Positions 1-60,732 of a stretch of DNA of 60,732 bases are shown here, in pieces. The DNA lies in NCBI GenBank assembly GCA_016219285.1, contig JACRNJ010000049.1:1-60732 (forward strand), in the 5' to 3' direction. A model generated the notes under the pieces. It did not search any database and was not told the origin of the DNA. It was given only the letters and a program-made list of their open reading frames with translations. The DNA is from Deltaproteobacteria bacterium (GTDB lineage Bacteria > Desulfobacterota > GWC2-55-46 > UBA9637). Positions within the stretch are counted from its first letter, which is position 1, and every line of letters begins with the position of its first letter. The translations under genes were made by a program, and so were the position numbers.

Positions 1-591
1 GCAATAGGATATTCTGGGATAAAGATTATGTCCATGGACATGCTTTTACCCTTTGATGAGACCCCTGTCGCATGGAATGGGCCATCGTCTACTCATACCT
101 GGGTTGGAACAGCGGAGATTGGAACGGTCAGGGAGTTCCTGACTGATACATGCTGGGGTGATCTGGATATGCTTTTCATAGACCTCCCTCCAGGGCCAAA
201 TCGCTTAAATGACATTATAAACCTAATCCCGGACCTAAATGGCGTGATAATGGTAACAATACCATCTGAGGTTTCAGAACTTGTGGTTATGAAGTCCATC
301 AGCCTTGTAAAGGGGTTGAATATTCCAGTAATCGGTTTAATAGAAAATATGGGCGGATATATCTGTAAGAAATGCGGCAATGAAGAGCCTTTATTTTTAG
401 GCGGCTCTGTAAAGGAGATGTCCGCAATCATGGATATACCCTATATGGGGAAAATCCCCTTTGATCCTTTAATCTCAGTGGCGCTTGATAAAGGGAGGGC
501 ATTTTTATCAGAGGCTGAAGATTCTCCTTCTGCAAAGGCAATTATGCAGATTGGAAATAGGGTTGCCGAATTATTAGGAGGTGAAAAATGA
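1..591 (+). CDS. mrp: Mrp/NBP35-type Fe-S carrier ATPase, 5' end cut by window
   Basis: The frame is open through base 1, so the N-terminus and its P-loop lie outside the window. The visible part has the DLPPG segment of the MinD/Mrp deviant P-loop ATPases and a CKKCG motif near its middle, at the position where Mrp/ApbC proteins have the CxxC that binds a bridging [4Fe-4S] cluster. Family members act in the cytoplasm as ATP-dependent carriers that deliver Fe-S clusters to apo-proteins. The stop overlaps the next start (ATGA), so the two genes are probably translationally coupled. An NBP35-like paralog is equally possible. Confidence 0.85.
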   Translation, partial: AIGYSGIKIMSMDMLLPFDETPVAWNGPSSTHTWVGTAEIGTVREFLTDTCWGDLDMLFIDLPPGPNRLNDIINLIPDLNGVIMVTIPSEVSELVVMKSISLVKGLNIPVIGLIENMGGYICKKCGNEEPLFLGGSVKEMSAIMDIPYMGKIPFDPLISVALDKGRAFLSEAEDSPSAKAIMQIGNRVAELLGGEK

Positions 592-998
592 AATTTCTAT
601 GTGTTGGATGCGATGAACCAATGAAGTTTATAAATGCAGACGCCCCCGAGGAGGGTTCGGTAAGTATTATATTTGGCTGCCCAAAATGCAATAACCAGAT
701 TGCAATGCTTACAAATCCACAGGAGACCCAGCTTGTCAGGACATTGGGGGTAAATATCGGCGGCGGCGCTGTGCCGCATGAGCCCCTGACATTGACAAAT
801 GGTCTTATGGCTGACAGACAGCCATTGGCAGATGCTTATATTGTATGGACAAAAGAGGCAGAGGAGAGGCTTAAAAAGGCGCCGTCCTTCGTTCAACCTA
901 TGGCAAAAAGGGCTATTATAAGCTATGCAAGAGAAAAGGGTATAGGGGAGATTACTCTACAGGTCATGGATGTGGTAAAGGAAAAGTCAGGGATGTAA
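588..998 (+). CDS. Zinc-ribbon protein with C-terminal PCP-reductase-like domain
   Basis: A 136-residue protein. The N-terminus has two CxxC pairs (C5/C8 and C31/C34), which look like a zinc ribbon or Fe-S knuckle. The last 50 residues (from WTKEAEERL through the AKRAI..YAREKGI segment) resemble the short helical PCP_red domain named after the light-independent protochlorophyllide reductase subunit but common in non-phototrophs. Coupling to the Mrp gene suggests a role in Fe-S or redox biology, but the function is unknown. The same frame stays open for 33 codons after the TAA stop and ends at another TAA (1096-1098), so a longer ancestral C-terminus is possible. Confidence 0.7.
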   Translation: MKFLCVGCDEPMKFINADAPEEGSVSIIFGCPKCNNQIAMLTNPQETQLVRTLGVNIGGGAVPHEPLTLTNGLMADRQPLADAYIVWTKEAEERLKKAPSFVQPMAKRAIISYAREKGIGEITLQVMDVVKEKSGM

Positions 999-1100
999 AA
1001 TAGGCCAGTCCTTGTATATGCTCAGAACAGGGGCATTGAAAAACCTGAGGCGAGAAAGCTCCTCTGGGATGGCTTTGAAAGGCTACTGGGATTTTAAAAA

Positions 1101-1149
1101 GTAGGGCGGGCTGCGCCCGCCAATTATCGGTGGGCAAAGCCCACCCTAC
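1101..1149. repeat. Double-hairpin inverted repeat (REP-like)
   Basis: Two arms (GTAGGGCGGGC... and ...GCCCACCCTAC) are imperfect reverse complements of each other, and each arm also folds on itself (GGCGGGC/GCCCGCC and GGTGGGC/GCCCACC). It lies between the PCP_red gene and the hemerythrin gene and could end transcription or stabilise mRNA. No second copy was seen in the window. Confidence 0.6.
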
Positions 1150-1171
1150 AAAAATAAGGAGGCAATGATTT

Positions 1172-1576
1172 ATGGCGCTGCAATGGACAGAGGCATTGGC
1201 AACAGGCATAGCCGATATAGATAATCAGCATAAGGAGTTGTTTAAAAGAATTAATTCCCTGTTTGATGCCTGTCAACATGGGAAGGGAAAGGGTGAGGTT
1301 ATGAATGTGTTGAAGTTTATGGAAGATTATATAGAAACCCATTTCAGCGCAGAAGAGAGGCTGCAAAAAGGGCATTCCTACCCTGATTATACATCCCACA
1401 AGGCCATGCACGAACAGTTTAGAAAGGATTTTTATGAATTTAAAAACAAGCTTGGACAGACAGGGGCAACCCTTTCTACCGTAATCATTACGAATAGTTT
1501 GCTTTCTTCCTGGTGGACAGAGCATATAGGCAGGGTGGGTAAGGCATTGGGAGAATTTTTAAAAGACAGGTTATAG
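1172..1576 (+). CDS. Bacteriohemerythrin with one iron ligand missing
   Basis: A 134-residue single-domain hemerythrin, the usual length for the family. Expected di-iron ligands are visible as H20, H57, E61, H76, H80 and H118. The seventh ligand, normally Asp five residues after the last His (HIxxxD), is Gly123 here (HIGRVG). AGGAGG lies just upstream of the ATG, supporting this start. Family members bind O2 (or NO) reversibly in the cytoplasm and are common in anaerobes and microaerophiles. Loss of the bridging Asp may change O2 binding or di-iron stability. It stands alone, followed by a repeat. Confidence 0.9.
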   Translation: MALQWTEALATGIADIDNQHKELFKRINSLFDACQHGKGKGEVMNVLKFMEDYIETHFSAEERLQKGHSYPDYTSHKAMHEQFRKDFYEFKNKLGQTGATLSTVIITNSLLSSWWTEHIGRVGKALGEFLKDRL

Positions 1577-1613
1577 AGGAGTTACTAAGGCGGTCATAAG
1601 TAAAGCCACAATT

Positions 1614-1690
1614 GTCATTCCCGCAGTCCGTTGAGCGGGAATCCAGACAGCTAAAGAACTGGATGCCCGATTAAGAACTTCTGGCATGAC
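1614..1690. repeat. Dispersed GTCATTCCCGC repeat, copy 1
   Basis: Begins GTCATTCCCGC, contains GCGGGAATCCAG and TGGATGCCCG, and ends GGCATGAC, so its ends are short inverted repeats (GTCAT/ATGAC). A second copy with the same order of blocks is at 54120-54204. It sits between the convergent hemerythrin and response-regulator genes. Confidence 0.75.
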
Positions 1691-1719
1691 GATTAATTTA
1701 TGTGTCTTTACTTATGAAC

Positions 1720-3051
1720 TCATTCGTAAGATGCATTTTTCTTTATCTGATATTTAGCTATTTTCCTCTGGAGGGTTCTTCTATCTATGCCGAGGTGAGC
1801 GGCGGTTTTGGTTATATTCCAGTTGTTGGCATTAAGGCTTTCAAGAAGATATCTTTTTCCCATAGCATCAAGGCTTGGAGCAGAAGGCGCTTGATTCAAC
1901 AGGCGGGTTTTATCAGGAAGGATAGAGTTTATAATGCCTTTTGTTATGATATTCCCATTGGAAAGGAGCATGGCCCTGCTTAAGATGTTGAAAAGCTCCC
2001 TCACATTTCCAGGCCAACGGTAAGCTGTCAACACGCCCATAGAGTCGTCGGAAACGGCAATTCCCCTCTCTTTTGCCAGAGGCGAGGAAAGCAGAAAATA
2101 TTTTGCAAGTATAGGCACATCCTCTTTTCTATCTCTTAAAGGCGGCATGTTTATTCTGCAGACATTCAGCCTGTAATAGAGGTCGTGGCGAAATCTTTTG
2201 GCCTTTACCTCCTCCTCTATATCTTTGTTTATGGCCGCCGCAATCCGCACATCCACCTTGAGCTCTCTGGTGGAGCCAAGCGGTCTGAATATGCCTGTCT
2301 CCAGAAATCTTAAAAGGCTTGCCTGAACAGTCAAATTCATATCTCCTATTTCATCTATAAACAGAGTCCCGCCGTCTGCAACTTTTAACAATCCATCCTT
2401 ATTATCAGTGGCGCCTGTAAAGGCGCCTTTTACATGGCCAAACAGTTCATTTTCCAGAAGGTCCGGCTTTAATGAAGCGCAGTTTATTGCAATGAACGGC
2501 CGTTCTTTTCTTATGCTGTCGAAATGAACAGCCCTGGCTGTAAGTTCCTTGCCTGTGCCGCTCTCCCCTGTGATAAGCACAGCAAACGGAGAATCCTTAA
2601 CCTGCCGGATAATAGAAATAACCTTCTGTATTGCGGGACTATTGCCTGCGATGCCGTGATAAATCTCTGAAAAGTCCCTGCCCTTAACTCCCGACTCATG
2701 GCTTGCAACCGCCCTGATAACAGACTCCATTTCTTCTATCTCGCACGGCTTGATAAGATAGTTGTATGCCCCAATCTTCATAGCCTCTACTGCCGTTGCG
2801 ATACTACCGTAGCCTGTCAGAATAACGCTTTTCAGGGCAGGCTGCATCTCTTTCAATTCCCTTACCACCTCAATACCATTCATATCAGGCATCTTCATAT
2901 CCACAAAGGCAGCATCGAATATTGTATCTGCCGCCATACGCACTGCCTCTTTGCCATTATCAACGGAGGTAACCCTGTAACCACGTCTCATAAGGGCCTT
3001 TGATATATGTTTTCTAAAAATATTATCATCATCAACTATCAGAATATTCAT
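1720..3051 (-). CDS. Sigma-54-dependent response regulator (NtrC family)
   Basis: Three domains in order: an N-terminal receiver (MNILIVDDD, phospho-acceptor D51 in VDMKMP, late K in the LIKP motif), a central AAA+ domain with Walker A GESGTGKE and the sigma-54 contact loop GAFTGA, and a C-terminal Fis-type helix-turn-helix (IDRRTLQRK). The start is taken at the internal Met that begins the receiver; the reading frame extends nine codons upstream. It lies 61 bases downstream of the kinase gene and is surely its partner. It should activate sigma-54 promoters, but its targets are not shown by the sequence. Confidence 0.93.
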   Translation of the reverse strand: MNILIVDDDNIFRKHISKALMRRGYRVTSVDNGKEAVRMAADTIFDAAFVDMKMPDMNGIEVVRELKEMQPALKSVILTGYGSIATAVEAMKIGAYNYLIKPCEIEEMESVIRAVASHESGVKGRDFSEIYHGIAGNSPAIQKVISIIRQVKDSPFAVLITGESGTGKELTARAVHFDSIRKERPFIAINCASLKPDLLENELFGHVKGAFTGATDNKDGLLKVADGGTLFIDEIGDMNLTVQASLLRFLETGIFRPLGSTRELKVDVRIAAAINKDIEEEVKAKRFRHDLYYRLNVCRINMPPLRDRKEDVPILAKYFLLSSPLAKERGIAVSDDSMGVLTAYRWPGNVRELFNILSRAMLLSNGNIITKGIINSILPDKTRLLNQAPSAPSLDAMGKRYLLESLNANNWNITKTAAHLGIDRRTLQRKIAKYQIKKNASYE

Positions 3052-3112
3052 ACCGCTTCGCTCCATTGAAAAATACAAAGTCTATCTTCAATTTGCAATT
3101 CAAAATATCTAT

Positions 3113-4252
3113 CTACTCCGTTGGCAAGAGAAGTGATACTTCTACCCCTTCTCCAATCCGGCTGTTTATCTTGATATCGCCCATCAGGTCCCTCATAATG
3201 CCATAGCTCACAGAAAGGCCAAGGCCGGTCCCCTTGCCAACCGGCTTTGTGGTAAAAAATGGCTCAAAGACTTTTTTCAGATTCTCTGCCGGTATACCAG
3301 GGCCATTATCACTGACAACCACCTTGGCAGAACAGCCATCTTTAACAGTGTATACAATAACCCTCCCGTCCCCTTTGCCCATTACTGCCTCCACTGCATT
3401 TTTAAGCACATTGAAGACAACTTGTTTGAACCTGCCCGGGTCGGTCTTTACAACAGGAGCAGAGGCGTCGAAATCCTTTAATATCGTAACCCCTTTATAA
3501 CCCTCTCCCTTCTGAATAAGATTTATGGCCTTTGATACAAGACTGTTTAAATCCGTCTCTATATGTTCGGATACGCCCTTCTTTGAGAAGCTCAGGAGAT
3601 CCCCTATAATGGTTTGACACCTCTTTATCTCGCTATTTATATCTGAAAGATAATCCCTTAACTCATCTCTGGTAAATCTTCCTTCTGACAGCCCTTCGGT
3701 TATGCTATTGAGCTCCTCTGATATAATAGATATGGTCGCAAGTGGCGTATTTAATTCATGGGCGACCCCTGCTGCAAGCTGCCCTATGGCTGCCATCTTC
3801 TCTATGTGGACCATGAGTTCTTCTGACATTATCTTTTCAATACTTTTCTCAGTAATATCCAGAATAAGTTCAATAACTTTTGAAACATGGCGGTCCTTGT
3901 CAAACACAGGAATGCCAATTATTTCAAAGGCAACCGGGTTGCCGCTTTCTGATATTTTAGTGGATACGCCTGATGGGAGATTAAATTCGTAATGGGTGGG
4001 GGTTCCGTAGTCTATAGTTCTGCCCGTTGGACAGCTTGCGCAGAAATCTTTACTATATACTATGGTTCTGTAACACTTGCGCCTTTTACCTATCTGTACA
4101 AATGGCCCAAGCCATTCCACTGCCTTTTGATTCATCCACTCTACACGGTGATCCTGATCAATAATTATGAGCCCTGCCTCAAGGTTATTTAAGGTGTTTT
4201 GCAAATTATGCATGTGCGCTATCCGAATATCATAAAGAGCAATAAAGGGCAA
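3113..4252 (-). CDS. PAS-domain sensor histidine kinase, soluble
   Basis: A 379-residue kinase with no membrane segment. An N-terminal PAS domain (about 15-135) carries a Cys cluster (C60, C71, C74, with C71/C74 in a CASCP motif), which suggests redox or metal sensing. The HisKA domain has phospho-acceptor H165 in the AHELNTP motif. The HATPase_c domain shows DNGPGIP and GTGLGLSVS. It is the first gene of a two-gene operon with the NtrC-type regulator and is divergent from cstA. M14 is an alternative start. Confidence 0.9.
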
Positions 4253-4406
4253 TTAAGAAAATCTTGCTCCTAATATATATCTTTACTCCAAAAGATAAAC
4301 CTTTGTCAAGAAATGTCAGTAGCCGGGTAATGTAAATCTTGCTGCTTTACCCTGTTATCTAAGGATATTGACCTGATACCACCGTCTAAGTTATAATAGC
4401 GCCACT
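4253..4406. promoter_or_regulatory. Divergent kinase/cstA intergenic region with sigma-70-type promoter
   Basis: On the plus strand TTGACC (4368-4373) and a perfect TATAAT (4392-4397) are 18 bases apart. Initiation would be expected about 4404, three bases before the cstA ATG at 4407. No Shine-Dalgarno sequence precedes the ATG, so a leaderless cstA mRNA is likely if this promoter is used. No -24/-12 (GG..GC) element was found here. Confidence 0.6.
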
Positions 4407-6347
4407 ATGAAACTATCCAATATCATCATGGCCCTTACCGCCATAATCGGCGCCTTCGCACTGTCTGTTGTAGCGCAGATAATCAAGCCATCGGAACACG
4501 TTAACGCCCTTTGGTTTGTTGTGGCAGCCGCATGTTTTTTTGTAATCTCATACCGATTATATGGCGCATTTATAACTGCAAAGGTATTAACCATTGATGA
4601 TAGAAGAATCACTCCTTGCAAAAGGCTTGCGGATGGCAGAGATTACCATCCAACACACAAATGGGTTCTCTTCGGGCATCACTTTGCCGCCATTGCAGGC
4701 GCAGGACCGCTCATAGGACCGGTGCTGGCAGCACAGTTTGGTTATCTGCCCGGATTCCTCTGGATATTGATTGGAGCAGCGCTCGGCGGCGCTGTGCATG
4801 ATACGGTAATCCTTGCGGCATCTGTCAGAAGAAACGGCCGCTCCCTTGCCCAGATTGCAAAGGATGAGATTGGCCCTGTTGCAGGCATTACCGCAGCCCT
4901 TGCCATATTATTCATTATCATCGTTGCCCTGGCAGGCCTTGGGCTTGCTGTTGTGAATGCGCTATCCCATAGTTCATGGGGAACCTTTACGATTTCTGCC
5001 ACCATACCCATAGCCCTTTTTATGGGTATTTACCTCTATAAAATAAGGTATGGCAAAGTTGCTGAGGTAAGTATAATTGGCGTTGTGCTCCTCCTCCTCG
5101 CAGTAATACTGGGGAGATATATCCCGGGATCAGGTCTTGAATCGTATTTTAATCTCAGTAAAAATTCCCTTGTCTTCCTCATGGCGCTCTACGGCTTTGT
5201 TGCATCAGTGCTACCTGTATGGCTGCTCCTCTGCCCCCGGGACTATCTCTCAACCTATATGAAAATAGGCACGGTATTGCTGCTGGCCATGGGGGTGATA
5301 CTGCTTTCTCCCGACATTCAGATGCCTGCGGTAACAAAGTTTATTGACGGCGGAGGGCCAATAATACCTGGGAGCGTTTTCCCGTTCATGTTTATAACCA
5401 TTGCCTGCGGAGCAGTATCAGGGTTTCATTCCCTTATATCATCAGGCACAACACCCAAAATGATTCAGAGTGAATCCGAAATAAGAATGATTGGCTTCGG
5501 TGCTATGCTTGCGGAGGGTTTTGTTGCAGTCATTGCCGTAATTGCCGCAACCATACTAATCCCCGGCGACTACTTTGCAATAAACACAAAACTATCATTT
5601 GAACAATTAGCCCAGCTTGGATTCCCTGTGAGCAAGATTCAAGAACTTTCCCAAACTGTTGGCGTTGATGTGGCCGGACGACCGGGAGGCGCTGTTTCTC
5701 TGGCTGTGGGTATGGCATACATATTCTCAAGCCTTCCCGGCATGAAGGGTCTTATGCCCTACTGGTACAACTTTGCCCTGATGTTTGAAGCGCTCTTTAT
5801 ATTGACAACCGTTGACACAGGCACAAGGGTTGCCCGGTTTATTTTACAGGAGCTTGGCGGATATGCCTACAAGCCCCTGGCAAAAACCAACTGGATGCCC
5901 GGGACCATATTTACAAGTCTTGTTGTTGTCGGCGCTTGGGCTTATCTCATCCATTCAGGAAGCATTTCTACGATATGGCCTATGTTTGGCGTGGCTAATC
6001 AACTGCTTGCTGCCCTTGCCTTCTGTATCGGCACAACAATTATTATAAAGATGGGAAGGCTTAAGTATGCATGGGTAACATTCTTGCCAATGCTCTTTAT
6101 GTTTATAACCACCCTGACAGCATCATGGAAACTTTTCTGGATATTCATAGACAAGGCCGGCAAGGCAATAAGTCCTGCTGATGTGTTTACCTTTAAACTA
6201 GATGCAGCGCTGGTTGCAATGATGGCTCTGCTTGCGATTGTTACCGTGTCGGATTCTGCTTATAAATGGTATGGCTATCTCATGGGTAAGCGGGAGATTG
6301 TGACAAGCGAGGTTGTTGAGTGGGCAGAGGATATGGAGGTTCGGTAG
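4407..6347 (+). CDS. cstA: CstA-family carbon-starvation / pyruvate transporter
   Basis: A 646-residue polytopic inner-membrane protein matching CstA throughout: GHHFAAIAGAGPLIGPVLAAQ near residues 90-110, GGAVHDT, the HSLISSGTTPK segment, and TVDTGTRVARF. CstA/BtsT proteins import pyruvate or peptides during carbon limitation. It is divergent from an NtrC-type two-component pair that may control it, by analogy with other systems in which a two-component system drives a CstA-like gene. The start codon has no visible ribosome-binding site and nearly coincides with the predicted transcription start. Confidence 0.95.
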   Translation: MKLSNIIMALTAIIGAFALSVVAQIIKPSEHVNALWFVVAAACFFVISYRLYGAFITAKVLTIDDRRITPCKRLADGRDYHPTHKWVLFGHHFAAIAGAGPLIGPVLAAQFGYLPGFLWILIGAALGGAVHDTVILAASVRRNGRSLAQIAKDEIGPVAGITAALAILFIIIVALAGLGLAVVNALSHSSWGTFTISATIPIALFMGIYLYKIRYGKVAEVSIIGVVLLLLAVILGRYIPGSGLESYFNLSKNSLVFLMALYGFVASVLPVWLLLCPRDYLSTYMKIGTVLLLAMGVILLSPDIQMPAVTKFIDGGGPIIPGSVFPFMFITIACGAVSGFHSLISSGTTPKMIQSESEIRMIGFGAMLAEGFVAVIAVIAATILIPGDYFAINTKLSFEQLAQLGFPVSKIQELSQTVGVDVAGRPGGAVSLAVGMAYIFSSLPGMKGLMPYWYNFALMFEALFILTTVDTGTRVARFILQELGGYAYKPLAKTNWMPGTIFTSLVVVGAWAYLIHSGSISTIWPMFGVANQLLAALAFCIGTTIIIKMGRLKYAWVTFLPMLFMFITTLTASWKLFWIFIDKAGKAISPADVFTFKLDAALVAMMALLAIVTVSDSAYKWYGYLMGKREIVTSEVVEWAEDMEVR

Positions 6348-6494
6348 ACAGTCACTATTTCCTCTATTTTTTGCTCAAAAACCGTTTTAATATCGTAAGC
6401 ATGATTAACTCGAAAATGCAGTTAGTTTTTATTTTTAGGGTGCAAACGCAGGGTTTGAGCCAGATCCCGCCCCTGAAAGTTTCTATCAGGAGAC

Positions 6495-6538
6495 AAGATT
6501 GCGTTTGTCAAAAAATGCAACTGCATTTTTTGAATTAA
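6495..6538. repeat. Dispersed repeat C, copy 1 (GATTGCGTTTG / AAAATGCA palindrome)
   Basis: Block AAGATTGCGTTTGTC followed by the palindrome AAAAAATGCA-AC-TGCATTTTTT. Related copies are at 45544-45587 and 52041-52084, with a degenerate one at 12103-12140. Upstream, 6441-6448 (CAAACGCA) is complementary to TGCGTTTG here, giving a larger fold across 6440-6508. It fills the gap between the convergent cstA and acpS genes and may act as a bidirectional terminator. Confidence 0.65.
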
Positions 6539-6894
6539 TTCTTTTCTAATATGACCTGAGCAATGCAGTAATCGCCATCGTGGGAGATGGTGAGATGTGT
6601 TTTTAAATTTTGGATTCTATATTTCGGGTTTTTACTTAGAACAATATAAGGGCAGCCATTGGGGTTATTGAGAATCTCAATATCAGCGAATTGTATCACA
6701 CATCCGATGGCCTTTAAAAACGCCTCTTTCGCAGCAAAACGCGCTGCAAGGTGCTGCTCATAAAATTTTCTCTTCTCGCAATACATCAATTCATGTTGCG
6801 TGAAGATTCTGTTTTTAAATCTATCTCCCCATCGTTCCACTGCTTTTTTAAATTTGGGAATATGCACAATGTCTATGCCAATGCCGTGTATCAT
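6535..6894 (-). CDS. acpS: Holo-[acyl-carrier-protein] synthase
   Basis: A 119-residue protein of typical AcpS length. It begins IHGIGIDIVHIPKF, with the conserved Asp that binds Mg2+, and contains RFAAKEAFLKAIG, the second catalytic motif (W/F-x-x-KE-A). It transfers 4'-phosphopantetheine from CoA to apo-ACP for fatty acid synthesis. It is the last gene of the glmM-pdxJ-acpS run. The segment NPKYRIQNLK lies where family members vary and is coded by AT-rich, loosely heptad-like DNA (about 6602-6630), a weaker example of the repeat insertions seen elsewhere here. Confidence 0.95.
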   Translation of the reverse strand: MIHGIGIDIVHIPKFKKAVERWGDRFKNRIFTQHELMYCEKRKFYEQHLAARFAAKEAFLKAIGCVIQFADIEILNNPNGCPYIVLSKNPKYRIQNLKTHLTISHDGDYCIAQVILEKN

Positions 6895-6997
6895 AAGAAA
6901 ACCGTGGTTCGTGTCCGTTATCAGTGACCGTATGAAAACTACTTCTTAAAATCTTTTGCTCTTCACGGACACGGTTCACGGTCGCGTATAACGAGCT

Positions 6998-7711
6998 TTA
7001 TTTCACCAACTCCTTCATCTCCCTAACCGCTTTCTCTATGCCGACAAAAACACTTCTGGCTATTATGCTGAAGCCGATTGCAAATTCTTCAATCTCTTTG
7101 ATTTCTGCCACTTTTTTTACATTGTAATAATCAAGGCCGTGGCCTGCATGCACTGCCATGCCAAGCTTGGATGCAAGGAGAGATGTATTGTATATCCGCT
7201 TCAATTCTTCATCCTTCATTACTCCATTATTTGCATCGCAATACTTTCCTGTATGTATCTCCACCCCGCTTACATCCATCCTGTGACTGGCTTTCACCTG
7301 CTCCGGTTCAGGGTCAATAAAGAGATTTACTCTCATGCCCGCTTCCCGAAGTGTTGTAATAATTTTCTTGAGAGGCTCCCGCTGCGTCCTTACATCCAGG
7401 CCCCCTTCTGTTGTTAGTTCCTGTCGTTTCTCAGGGACAAAGGTAACCATATCAGGCTTTAACTCAAGGGCAATCTTCAACATCTCCTGTGTTGCAGCCA
7501 TTTCAAGGTTCAGTTTGCTTTTAATCGTCTTTCTTAAAATGATTGCATCTCTGTCCTGAATATGCCGCCTGTCTTCACGGAGATGAATTGTTATGCCGTC
7601 AGCGCCGCCAAGTTCTGCCAGCGCCGCCGCAGTTACCGGGTCTGGTTCTTTGGCACGCCTTGCCTGCCTTATTGTTGCAACGTGGTCTACATTAACATAT
7701 AATCTTGCCAT
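6998..7711 (-). CDS. pdxJ: Pyridoxine 5'-phosphate synthase
   Basis: A 237-residue PdxJ: RLYVNVDHVATIRQAR at the N-terminus, ADGITIHLREDRRHIQ (substrate and catalytic residues), MVTFVPEKRQELTTEGG, and HAGHGL near the C-terminus. It condenses 3-amino-1-hydroxyacetone phosphate with deoxyxylulose 5-phosphate in the DXP-dependent vitamin B6 pathway. It lies between glmM and acpS on the minus strand; pdxJ-acpS adjacency is widespread in Gram-negative bacteria. Confidence 0.97.
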   Translation of the reverse strand: MARLYVNVDHVATIRQARRAKEPDPVTAAALAELGGADGITIHLREDRRHIQDRDAIILRKTIKSKLNLEMAATQEMLKIALELKPDMVTFVPEKRQELTTEGGLDVRTQREPLKKIITTLREAGMRVNLFIDPEPEQVKASHRMDVSGVEIHTGKYCDANNGVMKDEELKRIYNTSLLASKLGMAVHAGHGLDYYNVKKVAEIKEIEEFAIGFSIIARSVFVGIEKAVREMKELVK

Positions 7712-7726
7712 GCTCGGCTCCTTTGA

Positions 7727-7806
7727 AAAACGTCAAAACATCAAAGAGTCATAGGGTCAAAGATTTTTCTCTAACACTCTGGCGCTTTGACATTTCTACT
7801 TTGACA
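7727..7806. repeat. Octad-repeat array with inverted arms (pdxJ-glmM gap)
   Basis: Four approximate 8-nt units built on GTCAAAGA (GTCAAAAC, ATCAAAGA, GTCATAGG, GTCAAAGA) are followed by a spacer and then complementary CTTTGACA-type units. Same style as the heptad arrays elsewhere but with period 8. Confidence 0.55.
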
Positions 7807-7816
7807 CTTTACTTTT

Positions 7817-9166
7817 TTATCCAAGCTCCTTTTTTATAGCCTCGGCAATATATCTTGCCATTTTTTTAATCTCTTTTGAATCTCTTCCTTCAAGCATAAC
7901 CCTCGCAAGCGGCTCTGTGCCGGAATATCTGACCGACAATCTGCCGTTGCCATCTAATTTGTTTTCTATCTCACGTATCTTGCCTGCGATTTGAGGTATT
8001 TTAAAAAAGTCTTTTTTTTGTTTAACCTTTATATTTACCAAAACCTGAGGGAACTGCCTCATAGTGCCGGCAAGCTCTGAAAGCTTTTTATTCTCATTAA
8101 TCATTATGGCCAAAACCTGCAGGGCAGAGATAATCCCATCTCCCGTTGTCGTGTGGTCCATGAACAGTATGTGCCCCGACTGCTCACCTCCAAGATTGTA
8201 GCCGCATTTCAGCATTTCTTCCGCCACATATCTGTCGCCCACATTAGTTCTGATAACTTTACCGCCTGCGTTTTTTACAGCCTCTTCAAGGCCAATATTG
8301 CTCATAATAGTTGTAACCAGGGTTTTATTTTTTAATGCGTTCTGCTTCAGCATCCTAGTCGCTACTATTGCCATAAGATGGTCGCCGCTCAAAACTGTCC
8401 CTTTTTCATCTACGAGGATTACTCTGTCTCCATCGCCGTCCAAGGCAATGCCGATATCGGCCTTTTTTTCTTTAACCAGTTTTGCAACGACCTCCGGATA
8501 TAATGAACCGCACCCTTCATTTATATTTTCACCATCAGGCTGGACACCGATTGGAAAAACCTCCGCGCCCAGCTCATAAAAAACCTCAGGCGCAACCTTG
8601 TATGCAGCGCCGTTGGCACAGTCAACCGCTATCTTCAAACCGTCCAGTATCAGTTCTTTTGGGAATGTATTTTTTGCAAATACGACATATCTGCCGATTG
8701 CATCATCAATCCTATATGCCTTGCCAATATCGCTTGCTGTTGGTCTGTGTGATGGCTCGCCATTGTCAAATATGAAGCTCTCTATCTCTGCTTCTATCTT
8801 GTCCGGCAGTTTAAAACCATCTCTTAAAAAAAACTTTATGCCGTTATCTTGATACGAATTGTGGGATGCTGAAATTACAACGCCTGCATCTGCCCTCATA
8901 CTTGATGTAATAAAGGCTATGCCTGGCGTGGGAAGAGGCCCAACCAGCATTACATCAACACCCATAGAGCATATGCCGGAGGCCATTGCGGTTTCCAGCA
9001 TATACCCGGACAGTCTTGTGTCTTTTCCAATTACAATTTTATGCCTTCTCGGTTCTTTTTTGAATACATACGCTATTGCCCTTCCGAGCTGCATAGCAAT
9101 CTCTGAAGTCATTGGGTAGATATTTGCAACCCCTCTCACCCCGTCTGTGCCAAACAATTTTCTCAT
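7817..9166 (-). CDS. glmM: Phosphoglucosamine mutase
   Basis: A 449-residue alpha-D-phosphohexomutase. The catalytic phosphoserine is S101 in [13 protein letters not shown], the Mg2+ loop is DGDGDR, the sugar-specificity loop is GGEQSGH, and the C-terminal phosphate-binding loop is RYSGTEP. It converts glucosamine-6-P to glucosamine-1-P for peptidoglycan and LPS precursors. It follows cdaA-cdaR, the classic arrangement in which the c-di-AMP cyclase, its regulator and GlmM are co-transcribed and physically interact. Confidence 0.98.
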
Positions 9167-9283
9167 AAGTTTTTCCCTTTCCGTATATTATTTCATAAAA
9201 ACCAGCTGATAATATCAAAACAAAAATATAAAGTGCAAGTGATTGAAAGTTAATAACCAGCCCACAGGATGTGCAAGATGTTT

Positions 9284-9973
9284 TCAACGTAAACGTTTAA
9301 TAGAAACCTTTACCTTTACCACATCCGGCTCTGCCTTTTTAAACTTCGTATCATCCAGCTGGACAGCAAGCATTTTTGTCTTATCTGTCCTTATCCCTGT
9401 TATATCCATTGGCTCAGTATATATTTCATTTATATCTCTTAATTGAACTTGTGTTCCAAATAATACCACCGCATCCGGCTCAACGGAAATACCTTTCACA
9501 CTAAAACCTGATGCCGAACTTCCGGATATTTTCACCTTTACAGGGACAAGCCTGCTGACAATAGACTCCACATGAACTAATATAGATGATGGATTTACCT
9601 TTATTATTTCCACACCTTTTGGCGTTTTTATATCTGTGTGGATAATCCTGCGATTGTTTAGACCTTGTTTAACTGTAGAAAGGTCGATTGACGCGGATAA
9701 CTGGGCTGGAGAAAGATTTGCCAGAACTTTTTTTGATGCAAGAAGCCTTATCTCCACCTCCCTGACAGCTTCGCCAACTATTATCATATCTTTAGGCATG
9801 TTTCTGAATTCAATGGGTATCAAAAAACCAACTTCCGTCCTCTTCTCACCAACTACCAGAAACCACAAGGCAATTGCAAACACAACGGCTATTATCTTTA
9901 AAATTGTATTTTTTAAAAAAAACCTTTGCAAGAAACCCTCTCCCATGCCTTTTTCTGCTTTTACTTTACGCAC
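9284..9973 (-). CDS. cdaR: YbbR-domain protein, CdaA regulator
   Basis: A 229-residue protein with one N-terminal membrane anchor (about 23-42) and extracytoplasmic YbbR-type repeats (for example VEIRLLASKKVLANLSP). It starts only five bases after the cdaA stop. In Firmicutes CdaR binds CdaA and modulates diadenylate cyclase activity. Family members usually carry three or four YbbR repeats; this one is short, with room for about two. Confidence 0.88.
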   Translation of the reverse strand: MRKVKAEKGMGEGFLQRFFLKNTILKIIAVVFAIALWFLVVGEKRTEVGFLIPIEFRNMPKDMIIVGEAVREVEIRLLASKKVLANLSPAQLSASIDLSTVKQGLNNRRIIHTDIKTPKGVEIIKVNPSSILVHVESIVSRLVPVKVKISGSSASGFSVKGISVEPDAVVLFGTQVQLRDINEIYTEPMDITGIRTDKTKMLAVQLDDTKFKKAEPDVVKVKVSIKRLR

Positions 9974-9978
9974 CGCAT

Positions 9979-10749
9979 TTATCTGGCAGTGTGTGAATTG
10001 CTCCCCACAAACATATCCTTGAGTCTTTTAAGCAATGCCACCGCATCCATATTCCTATCTATTTCTCCGTCAGCAACCAGAGAAATTTCCCCCGTCTCCT
10101 CTGAAATAACAATAACAACTGCATCTGTTTCCTCTGCAAGCCCAATGGCAGCCCTGTGCCTTGTTCCTAAAGACTTGCTTATCTCCTGATCACTGGCCAA
10201 TGGAAGAAAACATCCTACCTTGCTTATCCTTGCCTTCCTGATTATGGCCGCTCCGTCATGCACCGGCGATAAGGGGTTAAAGATAGAAAGCAGCATCTCT
10301 GAGCTTACCCTTGCATCCACCTCTATTCCCATATCTATATAATCTCCCAAACCCACATCCTTTTCTATTACCAGCAATGCGCCAATTTTTTTTTGCGACA
10401 TCTGAAAAGCCGCCCTTGCCAACTCTTCAAAAAGTTCATTCTTTAAAACTTCCCCTCTGCCAAAAAACGATGTCCTGCCAACCTGCACTAACACGCGTCT
10501 TATATCCCTCTGAAAAATCACTATAATTACTATTACAATTGAACTTAGAAAATTACTCAGTATCCAATGGAGGGTAACAAGTTCCATTCTCTGTGATATG
10601 AAATAGGCTAAAACTATTACAGCCAGCCCCAACAGCATCCTCTCTGCCCTCGTCCCCTTTACAAGAAGCATGAGTCTGTAAATGACAAACGCAACAATGA
10701 TAATATCAATCAAATCTATCCAGCTAAAATCAAAGATAAGCTGCGGCAT
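9979..10749 (-). CDS. cdaA: Diadenylate cyclase (c-di-AMP synthase), membrane-bound
   Basis: A 256-residue protein with N-terminal membrane helices (about 12-30, 38-52 and 62-80), then a DAC domain with DGA at 165-167 and RHR at 197-199, the two signature motifs of catalytically active diadenylate cyclases. It makes c-di-AMP from two ATP. Its neighbours cdaR and glmM give the canonical cda operon. A PgpH-type candidate phosphodiesterase for the same messenger is encoded at 24403-26136. Confidence 0.96.
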   Translation of the reverse strand: MPQLIFDFSWIDLIDIIIVAFVIYRLMLLVKGTRAERMLLGLAVIVLAYFISQRMELVTLHWILSNFLSSIVIVIIVIFQRDIRRVLVQVGRTSFFGRGEVLKNELFEELARAAFQMSQKKIGALLVIEKDVGLGDYIDMGIEVDARVSSEMLLSIFNPLSPVHDGAAIIRKARISKVGCFLPLASDQEISKSLGTRHRAAIGLAEETDAVVIVISEETGEISLVADGEIDRNMDAVALLKRLKDMFVGSNSHTAR

Positions 10750-10769
10750 AAGTCGCTTTGCTCCATTGC

Positions 10770-10826
10770 TTCTAGAGATTGGTTAATTAGAGATTAGCGA
10801 ATTATAAAAATCTAATTCTCCAATCA
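10770..10826. repeat. Octad-type inverted array (cdaA-folP gap)
   Basis: AGAGATTG, GTTAATTA, GAGATTAG, CGAATTAT are followed after a short A-run by TCTAATTC, TCCAATCA: period-8 units with complementary arms. A close relative lies upstream of yggT at 53726-53786. Confidence 0.5.
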
Positions 10827-10827
10827 A

Positions 10828-12030
10828 CTATTTTGCATTTTTAATCGCATCCACCATATCCACTGCTATTCGTGTTTCTTTCACATCATGAACCCTGACG
10901 ATATTGGCTCCGTTTAATATGCCTGCCGCAACAGTAGCAATACTGCCCTCAATTCTGTCTTTTGCATCAAGCCCAAGAACCTTTCCTATAAAGGATTTTC
11001 TGGATGTTCCAAGAACTATCGGTCTTCCAATTGATTTAAATTCAGACAGTCTTTTTATAATCTTAAGGTTATCTTCAGGGCTTTTGCCAAAACCTATGCC
11101 AGGGTCAATTGCAATCCTCTCTTTTTTAATGCCTGCCTTAACAACAAAATCGACTCTTTCCTTCAGATGATTGAAGATGTGCGACATAAGGTCGCTATAT
11201 TTGACATCTGTCTGCATTGTAGACGGGGTTCCTATCATGTGCATAAGTATAACACCGGTTTTATTTTTTGCACACACATTTGCCATCATTGGATCAAATC
11301 GCAGCGCGCTAATATCGTTTACCATTGAAGCCCCTGCATCTATTGCCTGTCTCGCAACTTCTGCCTTGGTTGTATCCACCGATACAACGACATCGCCTGC
11401 CTTAGCCACCTCTCTTATCACAGGCACAACCCTTTTAAGTTCTTCTTTCAAAGAAACAGGATTAGAGCCTGGTCTTGACGACTCACCGCCCACATCTATA
11501 ATATCAGCGTCATGTTCAATCATTTGCAGCGCTTTTTTTACGGCATCGCCTTTTTTCAGATATTGCCCGCCATCATAAAATGAATCTGGTGTAACATTCA
11601 AGATGCCCATAACCAAAGTCTTCTCTCCTAAAACCCATGTCTTTGTCTTTGTTTCCAGTATTACCTCATCTTTACAAATATTGCCAATTGCGCTCTTTAT
11701 TCTATCTGCAATCTTCTTCAGGCCAAACGGCTGCATATTCAACTTTTTGATAACATTCTGCATCTGTTTCTCTGTTCCGGATATAATAGCATCCGTGGCA
11801 TCTATATCGCAGGTAATAACACCTCTCGATACTACCGCCTCCCCTCCTACAGAAAGCATCTCCTGTTTCAGGATATTGGCCTGCGGCGCTGTCAGTCCTT
11901 CCAGTTTGAGGTTAAGATGGAGAAGTTTTGGGGCCATGAGTTTAATGCCCACAGCGTCAACCCCGATGCGGGACATCTCCAGCAAAGATTCTTCTTTAGA
12001 TGTAATGTTAAGGCTTCTTGGCAATTTCAC
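10828..12030 (-). CDS. folP: Dihydropteroate synthase with N-terminal extension
   Basis: A 400-residue protein. The C-terminal ~270 residues are a full DHPS: GILNVTPDSFYDGG (pterin/Mg2+ loop), DVGGESSRPGS, VNDISAL, DPGIGFGK, GTSRKSF and VRVHDV. It condenses 6-hydroxymethyl-dihydropterin pyrophosphate with p-aminobenzoate for folate. The N-terminal ~130 residues are an extra module seen in Desulfobacterota/Nitrospirota-type FolP proteins; its role is unknown. It lies between ftsH and cdaA on the same strand. Confidence 0.95.
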   Translation of the reverse strand: MKLPRSLNITSKEESLLEMSRIGVDAVGIKLMAPKLLHLNLKLEGLTAPQANILKQEMLSVGGEAVVSRGVITCDIDATDAIISGTEKQMQNVIKKLNMQPFGLKKIADRIKSAIGNICKDEVILETKTKTWVLGEKTLVMGILNVTPDSFYDGGQYLKKGDAVKKALQMIEHDADIIDVGGESSRPGSNPVSLKEELKRVVPVIREVAKAGDVVVSVDTTKAEVARQAIDAGASMVNDISALRFDPMMANVCAKNKTGVILMHMIGTPSTMQTDVKYSDLMSHIFNHLKERVDFVVKAGIKKERIAIDPGIGFGKSPEDNLKIIKRLSEFKSIGRPIVLGTSRKSFIGKVLGLDAKDRIEGSIATVAAGILNGANIVRVHDVKETRIAVDMVDAIKNAK

Positions 12031-12165
12031 TCTATTAGGTCTCCGATGAAAGAAATGCGAAATTCAAATAATCAAAATCTAACTTTTATATTCTGAATTC
12101 TGAGTTTGTCAAAAAAATGCGACTGTACTTTTTGGATTTATGGAATCTCTTGTGGAATTACAGAA

Positions 12166-12200
12166 ATGGAAAACAGAAAACGAGAAACGAGAAAATATAA
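12166..12200. repeat. Heptad array, intergenic (folP-ftsH)
   Basis: Consecutive 7-nt units ATGGAAA, ACAGAAA, ACGAGAA, ACGAGAA, then AATATAA: about four related heptads, matching in period and copy number the arrays found inside genes. Confidence 0.6.
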
Positions 12201-12214
12201 ATAGGCAAACATAT

Positions 12215-12512
12215 ACCCAAAAATAGACATTGATTTTTGGGTAAACTTGCAAGCCCTTGACAAAACTTTAGTTTAGTCAAGGGCAAGTCCTTGACAGACG
12301 TTTCACCTGTCAAGGGCAAGTTGGCTGCCAGACAACACACCCCTAAATCCCCTCTCGAGAGGGGACTAAAGGGGTGTGTTATTTGCGACGAGCCGCATGT
12401 TCACCGATTTGGAGCAAGCCTACCGTGTCGGCGTAAAAACAAACGGCAACACGGTTGCCTCGCTCCAAATCGCAAGTTTGTAAAATAGCGAGGTCTTCAA
12501 TCGCTATTTTAC
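12215..12512 (+). repeat. Long composite repeat A, copy 1
   Basis: The block runs through two hairpins built on CCCTTGACA (12251-12281 and 12287-12315), then ACACACCCCTAAATCCCC...AAAGGGGTGTGTT (palindromic), ATTTGCGACGAGCCG, and ends with AAAATAGCGA...TCGCTATTTT. The same succession of blocks occurs at 44779-45122, and a partial inverted copy is at 14574-14650. Together with the heptad array this fills the 526-base folP-ftsH gap; no gene was found in it. Confidence 0.85.
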
Positions 12513-12556
12513 GGATATAATTTCTAACTTCTGCCTTCTGTCTTATTATGAAAATA

Positions 12557-14401
12557 TCATATAACTGCGCCGCCAGCTAAAGCCGCTTCCTTTGAAGGCT
12601 CGCTTCCGCCGCCGTTGCCGCCGTGTATTATCCTGTCTATTTCATCGCCGTCCAGAATCTCTTTTTCTAAAAGTGTATTAGCCAGTTTGTGCAGAATATC
12701 AATTTTTTCACTGAGGATGCTTTTAGCTTTATTATAACATTCCATCACTATTGCCTTGACTTCGGAATCTATCTCCTTGGCTGTCTGTTCGCTATAATCC
12801 TTATGTGTTGCCAATTCTTTTCCAAGGAATACCATCTCTTCTTTTTTGCCAAATGTCAATGGCCCCATCTTCTCGCTCATACCCCACTCGCACACCATTT
12901 TTCTTGCCATCTCCGTTGCCCGCTCAATATCGTTGCCTGCCCCAGTTGTCATATGGTGCAGCACCAGCTCCTCCGCCACCCTTCCCCCCATCATAATAGT
13001 TATCTTTCCCATTATATATCCTTTGGGCCATGTGTGCTTTTCATCAAGAGGCAGATACTGCGTAAGACCAAGCGCATAACCTCTCGGAATAATGGTCACC
13101 TTATGAACAGGGTCAGAACCCAGTATGAATTTTCCAACAAGGGTATGGCCTGCTTCGTGATATGCCGTGTTCTTTTTTTCCTCTTCACTTATTATCATGC
13201 TTTTCCGTTCCTTGCCCATCAATACCTTGTCTTTTGCCTCGTTAAAATCTGCCATCTCAACCTTATTCTTACCGCTCCTTGCCGCCAGCAGGGCTGCTTC
13301 ATTGACTAAGTTTGCAAGGTCTGCCCCTGACATACCGGGGGTTCCTCTTGCAACCACTTCAAGATTCACATCCTCTGCTAAGGGCGCCTTTTTGGCATGA
13401 ACAGTAAGTATCTCGGTCCTGCCCTTTAAGTCAGGCTTTGGGACAATAACTGTCCTGTCAAACCTTCCTGGCCGCATCAGCGCAGGGTCCAAAACATCCG
13501 GACGGTTTGTTGCTGCAATCAGGATTACCCCTTCATTTGATTCAAAGCCATCCATCTCCACAAGAAGCTGATTCAAAGTCTGCTCCCTTTCGTCATGACC
13601 GCCGCCAAGACCTGCCCCCCTGTGTCTGCCCACAGCATCTATCTCATCTATAAATATGATACAAGGCGCATTCTTCTTTCCCTGAAGAAAGAGATCCCTT
13701 ACTCTGGATGCCCCAACCCCAACAAACATTTCTACAAAATCAGAACCGGATATACTGAAGAAGGGGACACCTGCCTCCCCTGCTATTGCCTTTGCAAGAA
13801 GGGTTTTCCCGGTTCCGGGCGAACCCATAAGCAGAACGCCTTTTGGTATGCGGCCGCCTAGTTTTGTAAACTTTTTCGGGTCTTTGAGAAAATCAATAAT
13901 CTCCTCTACCTCTTCCTTTGCCTCCTCAACACCTGCCACATCTTTAAAGGTTATCTTCTGCTGATTTTCTGTCAAAAGCCTTGCCTTGCTCTTTCCAAAG
14001 GCCATTGCCTTGCCGCCGCCAACCTGCATCTGCCTCATGAAAAATACCCAAACGCCTATGAGAAGAAGCATGGGGAACCATGATATAAGCACAGCCCACC
14101 ATTGCGATTGTTCTGCTGGTTTTGCCGATATCTTTACCCCCCTGCCTCTCAATGTCTTTACAAGTTCAGGGTCATCAGGCGCAAATGTCCTGAATTCTTT
14201 GCCATCTTTAAACTTTCCCCATATATCATTACCCTGTATGGTAACCTCTGCAACATTCCCATTCTCCACAGACTGTATAAAATCACTGAACACAACCTTG
14301 TCCTGAGACGGCTGGGTATGGCTGAACATATTATAAAGAAGCACCATGGTAGCTATTATAATAAGCCACATTGCCAGGTTTTTATAAATAGATTGTTTCA
14401 T
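12557..14401 (-). CDS. ftsH: ATP-dependent zinc metalloprotease FtsH
   Basis: A 614-residue protein with two membrane helices (about 9-26 and 104-122) flanking a periplasmic FtsH_ext domain. The AAA+ domain has Walker A GSPGTGKT at 193-200, Walker [12 protein letters not shown] and the second-region-of-homology arginines (RPGRFDR). The M41 protease domain has HEAGH. It degrades misfolded and regulatory membrane proteins. It heads the folP-cda-glmM run but is separated from folP by 526 bases of repeats. Composite repeat A lies on both sides in opposite orientation. Confidence 0.98.
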
Positions 14402-14573
14402 TACTATTATATCCCCCTTGTTTCAAAAGCTATCTGCATGAATTTTTGGATAAATATAGTGTCATAAATTTTAAAACATTACAATAGAAATTTATTCTCA
14501 AATATATTCTTTACCGTATCCTCCCCCTGTCTGCCTTCATGAGGGAGATAAAGGGGGAGGGCGCGTCTCAAAG

Positions 14574-14650
14574 AACACACCCCTTTAGTCCCCCTCTCGA
14601 GAGGGGATTTAGGGGTGTGTTGTCTGGCAGCCAACTTGCCCTTGACTAAT
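14574..14650 (-). repeat. Composite repeat A, partial copy 3 (inverted)
   Basis: AACACACCCCTTTAGTCC...GGGATTTAGGGGTGTGTTGTCTGGCAGCCAACTTGCCCTTGAC, split here by its palindromic centre CTCTCGAGAG, is the reverse complement of 12281-12380. It occupies part of the ftsH-nrdJ intergenic region; the rest of 14402-14570 shows no gene. Confidence 0.8.
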
Positions 14651-14669
14651 TTGGGGTGATACTTTTTTC

Positions 14670-14723
14670 TTGACAACACAATATGTTGTGGTATAGTAGA
14701 TGCCAATACACAATATATGCTGT
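14670..14723 (+). promoter_or_regulatory. nrdJ promoter with two NrdR-like boxes
   Basis: TTGACA (14670-14675) and TATAGT (14692-14697) are spaced 16 bases apart. The spacer is almost exactly filled by ACACAATATGTTGTGG (14676-14691). A second box, ACACAATATATGCTGT (14708-14723), starts 32 bases after the first, about three helical turns. Both resemble the NrdR consensus ACACWATATAWWGTGT, and paired boxes at this spacing are the known mode of NrdR repression. Expected start of transcription is about 14704, leaving a leader of about 200 bases with no recognised structure. Confidence 0.8.
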
Positions 14724-14910
14724 ATTTACCTTTAAAAACAAGTAGTTAAAAGAATATAAAATGGTAAAGTAGCAAATGAGAAAACAAATTTTTACACGTT
14801 GTTTTCCGTTTTCTTATTTCTTAAATTTTAGAAAGATGACAATCGTAACATAAGTATTATAAAGACAAAATGTCATTGTGCGCAGTACAACATAAAAACA
14901 AGGAGGCGCT

Positions 14911-17400
14911 ATGGGTGTAGAGCAAAACATTTCAGGAGATAACTTCAAGGTTAGGGGCGTAAAAAATAAGGTATTTCTTGAGACGAATAGACAGAAAATA
15001 TTAACTCCGCAGCTTGCGCCAAATGCTTTAAAGGTGTTGGAAAAACGGTATCTTAAAAAAGATATAAATGGCAATCCCATAGAAACCCCTGAGGCCATGC
15101 TGAGACGGGTGGCGGAAAATATAAGCCAGGCAGACGGATTCTACGACCCAAAGGCGGATATTTCTGCAACCGCAGAGGTTTTTTATGAGATGATGGCCTC
15201 TTTGGAATTTATGCCAAATTCCCCAACCCTTATGAACGCCGGCCGTGATTTGCAGCAGCTATCCGCCTGCTTTGTTCTTCCGGTAGACGATTCCATGGAA
15301 AGCATATTTGAGGCTGTAAAACATACGGCCATTATCCACAAATCAGGCGGCGGCACAGGATTTTCATTTTCAAGACTCAGGCCGTCAGGCGATGTGGTAG
15401 GTTCAACCTCCGGCATATCATCAGGCCCAATATCGTTTATGACAGTATTTGATTCAGCCACAGAGGCCATAAAGCAGGGCGGCACAAGGCGCGGCGCAAA
15501 TATGGGCATCCTGCGTATAGACCATCCTGATATACTGCATTTTATAACCTGCAAACAAGATAACAACAAGCTCAACAATTTTAATATCTCTGTTGCAATT
15601 ACAGAAGACTTTATGAAGGCTGTGGAGACAGGCAGAGAATATGAACTCAAGAGCCCCAGAACAGGAAAAGCAGCAGGAAAATTAAACGCAAAAGAGGTGT
15701 TTGACAAGATAGTAAATATGGCATGGAAAAACGGCGACCCGGGCATAATATTTATAGACAGAATCAACAGGGATAATCCAACTCCTCATATAGGCGCTAT
15801 AGAATCAACAAATCCATGCGGAGAACAGCCTTTGCTTCCATATGAGTCCTGCAATCTCGGTTCAATAAATCTGGCAAAAATGATAAGAAGGGCAGTGGCT
15901 CGTGGCTCGGGGCTTGAGGCTGGTAAATACCAGCCCCCAGCCTCCAGTCTCCAATCCCCACCCTATGAAATAGATTTGGATAAACTTGAATATATTACAA
16001 AAGAGGCGGTTCACTTCCTTGACAATGTAATAGATATGAATCGCTATCCTATTTCACAGATAGAAAAGATGACCAAAGGAAACCGCAAGATAGGCCTTGG
16101 TGTAATGGGCTTTGCAGATATGCTTATAAGGCTTGGCATTCCGTATGATTCTGATGAGGCGATAAAAACGGCTGAAGATGTCATGGGCTTTATCCATGAA
16201 AAAGGGCGGGAGGCGTCTCAGGAGCTTGCGGAAAAGAGGGGGGTATTTCCTAATTTCAAAGGTTCTATATATGATACAGGAGTCAGTGGCCAGGGGGAGG
16301 CAGAGGTCAAGGTAAGGAATGCTACCGTCACTACCATTGCCCCTACCGGCACAATCTCCATAATCTCAAACTGCTCGTCAGGCATAGAGCCTATATTTGC
16401 TCTGGCATATACCAGAAATGTTTTGGACGGCGCCGAGCTCGTTGAGGCAAATCCATTATTTGAGGAAATTGCAAGAGAGCGAGGTTTCTACAACCCTGAG
16501 ATATTGAAGCAGATTGCAAAGAGCGGCAGTCTTCATGATGTGGCTGGTGTGCCGGATGATATAAAGAGGTTGTTCGTTACCTCTCATGATATTGTCCCGG
16601 AGTGGCATTTAAAGATGCAAGCAGCATTCCAGAAATATACTGACAATGCTGTTTCAAAGACAGTTAACTTCCCGAATGAGGCAACTGCTGAAGATGTGGC
16701 AGAGGTTTACAAATTAGCATATAAACTTGATTGCAAGGGTGTTACGGTTTACAGGGACGGTTCGAGAGAGGTGCAGGTTTTAAATAAAGGGCAACAGAAG
16801 AAGTCAGAAGTCAGAAGTCAGAAGTCAGAAGAAACCCACATCCCACATCCCACATCCCACATCCCAGTTTTTCTTACCCCCAAGCCACGCGGCGAGGTTA
16901 CCTTTGGCGCAACAAAAAAGATGAAGACAGGCTGCGGAAATCTTTATGTAACCATAAACGAGGATGAAGAGGGAAGGCCGTTTGAGATATTCACACAGAT
17001 TGGCAAGGCTGGAGGATGCGCCGCATCCCAGTGCGAGGCCATAGGAAGAATGGCATCTCTTGCCTTGCGGAGCGGCATTCAGCCGGAGGATATTGTAACA
17101 CAGATGCGCGGCATATCCTGTCATGTGCCTATGGGATATGGCAAGGAGAAAATACTGTCGTGCTCAGACGCTGTTGCGCGGGCGATGGATTGGTATATTA
17201 ACTACAAAGTTCAAAGCTCAAAATTCAAAATTCAAAGTGAACTGCCCCATGAGCAACTTTCTTACTCAACACTCAACACCCAACACTCAACATTTGCCAC
17301 TGATCTTTTCCAGAGAGGCGCCTGCCCAGACTGCGGCGCGCAGATGCAGTATGAGGAAGGCTGCGCCAAGTGCAACTGCGGGTATTCGGATTGCGGGTAG
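14911..17400 (+). CDS. nrdJ: Class II (adenosylcobalamin-dependent) ribonucleotide reductase
   Basis: An 829-residue NrdJ/NrdZ-type reductase. Visible landmarks: SACFVLPV (first redox Cys), GGGTGFSFSRLRP, GGTRRGANMG, the active-site loop ESTNPCGEQPLLPYESC, APTGTIS, and a Cys-rich tail (CPDCG...CAKCNCG) that re-reduces the site. It reduces ribonucleotides to deoxyribonucleotides without O2, using B12. AGGAGG precedes the ATG. Three low-complexity insertions, at about residues 329-349, 631-651 and 765-797, are coded by heptad arrays and lie outside the catalytic motifs. Regulation by NrdR is suggested by the upstream boxes. Confidence 0.96.
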   Translation: MGVEQNISGDNFKVRGVKNKVFLETNRQKILTPQLAPNALKVLEKRYLKKDINGNPIETPEAMLRRVAENISQADGFYDPKADISATAEVFYEMMASLEFMPNSPTLMNAGRDLQQLSACFVLPVDDSMESIFEAVKHTAIIHKSGGGTGFSFSRLRPSGDVVGSTSGISSGPISFMTVFDSATEAIKQGGTRRGANMGILRIDHPDILHFITCKQDNNKLNNFNISVAITEDFMKAVETGREYELKSPRTGKAAGKLNAKEVFDKIVNMAWKNGDPGIIFIDRINRDNPTPHIGAIESTNPCGEQPLLPYESCNLGSINLAKMIRRAVARGSGLEAGKYQPPASSLQSPPYEIDLDKLEYITKEAVHFLDNVIDMNRYPISQIEKMTKGNRKIGLGVMGFADMLIRLGIPYDSDEAIKTAEDVMGFIHEKGREASQELAEKRGVFPNFKGSIYDTGVSGQGEAEVKVRNATVTTIAPTGTISIISNCSSGIEPIFALAYTRNVLDGAELVEANPLFEEIARERGFYNPEILKQIAKSGSLHDVAGVPDDIKRLFVTSHDIVPEWHLKMQAAFQKYTDNAVSKTVNFPNEATAEDVAEVYKLAYKLDCKGVTVYRDGSREVQVLNKGQQKKSEVRSQKSEETHIPHPTSHIPVFLTPKPRGEVTFGATKKMKTGCGNLYVTINEDEEGRPFEIFTQIGKAGGCAASQCEAIGRMASLALRSGIQPEDIVTQMRGISCHVPMGYGKEKILSCSDAVARAMDWYINYKVQSSKFKIQSELPHEQLSYSTLNTQHSTFATDLFQRGACPDCGAQMQYEEGCAKCNCGYSDCG
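15895..15957 (+). repeat. In-frame heptad element 1 in nrdJ (4+1+4 heptads)
   Basis: Units: GTGGCTC, GTGGCTC, GGGGCTT, GAGGCTG; spacer GTAAATA; CCAGCCC, CCAGCCT, CCAGTCT, CCAATCC. The two arms are reverse complementary, so the element can fold. 63 bases equal 21 codons and keep the frame. Confidence 0.8.
16801..16863 (+). repeat. In-frame heptad element 2 in nrdJ (4+1+4 heptads)
   Basis: AAGTCAG repeated four times exactly, spacer AAGAAAC, then CCACATC repeated four times exactly: nine heptads, 63 bases. It has the same architecture as element 1, but the unit sequences are unrelated and the arms are not complementary. It codes a SEVRSQKSEE...HPTSHIP type peptide between the catalytic body and the C-terminal region. 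Confidence 0.9.
17203..17300 (+). repeat. In-frame heptad element 3 in nrdJ
   Basis: TACAAAG, TTCAAAG, CTCAAAA, TTCAAAA, TTCAAAG, then four unrelated heptads, then TCAACAC, TCAACAC, CCAACAC, TCAACAT. Two four-to-five-unit arrays in register separate the B12-domain end from the Cys-rich tail. Confidence 0.8.
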
Positions 17401-17406
17401 GGTATT

Positions 17407-17478
17407 ATGGTTGAGCCCCCATTTAGGTAATTTTTTGGTTCTTATCAAACCCAATTCTGCCTGAAAAGGCTCAACCAT
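17407..17478. other. Inverted repeat between nrdJ and pilin gene
   Basis: ATGGTTGAGCC (17407-17417) and GGCTCAACCAT (17468-17478) are perfect 11-base complements separated by about 50 bases, just after the nrdJ stop. The long loop and lack of a T-run make a classical terminator unlikely. Confidence 0.5.
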
Positions 17479-17593
17479 TAAAACCCGTTTTTGACAGCTA
17501 TGACATCCCCTATTATCCAACAAAGCAGGCGGACAAGCCATGCTTTTTTAATTTGTTATCGGACACTGAATTCAACTAAAAAAACCTCGTATT

Positions 17594-18166
17594 TTAGATA
17601 AAGCAGACAAGCTGGGCTATTGTAGTGCCTGCTGTATAGGCTGCAGATGCCCTGCAGGTGCCGCTATTATAAATGCCGTCATCTACCATTGCATCTACTG
17701 CCTGCGCATTTTCAGCCGATAGATTATCAAAACGTATAAGGTTTCCTGTCTTGCCCTGAATTGCATCGTAATAAATCAAGACGTCGCCTCCATACTTGTG
17801 CTTGATGTTCTCACTTGTTCCGTTATAACTCCCTGCTATAAGTCCGGCGCATGCAAGATGTTCCGCTGCTGCATAATACTCGGTAATCTGTCCATTTCCA
17901 TTGCCACTTGTGGTTTCGCATTTTCCGGTAGCCCATGAACGGGAAGTGGCAGCATTGTCATCCCCTGGAAATTGCTGATATTTATCCTGATAACTATAGA
18001 CTGCTGCCATAAGGCTCCTGTATTGCTCGCCGACATTCTTAATCTTTGCGCTGTTAATCATCTCCTGCCCTTTTAGCACTGCGCCGAGGATAATACCGAT
18101 TATCACCAGCACTATCGCCAGTTCAATCAGGGTAAAACCTTTTTGATTCTTGCTTTTTGTGTCCAT
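17594..18166 (-). CDS. Type IV pilin-like prepilin
   Basis: A 190-residue protein starting at the ATG preceded by AAAAGGAGG (the frame opens further upstream). It has a short basic leader, the prepilin peptidase site KG|FTLIELAIVLVIIGIILG and the hydrophobic N-terminal helix. The C-terminal body has four Cys and ends LVCFI. Such proteins are methylated at the new N-terminus and assembled into type IV pili or a pseudopilus. No other pilus gene is nearby. A short ORF with a strong ribosome site precedes it. Confidence 0.9.
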   Translation of the reverse strand: MDTKSKNQKGFTLIELAIVLVIIGIILGAVLKGQEMINSAKIKNVGEQYRSLMAAVYSYQDKYQQFPGDDNAATSRSWATGKCETTSGNGNGQITEYYAAAEHLACAGLIAGSYNGTSENIKHKYGGDVLIYYDAIQGKTGNLIRFDNLSAENAQAVDAMVDDGIYNSGTCRASAAYTAGTTIAQLVCFI

Positions 18167-18231
18167 TGTAACCTCCTTTTTTAATGACGATTGCACCGCT
18201 AAACATCGTCATAATTACCATGTCGCCAATA

Positions 18232-18303
18232 TCAGGCGATTGGATTCTGCTTAATGTCTCCTTTTATTAAAGTAATCTCCTTGCCCGGCTGGCTTTTACA
18301 CAT
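18232..18303 (-). CDS. Possible leader peptide upstream of the pilin gene (23 aa)
   Basis: GGAGG stands eight bases before an ATG that opens 23 codons (MCKSQPGKEITLIKGDIKQN...) ending in TGA, 65 bases before the pilin start. The Shine-Dalgarno is stronger than those of most genes here. It could be a leader peptide or a chance ORF on the pilin mRNA; no homolog is recognised. Confidence 0.4.
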   Translation of the reverse strand: MCKSQPGKEITLIKGDIKQNPIA

Positions 18304-18400
18304 ATGTATCACCTCCTGTATTGTATTATGAATATCTTATATAATACTTCGGATTAACAAACGAAAAACTTAAAGAAAATCTTAAAAACCAATTATTTTG

Positions 18401-18632
18401 TTACAAGGTCTTTAAAAACGTCTCCACTATCTTTGGGTCAAACTGTGCGCCTGAGCATCTTTTCAATTCGCCTACAATTGCATCCATATGACTTCCCTTT
18501 CTGTAAGGCCGCCTGTAAGACCGCTAATATATATCACAGGCATATCGCAGCGCTCACGGATCTGTTTGGCAGCAGCCACACCGTCCATTCCGCCTTTCAG
18601 CACAATATCCATGAGGACCAAATCCGGCCTTT
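18401..18632 (-). pseudogene. Remnant of a response regulator with HD-GYP output
   Basis: Reading 18632 downward, one frame gives [20 protein letters not shown] then PVIYISGL, the middle of a receiver domain including its phospho-Asp. It hits a stop near 18495. Another frame then gives ELKRCSGAQFDPKIVETFL, a typical HD-GYP C-terminus, ending at TAA 18401-18403. The 5' part of the gene is replaced by a MITE-like element and the centre is deleted, so it is certainly non-functional. Confidence 0.75.
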
Positions 18633-18781
18633 AGGCAGCGACATAAATTTGTAGTCTGCCGATCCAGTTTAAATACATAACGGGACAAGTTTATCGGCGA
18701 TTTTAAAATACGCCCATAGAGCGCCCAACAGAAGGCTGGGTCGGGCAAACCACAGCTATTTATTTTTGTCGTCCACTATAG
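18629..18781. mobile_element. MITE-like element, copy 1
   Basis: The ends are inverted (CTTTAGGCAGCGACATAAA at left; TTTGTCGTCCACTATAG at right), and the interior contains GTAGTCTGCCGAT, ATTTTAAAATACGCCCAT and GGGCAAACCAC. Copy 2 at 30388-30492 has the same blocks with a shorter centre. There is no coding capacity. It truncates the response-regulator remnant and ends 44 bases before the lux-box-like site. Confidence 0.75.
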
Positions 18782-18825
18782 GTTGATAGTTGCTTTATAT
18801 TTTAACTCCAATATTGACCATGTCA

Positions 18826-18845
18826 ACCTGTCCTTTTTGACAGGT
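18826..18845 (+). promoter_or_regulatory. lux-box-like operator upstream of luxI
   Basis: A 20-base palindrome ACCTGT-N8-ACAGGT; both half-sites are identical to those of the Vibrio fischeri lux box. Its centre (18835.5) lies about 40 bases before an expected start near 18875, given AT-rich -10 candidates (TATAAC, 18863-18868). That is the class II activator position of LuxR proteins and suggests positive autoregulation of luxI. Confidence 0.8.
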
Positions 18846-18939
18846 AACAAAATATTATATTATATAACACTTCTATAAAAAATATAACTGCCAACCCTGC
18901 CAGTTACATGAATGTTAAATTTCTGTTAAAAATATTTTC

Positions 18940-19602
18940 ATGGAGCTGATATTTCAGGAAGGAGATTATCTGATAAAAACCTTGTCAACACATGAAGAGA
19001 TGGAGGAGGCCTTTCGTTTAAGGCATGAGGTATTTGTTGATGAACTCAAATGGGTTCCTGCATCGCCGGATGGAATGGAAAAAGACAGATATGATGCATT
19101 CGCCGATTCATTAGGGGTTTTTGACGCAGACAACAGGCTGGTGGGTCATGTCAGGCTTATCCCTGCGCCACTGCCGTTCATGGTAGAAAAGGAATTTGCC
19201 TGTCTTTTGCCCAAAGATAAACCTTTCATAAAGGTTTCCAAAATGGCGGAGTGCACAAGGATATGTGTTAAAAAAAACTACAGAGCAATTACAATAGATT
19301 CTTCCTTAACATTAGGCCATCTGCTTTATAAGGCTGTTTATCAATGGGGGCTTATGCAAGATGTGAAACTATTGGCAGCAGTTGTAGAAAGGGGATACTA
19401 CCACTATTTAAAATCATTTTTCCCATTTGAATTGTTGGGAAATTTTTCTACAATCGGAGATGGGGTTAAGGCCGGCGTAATCACAGTAAATTGGCGTAGT
19501 TTTGAAGTTGCTGCAAGAGAAAAAAGGCCTGAATTCTTACAATGGATGACTAATCTGCCTGCCCTTGTTCCAGCGCAATGGCTACGGCATGCGCTTTATT
19601 AG
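18940..19602 (+). CDS. luxI: LuxI-family acyl-homoserine-lactone synthase
   Basis: A 220-residue protein with the family invariants in order: R28, F32, W38 (FRLRHEVFVDELKW), E47, D49 and D52 (GMEKDRYD), R72 (HVRLIP), E104 and R107 (ECTR). These enzymes make an AHL signal from S-adenosylmethionine and an acyl donor. No Shine-Dalgarno precedes the ATG. Its 3' end overlaps the convergent luxR gene by 53 bases. A related GNAT-fold acyltransferase (exosortase/PEP-CTERM-associated) is the main alternative, but the paired LuxR and the lux-type palindrome favour AHL synthesis. Confidence 0.88.
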   Translation: MELIFQEGDYLIKTLSTHEEMEEAFRLRHEVFVDELKWVPASPDGMEKDRYDAFADSLGVFDADNRLVGHVRLIPAPLPFMVEKEFACLLPKDKPFIKVSKMAECTRICVKKNYRAITIDSSLTLGHLLYKAVYQWGLMQDVKLLAAVVERGYYHYLKSFFPFELLGNFSTIGDGVKAGVITVNWRSFEVAAREKRPEFLQWMTNLPALVPAQWLRHALY

Positions 19603-20296
19603 TTGCATTAAGTTTATTTTTTATATTCTCTATATGGAATTTTACCGTCCTCTCGCTTAGATTCAGTATCACAGATATTTCCCAGTTGGTTTTGCCGTCT
19701 TTAATCCATTGAATAATCTCCGCCTCCCGTGGCGTCAGAGAAGGCAATGGTTTTCTTGCGCTCTCTTTACACACCTTGGCTATTGCCTGATGACAATGCG
19801 GAATAATAATATCTACTATTGCCTTTTGATGCGCTCCAAAATGGTTTTTGCTTCCGGCGAAATTTATGATGCTGCCCAATCTGGTATGGGTAGATAAAAT
19901 AGAGCTTGATATCCCAAAATTCAGATTAAAACTTTTAGCATTGTGGATAAATTCAGGAGATATTTTTTCCTTATATTGTTTGTAAGTATCCGCCCATGTC
20001 TGCGTTCCTAAAAATTTGGAGTGCCACCACACAATCGGGTCTATTTCATAAAGTTTTTTTTCGCCATATGCAATGAACCATGCATCAGGATAGCTGCTGT
20101 TTATTATCGTTCTTGCACCAATGAGCCTATTATCATTGCATACACCCAAACCACATATACTATAGTCACCGCATACCAATTCTTTAGCCTTTTCCAATAC
20201 TGTTTTAATATCAGCCTCATTTCTGCAAGTTATGAGGGTTTGTATTGTTTCAAGAATTTGCATCACTTCTTTTTTGGAAAAATCTTTATAGCCCAT
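19550..20296 (-). CDS. luxR: LuxR-family quorum-sensing transcription factor
   Basis: A 248-residue regulator. The N-terminal autoinducer-binding domain has all signature residues: W73, Y77, D86, P87, W101 and G128. The C-terminal GerE helix-turn-helix (about 185-245) reads LTPREAEIIQWIKDGKT...ERTVKFHIENIKNKL. It is convergent with luxI with overlapping 3' ends, an arrangement known from the esaI/esaR type. A lux-box half-site (ACCTGT on the minus strand, 20355-20360) lies upstream of its start but lacks a proper second half. Confidence 0.92.
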   Translation of the reverse strand: MGYKDFSKKEVMQILETIQTLITCRNEADIKTVLEKAKELVCGDYSICGLGVCNDNRLIGARTIINSSYPDAWFIAYGEKKLYEIDPIVWWHSKFLGTQTWADTYKQYKEKISPEFIHNAKSFNLNFGISSSILSTHTRLGSIINFAGSKNHFGAHQKAIVDIIIPHCHQAIAKVCKESARKPLPSLTPREAEIIQWIKDGKTNWEISVILNLSERTVKFHIENIKNKLNATNKAHAVAIALEQGQAD

Positions 20297-20445
20297 AGCC
20301 CGCCTATTCTACTAAAACAGCCGCGCATATTTGCGTTAATCTGCTCTGTTCTGCACAGGTTGACTTATCACTCATACATTAAGAACGCATATAGCTGCTG
20401 CGCCCCGATACAACCCATTGCCGTTCAGGCGCTTTATGTTGGCCT

Positions 20446-21541
20446 TTATTTTCCACTCAGAAGATATGCCTCCATAAACTCATCCAATTTTCCGTCAAGC
20501 ACTGCATCTACATTTCCTGCTTCAAAACCTGTTCTGTGGTCTTTAATTAAGCGGTATGGCTGCAGCACATAGGAGCGAATCTGACTCCCCCATGTGATCT
20601 CTTTTTTCTCCTTATGAAATTCGCTCATTTTATCTTCCTGTTCTTTGAGCTTTAATTCATAAAGCCTTGACCGCAGTATCTTCATGGCCAATGCCCTGTT
20701 TTTATGCTGGCTTCTTTCAGCCTGACATGCAACTATTATGCCGCTCGGCACATGCGTTATCCTCACGGCGGTTTCCACCTTGTTTACATTCTGACCGCCG
20801 GCTCCGCCTGACCTGAATGTGTCAACCTTTAAATCAGCATCTTTTACATCCACCTCAAGAGCATCTTCAATTTCAGGATAGACAAACACAGATGCAAAGG
20901 ATGTGTGTCTCCGCTGGTTAGCATCAAACGGCGATATTCTGACAAGGCGATGCACGCCAACCTCTGCCTTGAGATAGCCATAGGCATACTCACCCTCTAT
21001 GGTCAAGGTAACACTCTTTACCCCTGCCTCTTCTCCCGCCTGATAATCAACTACCTCTACCCTGTATCTGTTTTTTTCTGCCCATCTTGTATACATCCGC
21101 AGAAGTATCTCTGCCCAATCCTGGGCCTCTGTGCCGCCGGAACCTGGATGGATTGACAGGATGGCGCTTAGCCTGTCATGTTCTCCGCCGAGCATCCTCT
21201 GAATATCCAGATGATGCATCCGCTTTTCCGTATCGGATAATTTGTCTTCCGCCTCTTTGGCTGTTTCCGGGCTCTGTTCCGAGACAGCAAGTTCCAAAAG
21301 CACTGAGGCATCTTCAAGCTCTTTGCAAATGCTGTCAATTGAAGCAATCTCTGACTTTAAAGCCGCCTGTATTTTCAGCAGGTTTTGCGCCTCATGAGCC
21401 TTTTCCCATAGGGCAGGGTCTGCAACTAACTTCTCTATCTCGCCCAGTCTTTTAGCCTTTGAATCTAAGTCAAAGATAGCCTCGTATCTCAATCAATCTA
21501 TTTTGCAGTCCCTTCAGCCTCTCCTGAATCTCGTCAAACAT
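20446..21541 (-). CDS. prfB: Peptide chain release factor 2, programmed +1 frameshift
   Basis: Translation starts at the ATG ending at 21541 and reads 23 codons ([11 protein letters not shown]...EIRGYL) to an in-frame TGA at 21472-21470. The site CTT-TGA-C (21475-21469), preceded by an AGG-containing stretch, is the classic RF2 autoregulatory frameshift. A +1 shift gives Asp and continues through the rest, about 364 residues in total. GGQ is present in [15 protein letters not shown]2 recognises UGA and UAA. Annotating only the downstream frame would lose the true N-terminus. Confidence 0.97.
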
Positions 21542-21570
21542 GGTGTCTTCCTTTCTTTAATTATATATAT

Positions 21571-21655
21571 TTTGTAGTTTGCTGATTTATCAGCGTTTTT
21601 AAAGACGCCCATAAACTTGTCACCAAGTGTTTTAATTGGGGATGGGCAGCTACAA
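21571..21655. repeat. Degenerate relative of the MITE-like element
   Basis: TTTGTAGTTTGCTGATTTATCAGCG...GACGCCCATAAA...GATGGGCAGCTACAA (short blocks) parallels GTAGTCTGCCGATTTATCGGC...TACGCCCATAAATGGGCAAACTACA of copy 2. It lies between lnt and prfB and touches the lnt stop codon. Confidence 0.5.
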
Positions 21656-23284
21656 TTTTTTTCTTCTCATAACTAACAACCAACAACCAATAGACAATAT
21701 CATACATCCGATTGCAAATATATCACCATATCTTGAATAAAATGTAAATTGGTTTATATCCCTTATTTTGATATATCCTGCCATGGCTTCTCTTGTAAAT
21801 ATATCGCTTTTCAATATAATTCTACCGACAGGGTCGACCACCCCGCTTACGCCCGTATTTGCCGCCCTTATTAAAAATACCTTATTCTCCACAGCCCGGA
21901 ATATCGCTTGAGAAAAGTGCTGATATGGCGCCGATGTCCTGCCAAACCATGCATCATTTGTTATATTTACAAGAAACCCAGCCCCTTCATTGATAAAACC
22001 CCTTGCAAGCTCCGGAAATATTGATTCAAAGCATATCAAGACCCCGAAACTATAGCCGTCCAATTCAAGCGGCTTAAGCCATTTCCCAGAGCTGAAATCC
22101 CCAACTCCGACAACAAGCTTATGTATAAACGGCAGATATTTTTTGAGCGGCACATATTCGCCAAAAGGGACAAGATGAATTTTATCATATTTCCCGATTA
22201 GTTCACCTTTTGGGGATATAAGAAGGGCGCTGTTATAATATTTTATTTCACCGCCAAGGCCTACCCCGTATGTATCGTTGCCTGTAAACAGGTAGGCATT
22301 GGCATCCCTGGGCAAATTAAATACCTCAGGGCCTAGCTCTTTATCAGATTGAAGATAAAACGGAATTGCTGTTTCAGGCCAGACAATCAGCCTCGCCCCT
22401 TGCCTTGCCAATGTCATGCTTAAATTTTTATAAATATCCACGGTCTCTCTTTTAAAAGCAAGGTCCCATTTTCTGCCCTGGTCTACATTGCCCTGGGCGA
22501 TGCCGATTTTTAAGGCTTTCCAATTTTGAGATGCCTTGTCTGTCTCATATATTCTGAAAAAACCATAAATTAAAACAATAATTAAAATGAAAGAAACAAC
22601 AAACCCGCTTTTCAAGAAAGGTGAAAGGTGAAAGCCGGCAGTTGATACCTCTTTGTCTTGTTTGAACTTTGAGCTTTTAGCTTGTATCGCAAAAAGTATA
22701 AACATATTTACCATGACTATTAAAAAAGAAACGCCGTATACGCCTGTAATATCCGTTATCTGAATAAGGGGAAGGAGTGAAGACTGAGAGTAGCCTAAAA
22801 GAACCCATGGGAAGCCTATGGTAATCATGTTAGCCCTTATATATTCCAGGGCAACCCATAATGACGAGGCAAACAAAACCTTTAATAATAAATTCGTTTT
22901 TATGGATAATACAAATGAGACTCCAAATCCAAAGACAGCAAAGAAAAGGGCAAGATATAATACCAGCAAAAGGAGAACCAAAATACTGGTGAAGAACGGA
23001 ACACCTCCATAATTAACCATTGAGTTCACAACCCAATAGACTGTGCCAAGGAAAAAGATAATGCCCCACAAAAGGCCGAGCAAAAACCCTCTTTTGCCAA
23101 ATTCAGGCAAAGAAATTCCAGCGCCTTTCCTGACCCCCGCCCTCTGACCCCTGACTCCTGTATTATTAAGCGCAAAGAAAAACGGCGCCATTCCAACCCA
23201 TGCAAAAAAACCAATATCAATTGGCGGGAATGCCGCAATAAGCATCACCCCTGAAAATGTAATCAGCAAAAAGTCTATCAGCAT
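21650..23284 (-). CDS. lnt: Apolipoprotein N-acyltransferase
   Basis: A 544-residue membrane enzyme: N-terminal transmembrane helices, then a carbon-nitrogen-hydrolase domain with the catalytic Glu in VWPETAIPFY, the Lys in GKYDKIHLVPFGEYVP, and the Cys in LICFESIFPE. It adds the third acyl chain to lipoproteins in the inner membrane, implying a diderm cell. Two low-complexity segments between helices (GVRGQRAGVRKG near residue 45 and SSKFKQDKEVSTAGFHLSPF near residue 205) are coded by heptad arrays and look like insertions. Confidence 0.95.
   Translation of the reverse strand: MLIDFLLITFSGVMLIAAFPPIDIGFFAWVGMAPFFFALNNTGVRGQRAGVRKGAGISLPEFGKRGFLLGLLWGIIFFLGTVYWVVNSMVNYGGVPFFTSILVLLLLVLYLALFFAVFGFGVSFVLSIKTNLLLKVLFASSLWVALEYIRANMITIGFPWVLLGYSQSSLLPLIQITDITGVYGVSFLIVMVNMFILFAIQAKSSKFKQDKEVSTAGFHLSPFLKSGFVVSFILIIVLIYGFFRIYETDKASQNWKALKIGIAQGNVDQGRKWDLAFKRETVDIYKNLSMTLARQGARLIVWPETAIPFYLQSDKELGPEVFNLPRDANAYLFTGNDTYGVGLGGEIKYYNSALLISPKGELIGKYDKIHLVPFGEYVPLKKYLPFIHKLVVGVGDFSSGKWLKPLELDGYSFGVLICFESIFPELARGFINEGAGFLVNITNDAWFGRTSAPYQHFSQAIFRAVENKVFLIRAANTGVSGVVDPVGRIILKSDIFTREAMAGYIKIRDINQFTFYSRYGDIFAIGCMILSIGCWLLVMRRKKL
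22614..22687 (-). repeat. In-frame heptad element in lnt (second)
   Basis: Plus-strand units AAGAAAG, GTGAAAG, GTGAAAG at one side and TTTGAAC, TTTGAGC, TTTTAGC at the other, separated by about four unrelated heptads. It resembles nrdJ element 3. Confidence 0.6.
23129..23163 (-). repeat. In-frame heptad element in lnt (first)
   Basis: Plus-strand units CCTGACC, CCCGCCC, TCTGACC, CCTGACT, CCTGTAT: five consecutive related heptads inside the loop after the first helices. Confidence 0.7.
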
Positions 23285-23285
23285 T

Positions 23286-24020
23286 TTATTTTGATACTAC
23301 AGAAAAGATATAGAAAATAAGAAAGGTTACTCCTGCTCCCAATAAGGCGCCCAGAAATACCTCTGATTTTGTGTGGATGCCTGCAATGAGTCGGCTGTGG
23401 CTTACCATAAGCGCCATAATAAATGTGAGGAGTGTAACAAAAGGATTCAGTGTCATTAAAACTACTGCTGCCCAGAGGGAAAAGGCAACGGCAGAATGTC
23501 CGCTCGGCATACCGCCGTGAAGCGGGCTGCCCTTTCCAAAATATGCCTTTGATGCAACAACGGTTATAAGAACAATCAGTAACGCAACAACGGCAATATG
23601 TCCGGTAAAGACCTTCATGGTTTGCAGACCTATGACAAATGGGTTAATAAGATATCTTGAAAATATAAGATAACCCATTATAAACACGCCAATGGATGAT
23701 AAAAGAACAGCTCCTGCCGAAATATCTTTTGCAGCTTTTGCAAGCGGATGAAATTTTTTGCCGCACACCAGGTCTATGGTTGACTCAATAGCGGTGTTTA
23801 TCATCTCTGCAAATAATAGTATTACAACAGAGATGGAAAAAAGCACAAACTCAATTTCATGGAGATTCAGAATAAGACCCAGAAGCAGCGCTATTGCTGC
23901 TATGGCAAAGAAATATCTTGTATGCCTCTGATGTTTAAGCGCGTATATTATGCCCTCTATTGCGCAGTTAAGGCTTTCAAATATATTTTTCGGCTTTATT
24001 AACTCTTTATCTTGTTCCAA
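23286..24020 (-). CDS. Fusion of diacylglycerol/undecaprenol kinase and PAP2 phosphatase
   Basis: A 244-residue membrane protein. Residues 10-120 are a DgkA-type kinase (NCAIEGIIYALKHQRHTR and the catalytic EMINTAIESTIDL). The second half is a PAP2 domain with KAYFGKGSP, GGMPSGHSA and HSRLIAGIHTKSE. The kinase phosphorylates diacylglycerol or undecaprenol and the phosphatase dephosphorylates lipid phosphates, so one polypeptide carries opposing lipid-recycling activities. Fusions of this kind occur in several phyla. It lies between ybeY and lnt in a tight operon. Confidence 0.88.
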   Translation of the reverse strand: MEQDKELIKPKNIFESLNCAIEGIIYALKHQRHTRYFFAIAAIALLLGLILNLHEIEFVLFSISVVILLFAEMINTAIESTIDLVCGKKFHPLAKAAKDISAGAVLLSSIGVFIMGYLIFSRYLINPFVIGLQTMKVFTGHIAVVALLIVLITVVASKAYFGKGSPLHGGMPSGHSAVAFSLWAAVVLMTLNPFVTLLTFIMALMVSHSRLIAGIHTKSEVFLGALLGAGVTFLIFYIFSVVSK

Positions 24021-24047
24021 TTTGCAATCTCCGATTGCGCTGCGAGT

Positions 24048-24512
24048 TTACAATTTGCATTTCGCAATCTTCAGCAGCCTCTTCTCTTCTCTTCTCATCC
24101 TCCGCGCCTCCTTGCTGCCTTTTTCGTGATCAAAACCGAGAAGGTGCAGGATGCCGTGAATCAAAACCCTTGCTATCTCCTCATCCATAGTTACACCATT
24201 TTCTTTAGACTGGGTTCTTGCCGTTTCCAGAGATATAACAACATCGCCAAGAATAAGTTCAGAGTTGGGAGTTCTGGGTTCGGAGTTAAAATCCCACATT
24301 GGAAACGAAAGCACATCGGTAGGCTTGTCCTTTTTTAAATATATCTTATTGAGCCCCTGAATACCATTATTGTCGGTCAAAAGTATGCTCAGTTCTGCGC
24401 TGTCATGGCAGCCCAAATCTTCTAACACCGTCCTTGCCAAGCCACTTATCTTTTTTAGCCCCACCTTCTGCTTGTGTTTGTTTTGTATCAAGACCTTCAC
24501 TATTTTCCCCAT
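24048..24512 (-). CDS. ybeY: Endoribonuclease YbeY
   Basis: A 154-residue protein with the zinc motif HGILHLLGFDH near the C-terminus. YbeY acts in 16S rRNA maturation and ribosome quality control. A GTG at codon 5 (VKVLIQN) matches the usual N-terminus and is an alternative start. The segment NSEPRTPNSEL is coded by heptad units. The gene overlaps the pgpH 3' end by 110 bases in another frame, probably because pgpH has lost its original stop. Confidence 0.93.
   Translation of the reverse strand: MGKIVKVLIQNKHKQKVGLKKISGLARTVLEDLGCHDSAELSILLTDNNGIQGLNKIYLKKDKPTDVLSFPMWDFNSEPRTPNSELILGDVVISLETARTQSKENGVTMDEEIARVLIHGILHLLGFDHEKGSKEARRMRREEKRLLKIAKCKL
24256..24290 (-). repeat. In-frame heptad element in ybeY
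   Basis: Plus-strand units AGTTCAG, AGTTGGG, AGTTCTG, GGTTCGG, AGTTAAA: five consecutive heptads on AGTTNNG, located between the conserved DVLSFPM and GDVVIS motifs. Confidence 0.75.
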
Positions 24513-26136
24513 CCTGGGACAGATTTGAAATCTGTCCCCAACTCTCCGACTCAGGATATTCTATCCTTTGATGAAAGATTCCGGCAAGCGCCCTGTTAAA
24601 ACTTTTGGCAATGATATTAAGATCTTTAAGCATGAGTTCGCATTCATCAATCTGGCCGTCCACAAATATCCTGTTTATTATCTTTTGAACCATATTGTGA
24701 ATCTTTGTGGGAGTTGGGTCAGAAATGGTTTTGGATGCAGCCTCAACCGCATCGGCTAGCATCACCAACCCCGCCTCTTTGCTTCTAGGTTTTGGCCCGG
24801 GATATCTAAAATCCTTTTCATGCGCCTCGTCAATGGTTATACCTTGTTTATTTTTTGCCTTCTGATAAAAATAACTTATCAAGGATGTGCCGTGGTGCTG
24901 CCGGATTATATTTATAATTTCCTCGCCAAGCCTGTGCTCCTGCGCAAGTTCCACACCTTCAGTTACATGTGATATAAGCATCCTGGCGCTAATATCAGGG
25001 GTAAGGATGTCGTGCCTGTTTTCGCCTCTCATATTTTCAATAAAATATAAAGGGTTCTTTACCTTGCCGATATCGTGATAGTAGGCGCTGACCTTTGCCA
25101 GAAGGGGGTTGGCATTGATTGCCTCTGCTGCCGCCTCCACCATGCTTCCGATGATGATTGAGTGATGGTATGTGCCTGGGGCATGAAGGGCAAGCTCTTT
25201 TAACAGCGGATGGTCCATTCTTGCCAGTTCAAGATGTCTTATATTGGTGGTATATCCGAATGCCATCTCAAATATCGGCGCAACACCGGTTACTATCACC
25301 GATGTTATCTGTCCGCCAATAAACCCAAAGAGAACTGTAAAAATATCCTCTCGTACAGACCACCTGCCATTTATGATTATAAAGCTTACAATGGTGAGCA
25401 TATTTATGAAGCCCAGTATAAGACCTGCCTTTGTTATCGTAACCCTTTGTGTGGCATGGCGAATGCCTTTGGCCGCTACAATCCCTCCAATAAAAAAATA
25501 TGCCGCAAGGTTCAGGCTCCCCTCCAAGAATATACCTGAGATTAAACTTATTACCGCAGCAAAAACCAAGGCTGTTTCCGAATTCAGGAAAAGCCTTATG
25601 AGCATCGGCCCTGCGGCTATTGGCAGGAGATATAGATATACATGGGATGATATAACAGGGAATGTGGTTTCTATAGACTTTGCGACAAATAGCGAAAGCT
25701 TCGCCAGCACGAGAATAGTCACAAGCACAACACCCATGAGAATGACATCTTTAGGCGATGAGGCAAATTTTCTTATATTCTTTGCGGAAAATGTATAAGC
25801 GGCGTAAAAGAGGATAATGCTGAAAAAGAAAATGCCGATGGTAGAAATTAAAAACCCTTTGCCGTAAGAAGCCTCCTGGGCCATCCTTAGTCTTTTAATT
25901 ATATCTTCTGTAATCCTGTCGCCTGCCCTTACTATGCTCTCACCTTGTTTGATATCAGATCCTTGTATAGCGATATTTTGGTCGGCCGTAACGTTTGCAA
26001 CCGCAATATCGCCAACCTTGTACGAATATCCGATAAACGAGATGTTTTTGGAGAATAAGACAGCAGCAATGCCGCAGACTAAAATAGCAACAGCCCACTT
26101 CTGGAATACAGGAGATTTTATAGATGCCGTATGCAT
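24403..26136 (-). CDS. pgpH: 7TM-HD family c-di-AMP phosphodiesterase (PgpH-like)
   Basis: A 577-residue protein: one N-terminal helix, a short extracytoplasmic stretch, a multi-helix 7TM region (about 105-290), then a cytoplasmic HD domain with HHSIIIGSMVE and YYHDIGK. PgpH proteins hydrolyse c-di-AMP, so this may oppose CdaA at 9979-10749. The extracytoplasmic 7TMR-HDED domain of ~700-850-residue homologs is largely missing. After IEYPES the C-terminus continues into a palindrome-coded segment (WGQISNLSQDGE) and then into ybeY sequence in another frame, so the last ~45 residues are probably not native. Confidence 0.88.
   Translation of the reverse strand: MHTASIKSPVFQKWAVAILVCGIAAVLFSKNISFIGYSYKVGDIAVANVTADQNIAIQGSDIKQGESIVRAGDRITEDIIKRLRMAQEASYGKGFLISTIGIFFFSIILFYAAYTFSAKNIRKFASSPKDVILMGVVLVTILVLAKLSLFVAKSIETTFPVISSHVYLYLLPIAAGPMLIRLFLNSETALVFAAVISLISGIFLEGSLNLAAYFFIGGIVAAKGIRHATQRVTITKAGLILGFINMLTIVSFIIINGRWSVREDIFTVLFGFIGGQITSVIVTGVAPIFEMAFGYTTNIRHLELARMDHPLLKELALHAPGTYHHSIIIGSMVEAAAEAINANPLLAKVSAYYHDIGKVKNPLYFIENMRGENRHDILTPDISARMLISHVTEGVELAQEHRLGEEIINIIRQHHGTSLISYFYQKAKNKQGITIDEAHEKDFRYPGPKPRSKEAGLVMLADAVEAASKTISDPTPTKIHNMVQKIINRIFVDGQIDECELMLKDLNIIAKSFNRALAGIFHQRIEYPESESWGQISNLSQDGENSEGLDTKQTQAEGGAKKDKWLGKDGVRRFGLP
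24516..24538. repeat. Palindrome in the pgpH tail
   Basis: GGGACAGATTT-G-AAATCTGTCCC, 11-base perfect arms around one base, read in frame near the 3' end of pgpH. Confidence 0.8.
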
Positions 26137-26141
26137 GATGA

Positions 26142-26230
26142 TTTGAGATTTACGAATTACGAATTACGATTTTAGTTTTATTGTTTTTGGATTTTAAATC
26201 GTAAATCCAAAATCTGAAATCGTAAATTTA
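26142..26230. repeat. Intergenic heptad element with complementary arms (pgpH-phoH)
   Basis: TTTGAGA, TTTACGA, ATTACGA, ATTACGA on the left and AAATCGT, AAATCCA, AAATCTG, AAATCGT, AAATTTA on the right (from 26196). Each arm has about four units and the arms are reverse complementary, a large hairpin in the pgpH-phoH gap. Confidence 0.75.
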
Positions 26231-27226
26231 TTTCTCCCCACCTTCTGTCTCCTCTTTCTTCCTCCCCCTTCCCTCATACGCCTTTATCACCTCTTGAACC
26301 AACGGATGCCTCACAACATCCTTTTCAGTAAAATAGGCAAAACCTATGCCTTCAACACCTTGCAGTATCTTCTGGACCTCCACCAGACCGGACGGTTTTG
26401 CAAACGGCAGGTCTATCTGTGTAATATCTCCTGTTATAACAGCCTTTGAACTAAACCCCAGCCGTGTCAAAAACATCTTCATCTGTTCGGATGTTGTATT
26501 TTGGGCCTCATCCATTATTACAAAAGAATCGTTTAATGTCCTGCCTCGCATGAATGCAAGCGGAGCAACCTCTATAGCGCCTCTCTCAATCAGCTTTTCT
26601 GCCCGTTCAAAATCAATCATGTCATGGAGTGCATCATATAATGGCCTCAGATATGGGTCAACCTTCGCAGCCAAATCGCCTGGCAAAAATCCAAGTTTTT
26701 CTCCTGCCTCTACCGCAGGCCTGGTAAGTATTATCCTGTCAACCTCTCTTTTAGATAATGCCGCAACTGCCATTGCCATAGCAAGATATGTCTTGCCAGT
26801 GCCTGCCGGCCCTATGCCGAAAACAATATCGTATTTTCTTATGGTGTCTATATACCTCTTTTGCGCATGGCTTTTGGGCGAAATAATCTTTTTCTTGAAC
26901 GATATATAGACAGTATCCGTGAATATGTCCGCAAGGTGAGTTTCTATATCTATCTCAATTGCCCTTATGGCATAGTCTATATCCGTTGGATGAAGTCCAT
27001 AGCCTTTTTGCAAAAGGTCTGTCAGTTCATTTAAAAGCCTTTCCGCAATATAAACCTTTTGAGCCTCTCCGTGGACTATCACCATATTGCCTCTGGTATC
27101 AAGCTTCACCCCAAGCTTTTTCTCCAAACGTTTCAGATTCTCGCCTGACTCGCCAAACAGGGCGACGGCTATGGCATTGTCCTCTATGGTAATGTGCTTA
27201 AATATTTTTTCTTCTATGTTCAACAT
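26228..27226 (-). CDS. phoH: PhoH-family ATPase
   Basis: A 332-residue protein: an N-terminal KH-like region (about 1-95), then a P-loop ATPase with Walker [12 protein letters not shown], the [16 protein letters not shown] motif and Walker [10 protein letters not shown]. PhoH proteins are nucleic-acid-related ATPases or helicases. Operon position upstream of pgpH-ybeY is common and suggests a link to RNA metabolism and ribosome maturation with YbeY. Confidence 0.96.
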
Positions 27227-27297
27227 ATAAAAAACTTTCAGGTTTCAAGCTGCAAATTGCAAGTAAAAAACCTGCATTTGCAGCTATGGTATCCGGT

Positions 27298-29034
27298 CTA
27301 CTTAAACTCCAATTCTCTAAACCACGCAATATCAATATCAGGAAATAGTTCATCCCTTTTTTGGCACATATCAAGGAAGTTTTTATCATTTACCGTAAGC
27401 TCAGTTCCTCCCCCTTTTACCTTGGCAATTTCAGCAAGCCTTTTGAAATCCTCATAATGTCGGACAATCCTTGCCTCTGCATAATCCTTGGCCGATAGAG
27501 TGCTTATGAGAAACTGCCAATCGGATGCCTCAAGGATGAGAAGCTCCCTCGCGGCCTGCTTGAGAATTTCCTGCAGCAGGACGTCATCTTTTTTGTCACC
27601 GTATTGCCTCGCCAACCTTATCATCTCTTTTTCTACCTCATATATATGCCTCCATGTCCACTGATTCGTATCATTAAACCATATCCAGTGATAACCACCC
27701 TCTCCCCACGAACCTTCCGGTATAGATATGACTTCAGTCGGCCTGCTTTTATTAAGATATTCACCGGCAGTTACCATGTCCACGCTTCCGTCAATATGGA
27801 TGGCCTTGATTACACTGTAGAGCCACTCAGGACCTTCAAACCACCAATGGCCAAATAACTCAGCATCGTAAGGAGATACCACTATGCCTGGTTCTTTATT
27901 GGTTTTGAGATGTTCCGTCAGATTTGCCTTGATGAGTTCTTTAAAATGGTCTGCCTGTGCGGAAATCTTTGCATAAGCAGCTTCAGGCACATATTTCTCT
28001 TTATCGGCAAGGTCGGCCTTTGCGCTTGTAACTCTCCAATATTTCATGCCTCCTGGAAATCTCTTCTTGTGAAAATCAAGATAGTTTCCGTCTCCAGGAT
28101 AGCCCCACTCACCGCTCCACACCTGAAGGCCTGTCTTTGGATCTCTTGTAAAAACCGCCACCGGCATCTTCCCCTCTGACGCAGAACCAACCCAGTATGT
28201 CTTATAAGGTGTCTTCTCAGTAGTTTCGGGCAGAGGCTTATACTGTTCTGAAAATCTTGACCAGAGATTCTGGAGTGCGTCAAACCTATCAAGATATACA
28301 CCTATTGCCTTTCCGCCTTTTAAGAGATGGGCATCTATAAAGAAATATTCAATATAATTCTCGCTTAAAAATTCTTCCACACCCTTCCTGTTATAAGGTT
28401 CTGTTTTATTGGCCGCATCAACCACCGGCGGCGACCATTTATATCCAGGCCTGTAGGCACATTCCGGAAGCCATATGCCCCTCGGTTGTTTTCCAAAATG
28501 CCTTTTATACGATGCCACCGCCTGCTTTATCTGGGCCTGTATGCTTATATCCTGCGAAAGCAGAGGAAAATACCCGTGGGTTGCGCCGCAGGTAATTATC
28601 TCTATATGCCCTTGATTCTGGAGGTCTGCAAAGGCCTTTACAATATTCTGCTCATATTTTTCAACAAAATCTTTATATATATTCCTGTAAAAATCCTTCC
28701 ACATTCTGGCGACCTTTGCGAAATCAGGCTGGCCGAGCGTCTCAAATTCTGCAATGTCTTTTCCGGCTGCCTCCAGCTTCTGACCGAGATATGTTTTAAA
28801 TTCTGCTTTAAAGGATTGGCTTGCAAGCATCTCTGTTAGAACAGGTGTAAGGCCTAAGGTCACCTTGGGGCTGATCCCCTCTGCAACTAAACGGTTAAAG
28901 ACATTCAAAAGCGGTATATAAGTCTCCGCTGCCGCCTCATTCAACCAGTCTGTTCCATGCGGCCATCTTCCGTGTGATAGGACATATGGAAGATGGGAGT
29001 GCAAAACAAAGGTAAATGAACCATTTTTTTTCAT
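27298..29034 (-). CDS. GH57 alpha-glucan enzyme, probably 1,4-alpha-glucan branching enzyme
   Basis: A 578-residue glycoside hydrolase family 57 protein with a C-terminal DUF1957-type helical domain. GH57 motifs visible: HSHLPY near the N-terminus, the nucleophile region LPECAYRPG, and the acid/base Asp in SPYDAELFGHWWFEGP. The motifs and length fit GH57 branching enzymes; an amylopullulanase-like role is less likely. The start is the ATG after GAGGAGG; an upstream TTG overlaps the ribosome-binding site. It implies glycogen-type storage polysaccharide. Confidence 0.9.
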   Translation of the reverse strand: MKKNGSFTFVLHSHLPYVLSHGRWPHGTDWLNEAAAETYIPLLNVFNRLVAEGISPKVTLGLTPVLTEMLASQSFKAEFKTYLGQKLEAAGKDIAEFETLGQPDFAKVARMWKDFYRNIYKDFVEKYEQNIVKAFADLQNQGHIEIITCGATHGYFPLLSQDISIQAQIKQAVASYKRHFGKQPRGIWLPECAYRPGYKWSPPVVDAANKTEPYNRKGVEEFLSENYIEYFFIDAHLLKGGKAIGVYLDRFDALQNLWSRFSEQYKPLPETTEKTPYKTYWVGSASEGKMPVAVFTRDPKTGLQVWSGEWGYPGDGNYLDFHKKRFPGGMKYWRVTSAKADLADKEKYVPEAAYAKISAQADHFKELIKANLTEHLKTNKEPGIVVSPYDAELFGHWWFEGPEWLYSVIKAIHIDGSVDMVTAGEYLNKSRPTEVISIPEGSWGEGGYHWIWFNDTNQWTWRHIYEVEKEMIRLARQYGDKKDDVLLQEILKQAARELLILEASDWQFLISTLSAKDYAEARIVRHYEDFKRLAEIAKVKGGGTELTVNDKNFLDMCQKRDELFPDIDIAWFRELEFK

Positions 29035-29163
29035 AGGCCTCCTCAATGCAGCGAACAGTTATCAGTGAACAGTAAACAAGGAAACAACGATTCTAAACTG
29101 CCAGCTGTTTTTAAAAACTATCACAAGGCTATAGCTTTTGCAATTTCAAATTTTAGCCATTTT

Positions 29164-30030
29164 TTAAATGTATGCACTCGCAGCAACTCTGTATTTTTTA
29201 ACAAAGCCAATCGGCTTGTAATTCATCTTGGCCTGCCTCATTCCTTCATCACCCAAATCCTGCTCTCTATTTATGAATTTATATTTATCCGGAAGCATGG
29301 CGGCAAAGCTCTGGTTCACAAATTGATATAATCCCTTATAACCGCCCACAGCCTTTTCAAAATGAATCACGAAACTTTTACCCCCTCCCAATTCTTCGCC
29401 CAATGTATAAGCTGCTGGTTTTCCATCCACATAGTAAATACCGCCGCACAACTGCAGCTCCTCTGCCTTTTCCAATGCCTCTTTAGCAGCAACATAATCA
29501 CCGTAATCTCCTTTTTCCTGTTTCCACATGTCCAAAACTGCCGCAGCGTCATTTATGTATTCTATCAAAAGAGGTTTGGCTTCATATGAATATCTGTTGA
29601 TAAAGGCATTGACCATATTTTTCTTTGTGTGAAATTTAGCACCATGCAGTTTTACTAATTCTTCCCTCAGATAAAGATAATCAAAGTTATTACGGTCTTC
29701 GGCAACAAAATACCCCATATCAGCAAGCGCAGATGCATGGCTTACTGAAACGCATTTCATAGAGACAAACTCATGAAAGAGCTTATCCAAAAAATATTTC
29801 TCCGGCAAATCAAATGGAAGCATAAAAAACTGGCTTCCATTATCGCTGCCGACAATCAAAAAAAGATTATCCCTTAATTTAGAAATCCTATAATTATGAG
29901 CCTCCCTGAAAAGATACAGGTTTGCAAAAGTAAATTCCGAGATTCCATTTTGAAGATTTTTTAAAAGAGGATGAATATCTCTCCTTTGCTCCATGTGAAA
30001 ACCAGAAAACTTTGGGTAGTCTGGAATCAT
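29164..30030 (-). CDS. DUF2156 (GNAT-fold) protein
   Basis: A 288-residue protein resembling the C-terminal domain of phosphatidylglycerol lysyltransferases (DUF2156). Typical stretches: DYLYLREELVKLHGAKFHTKKNMVNAF, split for brevity as DYLYLREEL and KFHTKKNMVN, then FVNQSFA and the final FINREQDLGDEGMRQAKMNY. There is no membrane domain, so it is a stand-alone cytoplasmic aminoacyl- or acyltransferase-like protein. The substrate is unknown. It lies downstream of DUF2905 and purQ on the same strand. Confidence 0.82.
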   Translation of the reverse strand: MIPDYPKFSGFHMEQRRDIHPLLKNLQNGISEFTFANLYLFREAHNYRISKLRDNLFLIVGSDNGSQFFMLPFDLPEKYFLDKLFHEFVSMKCVSVSHASALADMGYFVAEDRNNFDYLYLREELVKLHGAKFHTKKNMVNAFINRYSYEAKPLLIEYINDAAAVLDMWKQEKGDYGDYVAAKEALEKAEELQLCGGIYYVDGKPAAYTLGEELGGGKSFVIHFEKAVGGYKGLYQFVNQSFAAMLPDKYKFINREQDLGDEGMRQAKMNYKPIGFVKKYRVAASAYI

Positions 30031-30126
30031 ATCTTCTCTCTATTTCTATCAGGCAAAGTCAAAACCCGCAGCGACACCGCTGACGGCAACCCAACCAAAT
30101 GGCGAGACATTTATTTTACAGAACAG

Positions 30127-30348
30127 TCATTTCTTTAGAAGATAAAATATAAGGCTCAGTATAAGACTTATAATAATAGAGGTGGCAAGTGGAAAGTAGA
30201 ATGTAAAATTCTCTTTTTTTATATATATGTCTCCTGGAAGGCGGCCTAACCATTTAAAACTTCCGCCTAAACTTAAAAACACACCGATCCCTAATAAAAA
30301 CAAACCTGCTATTATCAAAAACCTTGCCAACCCTGAAAACTCATTCAT
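30127..30348 (-). CDS. DUF2905 small membrane protein
   Basis: A 73-residue protein with two hydrophobic helices (about 8-30 and 50-70) separated by GRLPGDIYIKKENFTFYFPL, the hallmark of DUF2905. It is an inner-membrane protein of unknown function, widespread in bacteria. Confidence 0.85.
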   Translation of the reverse strand: MNEFSGLARFLIIAGLFLLGIGVFLSLGGSFKWLGRLPGDIYIKKENFTFYFPLATSIIISLILSLIFYLLKK

Positions 30349-30387
30349 ACATAGCGCTCTTTAAAACAATCCAGCCGCATTTTTAGG

Positions 30388-30492
30388 CTATAGGCAGCGA
30401 CATAAATTTGTAGTCTGCCGATTTATCGGCTATTTTAAAATACGCCCATAAATGGGCAAACTACATCTACTTACTTTTGTCGTCCGCTATAG
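30388..30492. mobile_element. MITE-like element, copy 2
   Basis: Starts CTATAGGCAGCGACA and ends TGTCGTCCGCTATAG: imperfect inverted ends, 105 bases, no ORF. It has the same blocks as 18629-18781 without the central extra piece. It lies in the gap between purQ and the DUF2905 gene. Confidence 0.8.
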
Positions 30493-30503
30493 ATTATAAG
30501 ATT

Positions 30504-31211
30504 TCATCTACAGCCTATAGCTTCTTGACTGTTTTTAATAATCCCATCAAAAATCATTCTTCCATCCTCTCCTCCAAGGATAGATTCGCACACCCTTTCA
30601 GGATGCGGCATGGCGCCTAAGACATTTCCAGTTTTATTGATGATGGCTGCAATATTATTGACGGAGCCGTTAGGGTTGGCATGTTCTGTGATTTTGCCGT
30701 CTTTGTCAGAATATCTGAATACTATCTGATTATTATCCTCCAATCTTTTAATCGTATCTCTATCTGCAAAATAATTCCCATCCGCATGGGCAATGGGAAT
30801 GTTAAGCACCTGGTTTTTTTGATATGCCTTTGTAAAGACAGTCTGGTTATTCTCCACCCTTATATTAACATTTTTGCAGATAAATTTGAGTGTCTTGTTT
30901 CTCATCAAAACACCAGGCAAAAGCCCTGCTTCGGTCAATATCTGAAAACCATTGCAGATGCCCATAACAAGGCCGCCATTTTTTGCAAATGCGGCGACTT
31001 CTTGCATAACCGGCGAAAATCTGGCAATGGCGCCGGTCCTTAAATAGTCGCCATAAGAAAATCCGCCCGGCAGAATAATGCAGTCAAACCCCTTGAGGCT
31101 TGTCTCCTTATGCCAGATGTATTCTGCGTTTTGGCCAAACACATGCTTTACCGCATGATAACAATCATGGTCGCAGTTGGAACCTGGAAATACTATAATG
31201 CCGAATTTCAT
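30504..31211 (-). CDS. purQ: Phosphoribosylformylglycinamidine synthase subunit PurQ
   Basis: A 235-residue class I glutamine amidotransferase: [11 protein letters not shown] at the N-terminus, nucleophile Cys in GICNGFQIL, and the catalytic His/Glu in MPHPERVCE. It supplies ammonia to PurL in step 4 of purine synthesis. purS lies immediately upstream with an inverted repeat in the 82-base gap. purL is not in the window. Confidence 0.97.
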
Positions 31212-31293
31212 AAAAATACAGTCTCCCAGCCTAAAAGTCTAATAGCCTGCAAGTTTAACAACTAAAACTCTTAGGCTTGTAGGCTAACAACTT
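31212..31293. repeat. Inverted repeat array between purS and purQ
   Basis: CCTAAAAGTCTAATAGCCTGCAAG on the left (written as CCTAAAAGTC, TAATAGCCTGCAAG) has its approximate complement CTTGTAGGCT and AACTTTTAGAC on the right. Short periodic units in two complementary arms, as in the other array elements. Confidence 0.5.
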
Positions 31294-31533
31294 TTAGACT
31301 ATTTCTATTCTGTAATCCTCAACAACGGTATTAGCCAAAAGTTTTTCGCACATCTCCTTGACCCTTTTCTCCCCGTCTTTTTGAGACGCGCCGTCAAGTT
31401 CAATCTCGATGAATTTGCCGATGCGCAAACCTTTGACCTCTTTATATCCCATGGTCTCAAGCGCATTGGCCACAGCCTTTCCCTGGGGATCAAGCACCCC
31501 TTTTTTTAATGTTACATAAACCTTTGCCTTCAT
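31294..31533 (-). CDS. purS: Phosphoribosylformylglycinamidine synthase subunit PurS
   Basis: A 79-residue PurS of normal length: [40 protein letters not shown]. It bridges PurL and PurQ. Its ATG overlaps the stop of the chimeric pseudogene upstream (ATGA), so the chimera now provides the upstream end of the pur transcript here. Confidence 0.97.
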
Positions 31534-31900
31534 GATATCTCCTTTAAATCATCATGAACTACTTTCCCACTCACAATGGTCTTAGAAACCCTTCCCTTCA
31601 TCTTCCATCCGTCAAACGGCGTATTCATGCTCTTTGATTTTAACTTTTTGGCATTCACAACCCATTCCTTGTTCAAATCAACAATGGTTATATCCGCATC
31701 AGCGCCTACCTTCAAAGTCCCTTTCTCCTTTAACGCATAACCTACACATCCTGTGCCACCAAAGGTATCAAGGGCGGTATGAAAATCTAAATTCTTAATA
31801 GCACCCCAAATCCAATCCACTATCTTGAACTTGCTGCCCTGAAAGCTGGTAGAAGGGAAATATGGGGCATGTTCTATCTTTTTAGGAAAATATGGGAAGT
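31530..31900 (-). pseudogene. Chimeric remnant: DNA adenine methylase N-terminus fused to dihydroorotase C-terminus
   Basis: The open frame begins near 31900 and reads [18 protein letters not shown] and [16 protein letters not shown], the start and AdoMet-binding motif of a D12-type DNA adenine methylase. It then switches within one frame to [20 protein letters not shown], the C-terminal ~60 residues of dihydroorotase, near-identical in pattern to the intact PyrC at 33483-34793. It has neither methylase catalytic motif nor DHOase metal site. It marks a recombination scar next to purS. Confidence 0.75.
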
Positions 31901-32338
31901 ATCCCTTATATTCCTTAATCTATCGTGTGTTCCTTCCAACCCATCAATGCTTATTTGATAACGTGTTACGCCGGCCTCTTTTAATTTCTTAGCCATACCA
32001 TAGTCTAAATGGTTTGGATTGCCTAAAATCCCTATTACTATTCCCCTTTCTCTGACATAGGATATAAGTTCAAAAATATCCTTTCTTGTTAATGGGTCTC
32101 CGCCTGTAAAGCTAATCCACGTTGGCATCCCCCAACGATCAAACGTGTTGCTGAAGTCATCTATGATTTTACAACCTTCTTCAAAGCTTAATTCGTTTTT
32201 GAGTTCGCTTTTATAAGTTGGACTTTCGTAAAGATAGCAATGCTTGCAATCCTGCTCACACTTTGCAGTAACATGCCATTGCAAGGTAAAATGAGATTTT
32301 CCTCTATTTCTATCCTTTCCATTTGTATTTACAGCCAA
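31874..32338 (-). pseudogene. Truncated radical SAM protein
   Basis: A 154-residue fragment: the radical SAM cluster motif CEQDCKHC (CxxxCxxC) near residue 30, then SFTGGDPLTRKDIFELI and [14 protein letters not shown]. It breaks off at the point where the family continues and ends shortly after in unrelated sequence joined to the methylase fragment. Full-length family members have a C-terminal half, often a SPASM domain. The leader resembles peptide-maturase or heme-modifying types, but substrate cannot be told. Confidence 0.75.
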
Positions 32339-32366
32339 TTTAATACCTCCATTCCGTTTTTAAAAC

Positions 32367-32580
32367 TTATAGGACGGAATTGCGCCTAACTCGTTCACAA
32401 TACCCAAATCCCGATTTAGAAATTAGTGGAAATATGGAACGGTCATGGTGGATTTCTACTTTATGTCCTGCACGATACCTTGTAATATTTCCCCCGCACT
32501 GCGCCTTTCATTTTGGAGAAATCATATTCCTCTTTCATGTTGTCTTTCTTTGATATGCCCATAGAAACTACTTTCTTCAT
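32367..32580 (-). pseudogene. Frameshifted small antitoxin-like protein
   Basis: From the ATG at 32580 the frame reads KEEYDFSKMKGAVRGKYYK and then soon stops. A one-base shift continues YRAGHKVEIHHD to a TAA at 32367-32369. The joined sequence matches the small EYDFSKMK..RGKYY proteins often paired with toxins. One frameshift separates the halves. Confidence 0.6.
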
Positions 32581-32585
32581 AAAAA

Positions 32586-32921
32586 TCAATCAATTATTTT
32601 AACAATAGACTCTTTTATCTGTCCAAAAACTTTATTAGAAACCTTGCCAAATTTTTTAATAATGATATTTTTGTTAAGAGCATATATCTTATCAGGGCGG
32701 ATAAGACTTGGCACCTTTAGGCTGCCTTCTTCAAGACTGCTATTATCAATGGGAATTGAAAATTTAACTTGTTCGAGATTTGAGGTAATGGCAACTACAA
32801 CAACATCTTCAAAGATGCTGTTATATTGATTGTTTGAGACTATAACAACAGGTCTTTTCTTATGGCTGCTTAAATCAGTATATGGGATAGGGATAAGGAC
32901 AATATCTCTCTGGCTATACAT
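32586..32921 (-). CDS. MazF/PemK-family toxin
   Basis: A 111-residue protein: QRDIVLIPIPYTDLSSHKKRPVVIVS (begins QRDIVLIPIPYTD) and VVVVAITSN, then SLIRPDKIYAL and the helical tail typical of the PemK/MazF endoribonuclease fold. It would cleave mRNA when freed from its antitoxin. Its start overlaps the antitoxin stop by eight bases, the normal antitoxin-first order. Confidence 0.88.
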   Translation of the reverse strand: MYSQRDIVLIPIPYTDLSSHKKRPVVIVSNNQYNSIFEDVVVVAITSNLEQVKFSIPIDNSSLEEGSLKVPSLIRPDKIYALNKNIIIKKFGKVSNKVFGQIKESIVKIID

Positions 32922-33114
32922 TATTCCAAACCTCGTTGTCTATAGAATTATCCCAAAATTTCAAACTGCTTTCTGATGCCTCCATAAGGTTAATATCTTC
33001 TTCATCTTCAGGAAAGATAATAACCTCAACCTTTTGCCCTTTTCTTAAAGGTATTTTTGGTATTTCTACAATTCCATTTTCTTTAACCACAGAATGATAT
33101 TTAAACGCCTGCAT
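32914..33114 (-). CDS. Antitoxin partner of the MazF/PemK toxin
   Basis: A 66-residue protein. The N-terminal half (VKENGIVEIPKIPLRKGQ) looks like a short beta-rich DNA-binding domain of the AbrB/DUF104 kind. The acidic C-terminal half (EDEEDINLMEASESSLKFWD) is a typical toxin-neutralising tail. AGGAGG precedes the ATG. It overlaps the toxin gene, so the pair looks intact. Confidence 0.75.
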   Translation of the reverse strand: MQAFKYHSVVKENGIVEIPKIPLRKGQKVEVIIFPEDEEDINLMEASESSLKFWDNSIDNEVWNNV

Positions 33115-33177
33115 ATAATTTACCTCCTCCTATAAATTGTTGGGTTAAAAAACATAACCCAACCTGCTTCGAACATA

Positions 33178-33258
33178 TCACTGGCAACCCTTTGCAATAT
33201 AGCCGCCTATACCCTCAAGGTCTTGCTGGGCTGTTATTGACCAATTGACTGCGCCCAC
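33178..33258 (-). pseudogene. Remnant of a RelE/ParE toxin N-terminus
   Basis: From a GTG at 33258 the frame gives VNWSITAQQDLEGIGGYIAKG, 26 residues ending in TGA. The WS..AQQDLE.I..YIA pattern is the first helix-loop of RelE/ParE toxins; the rest of the domain is absent. It overlaps the end of the antitoxin relic in another frame. Confidence 0.55.
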
Positions 33259-33431
33259 TTCGCCATCCTTTTTCGCACCTCTTCCTGACTCATAACCCTG
33301 CCTTCCTCAATATCTTTCAAACCCTTCTCCACTTTCTACCTGAAATAAAGTTCCGCCATAATGTCTGTAAAGGTGCATTCTTCTGGCAAGTCCCGAATGA
33401 GTTTAATGGCTTCTTCTTTTACTATTGTCAT
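33234..33431 (-). pseudogene. Antitoxin gene with an in-frame stop
   Basis: From the ATG at 33431 (good AGGAGG upstream) it reads EEAIKLIRDLPEECTFTDIM..LYFR, then TAG at 33338-33336. The same frame continues KVEKGLKDIEEGRVMSQEEV..RMAKWAQ to TAA at 33234. CAG to TAG would explain it. The whole matches small antitoxins paired with RelE/ParE, whose remnant lies just downstream. The upstream 31 codons could still be made. Confidence 0.7.
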
Positions 33432-33482
33432 ATAAACCTCCTATAAAGAGCCTGTTTTTACATAATGAAAATCTCAAGCAGC

Positions 33483-34793
33483 TTACCACTCATAAACCAC
33501 TTTCCCTCTTACAATTGTCTTTACAACCCTTCCCTTCATCTTCCATCCGTCAAACGGCGTATTCCTGCTCTTTGATTTTAAGTTTTTGGCATCCACAACC
33601 CATTCTTTATTTAAGTCAATAACTGTTATGTCGGCGTCAGCCCCCACCCTTAACTTCCCTTTGCCACCAAGCCTTAGCAGTTTTGCCGGATTGGCAGATA
33701 ATTTTTCAATTAAAGCGCTTAATGAAATTACGCCTTCAGAAACAAGTCTTAATAACAACGGCAGCGCAGTCTCCAAACCAACAATCCCATTAGCCGCATT
33801 ATCGAATTCAACATCTTTTTCATCAATGCTCTGCGGGGCATGGTCGGTTACGACCGCATCTATTGTACCATCCTGTAAACCAATTTTTATTGCATCAATG
33901 TCATCTTTGGTCCTAAGCGGCGGGTTCATCTTTGTGTTTGTATTGTATCCTACAACAGCCTCATCTGTTAATGTGAAATGATGTGGTGTAACCTCTGCTG
34001 TAACATTTACACCCCTTTGTTTTGCATTCCTCACAAGTTCGACCGCGCCCTTTGTAGATATGTGTGCGATATGAAGTCTTGCGCCTGTAAGTTCTGCCAG
34101 CGCAATATCCCTTGCCACCATAATATCTTCTTTGGCATTTGGTATTCCCTTGAGGCCGAGTTTTGTTGATATAAGACCTTCATTCATAACACCATCTGCT
34201 GCAAGCCCAATATCTTCGGAGTGGCTTATAACCAAAAGGCCAAAAGGTTTGGCGTATTCCAATGCCAATCTCATAAGAGCGCTGCTGATAACAGGTCTCC
34301 CATCATCTGAGATTGCAACACATCCTGCCTCTTTTAACTCACCTATCTCTGCAAGCATCTCTCCTTTCAATTCTTTGCTTATTGCACCCACAGGAAAAAC
34401 CTTCACAACGGCCTCTTCCGCAGCTTTTTTAAGTATGTATCTTGTAACAGAGGCATTGTCGTTTACAGGGTTTGTATTTGCCATGCATGCAACAGATGTA
34501 AAACCGCCTGCTGCTGCCGCCATTGTGCCTGTTTGAATTGTCTCTTTATATTCATAGCCGGGTTCCCTCAAATGTGTATGCATGTCAATAAAACCAGGGC
34601 AGACGATAAGACCGGCTGCATCTATGATATCCCAGTCATCAGACTGGGGGCCGGAGTCTGGGGTCTGAACATGTGGTTTTACAGCAGCGATTTTGCCTCC
34701 AACTGCATAGACATTAAATATCCCATCAATGCCGCTTGCAGGGTCAATTACCCTTCCACCTTTGATTAAAAGTCTTTTCAAACTACCTCCCAA
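33483..34793 (-). CDS. pyrC: Dihydroorotase
   Basis: A 436-residue class I dihydroorotase: metal site [41 protein letters not shown] and the catalytic [12 protein letters not shown]. It closes carbamoyl-aspartate to dihydroorotate. Near residue 45 a stretch ([11 protein letters not shown]) is coded by four heptads and looks inserted. Second gene after pyrB in a pyrR-pyrB-pyrC operon. The C-terminal ~60 residues are duplicated in the chimera at 31530. Confidence 0.97.
34641..34668 (-). repeat. In-frame heptad element in pyrC
   Basis: Plus-strand units AGACTGG, GGGCCGG, AGTCTGG, GGTCTGA: four consecutive related heptads in the N-terminal beta-sandwich region. Confidence 0.65.
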
Positions 34794-34797
34794 TCTG

Positions 34798-34850
34798 ATT
34801 TTTGATTTGAGAATTTTAAATCGTAATTCGTAATTCGTAAATCGTAATTA
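34798..34850. repeat. Heptad array, intergenic (pyrC-pyrB)
   Basis: Seven consecutive heptads: ATTTTTG, ATTTGAG, AATTTTA, AATCGTA, ATTCGTA, ATTCGTA, AATCGTA. The units converge on ATTCGTA, as in the pgpH-phoH gap array (TTTACGA/ATTACGA is nearly its complement). Confidence 0.8.
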
Positions 34851-34853
34851 CCT

Positions 34854-35780
34854 TCATTCACGGCTGCCTCCAAGCAGCAGATAAAATAACGCCATCCTCA
34901 CAGCAACACCATTTTTAACCTGATTTAAAATCAGTGAATATTCTCCATCTGCAACATCAGATGAAATTTCTATACCTCTGTTGATTGGCCCCGGATGAAG
35001 TATCACAACATCCTTCTTTGCCTTCTCAAGTTTTTTAGAATCCAAACCAAACAATCTTGAATACTCTCGCGCTGTTGGAAATAAACAGCCATTCTGCCTC
35101 TCCAATTGAATCCTCAGCATCATTATAACATCGGCATCTAAAATTGCATCTTCAACATTGTAGCATACCCCACATCCCATCTTATCAATGCCTGAAGGCA
35201 TCATTGTCGGCGGTCCTGCAACACTTACACGGGCGCCAAGTTTTATAAAGCCGTATATATTGCTCCTTGCAACCCTTGAATGCGCTATGTCGCCGACGAT
35301 TGCAACCTTTAATCCATTTATTTTGCCAAACCTTTGCTTAACTGTTAACAAATCAAGGAGCGCCTGGCTTGGATGCTCATGCGCGCCGTCGCCTGCGTTT
35401 ATAACAGAACATCTAAGAAGCCTTGATAAGATTTGAGGCGTGCCGCTTGAAGGATGCCTCAAAACAATACAATCGGGATTCATCGCTTCAAGGTTCTTTG
35501 CAGTATCCTTTAATGTCTCGCCTTTCACAACACTGCTTGACGACGCAGATATATTTATTGCATCAGCGCTCATCCTCTTTGCTGCAATCTCAAATGACGT
35601 TCTTGTCCTTGTGGATGCTTCGTAAAACAGATTTATGATAGTCCTGCCCCTGAGAGTAGGGACCTTTTTTATTTCCCTGTCAGACACCTCTTTGAAAGAT
35701 TCGGCAGTAGACAAAATAAGTCCTATCTCATCCCTGTCAAGATCTTCAATTGTCAATATGTCTTTTCTCTTAAGCCTCAT
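34854..35780 (-). CDS. pyrB: Aspartate carbamoyltransferase catalytic subunit
   Basis: A 308-residue protein with STRTRTSFE (carbamoyl-phosphate loop), [18 protein letters not shown] and HPGPINRG. It forms carbamoyl-aspartate in pyrimidine synthesis. It overlaps the pyrR 3' end by 11 bases, indicating one transcription unit under the PyrR attenuator. Confidence 0.98.
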
Positions 35781-36315
35781 TATCTGTCCCTACAACTACC
35801 TCATCAATACCATCCGTTTCCTTTAAATGAACCTTGATTGTTTCCTGTGTTGATGTCGGCACATTCTTGCCCACATAATCAGGTCTTATTGGAAGCTCCC
35901 TGTGCCCCCTGTCAATCAAGACAGCCAGATGAATACTGCTTGGTCTGCCGAAGTCCATTATTACATTCATTGCTGCCCTGATTGTCCTTCCGGTAAACAA
36001 GACATCGTCAACAATAATAATCTTTTTATTATCAATTGGAACAGGTATATCTGTCTCTTTTAATATCGGCTGGTCGTGCTTCATTCCTATATCATCTCTG
36101 TAAAGCGTTGCATCAAGGCTGCCAACCGGCAGGTTGATGTTTTCTATACTCTTTAATATATCCCTTAATCTCTTTGCAATATGCACTCCCCGCGTTGGAA
36201 TACCAAGGAGGATTATATCTTCAGCGCCTCTGTTTTTTTCAATAATCTCGTGCGCTATTCTTGTCAATGCCCTTTCTATGCCTTTTTCATCTATGATGCT
36301 TTTTTTCTTCACCAT
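35770..36315 (-). CDS. pyrR: Pyrimidine operon attenuation protein PyrR
   Basis: A 181-residue PRPP-binding protein: [27 protein letters not shown], and the PRPP motif [16 protein letters not shown]. PyrR binds UMP and the pyr leader RNA to favour termination and often has uracil phosphoribosyltransferase activity. First gene of pyrR-pyrB-pyrC, preceded by a matching RNA site and a terminator. Confidence 0.97.
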
Positions 36316-36402
36316 GCCCCCATTTATTGCCCCATTAAAATCATGACCCTAAACCCTCTAATCTTTTGAAAGAGATTGTTTCAGGTCTGGCTGGATTTAT
36401 AC

Positions 36403-36443
36403 TAAAAAAATACCTCCTTGTCTTACTAACTGACAAGGAGGTA
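36403..36443 (-). terminator. Intrinsic terminator/attenuator in the pyrR leader
   Basis: On the minus strand a perfect 12-base stem (TACCTCCTTGTC / GACAAGGAGGTA, 9-base loop) is followed directly by a run of seven T. It sits about 90 bases before the pyrR ATG, after the PyrR-binding site, so it is the attenuator. Confidence 0.88.
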
Positions 36444-36479
36444 TCACAAAGATTATAATATAAGTTTTCATTTCTAATC

Positions 36480-36513
36480 CCCTTCTTAACCTCTCCGGGC
36501 AAAATTAAAAGGG
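36480..36513 (-). promoter_or_regulatory. PyrR-binding loop (anti-antiterminator)
   Basis: Minus strand: CCCTTTTAA...CCGGAGAGGTT...TTAAGAAGGG. The loop at 36498-36488 matches the PyrR consensus CCNGNGAGGYU exactly and the flanks pair as a stem. It lies 37 bases before the terminator stem, the order expected for PyrR attenuation. Confidence 0.82.
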
Positions 36514-36688
36514 CAGCCAATCTTACTCCAAAATGGACATTTATCTTTGGTTACTGCTCAGCCTTGATTGGTTTAACTGATTGCTTCGCCGCAAAAACCG
36601 CTCCTCGCAATGACAATATGGGACTTTAGCAGTCTGCTAATGCTTATATTACCATGCTTATCAGCCAATTTAGCGCGCATTATGCATA

Positions 36689-36717
36689 GTTATACACAGC
36701 TATTACATGCGAGTCAA
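36689..36717 (-). promoter_or_regulatory. Probable pyr operon promoter
   Basis: Minus strand TTGACT (36717-36712), 17-base spacer, TATAAC (36694-36689). Initiation near 36682 would give a ~370-base leader containing the PyrR site and terminator. Confidence 0.5.
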
Positions 36718-36738
36718 TATAATTCTATAACATCTCAT

Positions 36739-36794
36739 CTAAAAATCAAAACCGCACAAAATCGTCTGTTTTTGAGTGCGGTTTTGATTTTTAG
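36739..36794. other. Long perfect inverted repeat (19-bp arms)
   Basis: CTAAAAATCAAAACCGCAC and GTGCGGTTTTGATTTTTAG flank an 18-base loop. On the plus strand it is followed by T-runs, so it may be a terminator for transcripts entering from either side. The rest of 36795-37058 shows no gene. Confidence 0.75.
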
Positions 36795-37058
36795 CTAACA
36801 GGTTTTTTTAGAATTTTTTTAAGATTGTGAAAAATACCTAAAATATGGCGCTCATAATAAATACTATATAGACTATGCCTTTGGCTTTACAGAGGGGGAC
36901 TAAAAATTGCTGAACTACTACAAATCTTATGAAAAGGGCTTGCTGCAACCATGAGATTTTTATTTTGTCATGACAGGTTTTTTAGTTTGCGTTTTTTAAT
37001 CTGTTTGTTAAGCTAATATCCTTGTTCAACCAATTGTTTCTATGCCAGCCCTTAACCT

Positions 37059-37757
37059 ATGCAAGTTACCTCAAAAAAATCTTCCAATGCCCTTGTTGTG
37101 ATGCTAAAGGCGCCTGTTGCTGGCCGGGTAAAGACTAGACTTGTGCCACCGCTTAAGGCAGAAGATGCAGCAAGGCTTTATCAGTGTTTTATAGAAGATA
37201 TTTTTAGTAGTATCAGTAAATTGACGGATGTTGATATAATTGCGGCATGCACTCCCCAAAGACTGGCCAAAAAAGTAAAAAGGATATTACCATCCGGCAT
37301 ATTGGTAACTCCGCAAAAAGGTAAAGACCTCGGCGAACGACTCGAAAATATTTTTTCCCTGCTTTTTCTCAAAGGTTATAACAAGGTGGCAATAATAGGC
37401 ACCGACAGCCCAGACCTGCCGGTTGAGTTCATTAAAAAATCCTTTGCCATGCTAATAGGAATAGTAAATCTTGTCATAGGCCCTGCTGAGGACGGCGGGT
37501 ATTATCTAATTGCCATGTCAAAAGATTGCAGGCAAATATTTAAGGATATTCCGTGGAGTACAAATATGGTTTTTGAGAAAACCATAGAGAAAGCCCAAAA
37601 GGCCGGCTTGAAATCAGATATTCTGCCGATTTGGTATGATGTTGACGATATAAATAACCTCAAAACATTGTGGAGCAATACAAGGTTAAATATCCCAGAA
37701 ACAAAAACAAGCAAGCTGCTTAAAAAAATTTTTAAAGACACCCCCTGTCCATTCTAA
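37059..37757 (+). CDS. TIGR04282-type glycosyltransferase (DUF2064)
   Basis: A 232-residue nucleotide-sugar-transferase-fold protein: VMLKAPVAGRVKTRLVPPL, then KGKDLGERLENIF, IIGTDSPDLP (DxD-like) and GPAEDGGYYLIAM. These match the arsenosugar/glycosyltransferase-like family TIGR04282. The acceptor is unknown. It stands alone between the pyr operon and copA. The ATG lacks a clear ribosome site; the next plausible start would remove only a few residues. Confidence 0.88.
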   Translation: MQVTSKKSSNALVVMLKAPVAGRVKTRLVPPLKAEDAARLYQCFIEDIFSSISKLTDVDIIAACTPQRLAKKVKRILPSGILVTPQKGKDLGERLENIFSLLFLKGYNKVAIIGTDSPDLPVEFIKKSFAMLIGIVNLVIGPAEDGGYYLIAMSKDCRQIFKDIPWSTNMVFEKTIEKAQKAGLKSDILPIWYDVDDINNLKTLWSNTRLNIPETKTSKLLKKIFKDTPCPF

Positions 37758-37761
37758 ATTC

Positions 37762-40131
<2,370 letters not shown>

Positions 40132-40272
40132 AGATTTCTCCTTTTTAAAATTATCAGCTTCAGGGTTTAAATATCTAAAACAAGGATAGCAGTTAAAAGG
40201 TAAACCTGCAAGCAAGGAGAAATACAGGCAGATCCACGTATTATTTAAGCCAATACAGCATATGACTGTTTT

Positions 40273-40755
40273 TCAACGTGCATCGAGTGGAATAAGTTTG
40301 CCTTCAACTTTATCTCTTACCCACGTAAGAGTAGCACAGCTATTATTGCTATTATCGGTAAGAATGCAGCCGGGATTTAAAAAGAGTATTTTCCCTATAC
40401 GTTGTTTCATGGGAAAATGTGTATGTCCAAAAAGGGCTATCTGAACATCTTCACTTACAGCCTTTGCAAGCAGATAATTAAGCCCTTGTTTTACCTTATA
40501 CATATCTCCGTGCATAATTAATATTCTTGTCCCTCTCAACTCTATTATCTTTTCTCTCAGCACTGAGGGATATAAATCCACATCTGTATTGCCGGCAACG
40601 GCGTCAACAGGAATTTTGGTCTTCTTCCCTATTTCCATAGCATCTTTATAATGGTCTCCCAAGTGAATGAGCTTATCAATCCTTCCTAGCTGCCTTATGG
40701 CATTTACGGCCAAATCAACATTCCCGTGTGTATCTGACATCACTGCTATTTTCAT
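40273..40755 (-). CDS. YfcE/MJ0936-family metallophosphoesterase
   Basis: A 160-residue phosphodiesterase with every family motif: SDTHGN, HLGDH, GNTDVD, MHGD and FGHTHFP, which bind two divalent metals. It hydrolyses phosphodiester model substrates in vitro; its physiological target is unknown. It ends the minus-strand run that starts with rsmE, five bases away. Confidence 0.93.
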   Translation of the reverse strand: MKIAVMSDTHGNVDLAVNAIRQLGRIDKLIHLGDHYKDAMEIGKKTKIPVDAVAGNTDVDLYPSVLREKIIELRGTRILIMHGDMYKVKQGLNYLLAKAVSEDVQIALFGHTHFPMKQRIGKILFLNPGCILTDNSNNSCATLTWVRDKVEGKLIPLDAR

Positions 40756-40760
40756 AATGT

Positions 40761-41510
40761 CTATCCAAGATTTCCCAGTTCATACTGAATCAGCCCAATC
40801 ATGGTTATTGCTGCAGTCTCAGTCCTTAAAACTCTTGCCCCTAAACCTACAGATATAAAACCAGCCTCTTTTGCCTCTTCTATCTCAGCCCGTTCAAAAC
40901 CGCCCTCTGGCCCAATCATCACTGAAACATTCTTAACTCCAAGCCCTTTAACAGCACGAATCTTTTCCTTGAGAAGATTTGCCTTCTCGTTTTCCCATAA
41001 GAGCAGCTTGAGTTCGTGGTTTGATGCCATTTTAACCGCATCGGCAAAACTGCAATGCGGCTGAATCTGTGGAATGGTTGCACGTCTTGACTGCTTTGCA
41101 GCCTTTAAGGCAATTTCGCCCCATTTATGAGACTTCTTTTGCTTAGCCTCTCTCACTTCCAAACTTGTAGATTTCTTTGACTGAAAAGGGATAATGGAGC
41201 AAACTCCGAGTTCTGTTGTCTTTTGAATTATAAGCTCCATCCTCTCCTTTTCAGGAATGGCTTGAGCAAGTGTTATGTTCAAATTGGATTCAACCGATTG
41301 GTTAAGCCCTTCAAAAACCTTCATTTCTGCCATATCACATTCAAGTTTTGCAATCCGTGCCCTGAAAAATTTATTATCCGCATTGCAAATGGTAACGGCT
41401 TCGCCAAGCCTCGGCTTCCATAAAAGAAGGTTTTGAAAACTACTGCCTGTTAATAAACAGGAACTTTCAAGCGAAGGATTTTCTAATATAATTAGCCCAT
41501 TATCATACAT
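40761..41510 (-). CDS. rsmE: 16S rRNA m3U1498 methyltransferase
   Basis: A 249-residue SPOUT methyltransferase: KERMELIIQKTTELGV, KKSTSLEV, the knot motifs MIGPEGGFERAEIEEA and LGARVLRTETAAI. It methylates 16S rRNA U1498. Immediately upstream of the phosphoesterase gene and divergent from the DMT transporter. Confidence 0.96.
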   Translation of the reverse strand: MYDNGLIILENPSLESSCLLTGSSFQNLLLWKPRLGEAVTICNADNKFFRARIAKLECDMAEMKVFEGLNQSVESNLNITLAQAIPEKERMELIIQKTTELGVCSIIPFQSKKSTSLEVREAKQKKSHKWGEIALKAAKQSRRATIPQIQPHCSFADAVKMASNHELKLLLWENEKANLLKEKIRAVKGLGVKNVSVMIGPEGGFERAEIEEAKEAGFISVGLGARVLRTETAAITMIGLIQYELGNLG

Positions 41511-41603
41511 ATGAAAATTCTATGACAATGGCTGTCAGGTGTCAATCTATTCAAAACCATATGGGAAATAATTCGCTTGAGCTAATGATATAAAACAAAT
41601 AGA

Positions 41604-42470
41604 ATGAATCTTATGCTATGGGTAATCTTTGCCTTAATTACCGCACTTTCATTATCAACTGCAGATGCCTTAAGCAAAAGGGCAATGATAAAAAGCGATG
41701 AATATGTCATTGCATGGGTGAGGGAAGGCTATGCGCTTCCTTTTATCGCGCTGTCATTCTTTTTCATCCCTATTCCGCATCTGGATAAGACATTCTGGCT
41801 CTCTGTTATCGTCCTTTTGCCGCTGGAGATTACTGCGCTCATCCTTTATGTAAAGGCAATAAAGCTGTCGCCTCTGTCGCTTACCATACCATTTATGGCG
41901 CTCAGCCCTGTATTTATAATTGTCATAGCCTTTTTTCTGCTTGGTGAATGGCCTGACAAATCAGGGTTTGTCGGTATCTTCTTTATTACCATCGGCGCAT
42001 ATCTGTTAAACGCAAAGGCCAGTAGCCAAGGATTTTTAGGTCCCATAAAAGCGATTGCACAGGAAAAGGGTTCTTTACTTATGGTTATTGTTGCAGTTAT
42101 ATACGGCATCACATCAACAATTGGCAAAATAGCTGTCCAGCACTCAAGCCCGATATTCTTCGGCTTTTTTTATCCATTACTTCTGACTATTGCGTTATCA
42201 ATAGTTGTGGGTGTTAAGGGAACTTTACATGGGGTGGTGTCAAGACCGGCAACTTTTTTGATTATAGGCATATTCACAGCCATAATGATTTTATCCCATT
42301 TCCTTGCTATAAGCATGGCCGATGTCGCCTATGTAATCTCTATAAAAAGGACAAGCCTTATATTCAGTGTGTTTTACGGATGGATTGTGTTTAAGGAAGT
42401 ATATATAATGGAAAGATTGCTGGGAAGCATTTTGATGTTATGCGGCATTGTTTCCATAACGGTGTTTTGA
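41604..42470 (+). CDS. EamA/DMT-family transporter
   Basis: A 288-residue inner-membrane protein with about ten hydrophobic helices in two EamA repeats (LSTADALSKRAM at the start of the first, VIYGITSTIGKIAVQHSSP at the second). Substrate not predictable; relatives export amino acids or metabolites. The start lacks a strong ribosome site. Confidence 0.85.
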   Translation: MNLMLWVIFALITALSLSTADALSKRAMIKSDEYVIAWVREGYALPFIALSFFFIPIPHLDKTFWLSVIVLLPLEITALILYVKAIKLSPLSLTIPFMALSPVFIIVIAFFLLGEWPDKSGFVGIFFITIGAYLLNAKASSQGFLGPIKAIAQEKGSLLMVIVAVIYGITSTIGKIAVQHSSPIFFGFFYPLLLTIALSIVVGVKGTLHGVVSRPATFLIIGIFTAIMILSHFLAISMADVAYVISIKRTSLIFSVFYGWIVFKEVYIMERLLGSILMLCGIVSITVF

Positions 42471-42608
42471 TATAAACTGTAATGACCGTAGGCGTGCACG
42501 GCCGTGCGCGCCTCCATGACAGACAGCCCCCGATTGAATCCCCGATTAAAACCTTCGGGGACAAAGCTATCTGGGACTGTCCCACCGGGAGGAACCATAG
42601 AAATACAA

Positions 42609-44778
<2,170 letters not shown>

Positions 44779-44789
<11 letters not shown>

Positions 44790-45122
44790 ACCTTGGTTTT
44801 TGGGGAAACCTGCAAGCCCTTGACAAAACTTTAGTTTAGTCAAGGGCAAGTCCTTGACAGACGTTTCACCTGTCAAGGACAAGTAGCCTGTTAGACAACA
44901 CACCCCTAAATCCCCTATTGAGAGGGGACTAAAGGGGTGTGTTATTTGCGACGAGCCGTATATCACCAATACGGTGAGGAGCAAAAATGCGCCGATAACA
45001 AAGTATGGCAGGCAAATCGGCTGGCTCCACTTGCTGCGAAGCGATTGCAAGTGGACCCTTGACAAATTATAATTTGTCAAGGGTGGAAGATGTAAAATAG
45101 CGAGGTTTTAATCGCTATTTTA
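44779..45122 (+). repeat. Composite repeat A, copy 2
   Basis: From ACCCAAAAATAG in the recQ tail it carries the CCCTTGACA hairpins, ACACACCCC...GGGGTGTGTT, ATTTGCGACGAGCCG and the AAAATAGCGA/TCGCTATTTT end, in the same order as 12215-12512. The centre between the last two blocks differs. An extra hairpin, CCCTTGACAAATT/AATTTGTCAAGGG, is at 45056-45082. Confidence 0.85.
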
Positions 45123-45684
45123 TGGAAATAAGCTTCTGAAAGAGGAAAAAGGGGGATGGATGAACAAGAAGTGTGCTGATAAAAATATTGAAACCACAGC
45201 TTACCAATTATCTCAACTGTGCATAGCCAAATATCTTGTCGTAGTTGTAGACAAAGGCGCACCAAGCGAGGTCAACTATTTCAACTCTCTTAACCCGAAA
45301 AATGTATTTGGTTTTTATTTTTCGGGACAAACGCAAGATTTGAGCCAAAGACAAGCCCTTGACAAATTAACTCCTTTGCCTTTGACAAATGAGTTTTGTG
45401 TTTTGCTTCAACAAAATACATAATTTGTCAAGGGCAAGGAAAAGCTGGCTGGACAAAACGGAGCATACTGTTTTAAGTATGTGAGTATTTGGACAGCCCG
45501 ACCCATTGCGCTGCAATGGGTGTCCGGACGCAGACCTTGGCCAAAGATTGCGTTTGCCAAAAAATGCAAATGCATTTTTTGGGTTAAGGAAGCCCAAAGA
45601 GCCTTTGGTGAAATAGCCCATGATTACGGCTACAAGTCTATCAGTTTGCTGAAAAACTCTCATTTACATATTTAAAACAAAAAC
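45123..45684. repeat. Repeat-rich stretch before the IS
   Basis: Holds another CCCTTGACAAATTA...TAATTTGTCAAGGG pair (45357-45433) with smaller palindromes nested inside, a relative of the 6440-6460 block (ACAAACGCAAGATTTGAGCC, 45325-45344) and repeat C copy 2 (45544-45587). Short open frames here consist of repeat sequence and are not called as genes. Confidence 0.65.
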
Positions 45685-45735
45685 CTCATATGTTAATATA
45701 CCCTAAATTTAGAACTTGGAGGTTTAACATATGAG
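45685..45735 (+). promoter_or_regulatory. Inverted repeat sequestering the transposase start codon
   Basis: CTCATATGTTAA (45685-45696) and TTAACATATGAG (45724-45735) are perfect 12-base complements. The second arm contains the ATG at 45731 and the loop contains the GGAGG ribosome site. It would hide the start in long read-through transcripts, a known way IS elements limit transposase synthesis. Confidence 0.65.
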
Positions 45736-46870
45736 AGGAACCCATGAAAGACAAGCCCTTGACAGGAAAAATATCTGTCAAGGGCAAGCAACCATGCTTT
45801 CCATAATATCTCCGGAACAAAGAGTTCCGCAAGACCATCCGCTGCGGCGCATTAAAGCTATGGCAGATAAAGAGCTTCATAGACTTTCTCCAGTATTTGA
45901 TAAGATGTATTCCTCTACAGGTCGTCCATCCATCCCTCCTGAAAGGATGCTCAAGAGTATGCTCCTTATAGCCCTTTATTCCGTAAGGAGCGAGAGGCAG
46001 TTTTGCGAGCAGCTGGATTACAACCTGCTCTTTCGTTGGTTTCTTGACATGAACACCATTGAAGATAGTTTTGACGCAACGGTATTTACCAAAAATCGTG
46101 AAAGGCTTATAGAGCATGAGGTTGGTTGTATCTTTTTTGACGCTATTGTCAAACAGGCAAGGTCTTTCGGACTTATGAGCGATGACCACTTTACTGTTGA
46201 CGGCACCATCATAGATGCGTGGGCAAGCCTTAAGAGTTTCCGTCATAGAGACGAACCCCCATCCAACCGTCCTGCCGATTTTGACCCTGGTAATCCCACA
46301 GTGGATTTTCATGGAGAGAAAAGAAGCAACTCTACACATCAAGTGGCCACTGACCCGGAGAGTCTCCTTATGCGAAAAAGCAAGGGCAAGGAAGCCAAAC
46401 TTTCTTACGGCGCCCATGCCCTTATGGAGAATCGCAACGGCCTTCTTGTAGATATCAGGGTTGCACCTGCCAACGGATCTTCTGAAAGGGAAGCCTGCGA
46501 AGACATGCTGAAACGACAGGCGAGAAAGGGCATAAAACCCAAGACCCTTGGCGGAGATAAGGGATACGATACCAAAGATTTTGTTGCAAATCTTAGACAC
46601 AGGCATATAACTCCCCATGTAGCGGCCAACATTAAGAGAAAGGGCGGCTCTACCATAGATTGCAGGACTACCCGTCATGCCGGTTACACAATAAGTCAAC
46701 GTATCAGAAAAAGGGTTGAAGAGATATTCGGTTGGATGAAGACAATAGGAGGACTGCGAAAGACCCGATACAAAGGAAGAGACAAAACTCAACTGGCGGC
46801 GTGGTTTGTAGGCAGCGCTTATAACCTCCTCAGAATGGTTAGACTGCTGCCCATAGAGGCGGTGGTATGA
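45731..46870 (+). mobile_element. IS5/IS1182-type insertion sequence transposase
   Basis: A 379-residue DDE transposase: N-terminal RPSIPPERMLKSMLLIALY (DUF772), first Asp in FTVDGTIIDAW, second in LGGDKGYDT, Glu in RKRVEEIFGWMK. The start ATG is preceded by TTGGAGG. A palindrome (45752-45788) is inserted in frame after codon 8, adding ALDRKNICQGQA before TMLSIISPEQR, where relatives run on without it. Exact IS ends were not determined. The frame is otherwise intact, so activity is possible. Confidence 0.88.
45752..45788 (+). repeat. CCCTTGACA palindrome inserted in the transposase frame
   Basis: CAAGCCCTTGACAG-N9-CTGTCAAGGGCAAG: the same hairpin family as 12251-12315, 44817-44878, 45056-45082 and 45357-45433, here read as 12 extra codons. 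Confidence 0.8.
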
Positions 46871-46950
46871 AGAAGAAGCGGAAACAGCATTATAAGGGGC
46901 ATGAAAAGACCCTCCGTCAGGGCTTTCAATGCGCGAGATGTTATTGTTAA
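46867..46950 (+). CDS. Short basic Cys-ending ORF coupled to the transposase (27 aa)
   Basis: The ATG overlaps the transposase stop (ATGA). It codes a Lys/Arg/His-rich peptide ending QCARCYC. It may be a chance ORF at the IS end or a remnant of a zinc-ribbon protein; no family is recognised. Confidence 0.25.
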   Translation: MKKKRKQHYKGHEKTLRQGFQCARCYC

Positions 46951-47053
46951 AACATGCTGCAGGATCAAAAGTTTTGTCTATCATACGAAATGTTGTGTTT
47001 TAATATGGTTTTTCCGCAGCCTGTTAATGAGATAAATAAACCAAACCATTACG

Positions 47054-47128
47054 ATGTTTCTGATGTGGAAATGGACTGAAGATAGGTATAAGCAGGTTTT
47101 TACGCGCATACTTGAGGACTCAAAATGA
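47054..47128 (+). CDS. Short ORF upstream of the Cys-motif gene (24 aa)
   Basis: MFLMWKWTEDRYKQVFTRIL... ends in TGA overlapping the next ATG (ATGA). There is no ribosome site, so it may be the 3' remnant of a gene cut by the IS. Function unknown. Confidence 0.3.
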   Translation: MFLMWKWTEDRYKQVFTRILEDSK

Positions 47129-47766
47129 CTTACTGGAACTATTGCGATTACAGATGTGAGGATTGTGAGCATCTATTAGAATGTCCTGTGGCCTTAAAGG
47201 GAAGGGAGCAGGAGATGAGGGCTGTTGCAGAGGGGAGAGATTTTGACTCGATGGACGCCGTGAAGGAATCTTTGGAAGAGACATTGGAGATGGTCAAAAA
47301 GATGGCTGAGGAGAGAGGGGTGGATTTAAATTCTGTTAAGGAAGAAACAGTAAGGGAATATGAATTTACATTGGTTGAAAAATCAAAAAGGTTTGCCATA
47401 GATGTGATGAATTTTGCAAAGGAGCTGGAGGATAGAGCATTCTCGGAAGAAACCCAAAAAGCTATCCATGACCTCTGTTGGTATGCCGGGCTGTTGTCTG
47501 CAAAGCTCTACCGGTGCTTATCTGGAAAATATGAAGCAATGGAGGAAGACGACTTAGAATTGAAAGAGATAGAGATGGAAGATAGCCGTAAGACCGCTTC
47601 TGTAGTGATAATGGCAATCAGTAAATGCAAAAAGGCTTTGGACGGTTTGTTGCTGGAACACCTGCCAGAGATTCAGAAATTTTATACTGAGCTTAGAGAT
47701 ATAGAAAATGGATTCGGAGCAGAGTTTCCAGAGATAGCAGTGGTGGAAAAGAAACAATTGCATTGA
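47125..47766 (+). CDS. Unrecognised helical protein with N-terminal Cys cluster
   Basis: A 213-residue protein I cannot assign. The N-terminus YCDYRCEDCEHLLECPV holds C7, C11, C14 and C20, a plausible zinc or Fe-S site. The rest is highly charged and helical (MVKKMAEERG, FAKELEDRAF) with no membrane segment; three more Cys follow. GAGG stands seven bases before the ATG. It lies between the IS and the restriction-modification operon. The C7-x3-C11-x2-C14 spacing is also that of radical SAM enzymes, but no other radical SAM feature follows. Confidence 0.7.
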   Translation: MTYWNYCDYRCEDCEHLLECPVALKGREQEMRAVAEGRDFDSMDAVKESLEETLEMVKKMAEERGVDLNSVKEETVREYEFTLVEKSKRFAIDVMNFAKELEDRAFSEETQKAIHDLCWYAGLLSAKLYRCLSGKYEAMEEDDLELKEIEMEDSRKTASVVIMAISKCKKALDGLLLEHLPEIQKFYTELRDIENGFGAEFPEIAVVEKKQLH

Positions 47767-47792
47767 TTTTTACCTAAAAGCGCACTCTGGTT

Positions 47793-47969
47793 ATGGGAAT
47801 TGAAATGATTAAATACGACCTCTATAAACTCCTTAAAGAAGAACTCAAGAACGGCTCCAATACAAGGCCATCAGGACAGGTTATCAGAAAACGGATTGAG
47901 CGGGATATTGAAAAAGAAGATTTTCTGAGCAGGGTACGAAATTCGAGCCGCATAAAATGCAATGGATGA
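47793..47969 (+). pseudogene. N-terminal fragment of a DUF4325-type gene
   Basis: Fifty-eight codons whose first ~46 (DLYKLLKEELKNGSN..RPSGQVIRKRIERDIEKED) parallel the N-terminus of the intact gene at 49912 (NLYTLLKEELGNGSS...IRERIERDIEKED). Homology stops abruptly after IEKED, 90 bases before the methyltransferase. The divergence shows it is a paralog fragment and not a recent direct repeat. Confidence 0.75.
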
Positions 47970-48029
47970 ATTATGGGCATTCCCAAAATATCCCCACGGA
48001 ATCATAGAGAATAAAGAAAGGTAAAAAAT

Positions 48030-49325
48030 ATGAATCTCAAAACAACCACCATCCTCGGCGACAGCCGCAGTATGAGAGAACTTAAGGACGAAAGCGTTCA
48101 CCTTGTTATTACATCTCCCCCCTACTGGCAGTTAAAGGACTATGGGAGTGGCAACCAGATTGGATTTAACGACAGCTATGAGGATTACATAAATAACCTC
48201 AATCTTGTCTGGAGTGAATGTTACCGGGTCTTGCACAACGGCTGCCGCTTGTGTGTAAACATAGGAGACCAGTTTGCCAGGTCTGTTTATTATGGCCGCT
48301 ACAAGATTATCCCCATCAGAGAAGAGATAATCAAGTTTTGTGAAACCATAGGATTTGATTATATGGGGGCTATTATCTGGCAGAAGGTCACTACATGCAA
48401 CACAACCGGCGGGGCCTCGATAATGGGGTCTTTTCCATATCCCCGCAACGGTATCATAAAGCTTGATTACGAGTTCATCTTGATATTTAAGAAGTTGGGC
48501 TATGCGCCAAAGGTAAGCAGGGATATCAAGGAAAAATCGAAGATGACAACGGAAGAATGGAACGAGTATTTTTACGGCCACTGGAATTTCGCGGGTGAGA
48601 GGCAGGACAAGCACCTTGCCATGTTCCCGGAAGAGCTGCCAAAGCGGTTGATTAAGATGTTCAGCTTTGTTGGCGATTCCGTCCTTGATCCATTTTTAGG
48701 AAGCGGGACTACCAGCCTCGCTGCGCAGAACCTGAACAGAAATTCGATCGGATACGAGATCAACGCTGATTTCCTGCCGATAATAAAGGAAAAGGTTGGC
48801 ACTGACAAATCCGGGTCTAATATGGAAGCCATAATTCAGGGTAAGGCAACAACTGATTTTAAGGCCGCTATCAATAAGTTACCTTATATATTTAAAGACC
48901 CTGTCAGGTTTGACAAAAAGGTTGACCCTAAAAAATTGAAGTTCGGTTCAAAGATAGATAGTTCAGAAGATCAAAAGAGGGAGACTTACCATTCTGTCAA
49001 AGAGATTATAAGTCCTGAATTGGTGATTCTTGATAACGGCTTAAAGGTGCGACTGCTTGGGGTCAAGGAGAATGTGAAGATGAATGGCAAGGCAAAGGAT
49101 TTCCTGCAAAATAAGGTCCGAGGGCAGAAGGTCTTTATGAAGTTTGACCAGGTGAAATATGATAATGCCAATAATTTGCTGTGCTATCTCTATTTAAAAA
49201 ATAAGACCTTCATCAATGCTCATCTCATCAAGACTGGTTATGCAAATGTTGATACGTCTTTCGACTACAAATACAAGGCTAAATTTCTAAACTTGGGAAT
49301 TAGCCAGGGAAGGGAAGTCGCATGA
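48030..49325 (+). CDS. DNA methyltransferase (probably N4-cytosine) with C-terminal nuclease-fold domain
   Basis: A 431-residue protein. Catalytic motif IV is TSPPYW near residue 30, the form typical of m4C methylases; the AdoMet motif DPFLGSGTTSLAA lies near residue 215, so this is a beta-class order. Residues ~320-425 resemble a staphylococcal-nuclease (SNase-like) domain (LDNGLKVRLLGVKEN...NAHLIKTGYANVD), but the DTPE-type catalytic residues are not conserved, suggesting a binding role. It overlaps the next gene by four bases (ATGA) and protects host DNA from it. Confidence 0.88.
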   Translation: MNLKTTTILGDSRSMRELKDESVHLVITSPPYWQLKDYGSGNQIGFNDSYEDYINNLNLVWSECYRVLHNGCRLCVNIGDQFARSVYYGRYKIIPIREEIIKFCETIGFDYMGAIIWQKVTTCNTTGGASIMGSFPYPRNGIIKLDYEFILIFKKLGYAPKVSRDIKEKSKMTTEEWNEYFYGHWNFAGERQDKHLAMFPEELPKRLIKMFSFVGDSVLDPFLGSGTTSLAAQNLNRNSIGYEINADFLPIIKEKVGTDKSGSNMEAIIQGKATTDFKAAINKLPYIFKDPVRFDKKVDPKKLKFGSKIDSSEDQKRETYHSVKEIISPELVILDNGLKVRLLGVKENVKMNGKAKDFLQNKVRGQKVFMKFDQVKYDNANNLLCYLYLKNKTFINAHLIKTGYANVDTSFDYKYKAKFLNLGISQGREVA

Positions 49326-49909
49326 GGATTAAGCTTAAGAATGAAGAAATAAAGGCATTGCTGAATATCGACACTCCTGACTTCCCAAAATACACGACCC
49401 AGATCATTAATCTTGCGAACCAGAATGCACAGGGGACACGGCCAAAGGTCGTAGGACAGTTAAGCGATTTGATACAGGAGTTTACAGGCAAGACGATGCC
49501 GGAATGGGAAGAATGGTATATAAAAGGACACCCCAACGCCATTAGAAATGCAACCGACAAGGTTGTTGGCATGGTGGAGAACTTTAAAGGTGTAATGAAC
49601 AAGATTGATGAGGATATGGTGCGCCGCTGGGTGCATGATCTGGTTATAATAAAGACATTCATAGGTTTGAAGTTTCAGGAGGCCGTATTAAAAAAGGGCG
49701 CTGAGAAGAAAGGCGTATCGTACCGTCTTGCAAATCCCTCTGAGGAATCAGGTGGAATAGATGGCTATATTGGGGACATTCCTGTTTCTATAAAACCTGA
49801 AACCTATCAAGTTAAAATGTCTCTTAGAGAGGACATCCCGGTCAAGATCGTATATTACAAAAAGGTCAAAGACGGAATTGTTGTAGACTATAGCGCGGTG
49901 ATTGACTGA
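49322..49909 (+). CDS. MjaI-family type II restriction endonuclease
   Basis: A 195-residue protein resembling the MjaI family: FPKYTTQIINLANQNAQGTRP near the N-terminus, RRWVHDLVIIKTFIGLKFQEA, then ESGGIDGYIGDIPVSIKPETY, in which E/D...K-type residues may form the catalytic site. MjaI recognises CTAG, so that is the predicted target; it is inference only. It overlaps the methyltransferase stop, a normal R-M operon. Confidence 0.75.
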   Translation: MRIKLKNEEIKALLNIDTPDFPKYTTQIINLANQNAQGTRPKVVGQLSDLIQEFTGKTMPEWEEWYIKGHPNAIRNATDKVVGMVENFKGVMNKIDEDMVRRWVHDLVIIKTFIGLKFQEAVLKKGAEKKGVSYRLANPSEESGGIDGYIGDIPVSIKPETYQVKMSLREDIPVKIVYYKKVKDGIVVDYSAVID

Positions 49910-49911
49910 CG

Positions 49912-50508
49912 ATGGCTATTACTTACAACCTTTACACCCTTTTAAAAGAAGAGCTTGGCAACGGCTCATCCGACCTTGTTACAAGGCCGACAGGACAGGC
50001 TATCAGAGAACGGATAGAACGGGATATTGAAAAAGAAGATGACGGGACTGTGATTGCTCTGGACTTTTCAAAGATAGGGATAGTTGACTATTCGTGCGCA
50101 GATGAGATTGCGGCAAAGCTCATATCAAGGCTTTTAAGCGGAGAATACGGCGACAGGCATATCGTCCTTACCGGCCTGAGCGAAAACCAGAAGGAAAATA
50201 TCGAAGTGGCATTGGAGCGGAAAGAACTTGCGGTTATGGGCCGGATGAGGAGACAACCCCCTTTAAATCCCCCTTTGTTAAGGGGGACTAAGGGGGTTGT
50301 CATCGGCAGCCTGAATAAATATCTCTCGGATACTTTGGAACTCATACTGAAAAAAGGTAAAATCACAGCAAAAGAACTTTCTTATAAAATGAGACTTGAA
50401 CCGAATGCAAGCGGGATGCGGCTTTTGAACCTGCATAAAAAGAGGCTGGTGAAACGGGTTGAGAAAACAGCAGACGGCGGAAAGGTATGGTCATATGAAA
50501 GGATTTAG
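49912..50508 (+). CDS. DUF4325 (STAS-like) protein with C-terminal winged-helix region
   Basis: A 198-residue protein. Residues 30-100 (TGQAIRERIERDIEKEDDG..VIALDFSKIGIVDYSCADEI) match the STAS-like DUF4325 fold. Residues ~130-198 (LELILKKGKITAKELSYKM...RLVKRVEK..DGGKVWSYERI) look like a winged helix. Between them 16 codons come from a palindromic repeat (50253-50300). It starts two bases after the endonuclease stop. Possible roles are a regulator of the R-M operon or a phosphorelay adapter; neither is shown. Confidence 0.75.
   Translation: MAITYNLYTLLKEELGNGSSDLVTRPTGQAIRERIERDIEKEDDGTVIALDFSKIGIVDYSCADEIAAKLISRLLSGEYGDRHIVLTGLSENQKENIEVALERKELAVMGRMRRQPPLNPPLLRGTKGVVIGSLNKYLSDTLELILKKGKITAKELSYKMRLEPNASGMRLLNLHKKRLVKRVEKTADGGKVWSYERI
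50253..50300 (+). repeat. Palindrome inserted in frame in the DUF4325 gene
   Basis: ACAACCCCCTTTAAAT, CCCCCTTTGTTAAGGGGG, ACTAAGGGGGTTGT: two nested inverted repeats, 48 bases, 16 codons (QPPLNPPLLRGTKGVV). Same type as the ACACACCCC...GGGGTGTGTT blocks at 12336 and 44898. Confidence 0.85.
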
Positions 50509-50523
50509 GAGGAGAAAGAAGAA

Positions 50524-51192
50524 ATGAACATGACAAAGATAAAAGATGCGTATGCTAATGCATGGCAAAAAACAAAAGAACTCAAGACACTAATTACTTT
50601 TCTCATTATTACAAATATAGTTTTTCTGTTTTTTGGTCAATGGATGATAGCCAATGGCATTCCAGTCGCCGTAGAGTTAAAAAAGGAGTTTTTAAAACAG
50701 CTGCCTGAAATGGGTTATCTTAAACCTCTTTCAGACCCGCTTGCGCCATATCTGTCATTAAAGATAGGGTATACCTTTTTATTTAATCTTATATTTGGCG
50801 CCTTGTTATCAACTACAGCCCCTGGCATTATTTTTTTTCTTCCATACATCATTGCGGTTTTCAGGGCATGGACTATAGGCGTAATATTTTATGGAACAAC
50901 GCCAACACCACTGCACTCTGTGATTTTCTACGGCACTTTCATTCTGGAATTTGGCGGTTATGTCTTCTCATCGGCCGCCGGTATAAATATAGGTCTTTCA
51001 TTGCTGAATCCGACATGGAAAGGCAAGGAAACAAGGCTTGAGGCATTTAAGGCCGCAGCAAAAGATGCTGCCATGCTATTTATCGTCACGGCAACCCTCC
51101 TTTTCCTTGGGGCAGTATGGGAAATGAGCTGGCTGCATTTTTTTGGGCTGCATGCTGAAAATTTCATTTCATTAGAAAGTTCAGGCAATTAA
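50524..51192 (+). CDS. SpoIIM-like (DUF95) membrane protein
   Basis: A 222-residue inner-membrane protein with about five helices (25-45, 85-120, 135-160, 185-205). Segment ILEFGGYVFSSAAGINIGL resembles the conserved core of stage II sporulation protein M family members, which are widespread in non-sporulating bacteria. AGGAGG occurs upstream. Function unknown. Confidence 0.6.
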   Translation: MNMTKIKDAYANAWQKTKELKTLITFLIITNIVFLFFGQWMIANGIPVAVELKKEFLKQLPEMGYLKPLSDPLAPYLSLKIGYTFLFNLIFGALLSTTAPGIIFFLPYIIAVFRAWTIGVIFYGTTPTPLHSVIFYGTFILEFGGYVFSSAAGINIGLSLLNPTWKGKETRLEAFKAAAKDAAMLFIVTATLLFLGAVWEMSWLHFFGLHAENFISLESSGN

Positions 51193-51297
51193 TACGCCTT
51201 ATACTTACATTGCGCCACAATATTATTATTGGAGACTTCCCAACAAAATTATTAATGCCAATATTCTCTTTGATAGTCGCTTTAAAATGTGTTATAA

Positions 51298-51909
51298 ATG
51301 ACTGAAGCAAAAAAGCTAACCGTGTGGAATAAAAAGAGAATTACTCTTGCCTCATCATCTCCCAGGAGAAAAGCGCTCCTTGAAGAAATTGGTTTACCGT
51401 TTGATATATACCTCAGCAATATAGATGAAAATATTAAGAATGGGGAAACCCCGGAAGAACATTGCCTAAGACTTGCGGAGGAAAAGGCAAAATGTGCTGC
51501 AAAAAATGTGAAAAACAGTTGGATAATCGGGGCAGATACAGTAGTATTTATTGATAACCGTATTTTAGGCAAGCCGTCCGGCATAAAAGAGGCCAGAGAG
51601 ATGCTGAATCTCTTGAGCGGCAGATATCACGCAGTTGTAACAGCATTCTGCCTTTTGAATGCCTCTACAGGTAAGACCATAAAAAAGGCAGTAAAAAGCA
51701 AGGTGAAGATAAAAAATCTTACAGACAAGGAAATTGACGATTATCTTAAAACAGGCGAATCTCTTGACAAGGCTGGGGCGTATGCTGCGCAGGGTGTTGG
51801 TAATTTTATGATTGAAAAGATAGAAGGCTCATATACCAATGTGGTTGGTCTGCCCATGGAAGAATTAAAAGAGACGTTGGAAAAAATTGGAATTATAAAC
51901 AAAGTTTAG
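51298..51909 (+). CDS. maf: Maf-family nucleoside triphosphate pyrophosphatase
   Basis: A 203-residue Maf/YhdE-type enzyme: ITLASSSPRRKALLEEIG, IIGADTVVFIDNRILGKP, LSGRYHAVVT, AGAYAAQGVGNFMIEKIEGSYTNVVGLP (in parts AGAYAAQG, GSYTNVVGLP). It hydrolyses non-canonical or canonical dNTP/NTP. A promoter-like TTGATA-17-TATAAA (51270-51298) runs into the first ATG; if it is used, translation must begin downstream, for example at GTG 51322 (VWNKKRITL). Confidence 0.95.
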   Translation: MTEAKKLTVWNKKRITLASSSPRRKALLEEIGLPFDIYLSNIDENIKNGETPEEHCLRLAEEKAKCAAKNVKNSWIIGADTVVFIDNRILGKPSGIKEAREMLNLLSGRYHAVVTAFCLLNASTGKTIKKAVKSKVKIKNLTDKEIDDYLKTGESLDKAGAYAAQGVGNFMIEKIEGSYTNVVGLPMEELKETLEKIGIINKV

Positions 51910-51910
51910 T

Positions 51911-52003
51911 AATCTGACGATTCGTCGGCGCTTGCAACTCAATCCTTTTTTCAAGACTAAAGCCTTGGGTTACAAAAATACGCCGATGAATCGGCAACTA
52001 CAG
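51911..52003. repeat. Inverted repeat related to the MITE-like family
   Basis: GTAATCTGACGATTCGTCGGCG at the left (begins GTAATCTGACGATTCG) and ACGCCGATGAATCGGCAACTAC at the right (ends GAATCGGCAACTAC) face each other over ~50 bases. Pattern similar to GTAGTCTGCCGAT...ATCGGC of the MITE copies. Confidence 0.5.
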
Positions 52004-52040
52004 TATTTGGCCTGTCTGCGTGCAACACACAGGCAGGCCA

Positions 52041-52084
52041 AAGATTGCGTTTGTCAGAAAATGCATTTGCATTTTCTGAGTTAA
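52041..52084. repeat. Dispersed repeat C, copy 3
   Basis: AAGATTGCGTTTGTCAG followed by the palindrome GAAAATGCA-TT-TGCATTTTC. It runs into the region just before yggS and extends that open frame upstream by 18 spurious codons. Confidence 0.75.
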
Positions 52085-52098
52085 CGAAAGGGTGCATC

Positions 52099-52791
52099 AT
52101 GCCGTCAATAATTCCTAAAAATATAGCAATGGTCAGGGAAAGGATAGAAAGGGCTACCAGACATGTTGGCAGGGAACCCAGAGAGATAACCCTTGTAGCG
52201 GCTGTAAAGACGATTGACATAAAAAGGATACAAGAGGTTGTAAAGGCAGGGATTAAGACTATGGGAGAGAACTATGTTCAGGAGGCAAAGAAAAAGATTG
52301 AGAATATACGGGGAGGAAAGGATGTCATCTGGCATTTTATAGGCCATTTGCAAAAGAATAAGGCAAAGGATGCTGTTAAATTATTTGACATGATAGAGAC
52401 CATTGACTCTATCGGTCTGGCAAAGGAATTAAATAAAAGGGCAGAGAAAAAACTGGATGTCCTGATTCAGGTAAACCTGTCAAAAGAGAAGACAAAGGGC
52501 GGGGTTACCGAAAATGAGGCATTGGGTCTATCCCGTGAGATTGCTAAACTCGATAATCTTTCGCTGAAAGGGCTCATGACCATTCCGCCATATTTTGAAC
52601 ATCCTGAAATGTCGCGGCCTTATTTTACCGAATTGAGAAGATTGGCAGAAAAGATACGGCGTGAAAATCTTCCTAATGTTATTATGAAAGATCTCTCCAT
52701 GGGCATGTCCCATGATTTTGAAGTTGCCATTGAAGAAGGTGCAACAATCATAAGGGTTGGGACAGCGATATTCGGGGAGAGGGAAAAATAA
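52099..52791 (+). CDS. yggS: PLP homeostasis protein (YggS/PLPBP family)
   Basis: A 230-residue fold-type III PLP protein: LVAAVKT (Lys binds PLP), GENYVQEAKKKIE, WHFIGHLQKNKA, MTIPPYF, LSMGMSHDFEVAIEEGATIIRVGTAIFG (core LSMGMSHDF). It handles free PLP and is not a classical enzyme. The start is the ATG (MPSIIPKN) after AAAGGG; upstream in-frame codons come from repeat C. It heads yggS-proC-yggT-yggU, a widespread cluster. Confidence 0.96.
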   Translation: MPSIIPKNIAMVRERIERATRHVGREPREITLVAAVKTIDIKRIQEVVKAGIKTMGENYVQEAKKKIENIRGGKDVIWHFIGHLQKNKAKDAVKLFDMIETIDSIGLAKELNKRAEKKLDVLIQVNLSKEKTKGGVTENEALGLSREIAKLDNLSLKGLMTIPPYFEHPEMSRPYFTELRRLAEKIRRENLPNVIMKDLSMGMSHDFEVAIEEGATIIRVGTAIFGEREK

Positions 52792-52822
52792 AAAAGATTT
52801 AATTTTAAAATTTAATCTCCGA

Positions 52823-52866
52823 TATAATGAGAGGGTTTTACCCCCGCACTTGTATAAAGTGCGGGG
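52823..52866 (+). other. TATAAT and hairpin in the proC leader
   Basis: TATAAT (52823-52828) with only a weak -35 (TTAATT) upstream is followed by a strong hairpin CCCCGCACTT-N5-AAGTGCGGGG (52842-52866). AGGAGG precedes the proC start. The hairpin lacks a T-run, so it may stabilise the mRNA or be another REP-type repeat. Confidence 0.5.
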
Positions 52867-52902
52867 TTTAGCCCTGCATAAAAATCAGTATGGGAGGAAA
52901 TT

Positions 52903-53724
52903 ATGCTGACAAACAAAACAATAGGTTTCATAGGTGCAGGCAATATGGGAGAGGCGCTTATACGGGGACTTCTTGCATCCAAAAAGATTACCCCTGGACA
53001 GATACTTGCCTCTGACAAAATAAAGGAAAGGCTTTCATATATTACAGAGAAATATGGGATAAAGGTCTTTACCAAAAGTTTTGAGTTGGTCAAGGACGCT
53101 GATGTAATTATCTTTGCAGTTAAATCAAATGATATAAAAGATGCTGTTAAAGAGATAGGAGATGATATAACAAAAGATAAACTTCTCATCACTATTGCAG
53201 CAGGGGTATCAATGAACTTTTTGCTTGAATATATCCCGCATCCTGTGCCGCCTATTATAAGGGTTATGCCAAACACACCTGCCCTTATATGTGAAGGCGC
53301 AATAGGGATATATTCTGCTCCTGGTGTTTCAGAAGATAACAAAACTCTTGCTGTCCAGATATTTGAGACAGTTGGCAAGGTAGTGGTCATTGAAAATGAA
53401 GAACTGATGGATGCTGTTACAGGTTTGAGCGGAAGCGGGCCTGCATATGTCTTCTTAATCCTTGAGGCGCTATCCGATGCAGGGGTAAGTGTAGGTCTTT
53501 CAAGAAAGACTGCAAATCTGCTTGCAATACAGACTGTTCTCGGAGCTGCTAAGCTGGCAATGAAAAGCGGCAAGCATTTTGGCGAATTAAAGGATATGGT
53601 AACTTCTCCAGGAGGCACAACCATTGCCGGTCTTGAAAAACTTGAAGAGGGCTGCCTCAGGGCAACAATGATAAAGGCGGTCGAAGCTGCGACAAAGAGG
53701 TCAAAGGAATTGTCGGGGAAATAG
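52903..53724 (+). CDS. proC: Pyrroline-5-carboxylate reductase
   Basis: A 273-residue enzyme: GFIGAGNMGEALIRGLL (NAD(P) binding), AVKSNDI, MPNTPALICEGA, GLSGSGPAYVF and SPGGTTIAGL. It catalyses the last step of proline synthesis. It is encoded between yggS and yggT, as in many bacteria. Confidence 0.98.
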   Translation: MLTNKTIGFIGAGNMGEALIRGLLASKKITPGQILASDKIKERLSYITEKYGIKVFTKSFELVKDADVIIFAVKSNDIKDAVKEIGDDITKDKLLITIAAGVSMNFLLEYIPHPVPPIIRVMPNTPALICEGAIGIYSAPGVSEDNKTLAVQIFETVGKVVVIENEELMDAVTGLSGSGPAYVFLILEALSDAGVSVGLSRKTANLLAIQTVLGAAKLAMKSGKHFGELKDMVTSPGGTTIAGLEKLEEGCLRATMIKAVEAATKRSKELSGK

Positions 53725-53725
53725 T

Positions 53726-53786
53726 TAATTGGTGAATTAGAGAATTGGTTTTTCTAATTAACTAATATCTAATTAACCAATTAGCT
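53726..53786. repeat. Octad-type inverted array (proC-yggT gap)
   Basis: TTAATTGG, TGAATTAG, AGAATTGG, then TAATTAAC, TAATATC, TAATTAAC, CAATTAGC: period-8 units with complementary arms, similar to 10770-10826. Confidence 0.6.
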
Positions 53787-53802
53787 CGCAGAGGAGGTAC
53801 AG

Positions 53803-54105
53803 TTGTTTATATTTGCAAATCTCATAGAGGCCTTATCTGTTATTTTTTCTTATCTCTTAACTATCTATATGTGGATAATTATCATAAGGGCGCTCATCTC
53901 ATGGGTAAACCCAGACCCGTATAGCCCGATTGTGAGATTTCTATATCAGGCCACAGAACCGGTACTATATCCAATAAGGAGAAAGCTGCCGTTTATGGGC
54001 GGCATAGACCTTTCGCCAATTATTGTTTTGCTTGTCATATTATTTTTGCAGGTATTCTTGGTGAAAACATTAAACGAGCTGGCAATACACTTAAGGACAC
54101 TCTGA
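53803..54105 (+). CDS. yggT: YggT-family membrane protein
   Basis: A 100-residue protein with two membrane helices (about 5-30 and 70-92) and the conserved loop ALISWVNPDPYSPIVRFLYQ...EPVLYPIRRKLPFMGGIDLSPI (parts shown), characteristic of YggT/YlmG. Start is TTG after GAGGAGG. Linked to cell division and membrane homeostasis in several bacteria. Confidence 0.93.
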   Translation: MFIFANLIEALSVIFSYLLTIYMWIIIIRALISWVNPDPYSPIVRFLYQATEPVLYPIRRKLPFMGGIDLSPIIVLLVILFLQVFLVKTLNELAIHLRTL

Positions 54106-54119
54106 AAAACTCTTTTTAT

Positions 54120-54204
54120 GTCATTCCCGCATGTTTTTAGCGGGAATCCAGTTCTTGTAAATTTAATGACTTATGGATGCCCGACAGAAGCATTCGGGCA
54201 TGAC
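54120..54204. repeat. Dispersed GTCATTCCCGC repeat, copy 2
   Basis: GTCATTCCCGC, GCGGGAATCCAG, GGATGCCCG and final GGGCATGAC in the same order as 1614-1690. It lies just after yggT; the short ORF through it is repeat-derived. Confidence 0.8.
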
Positions 54205-54287
54205 AATTTTAAAAAAGGTAGTTTTTCACCAAAGCGGGCAATAGACCAAAGAAAAATTCACGCATCCATTAGAAACGGCAAAAGAAG

Positions 54288-54629
54288 ATGCACAGGACGA
54301 CAAACTCAAATTTATCAAAAAATAGTCTCCCATTCCTAACACATAATAAAGAAAGAATACTCTTAAGACTCTACATCCAGCCTCGTGCCTCAAAAAATGA
54401 AATTACAGGCATACACGCTGGAACCGCATTGAAAATAAGACTAACCTCGCCTCCGGTTGAAGGCGCTGCAAATTCAGCATGTATAGAATTTCTTGCCGAT
54501 ATTTTGAAGATAAGAAAAAGCCAGTTAGAGATTGCATCGGGCAAAAAATCAAGGATAAAACAGGTTAAAATAATAGGCTGTTCATTTAAAGAAGTGGAAG
54601 ATAAGGTGCTCGGATATTTATCATGTTAA
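54288..54629 (+). CDS. yggU: YggU (DUF167) family protein
   Basis: Up to 113 residues: LRLYIQPRASKNEITGIH, LKIRLTSPPVEGAANSACIEFLA and KSQLEIASGKKSRIKQV, the DUF167 signature. The first ~25 codons are not conserved in this family and no ribosome site marks the ATG, so the true start may be nearer residue 15-25. Function unknown; last gene of the yggS-proC-yggT-yggU set. Confidence 0.88.
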   Translation: MHRTTNSNLSKNSLPFLTHNKERILLRLYIQPRASKNEITGIHAGTALKIRLTSPPVEGAANSACIEFLADILKIRKSQLEIASGKKSRIKQVKIIGCSFKEVEDKVLGYLSC

Positions 54630-54646
54630 AAAAGGCTACAATGGGT

Positions 54647-54985
54647 TCATTTCTTATCAGATGACATTAACACCTGCTTTAATATTCCCTTCTCATATTT
54701 CTTCAGGGAGATTATTCTTCCTTGGCCATTAAAATATGCTTCGTAGTATGTATAGAGATTATTGGCCTCTTCATAGTTTATTACTTCAATAGGCTCATAC
54801 GGCGGCTTGCTGCTTCTGATATCCCTGAAGTAATGCGGACCGCCTGTATATTTTCCCTCAGCACGGCAGATTGCAGTTCCTATAATAAGTAGAAAACAGA
54901 CATAGAAACAGAAATAAAAAGCTAATGCTTTAATTTTGCTCGTCTTTAATTTTATATTTCCAATTTCTGATTTTTTACTTCTCAT
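54647..54985 (-). CDS. Small membrane-anchored or secreted protein
   Basis: A 112-residue protein with a hydrophobic segment at about 24-42 ending near ICRAEG, consistent with a signal peptide or anchor. The body (YFRDIRSSKPPYEPIEVINYEE and NLYTYYEAYFNGQGRII, shown in parts) resembles the DUF6156 type. The first ~20 codons are AT-rich heptad-like DNA (TAAAAAA, TCAGAAA, TTGGAAA, TATAAAA), so the native start may be later. It lies downstream of rpoD. Confidence 0.6.
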   Translation of the reverse strand: MRSKKSEIGNIKLKTSKIKALAFYFCFYVCFLLIIGTAICRAEGKYTGGPHYFRDIRSSKPPYEPIEVINYEEANNLYTYYEAYFNGQGRIISLKKYEKGILKQVLMSSDKK

Positions 54986-55001
54986 TTGCGCTATATAAGA
55001 C

Positions 55002-56507
55002 CTATTCCTCGCTAAACCCTTTTAATAACTTAACCCTTGTAGGATGCCTCAGTCTCCTTATGGCCTTGGCCTCTATCTGGCGAACCCTTTCTCTGGTAAC
55101 ACCTAAAACCTTTCCCACTTCTTCAAGAGTATAATCCTGTTTTTCTCCCACACCGAATCTCATTCTTAAAACCTTTTCCTCGCGCGGCGTTAAGGTTGCA
55201 AGTACTCGCTGGGTTTGGTCTGAAAGGTCCCTTTCTATTGCAGCCTCTGAAGGAGAAGGTGATTTTTCATCTTCAATAAAATCCCCCAATGAACTTTCCT
55301 CATCATCCCCGATTGGAGTTTCCAGAGAAAGCGTTTGCTTCATAAGACGGAGGATGCGTCTTACCTTTGAGACATGAATAGTCATCCTGTCAGCTATCTC
55401 ATCAGGGGTAGGCTCTCTGCCAAGTTCCTTAAGAAGCTGCCGGGATGTCTGCAGCAGCCTGTTTATGGTCTCTATCATGTGAACAGGTATTCGGATTGTC
55501 CTGCCGTGGTCGGCTATTGCCCTTGTTATTGCCTGGCGGATCCACCATGTCGCGTAAGTTGAAAATTTGTAGCCCTTCTTGTAGTCAAACTTGTCTACTG
55601 CCTTCATAAGCCCGATATTCCCCTCTTGAACAAGGTCGGAAAATTTTAAGCCCAGATTCATATATCTCTTTGCAATACTCACCACAAGCCTTAAATTAGC
55701 CTCTACCAACCTTTTTTTCGCCCTTCTGACAACAACATCATGCGTTTTAATTTCCATGGCCAATTGCCTCAGTATTTCCCTGTTCATTTCGGTCTTTCGC
55801 ATTATCCATCTTATGCGCTTTTTGGCCCTCTCTGTCTTTTTAGCGCCCCTCTTTTTCTCTTCTCTTTCTATAAATTTCTCAAGCTTGATTATACGATGGG
55901 CAATCCTGTTGATTACAGCCGGATTAAGGCTCAACTCCTTTAATAATTTATATGCGCCTTCCTTTTTCCTCCTCTTAAGTTTATCTATCTCAATCAGAAT
56001 CTCTTCTTTATGCTCTTCATCATATTGCTGCTGGGTTGTTTCATCAATTTCCTCCATAAGCTCCCTGATGGAGGCCTTGTCTTCCTTTATCCTTTCAGCT
56101 ATCCGAAGCACCTCTCTGGATGCAAACTGACTGCTGAGTGTAAGCCTTTTAAGCTCATTTCTTCCATCCTCAATATCCTTGGCCAGAACGACCTCATCTT
56201 CTCTATTCAAGAGAGAGACAGCGCCCATCTCTTTCATGTAAATCCTTACCGGGTCTTCTATGCCTTCAACTGCCATAACCTTTTCTTCTACCACTTCCTC
56301 AGCGGCGGCTGCCTTTTCAGCGCTATCCCCCACTTCTATGCCCATTTCTCCAAGAGTTTCAAGAAGACTGTCCATGTCATCAACAGAAAATCCTTCATGC
56401 GGCAGCGCATCATTAATCTCCTCATAAGTCAAAAATCCTTTGTCCTTGCCTACTTCAATAAGTTTTTGAAGCTCGGCGCTGTTATTTGCCGTCGCTGTTC
56501 TGGCCAT
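55002..56507 (-). CDS. rpoD: Primary sigma factor RpoD (sigma-70)
   Basis: A 501-residue sigma-70: an N-terminal region 1.1-like domain ([17 protein letters not shown]), region 1.2 ([16 protein letters not shown]), core [17 protein letters not shown] and [14 protein letters not shown] (2.3-2.4), region 3, and region 4 ending [20 protein letters not shown]. The start is the ATG after GGAG, two codons into the longest frame. The non-conserved region is short. dnaG, its usual neighbour, is not on this side. Confidence 0.97.
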
Positions 56508-56594
56508 TTTCAACTCCTTTTACAAGTAAAAATTTAAATGTTTAATATAATATGGATGGTAAAAAGTAGTCAAATATATTTTAATTAATTTTAA

Positions 56595-58265
56595 TTAATA
56601 TTCCCTTTCCATGGGTTTGTGCCTGGTTATAACAACATCCTTATAGCCAAACTTAATACCACCGCCGTCTTTAAACAATAGTACGTGCTTCAGCCAGTTT
56701 TTATCATCTCTCGTTGGAAAATCAAGGCGATAATGGGCGCCTCTGCTCTCCTCCCTGTTTATAGCAGCAATCACTATGCATTCTGCTATTGTAAGCAAAT
56801 GACTTAATTCAAAAATTGATATAAGCTCGGTATTAAAAATATTTCCTTTATCTTCCAGATTGACATTCTTATATAACTCCTTTAATTCCTTTATCTTATT
56901 TAATACCTTATCCATCCTGCCTTTATCTCTGAAAACAGCCACATGCATGGTCATGGCCGAAGCAAGCTCATTTCTTAAAGCGGCCACCTGCTCACCGCCT
57001 GTCCTGTTCATTATGATTGCAATATCTCTTGCTGTATCCTGAAGCGCAGCCTCCGGAAAATCTTCCAGCGCAGCCTCTTTCGCATAATGAGATGCTGCAT
57101 ATCCAGCCCTTCTGCCAAAAACAACAGCATCCAATAAAGAATTCCCTCCTAACCTGTTAGCGCCATGAACACTCACGCAGGCACATTCACCTGCAGCATA
57201 AATGCCTTTTATGTTAGTGGCGCCCCATATATCTGTCTTAATGCCTCCCATTGAATAGTGGGCGCCTGGCTTTATGGGTACGAGCTCTTTTAAAGGGTCT
57301 ATGCCTTCAAAATCCATGGCAAGCTGTCGTATCTGTGGAAGTCTTTCATTTATCAGAGCCTCGCCAAGATGTCGTAGATCAAGAAATAGGCATCCGTCAA
57401 CTCCTCTGCCATCCTCAATCTCATGCTGTTCCGCCCTTGATACAACATCACGGCTGGCTAGTTCCATAGCCTTGGGAGCGTAGTTTTTCATAAATCGCTC
57501 ACCCTTGGAATTCAGAAGATAGCCGCCTTCGCCCCTTGCCCCTTCACTAATCAATATGCCGGTAGATTTCAGGGTTGTGGGATGAAACTGAACAAATTCC
57601 ATATCCATCAGCTCTGCGCCGCTGTTCAGCGCAAGTCCCATGCCGTCCCCTGTATTTATAAGGGCATTGGTAGAATTTTGATATACCCTTCCATAACCGC
57701 CTGTTGCAAGGATTATGGCCTTGACATGCAACCTGTGAAGTTTTCCTGTATGTATATCAATAGCAATCAAACCGCGGCATATGCCATTTTCAACTGCCAG
57801 TGAAACGACAAACCACTCTTCATAAACAGGCACACCGTGCCTGATGAGCTGCTCATACAAGGTATTAAGAATAGCATGGCCTGTCCTGTCTGCGGCATAA
57901 CATGTTCTGGGAAAAGCGGCGCCGCCAAACGGCCTCTGGGCAATGCTTCCTTTATCATCTCTGCTGAAAAGGCAGCCCATGTTGTCAAGCTCAAAGATAT
58001 CCTCAGGCGCCTCTTTGCACAATATCTCTATCGCATCCTGATCCCCAAGATAATCACTCCCCTTTACAGTATCAAAGGCATGGGCATTCCATGAATCGTT
58101 CATGGCAATAGCCGCATTTATCCCTCCCTGGGCAGAAACGGAATGGCTCCTTATAGGATGAACTTTAGATACAACAGCCACGTTCACGTCGTTTCGCGCA
58201 GCCTCAATAGCTGCCCTCATACCTGCCAACCCTCCCCCTACAACTATTACATCATGAGCTACCAA
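56595..58265 (-). CDS. sdhA: Succinate dehydrogenase / fumarate reductase flavoprotein subunit
   Basis: A 556-residue flavoprotein: [17 protein letters not shown] (FAD), [11 protein letters not shown] with the His for covalent [21 protein letters not shown], the catalytic region HYSMGGI, and [10 protein letters not shown]. It oxidises succinate or reduces fumarate at the membrane. The likely start is the TTG after GGGAGG; upstream in-frame codons come from an 8-nt repeat (GAATCGGT). The iron-sulfur and anchor subunits are not visible here. Confidence 0.95.
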
Positions 58266-58267
58266 AG

Positions 58268-58318
58268 AGACCTCCCTCAAAATATGAATCGGAGAATCGG
58301 TGAATCGGTGAAAAAACA
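58268..58318. repeat. Octad array upstream of sdhA
   Basis: GAATCGGA, GAATCGGT, GAATCGGT, GAAAAAAC (from about 58286): four 8-nt units immediately upstream of the flavoprotein start, creating a false upstream extension of its frame. Confidence 0.6.
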
Positions 58319-58367
58319 TCTCCGCTTCTTACTTCTGTTTAAAAGTCTAACCTAAAAACATGGGTTG

Positions 58368-58796
58368 TCAAGGTAGGAAAAGTTTGGCCTGTAATATTCC
58401 GCCGCCCTGGCTTATCTTCCTAACCCTATTGTTGCCGGAATCGGCAACATAGATATTGCCATTATCATCAACGGCTATGCCTGCCGGCCAGTTGAATTGC
58501 GCCCTTTCCATTGAACCATCAAGATTACCCTGTATGCCTCTGCCGGCAATAGTAGCAACAATATATGAGCCTATGCCATTGCCGGCGCCAAATGGAGCAG
58601 CGCCTGTGGCTGCAATGCAGAAGAAAAATATGAAGCATGAAAAAAGCAATACCGGATATTTTTTGCCCCGGAAATGGGCTGTGGCTGCCCTTTGGTCAGG
58701 CACGGTTAAAGCCGTGCCTGCTGTAGGCACAAATTTATTCGTGCAGCTGCCAATTTTTATGCCTCTTTGTAAGCCAATGACTCGCGAGGGGTTCAC
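58368..58796 (-). pseudogene. Truncated NHL-repeat protein
   Basis: The central part has a signal-like hydrophobic segment (LLFSCFIFFFCIAATGAAP), then one NHL unit (VATIAGRGIQGNLDG...WPAGIAVDDNGNIYVADSGNNRVRKIS). It ends abruptly after ~10 unrelated residues. NHL beta-propellers need about six repeats, so it is a remnant or a 3' truncation. The first ~45 codons are hairpin repeats (AGGCACGG/CCGTGCCT, 58698-58719; GCAC...GTGC, 58727-58744), not native coding sequence. Confidence 0.7.
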
Positions 58797-58997
58797 CTAT
58801 TCTTTATCCTTTTTTGAAGCCTTTGCAGCAGGTTTTTTGTGGATAATCTTTTTTTCCACTTTTACTTCTTCTATAACCACTGCCGGCTTTTTATGAGGGT
58901 TTGAGCTTGCATGGGTCATAAGCTCCCGTATCCGCGCCTTAAGTCTCTTTTCCCTTCTCTGCCGCCTTCTGCGGATATCCCTTTCTCTTTCCCTCAT
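58797..58997 (-). CDS. Small highly basic protein
   Basis: A 66-residue protein: an Arg-rich N-terminus (RERERDIRRRRQRREKRLKAR) and a Lys/Ala/Pro-rich tail (KKPAVVIEEVKVEKKI, KPAAKASKKD). It probably binds nucleic acid or ribosomes. The RRRRxRR start resembles small proteins grouped as DUF6800, but the assignment is weak. GGAGGTGT precedes the ATG. Confidence 0.6.
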   Translation of the reverse strand: MRERERDIRRRRQRREKRLKARIRELMTHASSNPHKKPAVVIEEVKVEKKIIHKKPAAKASKKDKE

Positions 58998-59021
58998 ACC
59001 TCTACACCTCCGTATTTGAAT

Positions 59022-60732
59022 CTATGCAGAAACAACCTTGTTTCTTCCTGTCTCTTTTGCTTTGTATAGGGCGTCATCTGCCTTCTTTATAAGCTCATCG
59101 GCATTTGCCGCATCAGTTCCCTGCTTAATGCCCCCGATAGAACCATTCGAGGGCAGGCCTGCAGGGACAGGCTTAAATACAGCGACTCCGATGCTTACAG
59201 TCAAATTGCCGTTGGGCTGGGTCTGTTTCAGAGGGAATGGGTAATCTGCTATAATCTTTCTTAGCTTTTCAGCCATTTTCACTGCCTGTTCTTTGTCTGT
59301 TTCAGGAGATATTATAACGAACTCCTCTCCTCCATAACGCGCGGCAATATCAGAATTTCTTATCGCCTGTGTTATTACACCCGCGAATCCTCTTAAAATT
59401 TCATCCCCGCCCTGATGCCCATGCGTGTCATTATAATGCTTGAAATAATCTATATCCATTATCAAGAGAGAGAGCGGGCGATTATACCTCTCCGCACGGC
59501 TAATCTCTTGTTTAAGCCTTGTCACAAAAAAACGACGATTATACAGCCCGGTAAGACCATCGGTAATCGCCATAACCTTTGTTTCTTTATACAGTCTTGC
59601 ATTCTCAAGGGCAACGGCAACATTCTCTGCAACTGCCTTCAAAAGCTCCAAATCCGTCCTCTCAAAAACGCCAGGTTTATTCTTATAGGCGCATAACAAC
59701 CCAATGATTTTCCCCCTCACCCCAAACGGAACCGCAATAATGCTCTGTATCTCGCTATCAATTATATCGCCAGGGACAATATCTTTCTCCATGCTTACAT
59801 CTCTTATCAGTCTTGCCTCTCCTGACATGGCCACCCAGCCGTAAAAACCCTGGCCGACCTTATATCGGCTGTTTGCACATTTGCACGCATCAGGCGAGCC
59901 TGCGGTGCATGACGCCACATAAAGCTCCTGTGTCTTATCATCTAAAAGCATAATTATAACATCTTCCATGTTAAGATCGCTGCTTACCTTCTTTACAATC
60001 TCTTTTAACAATTCCTCTGCCTCAATGGCAGTAGATAACGTCTTGCTTATATTGTAGAGCGTATAGAGCTCAAATATCCTCCTGTCAAGCTCCTTCTTTG
60101 CCTCTTGAAGAGAGGCCGCCATATGATTGAATGCGCCTGCAAGCCCTTCCAGTTCATCGCCTGTATTTATATCAAGACGATGGATAAGGTTTCCTTTTGC
60201 AATAATATCAGCCCCTTGATGAAGCTCGTTAATGGGTTTGGTCACATACCTTCTCAGATAATAATAAAGCAGCCCCGCTGAACATAGCAGTGTGACAAAG
60301 GCTATTGCCGCATAGAGGATAATCTTGCCGGTCAATGCATCTGCCTTTGCCTTGGCCAGGACAAGTTCGTCTTCTGCAACTTTATGAAAACCATCCACTT
60401 CCTTGAGCAGGCTCTCGCCCATAGAACGCATCTCTTGGCTAAGGTTATAAGCCTCTTTGTTCCCGACAGGATTATCCATATAGAGTATGGCAATGGCCTT
60501 TTCTCCAAAGACTATAACATCTCCTTGGGTCTTTCCGGCAATATCCTGCCATGCCTTATCCGTGTCAATGGCTTTGAGTTCAGCAAATAACCCTGACATC
60601 TCATTAATAATAGAGTCAAACCTATCCCTATCTGTAATATCACCTCCAATCAGATAATCATCTATGGGATGCTGCAATCTGCTCACCTGCAATTGGAGAT
60701 TGCCTGTAAGGCTAACCTTTTTGGCCGCAACA
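59022..60732 (-). CDS. Membrane diguanylate cyclase (HAMP-GAF-GGDEF), 5' end cut by window
   Basis: The frame is open to the right edge, so the N-terminus is missing. Visible order: periplasmic helical sensor, one membrane helix (about 125-145 of the visible part), HAMP (PINELHQGADIIAKGNL), GAF with Cys (CTAGSPDACKCANS), then GGDEF with the active signature GGEEF and an inhibitory I-site RNSD before it. It makes c-di-GMP. A segment near the C-terminus (AGLPSNGSIGGIKQGTDAA) breaks the GGDEF fold's last strands and may be another repeat-derived insertion. Confidence 0.92.
   Translation of the reverse strand, partial: VAAKKVSLTGNLQLQVSRLQHPIDDYLIGGDITDRDRFDSIINEMSGLFAELKAIDTDKAWQDIAGKTQGDVIVFGEKAIAILYMDNPVGNKEAYNLSQEMRSMGESLLKEVDGFHKVAEDELVLAKAKADALTGKIILYAAIAFVTLLCSAGLLYYYLRRYVTKPINELHQGADIIAKGNLIHRLDINTGDELEGLAGAFNHMAASLQEAKKELDRRIFELYTLYNISKTLSTAIEAEELLKEIVKKVSSDLNMEDVIIMLLDDKTQELYVASCTAGSPDACKCANSRYKVGQGFYGWVAMSGEARLIRDVSMEKDIVPGDIIDSEIQSIIAVPFGVRGKIIGLLCAYKNKPGVFERTDLELLKAVAENVAVALENARLYKETKVMAITDGLTGLYNRRFFVTRLKQEISRAERYNRPLSLLIMDIDYFKHYNDTHGHQGGDEILRGFAGVITQAIRNSDIAARYGGEEFVIISPETDKEQAVKMAEKLRKIIADYPFPLKQTQPNGNLTVSIGVAVFKPVPAGLPSNGSIGGIKQGTDAANADELIKKADDALYKAKETGRNKVVSA

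Follow-up and report, generated by a model that had tools for sequence, protein, structure and literature searches.

Paired LuxR-type boxes ahead of luxI suggest a two-operator AHL circuit conserved in a class of uncultivated bacteria

The intergenic region ahead of the only luxI gene of this uncultivated groundwater-type bacterium, which like its relatives carries a complete chemical signalling circuit, holds two conserved palindromes, and the reading that we consider probable is that they serve as separate operators: the proximal one (box 2, 18886-18905) would drive luxI as a class II site on a leaderless transcript, and the distal one (box 1, 18826-18845) would drive a divergent gene. Both are unique in the genome. 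The window, by which we mean the whole 60,732-nucleotide stretch of DNA that was analysed, and its relatives supply the genes, their diagnostic residues, the two boxes and the conservation and spacing of these, from which LuxR binding, activation, start sites and AHL production are predicted. Two LuxR-type boxes lie in the luxI intergenic region of 25 of the 28 non-redundant related loci of the class that form our comparison set, and a single box in the remaining 3 (L012, L020 and L049), locus counts that are not independent, the relatives being of shared ancestry.

Under the proposed mechanism LuxI would make an AHL, and the CviR-like LuxR encoded by the convergent gene would bind this AHL before binding to the boxes. 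From its place at about -43, box 2 would activate a class II luxI promoter made up of a weak -35 element (GTTACA) and an extended -10, and transcription from or beside the ATG would give a leaderless mRNA and positive feedback. Box 1, whose spacing to a leftward -10 is the same class II distance, would activate the divergent gene, which belongs to the RadC family in most relatives; here only the remnant of a dead response regulator is left of it, followed further out by a pilin gene.

The luxI gene (18940-19602, forward strand) encodes an AHL synthase of 220 amino acids with a match to PF00765 of 71.4 bits (cut-off 24; E 9.4e-20), and luxR (19550-20296, reverse strand) encodes a CviR-like AHL-responsive regulator of 248 amino acids matching PF03472 (50.5 bits) and PF00196 (78.9 bits), all three matches being above the curated Pfam cut-offs. 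Each is the only gene of its kind in the genome. The eight residues by which AHL synthases are defined are all present in LuxI (R28, F32, W38, D49, D52, R72, E104 and R107), conserved at 95% or more in 28 relatives. The ten solved structures nearest to its AF2 model (mean pLDDT 90.9) are all AHL synthases (BjaI, LasI, TofI, RpaI, MesI); the N-acyl amino acid synthase FeeM ranks after these ten, the FeeM profile PF21926 gives only 27.7 bits on LuxI and TIGR03694 stays below its cut-off. By sequence, the best solved-structure match of LuxR is CviR (E 1.4e-36), and its pocket and HTH residues W73, Y77, D86, P87, W101, G128, E193 and G201, which correspond to W57, Y61, D70, P71, W85, G113, E178 and G188 in TraR numbering, are kept in 24 relatives. 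These data do not allow the signal's acyl chain to be predicted. The two genes are convergent with 3' ends overlapping by 53 bases, and luxR is convergent with luxI in every relative where it was found. Strong synthase matches place the circuit in 29 of the 63 species of the class. A second group gives weak Autoind_synth matches (E 1e-4 to 1e-7, for example in G349, G412, G413 and G155), and these proteins are perhaps not AHL synthases but other N-acyl transferases.

Box 1 (ACCTGTCCTTTTTGACAGGT) had been singled out in a preliminary description as a 20-base palindrome with both Vibrio fischeri half-sites, lying upstream of an AHL synthase gene with a luxR next to it, and in these respects that description holds: the forward strand reads exactly ACCTGT-CCTTTTTG-ACAGGT, a 20-bp dyad with a CTG-N10-CAG core, and both genes are present. 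A genome search for further ACCTGT-N8-ACAGGT sites, which the same description had suggested, returned box 1 as the sole exact match in 2,279,713 bases, where about 0.14 would be expected per genome by chance (12 fixed bases, our own arithmetic) and the reversed pattern used as control has 0 matches. Box 1 is kept in 25 of the 28 class loci. Its proposed position as the class II activator site of luxI is not supported. The nearest -10-like hexamer to its right, TATAAC at 18863-18868, is 17 nt away, not 21, and a -10-like element 21 nt to the right occurs in only 2 of 25 loci (offset statistics). The -10 at exactly 21 nt stands to the left: a TATAAT-like hexamer with at least 5 of 6 matches is found there in 20 of 25 loci (offset statistics) and, when one locus is taken per genus, in 10 of 14 against a shuffle null mean of 0.5. 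In the window a consensus scan gives a leftward promoter on the reverse strand (18799-18826) with 11 of 12 matches, namely TTGACA (18826-18821), a spacer of 16 nt and TAAAAT (18804-18799); with -35 and -10 elements so near to consensus it may be able to work without an activator. The distance from box 1 to everything rightward varies among the relatives, the box-to-box distance being 58-61 in 16 loci, 67-71 in 7 and 80 in 2. These clusters lie about one DNA turn apart. The class II position of luxI is taken by box 2, which had been overlooked. The locus thus appears from its sequence to be a genuine AHL circuit, as had been claimed, with a lux-type box, a LuxI-family synthase and an AHL-type LuxR in a class-conserved unit; what finds no support is the role of box 1 as the luxI operator. 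It had probably been assigned to the wrong promoter, although it could still assist luxI from afar. A search for an intrinsic terminator found none, and a palindrome at 35909-35924 lies within a pyrR-like gene and was judged to be due to chance.

Box 2 (AACTGCCAACCCTGCCAGTT) is a 20-bp dyad with the CTG-N10-CAG core, whose AACTG-N10-CAGTT pattern is unique in the genome; a box occupies this position in all 28 class loci. It is 44 nt from the luxI ATG in the window, and across the 28 loci its centre lies 43-45 nt ahead of the ATG, or 58-60 nt in 5 of them. To its right we identified a putative luxI promoter (18903-18932, forward strand) composed of GTTACA (18903-18908), a spacer of 18 nt and the extended -10 TG-T-TAAAAA, with the TG at 18924-18925 and the hexamer at 18927-18932; the TTAC is present in 27-28 of 28 loci. 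The TGnTA of the extended -10 is exactly 21 nt from box 2, the mirror image of the left -10, and TTAC and TGnTA recur together with unchanged spacing in 15 of the 17 genera against a null mean of 0.15 (one-per-genus shuffles). Box 2 also has a leftward -10-like hexamer, TATAAT on the reverse strand at 18859-18864, again at 21 nt, with TA in 28 of 28 loci, TAnnnT in 96% and at least 5 of 6 matches to TATAAT in 26 of 28 (information profile, offset statistics); one per genus, it is present in 15 of 17 against a shuffle null mean of 1.1. The left hexamers of both boxes are far more frequent at 21 nt than at other offsets or in shuffles. A role for the leftward hexamer of box 2 is presumed from its position; a transcript starting from it would cross box 1, with no clear purpose. 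As the spacing of box 1 to its left hexamer and of box 2 to its hexamers is fixed while the box-to-box distance varies, box 1 is best assigned to the leftward promoter and box 2 to luxI. For the predicted start sites, class II spacing (near -42) suits box 2 as a luxI operator and box 1 as an operator of its leftward promoter, but not box 1 as a luxI operator. An RNA hairpin was considered for box 2; across the relatives its inner positions are unpaired and the outer AACTG/CAGTT is fixed, which fits a protein-binding site better. Lacking the CTGT/ACAG core present in box 1, box 2 may be weaker or may be bound by something else.

In the three single-box loci the lone box is at the box 2 position, its centre 43-44 nt before the ATG (58 nt in L012), and the three read ACCTGTCCGAACGGACAGTT, ACCTGTACTATTGTACAGTT and AACTGTCCAAATGGACAGTT. 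The published CviR site is CTGNCC-N4-GGNCAG (PMC12114271); ACCTGTCCGAACGGACAGTT and AACTGTCCAAATGGACAGTT match it exactly and ACCTGTACTATTGTACAGTT is lux/CviR-like, which argues for a LuxR-type site at the box 2 position. Exact matches to CTGNCC-N4-GGNCAG in the boxes of several relatives also suit a LuxR of CviR type. In the single-box loci the one box would serve both sides.

The -10 spacing predicts that luxI transcription starts at the ATG or one base before it (18939-18940, forward strand). Counted from a start at the ATG, box 2 falls at about -43, so that luxI is probably transcribed without a leader. Consistent with this, no Shine-Dalgarno sequence precedes the luxI ATG in 24 of the 28 class loci. 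It is present in just four loci (L016, L048, L052 and L062, all of one genus), and precisely these have an ATG further from the -10 and a leader about 16 nt longer; this counts as a single evolutionary event, yet it is what the leaderless model predicts.

RadC-family genes occupy the place left of box 1 in 18 of 28 loci (L008, for example, matches PF04002 with E 4.9e-38). Within the genus of the window the gene there varies: G005 has an intact response regulator that contains PAS domains, G007 an unknown protein. The window itself retains a 40-amino-acid remnant of such a response regulator (18511-18630, reverse strand), 90% identical over 40 amino acids to the intact G005 gene, and this decayed divergent gene marks the recent loss of a probable quorum-sensing target. 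The first intact gene left of box 1 is type IV pilin-like (17594-18196, reverse strand; PF07963, E 1.1e-09), and is a possible target of box 1. A gene 93% identical to the divergent gene of G007 (L006) is placed elsewhere in G006 (L113), where it has a perfect box to itself, ACCTGTTCAAAAGGACAGGT, and a -10 lies 21 nt from that box. This pair of loci provides what we regard as the best indication that box and target gene move together.

Several other assignments of the boxes were weighed. Box 1 might be the activator of luxI through the TATAAC at 18863-18868, with box 2 as a downstream site, for example for LuxR negative feedback or a repressor. The best lux consensus is in box 1, the -10-like hexamer stands 17 nt on from it, and box 2 would fall at about +20 of the resulting start. 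However, the 17-nt gap is 4 short and becomes about 25 or 37 nt in those relatives whose boxes stand further apart; the invariant bases of the hexamer fit a leftward -10 better, a rightward reading giving C at position 6 in 20 of 28; the mRNA would carry a leader yet be without a Shine-Dalgarno sequence; and it is box 2, not box 1, that is retained in the single-box relatives. We consider this assignment unlikely. Somewhat less unlikely, though still doubtful, is that LuxR binds both boxes and that these act jointly on luxI, cooperatively or through a loop, with the divergent genes being incidental. The clustering of the box spacing at about 60, 68 and 80, roughly one turn of DNA apart, and the variation of the divergent gene between genera speak for such joint action, but the leftward -10 is at exactly 21 nt from box 1 across genera and the divergent gene of G007 retains its own box when located elsewhere in G006.

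The core CTGT-N8-ACAG is also that of the enterobacterial LexA operator. The boxes could hence be SOS operators, with which they have this core in common, and the divergent RadC bears the name of a DNA repair protein. Against this, a search upstream of 10 further radC loci from the class (covering 500 nt in nine, 127 nt in one) found no CTG-N10-CAG, the boxes in sister genomes precede genes for a response regulator, exported proteins, a pilin-like protein and a PilZ protein, the inner CC/GG fits CviR, and the CTGT/ACAG core is missing from box 2; a LexA operator is accordingly very improbable. That box 1 is a chance palindrome can practically be dismissed. Loose matches are frequent in the window (20 with up to 3 mismatches against a mean of 14 in shuffles, which is chance level), but the exact site is unique, stands ahead of luxI and is kept across many genera, and this conservation refutes a chance origin. 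The reading in which box 2 serves luxI and box 1 the divergent gene is the one that we retain as probable.

In Vibrio fischeri the LuxI/LuxR system uses a lux box with the half-sites ACCTGT and ACAGGT near -42 of luxI, and luxR is divergent. The present locus resembles it in the LuxI-family synthase, the AHL-type LuxR, the identical half-sites and a box predicted to lie near -42 of luxI; it differs in that luxR is convergent, there are two boxes, the luxI mRNA is probably leaderless, and the class II position of luxI is taken by a box of the AACTG/CAGTT type. In Chromobacterium the CviI/CviR (CsuI/CsuR) genes are convergent with overlapping 3' ends, by 80 bp in C. subtsugae, and csuI has a single box at -69 to -84 (PMC12114271). 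The similarities here extend to the LuxR, closest to CviR by sequence among solved structures, to the convergent overlapping genes and to the CTGNCC-N4-GGNCAG site, whereas two boxes and a divergent target gene set our locus apart. In Agrobacterium two tra boxes separate traI from a divergent operon, and TraR can activate a pair of divergent class II promoters through a single box (PMC3907764). The position of the boxes between a synthase gene and a divergent operon is shared with this system, but the targets of TraR are plasmid conjugation and replication genes with no RadC among them, and the arrangement described here is conserved class-wide. Hence LuxI/LuxR with lux boxes, convergent overlapping genes and boxes between synthase gene and divergent operon were already known; what is new is that they occur together, that the synthase gene is probably leaderless, that RadC is the partner and that the arrangement is conserved throughout a class of uncultivated bacteria.

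AHL signalling outside Pseudomonadota is thinly documented, and a 2026 review describes its distribution there as unknown (PMC13136126). Owing to the strong conservation of the promoter layout, the operators, the -10 elements and the probable start can be read from sequence in this case, and luxI offers a clean test case for a leaderless autoinducer-synthase gene. As a tentative extension, perhaps true but far from assured, the class as a whole might use a leaderless luxI mRNA made from the proximal lux box and a second box, several helical turns further upstream, coupling the signal to the divergent RadC-family gene, an ancestral AHL-to-RadC circuit, perhaps for DNA uptake, outside the well-studied proteobacteria. 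RadC is found in competence regulons elsewhere, yet is dispensable for transformation (PMC6237807, PMC5069739), and the link to DNA uptake is for this reason a guess; we found no literature on radC adjoining luxI. A RadC-family pseudogene with two stops is present in the same genome as the window (G000, contig 3, 18284-18598; L126), with no lux box nearby.

The candidate direct targets that can be named are the RadC-family genes, the response regulator, exported proteins, the pilin-like gene and a PilZ gene. Within the window's own genome the box search that was also run on the sister genomes returned box 1 and four other sites, and the near-matches (L104-L109) were rejected as chance since they lie in coding sequence or have no -10 at the right distance. 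A regulon of exact boxes is nonexistent in this genome, which has the one site, and as its nearest box-like sites are intragenic or without a -10, the regulon here may be very small or may depend on weaker boxes. Several boxes occur in the sister genomes, with a -10 at the right distance before genes for a hybrid response regulator (L112), a PilZ protein (L120) and exported proteins (L110 and L111); a further one (L114) is near a pilin-like gene, its best -10 being on the opposite side. The lux-box promoters of the two exported-protein genes of G005 (L110, box 1531; L111, box 1518) are nearly identical, as if co-duplicated.
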